Below, piece by piece: positions 1 through 20,802 of a stretch of DNA of 20,802 bases. Source of the stretch: Desulfocapsa sp. Lineage in GTDB: Bacteria > Desulfobacterota > Desulfobulbia > Desulfobulbales > Desulfocapsaceae. The notes below the pieces were generated by a model. It saw only the letters and a program-made list of their open reading frames with translations. It searched no databases and was not told the DNA's origin. The number at the start of each line of letters is the position of its first letter. The stretch's first letter is position 1. Both the position numbers and the translations under genes were made by a program. The stretch spans positions 1 to 20,802 of the forward strand of contig JAOZLI010000015.1 in NCBI GenBank assembly GCA_029934915.1, given 5' to 3'.

Positions 1-98
1 TTCCTGAATATACGTAATATAATAGAGATCAAAAATTAATTTTGGCAAGTTCGAAAAACATCCTTTTATGAACGAGATTAGGAAAGTTCCCAGTTTTC

Positions 99-1487
99 TT
101 ATTTCTTCTTTTTTATTCCATACTTCTTCATCTTATACTGGAGCAAGCTTTTAGTGATCCCAAGTTGTTCCGCGGCACGAGCCTGCACATATCCGTTTTC
201 ATCGAGTGCCCGATGAAGCATTTTGTCTTCTATTGCATAAAGAACATCGTTTAGATTCGCATCCACTGGGATCAATTGGGCGAGATCAATCTCATTTCCC
301 CACTGCTGTTTCTTATCAGTGCCAAGGGATTCCGGATGCACATCATTGTCTGTAATGGTGTTCTCATTACAAAGAATGGCTGCACGTTCAATGCTATTTT
401 CAAGTTCCCTGACATTTCCATCCCAGGGCAAGCTCACTAAAAGACGCATGGCTTCGTGATTAATCGTGAGATCCGTCTTACCGAGACGATCAGCCACAGA
501 TTTCACAAAATATTCAACAAGAAGCGGGATATCATCCTGCCGTTCTCGCAGAGCAGGCAGAGCGACATGAATAACATTTAAACGGTAATAGAGATCTTCC
601 CGAAATGTACCCTTATGTACCTCATCCTTGAGCTCTTTATTTGTGGCACTCACAATACGTACATCAACCTTAAGCGTTTTGTTACCTCCGACACGCTCAA
701 AGCTTTTTTCCTGAATTGCACGTAACAATTTCGCCTGTAGAGCAAGTGGAATTTCTCCAATTTCATCCAAAAAAAGCGTTCCCTCATCTGCCATCTCAAA
801 ACGACCTTTACGCATGGCAACAGCACCGGTAAATGCCCCCTTTTCATGACCAAACAATTCACTTTCCAGAAGATTCTCGGCAAGAGCCGCACAGTTAACA
901 GTGATAAAGGGCTTTTTAGCTCTTGGGCTATTGTAATGAATAGCTTTGGCCACCAACTCTTTTCCTGTACCGGATTCACCGGAAATCAACACAGAAGATG
1001 GCGTCGGAGCGACTTTTTCAATAAGCTCATAGACCTGCAACATTGACTTGTTCTTCCCCACCATTCCGGCAAAGCCGGTGCGGGTAAGCATCTCTTTTCG
1101 GAGTCGGCTATTTTCCTGGATAAGAGAATAATGTTCAACAGCTTTATTGACATTAACCAGCAGTTCTTCATTGGAAAAAGGCTTGGACAGATAATTATAA
1201 GCACCGGCCTGCATGGCAGCCACAGCTTTGTCAACTTCTGCAAAGGCTGTGATCATGATCACCGGAAGATGCGGATTCGTTTCTTTAATCTTTGCAAGAA
1301 ACTGCAGACCATCCATTTGCGGCATCTGCATATCTGTAATAACCAGATCAAGATCAACTTCCATTACATAGCCAACTCCCTCCCTCCCGGACGGAGCAGT
1401 AAACACCTCAAACCCCTCATCACGCAGGAGTTCGGAAAGGATAATCAGATAATTGGGTTCATCATCAACTACAAGTATTGAATGCAT
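99..1487 (-). CDS. NtrC-family sigma-54-dependent response regulator (REC-AAA+-Fis HTH)
   Basis: A 462-residue cytoplasmic transcription activator of the NtrC/AtoC type. The receiver domain (about 1-120) has the acidic pocket D8-D9, phospho-acceptor D52, T80 and K102. The sigma-54 interaction AAA+ domain follows, with Walker A GESGTGKE at 170-177, the sigma-54-contacting loop GAFTGA at 217-222 and a Walker B reading LFLDE. The C-terminal Fis-type helix-turn-helix includes ARAAEQLGITKSLLQYK. A TTG 21 bases upstream would add seven residues, but the ATG at 1487 starts exactly at the receiver domain and has AGAAGGA at a good distance inside the end of the upstream gene. It lies 4 bp after the PHP gene, so the two are probably co-transcribed. 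No cognate kinase is adjacent inside the window, so the signal is unknown. Family assignment is very secure; the target genes are not visible. Confidence 0.96.
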   Translation of the reverse strand: MHSILVVDDEPNYLIILSELLRDEGFEVFTAPSGREGVGYVMEVDLDLVITDMQMPQMDGLQFLAKIKETNPHLPVIMITAFAEVDKAVAAMQAGAYNYLSKPFSNEELLVNVNKAVEHYSLIQENSRLRKEMLTRTGFAGMVGKNKSMLQVYELIEKVAPTPSSVLISGESGTGKELVAKAIHYNSPRAKKPFITVNCAALAENLLESELFGHEKGAFTGAVAMRKGRFEMADEGTLFLDEIGEIPLALQAKLLRAIQEKSFERVGGNKTLKVDVRIVSATNKELKDEVHKGTFREDLYYRLNVIHVALPALRERQDDIPLLVEYFVKSVADRLGKTDLTINHEAMRLLVSLPWDGNVRELENSIERAAILCNENTITDNDVHPESLGTDKKQQWGNEIDLAQLIPVDANLNDVLYAIEDKMLHRALDENGYVQARAAEQLGITKSLLQYKMKKYGIKKKK

Positions 1488-1491
1488 TCTG

Positions 1492-2337
1492 CTATTCCTT
1501 CTGAGCAAGTCGCTCTTTCATCTTTTCAAGCAATTCCGGAGGCACATAGACATTATGTCCTCCAGCCAGACGGGTTCCCGGGCGAATATCACCATGATAG
1601 TCACTCCCACCGGTGAGAAAAAGATCAGATTTTTCTGCGAATTTCCTGATACGCTTCTGCATCTTCTTTTTTTGGCTTGGATAATATGTTTCAATGCCAT
1701 TCAGACCATATGTTTTTAACAGCGGCAGCAAAGAATTTAAAACGGAGAGTGTCTTGTCCACCTGAATCGGATGTGCAAGCACCGCAAGTCCACCTGCAGC
1801 ACGGATAAAAGCAATCGCCTCTCTAGCGGAGTAAGCAAATCTGCCAACATAGGCTCGGCAGCCTTTTGCCAGATATTTATCAAAGGCTTCCGGCATTGAC
1901 CGTACGACACCATGATCCATCAATAATCTGGCAATATGCGGCCTGCCTGTCTGCCCTACCCCTGAAATGCTTTGTAACTCTTCAAGGGTTGCATCAACAC
2001 CAAGATCTTGCAATTTAACAATGATCTTCTCATTTCGCCTGTCTCGCGCCTTCTGTAAGACAGCAAGAGCCTCTGCCATATCTTTTTGTAGTGGGTCTAC
2101 ATAATACCCCAGGATATGTAAAACATGCTCCTGATGAACAACACTTAGTTCAACTCCCGGCACAACCTCTACATCGTATTCATCTGCCACAGCCATTGCC
2201 TCAGCAACACCAGCCATGGTATCATGGTCTGTCAGGGCAAGAGCTGTTACTCCACTTATTGAGGCCAGATAAACCAATTCTGCAGGGCTTTTTGTTCCAT
2301 CGGAAAAATGGGAATGAGTATGCAGATCTATAGTCAT
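1492..2337 (-). CDS. PHP-domain metal-dependent phosphoesterase (RNase AM / YciV-TrpH-like)
   Basis: A 281-residue soluble enzyme of the polymerase-and-histidinol-phosphatase family. The metal ligands typical of PHP proteins are visible: DLHTHSHFSDG with H6, H8 and D13, then TDHD at 36-39, the GVELS glutamate E63, H74 in HVLHILGY, and later AHP and GGSDYHG. The insert with TGRPHIARLLMDHGVV and the overall length match the E. coli YciV (RNase AM, 5'-to-3' exonuclease / 3',5'-nucleotide bisphosphate phosphatase) group. The likely reaction is trinuclear-metal hydrolysis of a nucleotide or RNA 5' end; the exact substrate is inferred from family. The ATG at 2337 begins the conserved motif after three residues but has only an AT-rich leader and no clear Shine-Dalgarno. 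It is the first gene of the leftward pair with the sigma-54 response regulator. Confidence 0.93.
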   Translation of the reverse strand: MTIDLHTHSHFSDGTKSPAELVYLASISGVTALALTDHDTMAGVAEAMAVADEYDVEVVPGVELSVVHQEHVLHILGYYVDPLQKDMAEALAVLQKARDRRNEKIIVKLQDLGVDATLEELQSISGVGQTGRPHIARLLMDHGVVRSMPEAFDKYLAKGCRAYVGRFAYSAREAIAFIRAAGGLAVLAHPIQVDKTLSVLNSLLPLLKTYGLNGIETYYPSQKKKMQKRIRKFAEKSDLFLTGGSDYHGDIRPGTRLAGGHNVYVPPELLEKMKERLAQKE

Positions 2338-2368
2338 GGATTTTATTTATTTTTTAACGTGTAAACTC

Positions 2369-2397
2369 TTGACACTTTAGAGGTTCTGTCACACATT
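2369..2397 (+). promoter_or_regulatory. weak sigma-70-type promoter candidate upstream of trxC
   Basis: A perfect TTGACA box (2369-2374) lies in the 113-bp divergent gap between the PHP gene and trxC. Seventeen bases later stands CACATT, which matches only three of six positions of the -10 consensus. The -35 is persuasive and the -10 is not. The rest of the gap is AT-rich without other structure. Confidence 0.3.
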
Positions 2398-2450
2398 CTA
2401 CCTAACTCCAGCGAAGGAGTATAGATAAAAAATATAATTGGAGACTTTTC

Positions 2451-2891
2451 GTGAACAGTATCATTCTTACCTGCCCATCCTGCTCAGCAAAAAACAGAAT
2501 CCCTGCCGGGAAACAACACCTTTCCCCAAAATGTGGTAAATGTGGAAAACAAATTGATGTACAAGGAGTAGCTATCCCTGTTGAGTTAACGGATAAGGAA
2601 TTTCAGACTTTTGTCAAAAACGCATCAATCCCTGTGATGGTTGACTTTTATTCTCCCACCTGCGGCCCATGCAAATCAATTGCTCCTGTCATTGTAAAAC
2701 TTGCAGCAGATTATTTGGGCAGAGTTATCATTGCAAAACTTGACACTTCTACAAACCCGGGGACAGCCATGCATTACCAGATACGTGGTGTACCAAGCCT
2801 CTACTTTTTTAAAAACGGGGAAGTGATTGATCAAATTGTAGGGGCTCCGCCGGAAGGGCAGTTGCGACAAAAACTGGATTCGATAATTTAA
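2451..2891 (+). CDS. trxC: Thioredoxin 2 (zinc-ribbon thioredoxin, TrxC type)
   Basis: A 146-residue cytoplasmic thiol-disulfide reductase. The N-terminal zinc ribbon is formed by C8-x2-C11 and C28-x2-C31, followed by NRIP as in other TrxC proteins. The thioredoxin domain begins near residue 45, with the active-site CGPC at 71-74 and the cis-proline at 115 in GVPS. The residue before the active-site cysteine is threonine (SPTCGPC) where thioredoxins usually have tryptophan, which may change the redox potential or partner choice. The start is GTG at 2451, preceded by TTGGAG at good spacing, and the protein aligns with TrxC from its first residue. It is first in a same-strand series with envelope proteins, 77 bp before the next gene. 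A role in reducing partner proteins under oxidative stress is known for the family; the specific partner here is unknown. Confidence 0.93.
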   Translation: MNSIILTCPSCSAKNRIPAGKQHLSPKCGKCGKQIDVQGVAIPVELTDKEFQTFVKNASIPVMVDFYSPTCGPCKSIAPVIVKLAADYLGRVIIAKLDTSTNPGTAMHYQIRGVPSLYFFKNGEVIDQIVGAPPEGQLRQKLDSII

Positions 2892-2968
2892 TTTAGCTTT
2901 ATTTTTTCAATTGTTATCCGATATAGTTATGTAAAAGAACTTTTTGCAAATAACTCCGGGAAAACACA

Positions 2969-3643
2969 ATGCGCTTATTTTTCATCTTTTTGCTTCTCTT
3001 TTTAGTGACTGGCTGCACTCGTTTACCACAACCGGCATCCTACGCCTACAGTGAGCAGCAGAAGATGCAGGCTGCGTATCACTGGGATGTCTTAGCAAGC
3101 GATGTGGCAAACCAGATCAACAACCAGCTTGTCCGCAGTGACTATATAGATAAGGCCGTATTCGTCAAAAGCACCTGCGGCACAGATGCTGACCCCTGTG
3201 AACCCAGACAAACCACACAGTTCAACGAAGGCTTCCGTGACTTACTCATCACACGCCTGGTAAATTTTGGAGTGCCCACTTCAACTGAAAAAACAATCTC
3301 TGCAATTCAAGTAGATTATAAAGTGCAAGTAATTTATCACGCAACAAATCGTCGAACCTTTGCCCCCGGAAGTCTGTCGATTCTCACTGCTGCAATATCT
3401 GTTTTTCGTCATGCAGCAACGGAGTTACAACTACAGGCACTGGCCGCAGGGCTTGAGATAATGAACGCAGCTGGCCCCCGTGCTGGCCATTACGAAGTAA
3501 TTATTACCACCTCCATGGTCACAGACGAGAAATATCTATTCAGAACCTCCGATATTTATTACATTAATGATCCAGACTTCTGGCATTATCAGGATTATTC
3601 CACAGGTAAAACTATTCGCATGGTATCATCACTCGATCAATGA
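2969..3643 (+). CDS. Predicted outer-membrane lipoprotein of unknown function
   Basis: A 224-residue protein that I do not recognise as a named family. It starts with a short hydrophobic signal and a clear lipobox, LVTGC, so C16 should be lipidated after signal peptidase II cleavage. The remainder is soluble, with a pair of cysteines in STCGTDADPC that could form a disulfide in the periplasm, and a hydrophobic stretch near residues 135-165. The stop overlaps the start of the next lipoprotein by 4 bp (ATGA), which argues for translational coupling and a shared job with the FlgO-domain lipoprotein. The general layout (alpha/beta segments such as GFRDLLITRLVNFGVP followed by a strand-rich part) resembles that of the FlgO neighbour, so it could be a diverged relative. 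That is a guess from appearance only. Confidence 0.85.
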   Translation: MRLFFIFLLLFLVTGCTRLPQPASYAYSEQQKMQAAYHWDVLASDVANQINNQLVRSDYIDKAVFVKSTCGTDADPCEPRQTTQFNEGFRDLLITRLVNFGVPTSTEKTISAIQVDYKVQVIYHATNRRTFAPGSLSILTAAISVFRHAATELQLQALAAGLEIMNAAGPRAGHYEVIITTSMVTDEKYLFRTSDIYYINDPDFWHYQDYSTGKTIRMVSSLDQ

Positions 3644-4263
3644 AACATATACGAAACCTCATTTTTCTCTGCATTGTTATATTACCGCTTTCCAGTTGTT
3701 CCACGTTAAATTGTACCCTTCTTGAAGGGTTCCTTGGAGGGGATGTCAACCTGATTAGTCTTGGGAATAAAATTGCAGATGATCTCATTTCCAGTGCCAC
3801 ACCTCCTCTTATGCCAAGGCACCCTGAAGATGCAGTGCTAACATCCACCTTTGTTAATATCGACAACTTTGAACAATCATCGACCTTTGGTCGTCTGTTG
3901 CAAAGTCATGCGGGGACACGTCTCGTACAGCTGGGCTACACAGTGAAAGAAATTTCCCTTCGTAACACCATGACGATACGTCCTGGAGATGGCGAAAAAA
4001 TCCTCTCAAGGGATCTGTCACAAATCAGCCCTGACCAACCCGTACAGGCAATTATGCTTGGCACCTACTCACTGAACAACCGAATTCTTTATATCACTGC
4101 TAAACTCGTAAATCCTGTCAGTCATAACATTCTAGCGGCTAAGAGCTACCGCCTGTGTATGGATGACAACCTCCTTGCAATGTTTGGTCTGCAACGCAGA
4201 CATGAAGATCCTGACACTGTTGGTGCCCCTTCCGAGTCGGCCATTAACTCCATTTTCTATTAA
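3640..4263 (+). CDS. FlgO-domain outer-membrane lipoprotein
   Basis: A 207-residue lipoprotein with lipobox LSSC (lipidated C20). The body matches the FlgO domain pattern: a strand with TFVNIDNFEQSSTFGRLL, then LVQLGYTVKEISLRNTMTI, then GEKILSRDLSQI, then AIMLGTYSLNNRILYITAKLV. In Vibrio, FlgO is an outer-membrane protein needed for normal flagellar assembly and motility together with FlgP and FlgT. No other flagellar gene lies in this window, so here it more likely belongs to a general envelope function. Its start overlaps the end of the preceding lipoprotein gene. It is followed after 19 bp by a small gene of unknown function. The domain call is strong, the biological role is inferred and uncertain. 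Confidence 0.85.
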   Translation: MKHIRNLIFLCIVILPLSSCSTLNCTLLEGFLGGDVNLISLGNKIADDLISSATPPLMPRHPEDAVLTSTFVNIDNFEQSSTFGRLLQSHAGTRLVQLGYTVKEISLRNTMTIRPGDGEKILSRDLSQISPDQPVQAIMLGTYSLNNRILYITAKLVNPVSHNILAAKSYRLCMDDNLLAMFGLQRRHEDPDTVGAPSESAINSIFY

Positions 4264-4282
4264 CCCATTAGCTGTTTATCCC

Positions 4283-4591
4283 ATGGCTCTTGTCAATATT
4301 GCAACCCTGCTCACAGATGTTAAACGAAGTTTAAAAAATATCAGTTTCCCCGGCGGCATTGAATTGTTATCCTATAAACGAAATCGCGGGATTGCAATTC
4401 TCACACGAGAAGATTTAACACTTGAACTCAGGGAATTTGGCTACAAAGAGCAGGAAATCGTCATCCCTGAAAACCGTTTGACAAAAGAATTAAAAACCAT
4501 GATTAAACGTGAATTCCCAAGAAGCAGAAAGGTTCGGCTCATCAAGATAAGCCATCCTGAAGAACTTGAACGGGTTCACCAGAAAATATAA
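4283..4591 (+). CDS. Small hypothetical protein (102 aa)
   Basis: A 102-residue, charged, soluble protein without signal peptide, membrane segment or cysteine. I do not recognise the family. It has the appearance of a compact alpha/beta fold: MALVNIATLLTDVKRSLKNI, then GGIELLSYKRNRGIAILTR, then a lysine/arginine-rich C-terminal half ending HPEELERVHQKI. The frame is open further upstream to 4163, but that part overlaps the FlgO gene in another frame and reads as out-of-frame sequence; the ATG at 4283, just after the FlgO stop, is the sensible start although no good Shine-Dalgarno precedes it, as expected for a coupled downstream gene. It lies between the FlgO-like gene and a Cys-rich small protein in the same direction. 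Confidence 0.7.
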   Translation: MALVNIATLLTDVKRSLKNISFPGGIELLSYKRNRGIAILTREDLTLELREFGYKEQEIVIPENRLTKELKTMIKREFPRSRKVRLIKISHPEELERVHQKI

Positions 4592-4608
4592 TATGAAACG
4601 GGTAAACA

Positions 4609-4839
4609 ATGCTGACAATACGCTGCGCCGCCTGTAAGAAAAAGCTCTGGCGTTATGACAAAATTGGCCAGGGAGAGGTCCTCCGTTGCCATAAAGACAG
4701 AATTAAAAAGATGTTTAATTCACAGATGAATGGCCATAAAATTCAGTGCCCCTGTGGAAAAGATATTGGCATAGACAAGGGTGGAAACTACAAAATGATT
4801 GCCAAAGCCTTCACCTACAAGGGAACAAAACGAAACTAA
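4609..4839 (+). CDS. Small Cys-rich zinc-ribbon-like protein (76 aa)
   Basis: A 76-residue basic protein with paired cysteines: CAAC at 6-9, a single Cys in VLRCHKD near residue 27, and CPC near 48-50 in HKIQCPCGKDIGID. Two Cys pairs separated by about 40 residues suggest a zinc ribbon, though the second pair is CxC rather than CxxC. No named family is recognised. It starts with ATG 17 bp after the previous gene and is followed by 108 bp without a gene before the L,D-transpeptidase-fold gene. It may bind metal or nucleic acid, or act in thiol chemistry together with the thioredoxin at the head of the series; this is speculation from composition and position. Confidence 0.7.
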   Translation: MLTIRCAACKKKLWRYDKIGQGEVLRCHKDRIKKMFNSQMNGHKIQCPCGKDIGIDKGGNYKMIAKAFTYKGTKRN

Positions 4840-4947
4840 TTCGATTTTTCTGGACTTTCAAACCTTTCCCGCTTACCCTTATTTGAAGGAATCATTCTTT
4901 GCTCAACTCAACGCAGCTCCATCGGCAGCCAGCTGATCCCGAATAAT

Positions 4948-5760
4948 ATGCGAACTCTCAGCCTGCTCATCCTTTTTCTCTCCCTGAGTCTTACCCGGAA
5001 TGGGGTCGCTGACAGCACCATTCCATCCAGTAAAAGATCCCAGGCAACTTACGAACGTATATCTCCTAAACTTACCTATGCAATGCAGAGCAAAAATCAT
5101 CGCTTAGGAGATGCTGTTTTTATCAGAATTTTCAAAAAGGAAAGAGAGCTTGAGGTATGGATGCAAAATGGCCTCAGTTATGACCATTTCAAAACATACT
5201 CCATCTGTTATAATTCTGGAAAATTAGGCCCCAAATTAAGGGAAGGTGACAAACAAAGCCCTGAAGGATTCTACACCGTTGGAGCCAAACAGCTGAATCC
5301 AAACTCAGATTATCACCTCTCTTTTAACCTTGGATTTCCAAATGAATACGACAGGAGCCTTAAACGCACAGGCTCATTGCTTATGGTTCACGGCCGCTGC
5401 TCATCTGCCGGTTGTTTTGCCATGACAGATTTTCGCATGGATGAGATCTATACCATCGTCGAATCTGCTATTATAGCAGGCCAACGTCAGGTCCCCGTGC
5501 ATATTTTCCCATTCAGAATGACCAGGGCCAATATGCGCAAACACAAAGCCTCCAAATGGCTCGCGTTCTGGAAAAATCTGAAAGAAGGATTTGATTTTTT
5601 TGAAGGTCACCACACGACACCTATGATCACTGTTCAGGATAAACGCTATCATTTTTTCACATTTCGCCCCATGTTCTTTGGTGGCGAATTCCCTTCAAGG
5701 CCACGAGAAAATAAATACGTTGATTTCAAAAAACGTACTCGACGGATAGAAACTCTGTAG
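4948..5760 (+). CDS. YafK/DpaA-like L,D-transpeptidase-fold peptidoglycan enzyme
   Basis: A 270-residue exported protein. Residues 1-22 form a signal peptide. The YkuD-type catalytic motif is clear: H148-G-x3-S153-x-G-C156, with the nucleophile C156 in SSAGCFAM. Upstream blocks such as SPEGFYTVGAKQLNPNSDYHLSFNLGFPNEYD are those of the YafK subgroup. E. coli YafK (DpaA/LdtF) cuts the bond between peptidoglycan and Braun lipoprotein instead of making 3-3 crosslinks, so a periplasmic amidase on cell-wall-anchored protein is the best guess. A basic C-terminal extension of about 80 residues follows. The ATG at 4948 starts directly at the signal peptide, but no Shine-Dalgarno is visible, and the reading frame is open back to the stop of the previous gene at 4839 without an ATG, GTG or TTG. 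It ends the envelope gene series. Confidence 0.92.
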   Translation: MRTLSLLILFLSLSLTRNGVADSTIPSSKRSQATYERISPKLTYAMQSKNHRLGDAVFIRIFKKERELEVWMQNGLSYDHFKTYSICYNSGKLGPKLREGDKQSPEGFYTVGAKQLNPNSDYHLSFNLGFPNEYDRSLKRTGSLLMVHGRCSSAGCFAMTDFRMDEIYTIVESAIIAGQRQVPVHIFPFRMTRANMRKHKASKWLAFWKNLKEGFDFFEGHHTTPMITVQDKRYHFFTFRPMFFGGEFPSRPRENKYVDFKKRTRRIETL

Positions 5761-5781
5761 TATTTCAAATAACATCTATTC

Positions 5782-5797
5782 CGGCACGGTCTGTGCA
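5782..5797 (+). promoter_or_regulatory. sigma-54 (-24/-12) promoter candidate for the kinase/PAS/activator operon
   Basis: The sequence CGGCACGGTCTGTGCA fits the sigma-54 consensus TGGCACG-N4-TTGCA with the invariant GG (5783-5784) and GC (5795-5796) exactly ten bases apart; the deviations are C for the first T and G for the first T of TTGCA. A start site near 5808 would leave a leader of about 127 bases before the kinase ATG. The rest of the 174-bp gap shows a small CTACA/TGTAG inverted repeat near 5877-5890 and no terminator. Confidence 0.6.
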
Positions 5798-5934
5798 TTT
5801 CCGTTCATAAAACACATATTCGTCGCATTTCTCGCGACACTAGTGCCGTAATTGTGTAGCATGATGTCTTCTTATACTACACATATGTAGCAACCGTTCT
5901 TTCGGGAATTCTTTTTTTACAGGTCGGATACCAC

Positions 5935-7950
5935 ATGAACTCATCGAGAAGAAATGACATCCTCCTGGCCATCAACGAGCTGGGGACAGCTGACGCCAGA
6001 GAATCCAATGGACAGGACAAATTCCTGGAAAAATGCTGCAACATTCTTATACAAAACCAGGAATATTGCCTTATCTGGGCTGGCACCCGAGACGATGACA
6101 ATTTAGCGATAACACCAGTAGTGGCGCTTACCTCAGCTGAAATCCCTGAACAGGACTGCATGTCTCTTGTTGAACAGGTGGTAACAGATATGGATGAAGA
6201 AAATCCTGCCGCCAAAGCGCTTATCTCAGGAACCTATGTAATCTGCCAGGATGTTCGTAACCAGAAAGAATTTAAAGCATTACGCGAAATATCTCATCAA
6301 ACGGGTTTCCGCTCCTGCTCCGCCTGGCCTTTAGAATATAAAGGCAAGGAATTCGGCGTACTCAACATCCATTCCGAAAAAATAAACTGCTTTACCAGCC
6401 AGGAGATCTCTTTTTTACGAACCGTTATTGCCGACATTTCCCTTGCCCTTCACTCCCGTGATATTTCGTTACGCATGCAGATTGAGCGTGATTTCAACCA
6501 GGAAATCGTGGACACCATGCAGGCATTACTGGTTTCCGTTTCTCCTTGCGGGCGAATCCTCTCCTTTAACCAGATTGCCGAAAAAGTTTCCGGCTACAAA
6601 GAAGAAGAAGTAATTGACCGCTACTGGGTTGATGTGCTTATGGCTCCAGCCCATAGAAAATTAAACCAGCAACTGGTCAGCAAAACCCTCAAAGGTGAAC
6701 AGAGCCAGCAAAATTTTGATGCCTGCCTGATGACTAAAGACAAAATAAAGCGCTTTATTAACTGGCACGCCTCTTTCAGACAAAACATAGAACAGAGTAA
6801 AGTCGGTATGGTTCTATTTGGGATCGATGTTACCGGGCAACTGCTCGCAAGTTGTGAACTCAATCAAGCCATTAACCAGTGGGAAAATATATTTGCTGCC
6901 ATTCAGGATCCCGCACTGATTGTTTCGCACGATCCGGTAATAATTCTAGATGCGAACCCTGCCACTTTCGATGCTGCCAGAAAACCACGTTCCGAGGTGG
7001 TTGGGCACGGAGTGTGCGATATTCTTCATCTTGGCCGCCTGAAAGGAAAGTTATGCCCCCTTGAAGACCTTATTCACAAACGACAAAGCAGAATCATCGA
7101 GACAGAACTTCGAGGCCTGCATGGTAACTATCTACTGACCATCAGTCCCTTGAATCTACAGGAACACAATATGGAAGCAACACTTCTTGTGGCCCGTGAG
7201 ATGTCTGAAGAAGAACTCCTCAAAGCCGAAGCCATGCGAGGTGCACAACTGGCATCCATTGGCGAGTTAGCCGCTGGGGTCGCACATGAAATAAACAACC
7301 CCATTAATGGTATTATCAATTATGCCCAGATCATCCTGGATGATCCAGAAGATAAGGAATGTCCTGATCTTCTGACTCGCATAATAAAAGAAGGAAAAAG
7401 GGTAGCCTCCATCGTCTCCAATCTTCTTGATTTTTCACGGCGCCGGGATGATTCACCGGAATCTGTTTCCATGGATAAAATCATTCATTCCTGCCTTGAA
7501 CTTGTTAACCATCGTTTCAAAAGTGACAGAATTATTCTTCAACTCAGTATTCCAGAAAATTTACCCCTGCTCTACTGCAATGCTCAGCAGATTCAGCAGG
7601 TGGTGCTCAATATCTTATCCAACGGACGTTACGCATTGAATTCCAGATACAAGCAGGACGACCCAAACAAAATTTTTTCCATTGTCTGTGCCGAGATAAC
7701 GCGCGATGACGTGCCCTATCTACAACTCACACTCACTGATAACGGCACTGGCATTGAACATGACACCATTGAAAGAGTTTTTGACCCCTTCTACTCCACA
7801 AAACCCAAGGGTGAAGGAACAGGTCTTGGCCTGAGTATCAGCCATGGTCTTATCCACGACAACAATGGTTTCCTGCGAATCCAAAGTGAACCCGGCGAAT
7901 CCACATCCCTTATTGTAGAGTTGCCAATTGCAAAAGATAACGACCTATAA
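5935..7950 (+). CDS. Soluble GAF-PAS-PAS sensor histidine kinase
   Basis: A 671-residue histidine kinase without signal peptide or membrane segment, so it senses a cytoplasmic cue. Residues about 20-175 look like a GAF domain (WPLEYKGKEFGVLNIHS block), followed by two PAS-like domains at about 190-300 and 305-425. The dimerisation/phospho-acceptor domain contains H451 in GVAHEINNPINGI. The HATPase domain has an N box (VVLNILSNGRYAL), G1 DNGTGI, the F box FDPFYSTKPKGEGTG and G2 GTGLGLSI, so it should be active. The H-box with HEINNP places it with NtrB/AtoS-like kinases that pair with sigma-54 activators, in agreement with the activator two genes downstream. The ATG has AGGTCGG upstream and follows a sigma-54 promoter candidate. 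Two cysteines near the start (KCCN) could take part in redox sensing, but nothing proves this. Confidence 0.95.
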   Translation: MNSSRRNDILLAINELGTADARESNGQDKFLEKCCNILIQNQEYCLIWAGTRDDDNLAITPVVALTSAEIPEQDCMSLVEQVVTDMDEENPAAKALISGTYVICQDVRNQKEFKALREISHQTGFRSCSAWPLEYKGKEFGVLNIHSEKINCFTSQEISFLRTVIADISLALHSRDISLRMQIERDFNQEIVDTMQALLVSVSPCGRILSFNQIAEKVSGYKEEEVIDRYWVDVLMAPAHRKLNQQLVSKTLKGEQSQQNFDACLMTKDKIKRFINWHASFRQNIEQSKVGMVLFGIDVTGQLLASCELNQAINQWENIFAAIQDPALIVSHDPVIILDANPATFDAARKPRSEVVGHGVCDILHLGRLKGKLCPLEDLIHKRQSRIIETELRGLHGNYLLTISPLNLQEHNMEATLLVAREMSEEELLKAEAMRGAQLASIGELAAGVAHEINNPINGIINYAQIILDDPEDKECPDLLTRIIKEGKRVASIVSNLLDFSRRRDDSPESVSMDKIIHSCLELVNHRFKSDRIILQLSIPENLPLLYCNAQQIQQVVLNILSNGRYALNSRYKQDDPNKIFSIVCAEITRDDVPYLQLTLTDNGTGIEHDTIERVFDPFYSTKPKGEGTGLGLSISHGLIHDNNGFLRIQSEPGESTSLIVELPIAKDNDL

Positions 7951-8007
7951 TACATTTCAATTATACGCATTGCTTTCTTCCGTAACCATGCCCCCAAGGA
8001 GGACTTC

Positions 8008-9129
8008 ATGATTAAAATACCACGTATTCCCATTATTTTTACCGCAGCATTTTTGCTGGTCGCAATAATTGTATGCCTCGTTAATTATCAACTGGCAGGC
8101 ACCTCACCGCCAAAATCCTTTGCACTCTACAATTTTGGTTCCATTGCGAGTATTGCTGCTCTTTTCGGGCTCATTCTCTACCTCTGCGTACGAAGTACCG
8201 AGCAGGCAAAAAAGGAGCAGGATAGACTCCAGGTAAAAATCGAGTCCATAACTGACACTCTTCATGATGCGCAATCAAGTCTTGATGATGCGGTAGAAAA
8301 AAAGACCTTTGAAATGTCCGTTATTAATGGCTCTCTCAACCGCGAGATTGCAGAACGGATTCAAGCAGAGTCCGAAGGCATAAAACTTCGCGAACGCTTG
8401 CAGGCGATCCTGAACTCTGCAGGAGACGGTATCTTTGGAATTGATTCTAAAGGGATCGTTACTTTTGTCAATCAAAAGGCAACAGAACTCCTTGGCTGGT
8501 CAAGGGAAGAACTTATCGGCCACTCTCACCATGATCTGGTCCATCACACTCACGAGTCCGGAGCGAAATTTCCCGTACAGGAATGCCCAATTTATATGGC
8601 CTACAAAGATGGCAATGTTCATTTTGAGGACGATGATATTTTCTGGACAAAGAATGGCAGAAGTTTTCCTGTTGAATACACCTCTACCCCTCTGTTGGAT
8701 GGTGATAATCTCGCCGGAGCCGTGGTTATTTTTAAAGATATCTCCCAAACTAAAAAGATGGAAAAACAGCTGGAACTCATCCTGGACTCCGCCGGAGAGG
8801 GCATATTCGGGCTTGATATGAAAGGGAATGTTACCTTTATGAACAAATCCGCCTCCATCATGTTAGGCTGGAGCAGGAAAGACCTTATCGGAAAGCCCCA
8901 CCATGACATCATTCATCACAGCCATGCAGACGGGAGTCAACATCACAAAAAGGACTGCCCTATCCATATGACTTGTCAGGATGGACAAATTCACCTTAAA
9001 TCAAATGATGTTTTCTGGACAAAAGATAAGACAAGTTTCCCTGTAGACTATAACTCTACTCCCATTTTTGAAGGAAAGAAAATTACTGGTGCGGTAGTGG
9101 TATTCCGGGATCCATCCATCTTTTCATGA
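8008..9129 (+). CDS. Membrane-anchored tandem-PAS protein without an output domain
   Basis: A 373-residue protein with two N-terminal membrane helices (about 8-27 and 42-62), a coiled-coil linker (64-130) and two PAS domains (about 131-247 and 254-368) that are duplicates of each other. Both repeats carry the same blocks: LGWSR-(E/K)-(E/D)-LIG, a histidine cluster (HSHHDLVHHTH near 172-182 and HHDIIHHSH near 298-306), ECPIY or DCPIH, and FWTK followed by SFPV. There is no kinase, cyclase, methyl-accepting or DNA-binding domain; the protein ends just after the second PAS. It has a strong AAGGAGG ribosome-binding site and sits between a kinase and a sigma-54 activator, so it probably feeds a membrane-side or metal/redox signal to them by protein contact. 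That role is inferred from position. Confidence 0.9.
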   Translation: MIKIPRIPIIFTAAFLLVAIIVCLVNYQLAGTSPPKSFALYNFGSIASIAALFGLILYLCVRSTEQAKKEQDRLQVKIESITDTLHDAQSSLDDAVEKKTFEMSVINGSLNREIAERIQAESEGIKLRERLQAILNSAGDGIFGIDSKGIVTFVNQKATELLGWSREELIGHSHHDLVHHTHESGAKFPVQECPIYMAYKDGNVHFEDDDIFWTKNGRSFPVEYTSTPLLDGDNLAGAVVIFKDISQTKKMEKQLELILDSAGEGIFGLDMKGNVTFMNKSASIMLGWSRKDLIGKPHHDIIHHSHADGSQHHKKDCPIHMTCQDGQIHLKSNDVFWTKDKTSFPVDYNSTPIFEGKKITGAVVVFRDPSIFS

Positions 9130-9156
9130 TTTCTAATTAGCATAAACGGAACAATA

Positions 9157-10965
9157 ATGAACACCTCAATAAAAGAAGAGACCCCAATCCTTGTAGTCGA
9201 TGATGAGGAATCCCTGCGTCATACCTTCAAGATTTTCCTTAAACGTGAAGGTTACGGGCCAATTGTTCTGGCCTCAAGTTTCGACGAAGCGGTGGCAGAG
9301 CTAGCAAGCAACAGCTTCGACCTGATCATCAGCGATATTGTCCTTGGTGGGAATACTGGGATAGACCTCCTGAAACGTGTGCGGGAACTCAACATGGATT
9401 GTCCGGTCATCATGGTTACAGGCTATCCAAACGTGGAAACCGCCGCTGACGCATTGCGCTTCGGAGCTTTTGATTATATCCAAAAACCCGTAGAAAAAGA
9501 GCAGCTTTTAAGAACCAGCAGACTTGCACTTCAGCAATACCAGCTGCAACAGGAGAAACAAAAAGCTGAAGAGGGCAAAGAAAAATACAGGTATTATCTG
9601 GACACGTTATTTCGCAGTGTCTCAGATTCAATCCTGACCATTGATGATGAGATGAATGTCGTTAAGATGAACCAGGCAGCTCGTTCCTTTTTTGGTTCCA
9701 TCAACCCTGCCATCCAGGAAAAATGTAATCTTGCTACTGTCTGTGGGGTAGAAACTGACTGTTTTTTTAAAACCGATGTGGAAAAGGTCTTACGATCTGG
9801 TATTGAAATAACCGAACATCGGATTGAATTTCAAAACAGTTCACAAAAACAAAATGTTGTTTCATTATGTGTTTCCCCCCTCGAAGATGGTAGAGGCGGT
9901 ACCCACGGTGTCGTGATTGTTATTCGTGACATGACAACTAGTCTTGCCCCCCAACAGAGCAAACAACGCGCCACATTCCATCGCATGATTGGGGAAAGTG
10001 CCGCCATGCAGACCGTGTACACCATGATTGAGAATGTGGGCAAGGTGGATTCTGCAGTACTGATCACCGGAGAAAGTGGTACAGGAAAAGAACTTGCGAC
10101 AGAAGCCTTACACCTTGAGAGCCACAGAAAAAACAGACCCCTTGTGAAAGTTGACTGCACGGCCATCCCTGAGAATCTTCTTGAGAGTGAGCTTTTTGGT
10201 CATAAAAAAGGGTCCTTCACCGGAGCCGATGAAGATCGTATGGGCCGGATCCTGCAGGCCGATGGCGGCACATTGTTTCTTGATGAAATTGGTGACATAT
10301 CCTCCTTGATGCAGTTACGACTCTTGCGCTTTCTGCAGGAAAAAACCTTTTATCCGGTGGGTCGTGACACTGCGATCCAGGTTGATGTACGGGTGATCGC
10401 TGCCACCAATGTTAATCTACGGGAACAGGTCCAACTAGGAAAATTCAGAGAAGATCTCTATTTCCGGCTGCGGGTTATTGATATTATCCTCCCCCCTCTT
10501 CGAGAACGAGATGGTGACATCATCCTTCTTGCCAAGCATTTTCTTGAAAAATTCGCCACCCAGATGGGCAAACCTATCACCGGAATTTCAGATCAGGCCA
10601 TGGAACTCATGGCCAAATACCATTGGCCTGGAAATATAAGAGAGCTTGAACATGTTATAGAGCGCTCTGCTGTTCTTTGCAATGATGCAACCATTGCCAA
10701 AGAACTACTCCCCACAGAGATACTCAACCCACAAGCTTTCGGGCCGCCATCAGCCGTAATGCAGGAGCAGCCCCCCCAGAATGGTAATATTGTCTCTCCT
10801 CTTCAGCCCTTTCAGGCCGACAACCCCGAATCCAGGATTATTGCAGCGCTTAAAAAGAGTGGCGGCAATAAGGCCAAGGCTGCACGCCTTCTGAACATTG
10901 ACCGTTCCACCCTGTATCGCAAATTAAAAGAATTACAGATTGATCTCAACACACTTGACATCTGA
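9157..10965 (+). CDS. Sigma-54-dependent response regulator with an internal PAS domain (REC-PAS-AAA+-Fis)
   Basis: A 602-residue activator. The receiver domain (1-125) has VVDDEE and phospho-acceptor D60 in LIISDIVLGG, plus K in FDYIQKPVE. A coiled coil and a PAS domain (about 140-270) separate it from the AAA+ domain, which carries Walker A GESGTGKE at 305-312, the sigma-54 loop as GSFTGA at 352-357 (serine in place of the usual alanine) and Walker B LFLDEIGD. The C-terminus holds a Fis-type helix-turn-helix, NKAKAARLLNIDRSTLYRKL. The PAS insert gives it a second sensory input besides phosphorylation. It follows the tandem-PAS gene by 27 bp and is probably phosphorylated by the kinase two genes upstream. 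The inverted repeats 6 bp after its stop and the sigma-54 promoter beyond are plausible targets. Confidence 0.95.
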   Translation: MNTSIKEETPILVVDDEESLRHTFKIFLKREGYGPIVLASSFDEAVAELASNSFDLIISDIVLGGNTGIDLLKRVRELNMDCPVIMVTGYPNVETAADALRFGAFDYIQKPVEKEQLLRTSRLALQQYQLQQEKQKAEEGKEKYRYYLDTLFRSVSDSILTIDDEMNVVKMNQAARSFFGSINPAIQEKCNLATVCGVETDCFFKTDVEKVLRSGIEITEHRIEFQNSSQKQNVVSLCVSPLEDGRGGTHGVVIVIRDMTTSLAPQQSKQRATFHRMIGESAAMQTVYTMIENVGKVDSAVLITGESGTGKELATEALHLESHRKNRPLVKVDCTAIPENLLESELFGHKKGSFTGADEDRMGRILQADGGTLFLDEIGDISSLMQLRLLRFLQEKTFYPVGRDTAIQVDVRVIAATNVNLREQVQLGKFREDLYFRLRVIDIILPPLRERDGDIILLAKHFLEKFATQMGKPITGISDQAMELMAKYHWPGNIRELEHVIERSAVLCNDATIAKELLPTEILNPQAFGPPSAVMQEQPPQNGNIVSPLQPFQADNPESRIIAALKKSGGNKAKAARLLNIDRSTLYRKLKELQIDLNTLDI

Positions 10966-10971
10966 CAACAA

Positions 10972-11015
10972 TGCCACACTTCTGTCTGATCAGAAGTGTG
11001 GCACATGCCACACTT
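10972..11015 (+). promoter_or_regulatory. Three interleaved TGCCACACTT arms: hairpin/operator or enhancer element
   Basis: Arm 1 TGCCACACTTCTG (10972-10984) is the exact reverse complement of arm 2 CAGAAGTGTGGCA (10991-11003), with a 6-base loop. Arm 2's last ten bases (10994-11003) also pair perfectly with arm 3 TGCCACACTT (11006-11015) across a 2-base spacer. So two mutually exclusive stems share the middle arm. No T-tract follows on either strand, which speaks against a plain intrinsic terminator. The distance of about 210-250 bp to the sigma-54 promoter candidate at 11223 suits an enhancer for a bacterial enhancer-binding protein. Confidence 0.6.
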
Positions 11016-11194
11016 TCGTAGTGAATCTCCCTGAACAAAGCATACCCACAAAAAACATCCTACCATGCTGATTTAACACGCTTTAATAGTATTTAAATAT
11101 TTCATTTCTTTGTTTATTTCTTTTACTTCAAAAAACCATACCATAACTCCAAAGAACGAAAAAATCATCATTAGCACGCCATTCCTGCTAGTTA

Positions 11195-11265
11195 GTACTT
11201 ATCCACACCTTTTTTCTCACCATGGCACCATATGTGCAATATCTCAAATTAAAGTGGATAAGTAC
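11195..11265. repeat. 12-bp inverted repeat with DnaA-box-like arms flanking the sigma-54 promoter
   Basis: GTACTTATCCAC (11195-11206) and GTGGATAAGTAC (11254-11265) are perfect reverse complements, 59 bp centre to centre. The left arm contains TTATCCACA (11199-11207), identical to the consensus DnaA box, and the right arm reads TTATCCACT on the minus strand, one mismatch away. The sigma-54 promoter candidate lies between them and the right arm touches the ribosome-binding site. They could be operator half-sites or DnaA sites; transposon ends are unlikely because no matching copy was seen downstream. Confidence 0.5.
11223..11238 (+). promoter_or_regulatory. sigma-54 (-24/-12) promoter candidate for the transposase-like/ftsH operon
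   Basis: TGGCACCATATGTGCA matches the sigma-54 consensus TGGCACG-N4-TTGCA except for C at position 7 and G for the first T of TTGCA; GG (11224-11225) and GC (11236-11237) are ten bases apart as required. Transcription would begin near 11249, about 29 bases before the ATG at 11278. The remaining 312-bp gap between the activator gene and this gene also contains the triple-arm element and an AT-rich stretch (11080-11110). Confidence 0.6.
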
Positions 11266-11277
11266 AAAGGAGAACAG

Positions 11278-12183
11278 ATGCAGGCCATAGTAACCCAAAA
11301 CATACGCTTTCCGGAGACCAGAGAGGAATTCAAAAAGCTGTTTCCTGATGAGGAAGCAAGCCTGCGATTTTTGTTTAACAAGCGCTGGCCCAAGGGTTTT
11401 GTATGTTCCTATTGTAACTGGCTCAACGCGGAACAACTCCCGGCAAAAACCATTACCTGCAGTCACTGTGGACACCCGACATCCATTACCACCAATACAG
11501 TAATGCATGGAACAAAAAAATCACTTTCTCAGTGGCTTATCTGTATCTGGTGGTTCACTGCAACAGAGGGTGGGCACAGTGCGAAGGATTTACAACGTCT
11601 TTTAAAACTTTCCAGTTATCAAACCGCCTGGACCTGGCTGCAAAAACTTCGTATGGCCATGTCTGTCTCAGACAACAGGCAATGCCGGGACACCGTTGAA
11701 ATTTCATCCGACACCATTTCACTGGGTGGAGAAACACGGGCTAAAGCACCTATTCTTGCAGCAGCTGAAATTATCCTTCCTGCAGGAATTACCGGTAGGA
11801 TCAAGATGAAATCTATTGGAACGCTAAATAGCAAGTCCGTGGGTAACTTCTTAAATGAACATATTTTACCAGGATCCTCACTGCTTATTCCTGATTCCGA
11901 ACCCTTTACAACAGGCGAACTAGAATCCTTTATCACCGTTCGTAGCGCAACAGTTGATCGCAGCAGGCAAATCATCAAGAGTTTTGAGATCTGGCTCAAC
12001 AAAATCCACAGGGGCGGAGTGGTTGCCAAACATCTGCAACTTTATCTTGATGAGTTTTGTTTTCGCAGTAATGCGGCCATGCTTCCAGACTCAGAGGCTA
12101 TTTTCAATCTTCTTCTCACAGGTGTGATCGGTAATAAACCACTGTCATACAAGAGTTTAACTTCAGAAGCAGCTAAGGGGTAG
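11278..12183 (+). CDS. ISXO2/IS1595-type transposase-like protein, probably domesticated
   Basis: A 301-residue protein. The N-terminal part has the IS1595-type zinc ribbon (C43-x2-C46 and C61-x2-C64, CSYCN...CSHCGH) followed by the helical W-rich region typical of the family (SQWLICIWWF). The DDE-like domain keeps candidate acidic residues D145 (SSDTISLGGE, two residues longer than the usual DETxxGG block) and D206 (LIPDSEPF replacing TDGWxxY), and the family signature KHLQLYLDEFCFRSN at 251-265; the third catalytic position looks changed. The start with AAAGGAG upstream is the ATG at 11278; the longer open frame back to 11110 covers the promoter region. The stop is only 3 bp before ftsH, leaving no room for a right-hand terminal repeat, so this is not a free insertion sequence. 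It probably acts as a DNA-binding or regulatory protein co-expressed with FtsH (inference). Confidence 0.82.
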   Translation: MQAIVTQNIRFPETREEFKKLFPDEEASLRFLFNKRWPKGFVCSYCNWLNAEQLPAKTITCSHCGHPTSITTNTVMHGTKKSLSQWLICIWWFTATEGGHSAKDLQRLLKLSSYQTAWTWLQKLRMAMSVSDNRQCRDTVEISSDTISLGGETRAKAPILAAAEIILPAGITGRIKMKSIGTLNSKSVGNFLNEHILPGSSLLIPDSEPFTTGELESFITVRSATVDRSRQIIKSFEIWLNKIHRGGVVAKHLQLYLDEFCFRSNAAMLPDSEAIFNLLLTGVIGNKPLSYKSLTSEAAKG

Positions 12184-12186
12184 ATA

Positions 12187-14004
12187 ATGTCTCAAATTCA
12201 AACCGGATTACTTGTTCTACTCCTGACCTTTCTTGGAGTGGTTGGCTATAACGTCTACTTGAGTGAAATCACCCCGGAAGAACGTTCATACACAGAATTT
12301 ATAACATTCGTTGAAAATGATGAGATCAAATCCATTCACCTGAAAGGTGGCGATGCGAACGTAGAGGATAAAAAAGGACTAAACTTTCACACTTATATTC
12401 CTGATGTGTCATCTATTCTTCCTCTTTTCAAAGAGAAGGGAATCGAGATCACAGCTGAAGCTAACAATGAGAATTTCAGCGGTTTTATGAAATCAATGCT
12501 GCCAATACTGCTTATCCTTGGCGGATACCTGATTTTCAGCAGAAACCGACAAGGTGGTAAGCCAGATTTTGGTAAAGGAAAAGGAAAATCCTTCAGCCCT
12601 CAAAAGAAGATAGATGTCAGCTTTAACGATGTGGCAGGAATCAGTGAAGCACGCCTGGAACTCACAGAAATTGTAGATTCTTTAAAGAATCCTGAGAAAT
12701 TCTCAACCTTAGGCGGCTATATCCCTAAAGGCGTACTTCTTCAAGGTCCTCCAGGAACTGGAAAAACATTACTGGCCAAGGCAATTGCCGGCGAAGCACT
12801 GGTTCCTTTCTACTCTATTGGTGGATCTGACTTTGTTGAAATGTTTGTAGGCGTTGGAGCATCCCGGGTTCGTGAACTCTTTACAGAGGCCAAACAAAAT
12901 GCGCCATGTATCATATTTATCGATGAAATTGATGCCATCGGCGGCAAACGAAGTGGCGGCAATGCCAGTGGTTCAAATGATGAACGGGAACAAACACTCA
13001 ATGCCCTGCTTGTTGAAATGGATGGTTTTGATTCCGATGAAACTGTCATTATTATCGCAGCCACCAACAGACCTGACATGCTTGACCCGGCATTACTTCG
13101 ACCAGGGCGTTTTGATCGCCAGGTAACCATCGCCCTACCGGACGTTAAAGGCAGACGTAAAATCCTTGAAGTACATGCAAAAAAGATCGTTATGGCCCGT
13201 GGCACAGATCTCTCGGACATCGCCAGGTCAATCCCCGGATTTTCCGGTGCCGATATCGCCAATCTGGTCAATGAGGCAGCTCTGATGGCAGCACGTCATA
13301 ACAAAACAGCCGTTGACGTTTCAGATTTTGAAGATGCAAAGGACAAGATCAGCTTAGGCCTTGAACGTAAAAATGTCGTGATAAATGAAAAAGACAGACG
13401 AGTTACGGCTTATCACGAGGCAGGACACGCCATCACGGCCAAATTGCTGCCCGAAACTGACCCAGTACATAAAATAAGCATTATTCCACGGGGACAGGCT
13501 CTTGGCCTTACGCAACAGGTGCCGCTGGATGATCGACATACTTATTCGAGAGAATACATAATTAATCGCATCAAAATACTTATGGGCGGACGTATCGCAG
13601 AAGAAATTGTTTTCGGACACCAGACAACAGGTGCCAGTAATGACATAGTTACCGCTACGGATATTGCCGGTCGTTTCGTCTGTGAATTTGGAATGAGTGC
13701 TGCCATCGGCCCCATCGCCTATTCCCAGGAACAGGATGGGTTCCTTGGCGGAACGTCCTCGTCCAAACCGTACAGTGAAAAGACAGCAGAACGTATTGAT
13801 AATGAAATAAAAGATCTCATCGACCAGTGTTACAACGAGACACATACCCTGCTCACCGCAAACAATAAGTTTCTGCACAAACTGGCAGAAGCACTGCTGG
13901 TCAACGAGACCGTTGACGGAGAAGAATTTGAAATAGTTCACCAATGTTTCTTGAACGATAAAAAAATTGAATGGAATTTAAAGAAAAAAATAAAGGAGGG
14001 CTAA
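12187..14004 (+). CDS. ftsH: ATP-dependent zinc metalloprotease FtsH
   Basis: A 605-residue membrane protease that extracts and degrades membrane and soluble proteins. Two membrane helices (about 6-26 and 105-121) enclose a small periplasmic domain. The AAA module has Walker A GPPGTGKT at 187-194, pore loop FVEMFVGVG, Walker B IIFIDEID and the second region of homology [21 protein letters not shown]. The protease domain has HEAGH at 410-414 and the third zinc ligand D486 in TTGASNDI. All essential elements are intact, and its length is normal to slightly short. The gene begins 3 bp after the transposase-like gene and 71 bp before the cytochrome gene. Its position in a sigma-54-linked redox cluster suggests a secondary, condition-specific FtsH copy, perhaps for quality control of the membrane redox complex; whether another ftsH exists cannot be told from here. 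Confidence 0.98.
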
Positions 14005-14075
14005 GCAAATAACAATCACTGTATTTCAGGGTTGATAACTTATAATTTTGAAGATTTTTAACAAGGAGGAAATAA

Positions 14076-14606
14076 ATGCAAACACGAAAAAAAATACTAA
14101 GGACAGCAATAGCCCTTACCACAGGCGCCTTATTGTTTGCTCCAGGACTTGCATTGGCAATGGATGCAGACGACGCACCAGAATCGATCACTATAGATTC
14201 AATGGCAAATTTATACTCAGCTGTTGAGTTTGATCACCTGATGCATACTGAATATGCAAGTTGTGCTGAATGTCATCATCACACAACGGGTGTCCCGGTC
14301 GCAGATCCAAACTGTATCAGATGCCATGCATATACTCCGGAGGGAGATGATGTAAGTTGTACGGGATGTCATGAAGCAAATCGATTTGATAAGGAATATC
14401 TGGACACCCTCAACGATCCTCAGATATATCATATTGATAAACCTGGATTAAAAGGAGCGTACCACCTCAACTGTATAGGATGTCATGAAGCCATTGACGG
14501 CCCCACGGGATGTCAGGATTGTCACACCATGACAGAGGCTGGAGAAGAACGGTTCGATACCGGAAAACACGCTCCAGCAGGCGGAAGTTCCGGGGCACAC
14601 CATTGA
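14076..14606 (+). CDS. Periplasmic five-heme class III-like cytochrome c
   Basis: A 176-residue exported cytochrome. The signal peptide runs to about residue 28 (LALA-MD). Five CxxCH haem-binding motifs are present: CAECH 63-67, CIRCH 80-84, CTGCH 95-99, CIGCH 133-137 and CQDCH 146-150, with extra histidines (FDHLMH, CHHH, YHI, AYH, GKH, HH at the end) able to supply the second axial ligands. The block FDHLMHTEYASCAECHHH is that of the cytochrome c3/c7 family, but canonical c3 has four haems, so this is an extended variant. It should carry electrons in the periplasm and exchange them with the ferredoxin-like subunit encoded next. A strong AAGGAGG site precedes the ATG. It begins the three-gene redox module after ftsH. 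Confidence 0.95.
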   Translation: MQTRKKILRTAIALTTGALLFAPGLALAMDADDAPESITIDSMANLYSAVEFDHLMHTEYASCAECHHHTTGVPVADPNCIRCHAYTPEGDDVSCTGCHEANRFDKEYLDTLNDPQIYHIDKPGLKGAYHLNCIGCHEAIDGPTGCQDCHTMTEAGEERFDTGKHAPAGGSSGAHH

Positions 14607-14641
14607 CCAGTATCCTGTAACCAGTTTCAAGAGAGGACAAT

Positions 14642-15610
14642 ATGAAGAAACTCAATCGTAGAAGTTTTATAAAAGGTGGCCTGGCAACGACAGCTGCAGC
14701 CGCCGTTTTAAAAGAAAAAACAAGCGTCGCATCTGGCGATTTTGATAACTATCCAGAAGGGATGGGTGTTATTGTAGATCTCACCCGCTGTGTTGGATGC
14801 AGATCCTGCGAAGCAGCATGTAACAAAGAGCAGGGACTCCCCGAGCCAGCAGAACCATTTGATGATTTTTCAGTATTTGATCAAATACATCATGGTCAGA
14901 AACGAAGGACTGACGAAAGCAAATACACAGTGGTAAACCGTTATGATCCCCCTGAAATTGATCATCCATTGTTTAGAAAGATTCAGTGTAATCACTGTAA
15001 TGAGCCAGCATGTCTCACATCATGTTTTGTTAATGCTTACACAAAAACACCCGAAGGGGCTGTTATTTATAACTCAAAGGTTTGTGTTGGCTGCAGGACC
15101 TGTATGGTTGCATGTCCGTTTTATATCCCAACATTTAAGTATTCCAAAGCGTTTACACCAAAGATTATGAAGTGCATTTTCTGTTATGACACTCGTTTGA
15201 AAAACGGTAAACCACCAGCTTGTGTCGAGGCCTGTCCTCAGGAAGCATTGACATTCGGAAAGCGTAAAGATGTTTTAAAAATAGGTAAACAACGTATTCG
15301 TGAGACTCCTGGTAAATATGTTGATCACATATACGGCGAACATGAGGTAGGTGGAACGGCCTGGATGTATCTCTCCAGCGTACCATTTGATAAAGTTGGC
15401 TTTGACACCCATGTACCAAAAGAGCCAATCATCAATTCCGTTAAAGAGTTTCTTGCCATGGTTCCCATGGTTCTTACTATCTGGCCAGGTCTCTTTGTAG
15501 GATTCCATTTACTTGCAACGCGAAAGGACAAGATTAAGGAACTGGAAATGGAAAAAGAAGCAAAAGCAAAAAAAGCCAACGAAAATGATAAGAAGGAGGA
15601 GCAGGTATGA
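14642..15610 (+). CDS. TAT-exported, membrane-anchored four-[4Fe-4S] ferredoxin subunit (HybA/HmcB-like)
   Basis: A 322-residue electron-transfer subunit. The twin-arginine signal is NRRSFIKGG at residues 5-13, so the folded protein is exported to the periplasmic side. Sixteen cysteines form four cluster-binding groups: C50/53/56/60, C116/119/124/128, C148/151/154/158 and C178/181/194/198, as in HybA, HmcB and DmsB-like proteins. A C-terminal membrane helix (about 271-291) followed by a lysine/glutamate-rich tail anchors it, as in HybA. It should pass electrons between the multihaem cytochrome and the NrfD-type membrane subunit. Its stop overlaps the next gene's start by 4 bp. No molybdopterin or hydrogenase catalytic subunit lies nearby, so it is probably a pure electron conduit. 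Confidence 0.95.
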   Translation: MKKLNRRSFIKGGLATTAAAAVLKEKTSVASGDFDNYPEGMGVIVDLTRCVGCRSCEAACNKEQGLPEPAEPFDDFSVFDQIHHGQKRRTDESKYTVVNRYDPPEIDHPLFRKIQCNHCNEPACLTSCFVNAYTKTPEGAVIYNSKVCVGCRTCMVACPFYIPTFKYSKAFTPKIMKCIFCYDTRLKNGKPPACVEACPQEALTFGKRKDVLKIGKQRIRETPGKYVDHIYGEHEVGGTAWMYLSSVPFDKVGFDTHVPKEPIINSVKEFLAMVPMVLTIWPGLFVGFHLLATRKDKIKELEMEKEAKAKKANENDKKEEQV

Positions 15611-16860
15611 AACTCTTTTCTACAGAAAGACCTGAAATTCCAATTGTCAATCACACAAAAGAAGATGGCTCTGCGTGGACCATTAAAGAAAAACTCTGGC
15701 TGGGACTCTCAGTCAATGAGTACAAAAAACAATTTTTCAGGAACCCGGTAAACTGGTTTATGATGATGATTTGTGCCATTGGCCTACCACTGATTCTTGG
15801 ACGTTACGCTTTTGGTCTCGGCTGGGTTACACACGCATCAAATGATTATCCTTGGGGTCTGTTCCTGGGATTTGGACTCTTTGGTATGGTTCCACTGTCT
15901 GCATCGGGATTTATGCTGGGCACCACGGTTGAGCTTTTTGGCAGAAAAGATTTCCATTCAATTGAACGTCTTGCTCTGTTAAACGGCCTGCTTGGTTATT
16001 TCTTTGCTGTTTTATTCCTGGAAGTCGATCTTGGTATGCCATGGCGCCTGCCCTACCCAATGTTTGTCTCTTTGGGACCTGCAGCTGTATTATTTCTTGT
16101 TGCCTGGCATGTTGCGACCTATCTCTCCGTGCAAATTGCAGAAGTTCTCCCCGCCCTTTTTGAATGGATGGGATGGCTCAAAGGAAAACGCATGATACGC
16201 AAATGGGTTCTTGGCCTGACCGTTGCAGGTATCATCCTCTCAACACTTCACCAGGGAGCTCTGGGTGCCTTGTTCACTTACGCACCTGCCAAGATTCATC
16301 CCTTGTGGGTATCAGCACAGTTTACCTGGATACACTTTTTCGTTTCATCTATTTTTGGTGGACTCTCCATGGTCATTATCGCCTCAACCCTGATCAAGAA
16401 CTATATGGGATGGCGTTGTGATGAGGAGTTCAAGAGTAATCTTGACTACGTTACCATCGGAATGGCGAAAGGTGCATCCCTTGCCATGATCACCTATCTT
16501 GTTATCAAGATTGTAGCCGTTGCTCATGATCAGGAATGGACTTATCTACTGACAGGATGGGGAAGTTATTATATGTTGGAGCTCACTGTCGCTGTTGTTC
16601 TGCCCATGTTTATGTTTGCCATTGGTGTGCGCAACAATTGGGTAACACTTATTAGAGCTGGTGCATTTATTGCGGCGCTTGGCATTATCTGGAACCGTCT
16701 TAACACTTCTCTGGTTTGTTTTAACTGGCAGATGTATCAAGAAATTCCTCATTGGAAGGAAGTGTGGATTACTGTTACTATCTATGCAATCTACTTTATG
16801 ACCTATCGTTTCATCGTCTATCGCCTGCCCATCGTTTATGAGTGGAAAGGAGAAAGATAA
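15607..16860 (+). CDS. NrfD/HybB-type quinone-interacting integral membrane subunit
   Basis: A 417-residue polytopic membrane protein with about ten hydrophobic helices, of the NrfD/PsrC superfamily and closest in appearance to HybB/HmcC. Helices include FMMMICAIGLPLILGRYAFGL, the block PWGLFLGFGLFGMVPLSASG, FFAVLFLEVDLGMPWRLPYP, and the C-terminal FIAALGIIWNRLNTSLV. Proteins of this group oxidise or reduce menaquinol and pass electrons to a periplasmic ferredoxin subunit, here encoded immediately upstream with a 4-bp overlap. It lacks haem motifs. Together with the cytochrome and ferredoxin it forms a minimal three-subunit module. Direction of electron flow and whether it translocates charge cannot be read from the sequence. 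Confidence 0.95.
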   Translation: MKLFSTERPEIPIVNHTKEDGSAWTIKEKLWLGLSVNEYKKQFFRNPVNWFMMMICAIGLPLILGRYAFGLGWVTHASNDYPWGLFLGFGLFGMVPLSASGFMLGTTVELFGRKDFHSIERLALLNGLLGYFFAVLFLEVDLGMPWRLPYPMFVSLGPAAVLFLVAWHVATYLSVQIAEVLPALFEWMGWLKGKRMIRKWVLGLTVAGIILSTLHQGALGALFTYAPAKIHPLWVSAQFTWIHFFVSSIFGGLSMVIIASTLIKNYMGWRCDEEFKSNLDYVTIGMAKGASLAMITYLVIKIVAVAHDQEWTYLLTGWGSYYMLELTVAVVLPMFMFAIGVRNNWVTLIRAGAFIAALGIIWNRLNTSLVCFNWQMYQEIPHWKEVWITVTIYAIYFMTYRFIVYRLPIVYEWKGER

Positions 16861-16871
16861 GGGATAAAGGA

Positions 16872-16893
16872 GCCTCTTGCTGTTGCAGGAGGC
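16872..16893 (+). terminator. Hairpin after the NrfD gene (terminator-like, no T-tract)
   Basis: GCCTCTTGC (16872-16880) pairs with GCAGGAGGC (16885-16893) around a 4-base loop TGTT, with one G-U pair. It starts 11 bases after the NrfD stop. A T-run is absent (CCCGGTA follows), so it may stabilise the 3' end of the redox mRNA or attenuate expression of the next gene instead of terminating fully. Confidence 0.4.
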
Positions 16894-16905
16894 CCCGGTA
16901 TAAAG

Positions 16906-16972
16906 AGAATGTCGAATATCGAACAAGGAATTTCGAATGTCGAAGTACAACAATGCACGACATTCGAGATTC
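16906..16972. repeat. Dispersed intergenic repeat with palindromic ATGTCGAA units
   Basis: The stretch is built from GAATGTCGAATATCGAAC and TTTCGAATGTCGAAG, then the inverse CGACATTCGAGATTC. TCGAATGTCG (16933-16942) and CGACATTCGA (16958-16967) form a perfect 10-bp stem with a 15-base loop. This kind of sequence, which translates as FDIRNSLFDIRHSL in the reverse frame, is a family of intergenic repeats I recall from many environmental and deltaproteobacterial genomes. Its presence between the NrfD and pseudo-kinase genes suggests a mobile non-coding insertion. Confidence 0.6.
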
Positions 16973-17014
16973 ATCTTTTAACTTTCAATACTGCAGATAA
17001 AAAGGGAGAAACAA

Positions 17015-18454
17015 GTGAAAAAAATATTTTCTCAAATTTCATTAAAACGCGTTTTCTCCCTTTTTACTTTTGCTACCATCGGCTTACTTGTACTGGTAAT
17101 ACTTTTAGCAGGAAAACAATATCTACTCTACCGCCAGTGTGACAAACTCGTTGATTCCAGTCAGCACCTTCTATTTCAATTTACTGGAATAAAAGAACAT
17201 ATCAATGAGACACTGCTTCAGGACAAAACATTAAACAACGCAGAAATCATAAAAGAAATTCAAACTCTGGATAGCGATCTAACCCTCATTCTGGAAGATG
17301 TGTTGATTCCGGAAGAATTCAAACTTACCTTTATAAGTCAGGTGGATCTTGTTAATCTCACAGTAACCCTTCGCAATATACAAAACGATGACAAAGCAAC
17401 CGGATCTGAGTATCCTGCAAAACTCACCACACAATTACGGCAAATACATTCCAAACTCACTGCCTTTAATCAATTAATAACCCGTTATACCCAAAAACAA
17501 CTCCTGGGACTTCATAGAGCTTTAGTTGGCCTGCTTGCCATAATTATAGCCATGGTGAGTATTATGCTGATGGTGATCAACCAGTATATTACCTCTCCTA
17601 TCATTCATTATTGTCGGGCCATCTTCCCCGAAGAAAAAGATACCATATCTTTGTTTACTCTCCATAAAAGCATCGAGAATATGGCGACCCAACAACCACA
17701 AGAAAAATCTGTTCAGCCAAACAAAAAGAATATTGCTGAACTCTCTCGCCTTTACCGAAACAGCAGCATAGGAAACATGTTTGGTGGAATCAGTAACGAA
17801 TTGACCAATCGCTCTAACGGTATAATCAATTATACCCAGGCACTTCTTGATTTAAGTGACGACCTGCAGCTTGACCACGACACAAAAACATTGCTGCAAA
17901 AATTATTTATTGAAGAAAAAAAGATGGCAGAACTGTTAACACACATGATTCAATTTACCGGTGGCAGTGATAATGGTATGGCCAAAAGCCTCTCCTTAGA
18001 TGACATTTTTAGTCATATTGACACATTGGTTCAGGGAACACTTAAAAATGACAGAATCAATTTGCTTGTTACACTTGATGATCCGGCACGAACCTTGAAT
18101 TATCATGTCAATGATCTGCAACTCGTTATCCTCTCAGCTCTGCAGAATAGTAGAATCGCACTCAAGAGAAAAGATACTGAAACAACCGAAGAGATGCAAA
18201 AACAGATCGATATTTCCGTTGATGATATAAGCTCTACCGAAAAAATAAGTATCACCATCCGAGATAACGGCAGCCCATGGGAATTAAACAGTACGCAGAT
18301 GGCTAGCGTATCTGACAGGCCATGGCATAATATGCATTTCTGCCATGATTTCTTACAGACTTTCAACGGTGAACTTCATGTCACACGAGAACCGGATAAG
18401 AGCAACTTGTGTGTAATCGAAATTCCTCTCCATGATAAAAAGGACAATGCTTAA
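17015..18454 (+). CDS. Membrane histidine-kinase homologue lacking the phospho-acceptor His (pseudo-kinase)
   Basis: A 479-residue protein with two membrane helices (about 16-36 and 169-189) around a helical periplasmic sensor domain of some 130 residues. The cytoplasmic part aligns with the GAF-PAS kinase at 5935: RNSSIGNMFGGISNELTNRSNGIINYTQ corresponds to its H-box, but the histidine is N261 here, while the following glutamate and GIINY are kept. The ATPase-like part retains an N-box-like LQNSRIAL with N378 and DNG at 417-419, but G1 reads DNGSPW, and the F and G2 boxes are replaced. It should therefore not autophosphorylate and may not bind ATP. The start is GTG with GGGAG upstream. It follows the redox module and overlaps the next small gene by one base. 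A sensory scaffold or a regulator of another kinase is the best guess. Confidence 0.88.
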   Translation: MKKIFSQISLKRVFSLFTFATIGLLVLVILLAGKQYLLYRQCDKLVDSSQHLLFQFTGIKEHINETLLQDKTLNNAEIIKEIQTLDSDLTLILEDVLIPEEFKLTFISQVDLVNLTVTLRNIQNDDKATGSEYPAKLTTQLRQIHSKLTAFNQLITRYTQKQLLGLHRALVGLLAIIIAMVSIMLMVINQYITSPIIHYCRAIFPEEKDTISLFTLHKSIENMATQQPQEKSVQPNKKNIAELSRLYRNSSIGNMFGGISNELTNRSNGIINYTQALLDLSDDLQLDHDTKTLLQKLFIEEKKMAELLTHMIQFTGGSDNGMAKSLSLDDIFSHIDTLVQGTLKNDRINLLVTLDDPARTLNYHVNDLQLVILSALQNSRIALKRKDTETTEEMQKQIDISVDDISSTEKISITIRDNGSPWELNSTQMASVSDRPWHNMHFCHDFLQTFNGELHVTREPDKSNLCVIEIPLHDKKDNA

Positions 18455-18600
18455 TGCTGACATGGATACTTGTTCGAGCCTCAAGAATGTTAGATTGGCT
18501 CCTTGTTATTTTAGTGGTTTTTGCTCTGGTTGCTATTTGCCAGTTTATGATTGATTTTTTCAGGCCAAAAGAGGAGAGACAAGAGGAGGATCAGAAATAG
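18454..18600 (+). CDS. 48-residue single-span membrane peptide
   Basis: This short gene starts with ATG sharing its A with the last base of the upstream TAA stop. It encodes 48 residues: MLTWILVRASRM, a hydrophobic helix (LDWLLVILVVFALVAICQFMI, about residues 13-33), then a charged tail FFRPKEERQEEDQK. The overlap, the clean membrane-helix pattern and the charged cytoplasmic tail argue for a real, translationally coupled gene. The family is not recognised. Its size and position beside the pseudo-kinase and redox genes suggest a small accessory subunit or a regulator of the membrane sensor (inference). Confidence 0.65.
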   Translation: MLTWILVRASRMLDWLLVILVVFALVAICQFMIDFFRPKEERQEEDQK

Positions 18601-18627
18601 AGCTTCGAATGTATTAAAAAATATCGT

Positions 18628-18656
18628 TTGACATCTGCAGCCAAAACACATTTACT
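18628..18656 (+). promoter_or_regulatory. sigma-70-type promoter candidate for luxPQ
   Basis: A perfect TTGACA (18628-18633) is followed after 17 bases by TTTACT (18651-18656), four of six matches to the -10 consensus. Transcription would start near 18663, directly before the long hairpin in the leader, about 117 bases ahead of the luxP-like ATG. Confidence 0.45.
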
Positions 18657-18664
18657 TTAACCTC

Positions 18665-18707
18665 AGGGTTCATTCAATAATTACGAAGTTATTGTTGAAC
18701 AAGCCCT
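18665..18707 (+). other. Long imperfect hairpin in the luxP leader
   Basis: AGGGTTCA (18665-18672) pairs with TGAA and CCCT on the right side (18696-18707, with a CAAG bulge), and inside it CAATAA (18675-18680) pairs with TTATTG (18689-18694) around the 8-base loop TTACGAAG. No T-run follows. It could be the 3' end structure of the upstream operon, a structured 5' leader, an operator, or the footprint of an old insertion-sequence end. Confidence 0.45.
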
Positions 18708-18779
18708 AAGATAAACAGTTATTCATCGCAACACCAAAGCGTCCAATGAATTCCTATTTAGTCAGAGGTGAGCCCCAAA

Positions 18780-19910
18780 ATGTCTCAGCAAAAAAACAGT
18801 TTCCTTTTGCTATTGCTATTTGTTCTACTTCCCGTCACAGCAGCTATATCCCACCCGACCAACAGTCAATTTATCACTCCTGAAGAGTATCTTAAACTCC
18901 ACCCTGAAGAACAGGAAATCAGTAAAAAATTCAGCAAAACTGTAAAAGAACTTCCACATCCCCTTCGCAAGGGGCAGCAGAAGAAAACGGTTTCCATAGC
19001 CTTTGTCTACCCGGGCGAACAGGCGTCGGATTACTGGCAGCGCAGTGTCCGTTCGTTTGTTGCACGCATGGACGCATTACAGATTGACTACAAACTGGAC
19101 AAATATTTTTCAAAGGCTGGTGGAATTGAAATCCGCAAACAGGAACAGCAACTGAAAATCGCTCTAGACAAGGATCCCGACTACCTGGTTTTCACCCTTG
19201 ACGTAAATCAGCACCAACGACTGATTGAACGTATACTGGCCAAGGGACGTCCCCATCTCATTCTACAAAATATCACGACACCGCTCTCCATCTGGGAAGG
19301 CAATCAGCCATTGTATGTAGGGTTTGACCATGCTATCGGTACCCGCATCCTTGCCAACTATTTTTTAGACCGGAAAACTGACAATGGGACATACGGCCTC
19401 CTTTATTTTTCCCAGGGGTATGTCAGTTCCATGCGGGGAGATACATTTCATACATTTATGCGTGAGGGAAAAGGATATGAACTCTCAGCAGCATATTACA
19501 CGGGAGGACAACGCGAAAAATCCCGTAAAGCTGCAGAACAACTGATACGGCAGGATGCTAATCTTCGGCTCATTTATGCCTGTGCCACCGATGTTGCTCT
19601 TGGTGCCACCGATGCCCTGCGTGATGCGGGACTGACTGGGAAAATTATGGTTAACGGATGGGGAGGCGGCAGTGCAGAGCTTGCAGCCATAGCACGAGGA
19701 GAACTTACTGCCACTGTTATGCGGATGAATGACGACAACGGGGTAGCCATGGCAGAGGCCATACGATTCCAACTGCTCGGGAAGGGACAGGAGATTCCCA
19801 CCGTGTTCAGTGGTGACTTCGTCCTGATTACCAGTGAAACATCTGAGGAAAAAATCCAGGCAGCAAAAAAACAGGCATTCCGCTACTCCGGCATCCCTGA
19901 CAATCTATGA
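18780..19910 (+). CDS. luxP: LuxP-type periplasmic autoinducer-2 receptor
   Basis: A 376-residue periplasmic binding protein (signal peptide to about A22) that aligns with Vibrio harveyi LuxP over its whole length, including the N-terminal segment before the sugar-binding fold. Shared blocks are VYPGEQASDYW, YLVFTLD, LILQNITTP, YVGFDHA, GYVSSMRGDTF, IYACATDVALGA, GWGGGSAEL and VMRMNDDNGVAMAEAI. Counting from the ATG at 18780, residues matching the known AI-2 contacts are Q81, S83, W86, N164, R219, T270, D271, W294 and R315; the two arginines are those that face the borate group in Vibrio. A GTG at 18768 is possible, but AGAGGTGAG lies at proper distance from the ATG. The gene overlaps the LuxQ-like gene by 4 bp, as expected of a luxPQ operon. 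It is far from a generic sugar-binding protein in motif content. Confidence 0.93.
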   Translation: MSQQKNSFLLLLLFVLLPVTAAISHPTNSQFITPEEYLKLHPEEQEISKKFSKTVKELPHPLRKGQQKKTVSIAFVYPGEQASDYWQRSVRSFVARMDALQIDYKLDKYFSKAGGIEIRKQEQQLKIALDKDPDYLVFTLDVNQHQRLIERILAKGRPHLILQNITTPLSIWEGNQPLYVGFDHAIGTRILANYFLDRKTDNGTYGLLYFSQGYVSSMRGDTFHTFMREGKGYELSAAYYTGGQREKSRKAAEQLIRQDANLRLIYACATDVALGATDALRDAGLTGKIMVNGWGGGSAELAAIARGELTATVMRMNDDNGVAMAEAIRFQLLGKGQEIPTVFSGDFVLITSETSEEKIQAAKKQAFRYSGIPDNL

Positions 19911-20802
19911 TTCCATTTCTCATGCAAAAGACAGAACACAGTTTTACAACTCTTCTCTCCCGTTATTTTTCCCTGCTGCTTCTATTATTGCTAGCAGGAT
20001 TGTTGTTCTGGACGTATATATCCACCAGCACTACCCTGCAAAAACAGCAACGGCTCAATATCAACCTGAACAACAAAAACAGTGCGAGAGTCCTTGACAC
20101 GACCCGTCAGACTCTGTGTAATACTCTGCAACAAGTAACCACGGCCTTCTCCCAGCTTCCCGTACCATGCCCGCAAAACACTCATGAACAGTTGACTCAG
20201 GTCATCAATACCATGCAGGACACGCTCCACCTGGATCTTGTACGATTCATCAGCGCAGACCAGCAACAGATTATATCCGCAGATTCACCATTCTTCACTT
20301 TTCATGGTTCAGAACAGTTGTTTACAAAGGATAAGGATAAATATATTGATACTACCCACCTTCTTTCCTTTGGTACCCCGGATAATCCCCTGTGGCTGTT
20401 CATTACAGGGAAACGTGTTATTCAGAAAGAGAGCGGCAAAGTATTGGGAATACTGATAGGCGGCATTGTTATCAATGATAATATCCCACTGGCAAGAGAG
20501 ATACTTCAGTACTCGAACGCTGAATATGCAGTTCTCCAGATCGATGGGCACCTCCTCAGCAGTAACAGGCCTCTGCCTGAGTCCCTGAGGAACATTGCAG
20601 AGAGTACATCCATCCCCCTTACCAGAAGCAGCAAGCAGATTGCAGGAAAGAACCAGCAAATGGTGATCAGTCGCTATGAATACACTCTTGGCAATGATCA
20701 ATCACTCTTCGTTCTTCTTTTCTACAAGGACACAATGCAGATGGAGATACAGCAATCCTTTCTCCGTTCAGGGGCTATTATCTTTTTAGCAACAGCTTGT
20801 CT
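19907..20802 (+). CDS. luxQ: LuxQ-like membrane sensor (partial, runs off the window)
   Basis: The first 298 residues of a membrane sensor, truncated at the right edge. A membrane helix (about 18-38, FSLLLLLLAGLLFWTYI) is followed by a periplasmic domain of about 245 residues and the start of a second helix (GAIIFLATAC). The stretch WLFITGKRVIQKESGKVLGILIGGIVINDNIPLAREIL parallels the second PAS-like lobe of Vibrio LuxQ, where VRRVPI, STGEVLGF and VVLDNNFALMEKL occupy the same places. The ATG overlaps the LuxP-like stop as ATGA. The kinase and receiver domains expected of LuxQ lie beyond the window and are not seen, so the hybrid-kinase nature is inferred. Alone, the periplasmic similarity is moderate; with LuxP next to it the call is firm. 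Confidence 0.8.
   Translation, partial: MIPFLMQKTEHSFTTLLSRYFSLLLLLLLAGLLFWTYISTSTTLQKQQRLNINLNNKNSARVLDTTRQTLCNTLQQVTTAFSQLPVPCPQNTHEQLTQVINTMQDTLHLDLVRFISADQQQIISADSPFFTFHGSEQLFTKDKDKYIDTTHLLSFGTPDNPLWLFITGKRVIQKESGKVLGILIGGIVINDNIPLAREILQYSNAEYAVLQIDGHLLSSNRPLPESLRNIAESTSIPLTRSSKQIAGKNQQMVISRYEYTLGNDQSLFVLLFYKDTMQMEIQQSFLRSGAIIFLATAC

Follow-up and report, generated by a model that had tools for sequence, protein, structure and literature searches.

The window analysed here is the entire 20,802-bp contig G000:C64, at the end of which we identified two overlapping genes on the forward strand. The first lies in an open reading frame of 380 amino acids (18768–19910), whose most likely start, as in a preliminary description of this DNA, is the ATG at 18780 behind the Shine-Dalgarno-like AGAGGTGAG (18764–18772, forward strand; read from the sequence), which spans an alternative GTG at 18768. 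From this start the gene (18780–19910, forward strand) encodes a LuxP-type AI-2-binding protein of 376 amino acids, as indicated by search and alignment, with a hydrophobic N-terminal signal peptide recognized by inspection. The luxQ-like second gene starts at the ATG at 19907, which falls within the luxP stop (19908–19910) and gives the 4-bp ATGA overlap (19907–19910, forward strand) reported earlier; the two genes are likely translationally coupled through it. Searches, Pfam and NCBIfam identified the first 298 codons of the luxQ-like gene (19907–20802, forward strand), and the contig end cuts off the rest. The receptor had been called complete, which holds for LuxP but not for its partner, truncated because the window is the whole contig.

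The end-to-end likeness to Vibrio LuxP proposed from the sequence was borne out by a phmmer search of PDB chains, in which the match spans residues 39–374 of the 380-residue frame (316 bits, E 2.8e-93). Four LuxP sequences scored between 2.8e-93 and 3.1e-93, whereas the next protein was at 2.1e-10 and the first non-LuxP chain reached 43.6 bits. The protein is 45.2% identical to V. campbellii LuxP over 356 columns and 16–19% identical to E. coli LsrB, RbsB and AlsB. It keeps all seven AI-2 hydrogen-bonding residues listed for structure 1JX6 (PMC9687752), Q77, S79, W82, N159, R215, T266 and R310 (V. harveyi numbers), of which LsrB keeps none, RbsB one and AlsB two. D267 and W289 are likewise kept and S265 is replaced by alanine, the one exception noted in the preliminary description; alanine also occupies this position in LuxP of Vibrio sp. 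THAF190c. We compared 202 LuxP-family rows with three Vibrio rows excluded (the window, G009, 80 loci and 120 proteins, the last two sets overlapping and the proteins being the best 120 of 1404). R215, T266, W289 and R310 are invariant there and position 265 is S in 159, A in 32 and T in 11, a conservation that is overstated because the homologues were retrieved by sequence words they have in common with the query, and some of these words cover pocket residues. In a quick tree, a branch with support of 99 separates the LuxP family, including Vibrio LuxP and the window protein, from RbsB, AlsB and LsrB (three outgroup rows on very long branches). By its best match, clade and hydrogen-bonding residues, the protein is a LuxP on sequence grounds.

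The pair may instead sense another small polyol or sugar, since LuxP is a member of the sugar-binding superfamily Peripla_BP_4, position 265 is alanine and AI-2 binding is predicted by sequence. We consider this unlikely given the intact set of hydrogen-bonding residues, the Vibrio LuxP with the same alanine and the branch that parts the family from the three long-branched sugar-binding and LsrB rows.

A lipobox-like signal with cysteine was detected by pattern in 33 of the best 120 of 1404 LuxP relatives and in 20 of the closest 40, including P0002; the P0001 N-terminus reads LAAGC, just outside the pattern. As the window LuxP has no such signal, its membrane anchoring may differ from that of lipobox-bearing relatives.

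The LuxQ-like protein, encoded on the forward strand, begins with a membrane helix at about residues 12–42 (19940–20032; hydropathy and structure model), followed by a periplasmic double-Cache domain of the LuxQ type at about residues 43–275 (20033–20731; Pfam PF09308 and structure matches) and the probable beginning of a second helix at about residues 276–298 (20732–20802; suggested by the structure model), where the contig ends. Pfam, hydropathy and the model thus place the domain between two membrane helices, the second one cut. The LuxQ resemblance noted earlier is supported by PF09308 (38.2 bits against a cut-off of 25.7), by PDB 3c30 (E 1.4e-4) and by a predicted fold that matches LuxQ at 10–19% identity to solved LuxQ, so that the LuxP/LuxQ-type pair stands as claimed. 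The Vibrio LuxQ equivalog model NF041947 of NCBIfam, which demands over 1200 bits, gave 40.1 bits on the 298 residues, a fragment that cannot reach the cut-off. We therefore do not file the partner as Vibrio LuxQ, and its sensor domain is, judged from sequence and model, of the LuxQ type. It is 35% and 38% identical to the corresponding domains of the partners in genus-mates G018 and G015. The G015 sensor domain used as a query retrieved two proteins, itself and one 840-residue hybrid kinase with a LuxQ periplasmic domain.

To place the pair in context, we surveyed LuxP loci of 80 of 86 relatives found through query words. None is titled Vibrio, and they span six phyla (Thermodesulfobacteriota, Pseudomonadota, Campylobacterota, Deferribacterota, Bdellovibrionota and Cloacimonadota). 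A LuxQ-periplasm gene directly adjoins luxP in 69 of the 80 according to HMMs built in this analysis, of which the LuxQ-periplasm HMM derives from these partners and is no independent test for them. Pfam, run on 32 downstream partners, placed PF09308 above its cut-off in 30; below it were L067 and, for L079, the segment downstream of an in-frame stop, which interrupts the Denitrovibrio LuxQ-periplasm-GGDEF-EAL frame (L079:7047–10145). Among the remaining 11 loci, three end at a contig edge and eight (Motilimonas, Psychromonas and one Methylocystaceae) have no LuxQ-periplasm neighbour. The 69 partners carry a kinase without receiver (25) or with receiver (10), GGDEF-EAL (20), GGDEF (2) or SpoIIE (1, L003), while no output was found in nine and two are cut; the 22 with GGDEF-EAL or GGDEF include L009, L012, L016, L024, L055 and L063. 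With output classes assigned by hand, the quick LuxP tree requires at least six switches between the kinase, GGDEF and SpoIIE classes, or ten if 'none' is counted. LuxQ-periplasm proteins with no recognized output domain occur in Oceanimonas/Oceanisphaera (L060, L062, L066, L075; L068, L069, L076), and L024 and L045 are their GGDEF-EAL relatives.

This variety bears on what the missing end of the window's gene encodes. If the pair is real, a c-di-GMP or SpoIIE domain in place of a kinase is conceivable from the 23 such partners among the 69, but it appears improbable here. The nearest readable partners, two from the same genus, are hybrid kinases (HK-REC), in G018 and in G015, where a separate receiver gene follows and the contig ends within luxP (L109). 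Of the six Thermodesulfobacteriota partners that could be read among the 80 loci, five are kinases and one is SpoIIE. The C-terminal part of G018 LuxQ matched 83 kinase-like places in the window's own genome. Two contig-edge candidates for the missing end, C522 (HATPase-REC) and C438 (HK), were not assigned, as longer paralogues score higher.

Within the family, strong LuxP matches are confined to 6 of 93 genomes; these belong to one of 18 genera, the window's own, and make up 6 of its 20 genomes. The gene is intact in G000, G018 and G009, cut by contig ends in G013 and G015, and broken in G008, where luxP pieces precede a receiver-domain remnant resembling the end of G018 LuxQ (L111:5281–6479); this is apparently a decaying luxPQ. 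Nine other family genomes matched weakly, at E 2.6e-7 or worse, and we regard these hits as ordinary binding proteins. Of 247 genomes sampled from the phylum, one, the window's own, had a LuxP match at 1e-50 or better. G009 LuxP falls outside the window's clade and has a different neighbourhood, with kinases on both sides, which suggests two LuxP lineages within the genus.

The quick tree (128 rows) places the window in a clade of 36 rows (support 100) within a less well supported group of 52 rows (87), most of them Desulfobacterota, and Vibrio in a group of 15 rows (97) that also holds Oceanospirillaceae, Psychromonas and Motilimonas. In a careful tree of 46 rows, whose deeper branches are weak, the window groups with Desulfocapsa-type proteins (12 rows, 100/100) and Vibrio with Psychromonas, Motiliproteus and Motilimonas (93/91). 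Constraining the window clade to group with Vibrio costs 18.8 log units and is not rejected (p-AU 0.069). The preliminary description had proposed that the pair was gained by transfer. The patchy occurrence within the family suggests gain or loss, and to that extent agrees, but an origin in Vibrio is not favoured by the tree. Recent acquisition of luxPQ from Vibrio would fit the patchiness in family and phylum sample and the unrejected constraint; the two separate, well-supported clades and the ordinary G+C of the luxPQ stretch make it very unlikely.

The genome is a MAG of 3.06 Mb in 606 contigs, 83% complete with 3% contamination. Its earlier attribution to a sulfur-metabolising deltaproteobacterium is supported by genus-mate G018, whose stretch contains locus L001 of Desulfocapsa sp. 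Sva_acohol_bin16, and by HmcB- and HmcC-like genes on the contig. Fragmentation and contamination would allow for a misbinned contig from another organism, but this is very unlikely, as those genes share the contig and the closest named LuxP relative among the matches listed is of the same genus. The region 14076–16860 and 17015–18454 comprises the HmcB-/HmcC-like genes, which score below NCBIfam cut-offs, with a short multihaem cytochrome (176 amino acids) upstream, and after them a gene with only a weak histidine-kinase ATPase match. The window also contains an IS1595-family transposase gene (11110–12183) and two NtrC-type regulators. Promoter and terminator counts in the window are at chance level, its repeats are uninformative, and we detected no RNA families, tRNA or phage match in it.

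The search for luxS proposed earlier found none in the window's own genome. This absence is weak by itself, since the genome is 83% complete and S-adenosylhomocysteine (SAH) hydrolase, the usual alternative to luxS, was likewise not found there (PF05221), so that it does not account for the missing luxS. Across the family, luxS occurs in 4 of 93 genomes, one of which, G018, has LuxP; the G018 luxS (L112:6146–6496) matches the family model only in its later portion, aligning with residues of about 59–162 of relatives. With this partial gene counted and luxS states assigned by hand, luxS is present in 38 of 77 LuxP-locus genomes, many of them MAGs, drawn from 79 of the 80 loci (L071, on the same contig as L029, was omitted): 27 of 28 Gammaproteobacteria, 9 of 9 Campylobacterota, 0 of 27 Alphaproteobacteria, 2 of 7 Thermodesulfobacteriota and 0 of 6 others. 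Alphaproteobacteria are generally not known to carry luxS, and its absence thus tracks lineage, not LuxP.

LuxPQ had been taken as a trait of Vibrionales, a view contradicted by our survey and by non-Vibrio LuxP published in 2008. That report described homologues of LuxP in luxS-lacking Desulfovibrio, Desulfuromonas and Oceanospirillales and already put forward the listening idea (PMC2561040). The names LuxP and LuxQ have since been used in Desulfovibrio, where LuxQ matched over 31% of its length (PMC5187520, 2016; PMC8586430), and in a study covering 267 proteins of the LuxP type, AI-2 was bound by three that had been sampled from Proteobacteria and Deferribacterota (PMC12268683, 2025). Non-Vibrio LuxP is therefore known in kind already, but recognition is uneven across papers, as LuxP is given as Vibrio-only in PMC7584622 and as 'only in Vibrio spp.' in PMC11796354 (2025). 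Desulfovibrio vulgaris responds to AI-2 without luxS, lsrB or luxP (PMC7845633).

The window system shares with Vibrio LuxP-LuxQ (V. harveyi/campbellii) a nearly end-to-end LuxP, the AI-2 contacts, the LuxQ periplasmic fold and a luxP-luxQ order with overlap or close spacing (three Vibrio loci). It differs in the sequence divergence of both proteins given above and, as no luxS was detected in its genome, we do not file it, on gene content, as a Vibrio circuit. It resembles the other deltaproteobacterial LuxP homologues (PMC2561040; PMC5187520), luxS-negative in the 2008 cases; PMC2561040, however, gives Dde_3311 no luxQ partner and assigns PAS-domain regulators to others, whereas a LuxQ-type periplasmic domain lies beside luxP here. 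The receptors PctA and TlpQ (PMC7584622) and AsrK (PMC11796354) are also double-Cache membrane sensors for AI-2 but bind it directly, a task predicted to fall to a separate LuxP in the window system. LsrB is likewise a periplasmic AI-2-binding protein, but is 16% identical, shares no LuxP contact residue and is transporter-linked.

We consider it quite probable that the locus encodes a LuxPQ-type receptor, in which LuxP would bind AI-2 and a LuxQ-like double-Cache partner would have a kinase output. Periplasmic LuxP would close on AI-2, probably in its borate form as both anion-facing arginines, R215 and R310 of V. harveyi (R219 and R315 from the ATG at 18780), are kept, while resting on the double-Cache domain of the membrane protein from the adjacent gene. 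This would switch the output on the cytoplasmic side, for which a hybrid histidine kinase that feeds a phosphorelay is the most likely candidate. The AI-2 read would be made by neighbouring cells: with no luxS detected in its genome, this Desulfocapsa-like bacterium may listen to its neighbours.

More broadly, we lean slightly towards viewing LuxP and the LuxQ double-Cache domain as an old, portable two-part AI-2 sensor present in six phyla, of which Vibrio would be a single twig. The LuxP tree would then record at least six exchanges of the sensor's output (histidine kinase, GGDEF or GGDEF-EAL, SpoIIE), and the sensor would be listen-only in Alphaproteobacteria and in the majority of those few Desulfobacterota that have LuxP. 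Among 115 LuxQ-periplasm proteins, a Cache survey of 2016 listed 112 kinases and one c-di-GMP protein (PMC4822843, Table 1), and other receptors, AsrK and YeaJ, are already known to connect AI-2 with c-di-GMP (PMC11796354). In the portions of the open-access literature covered, we found no description of LuxP with an adjacent LuxQ-periplasm protein whose output is GGDEF-EAL or SpoIIE. Non-Vibrio LuxP receptors have been reported before; the wiring of the pair to different outputs looks less explored, and a LuxP route to c-di-GMP would be new. The locus lends support to the idea that AI-2 is received by bacteria that seemingly do not produce it themselves, in this case from a sulfur-cycling lineage, and leads to the testable claim that a single AI-2 sensing module may, according to the host it is in, feed phosphorelays, turnover of c-di-GMP or a phosphatase of the SpoIIE type.
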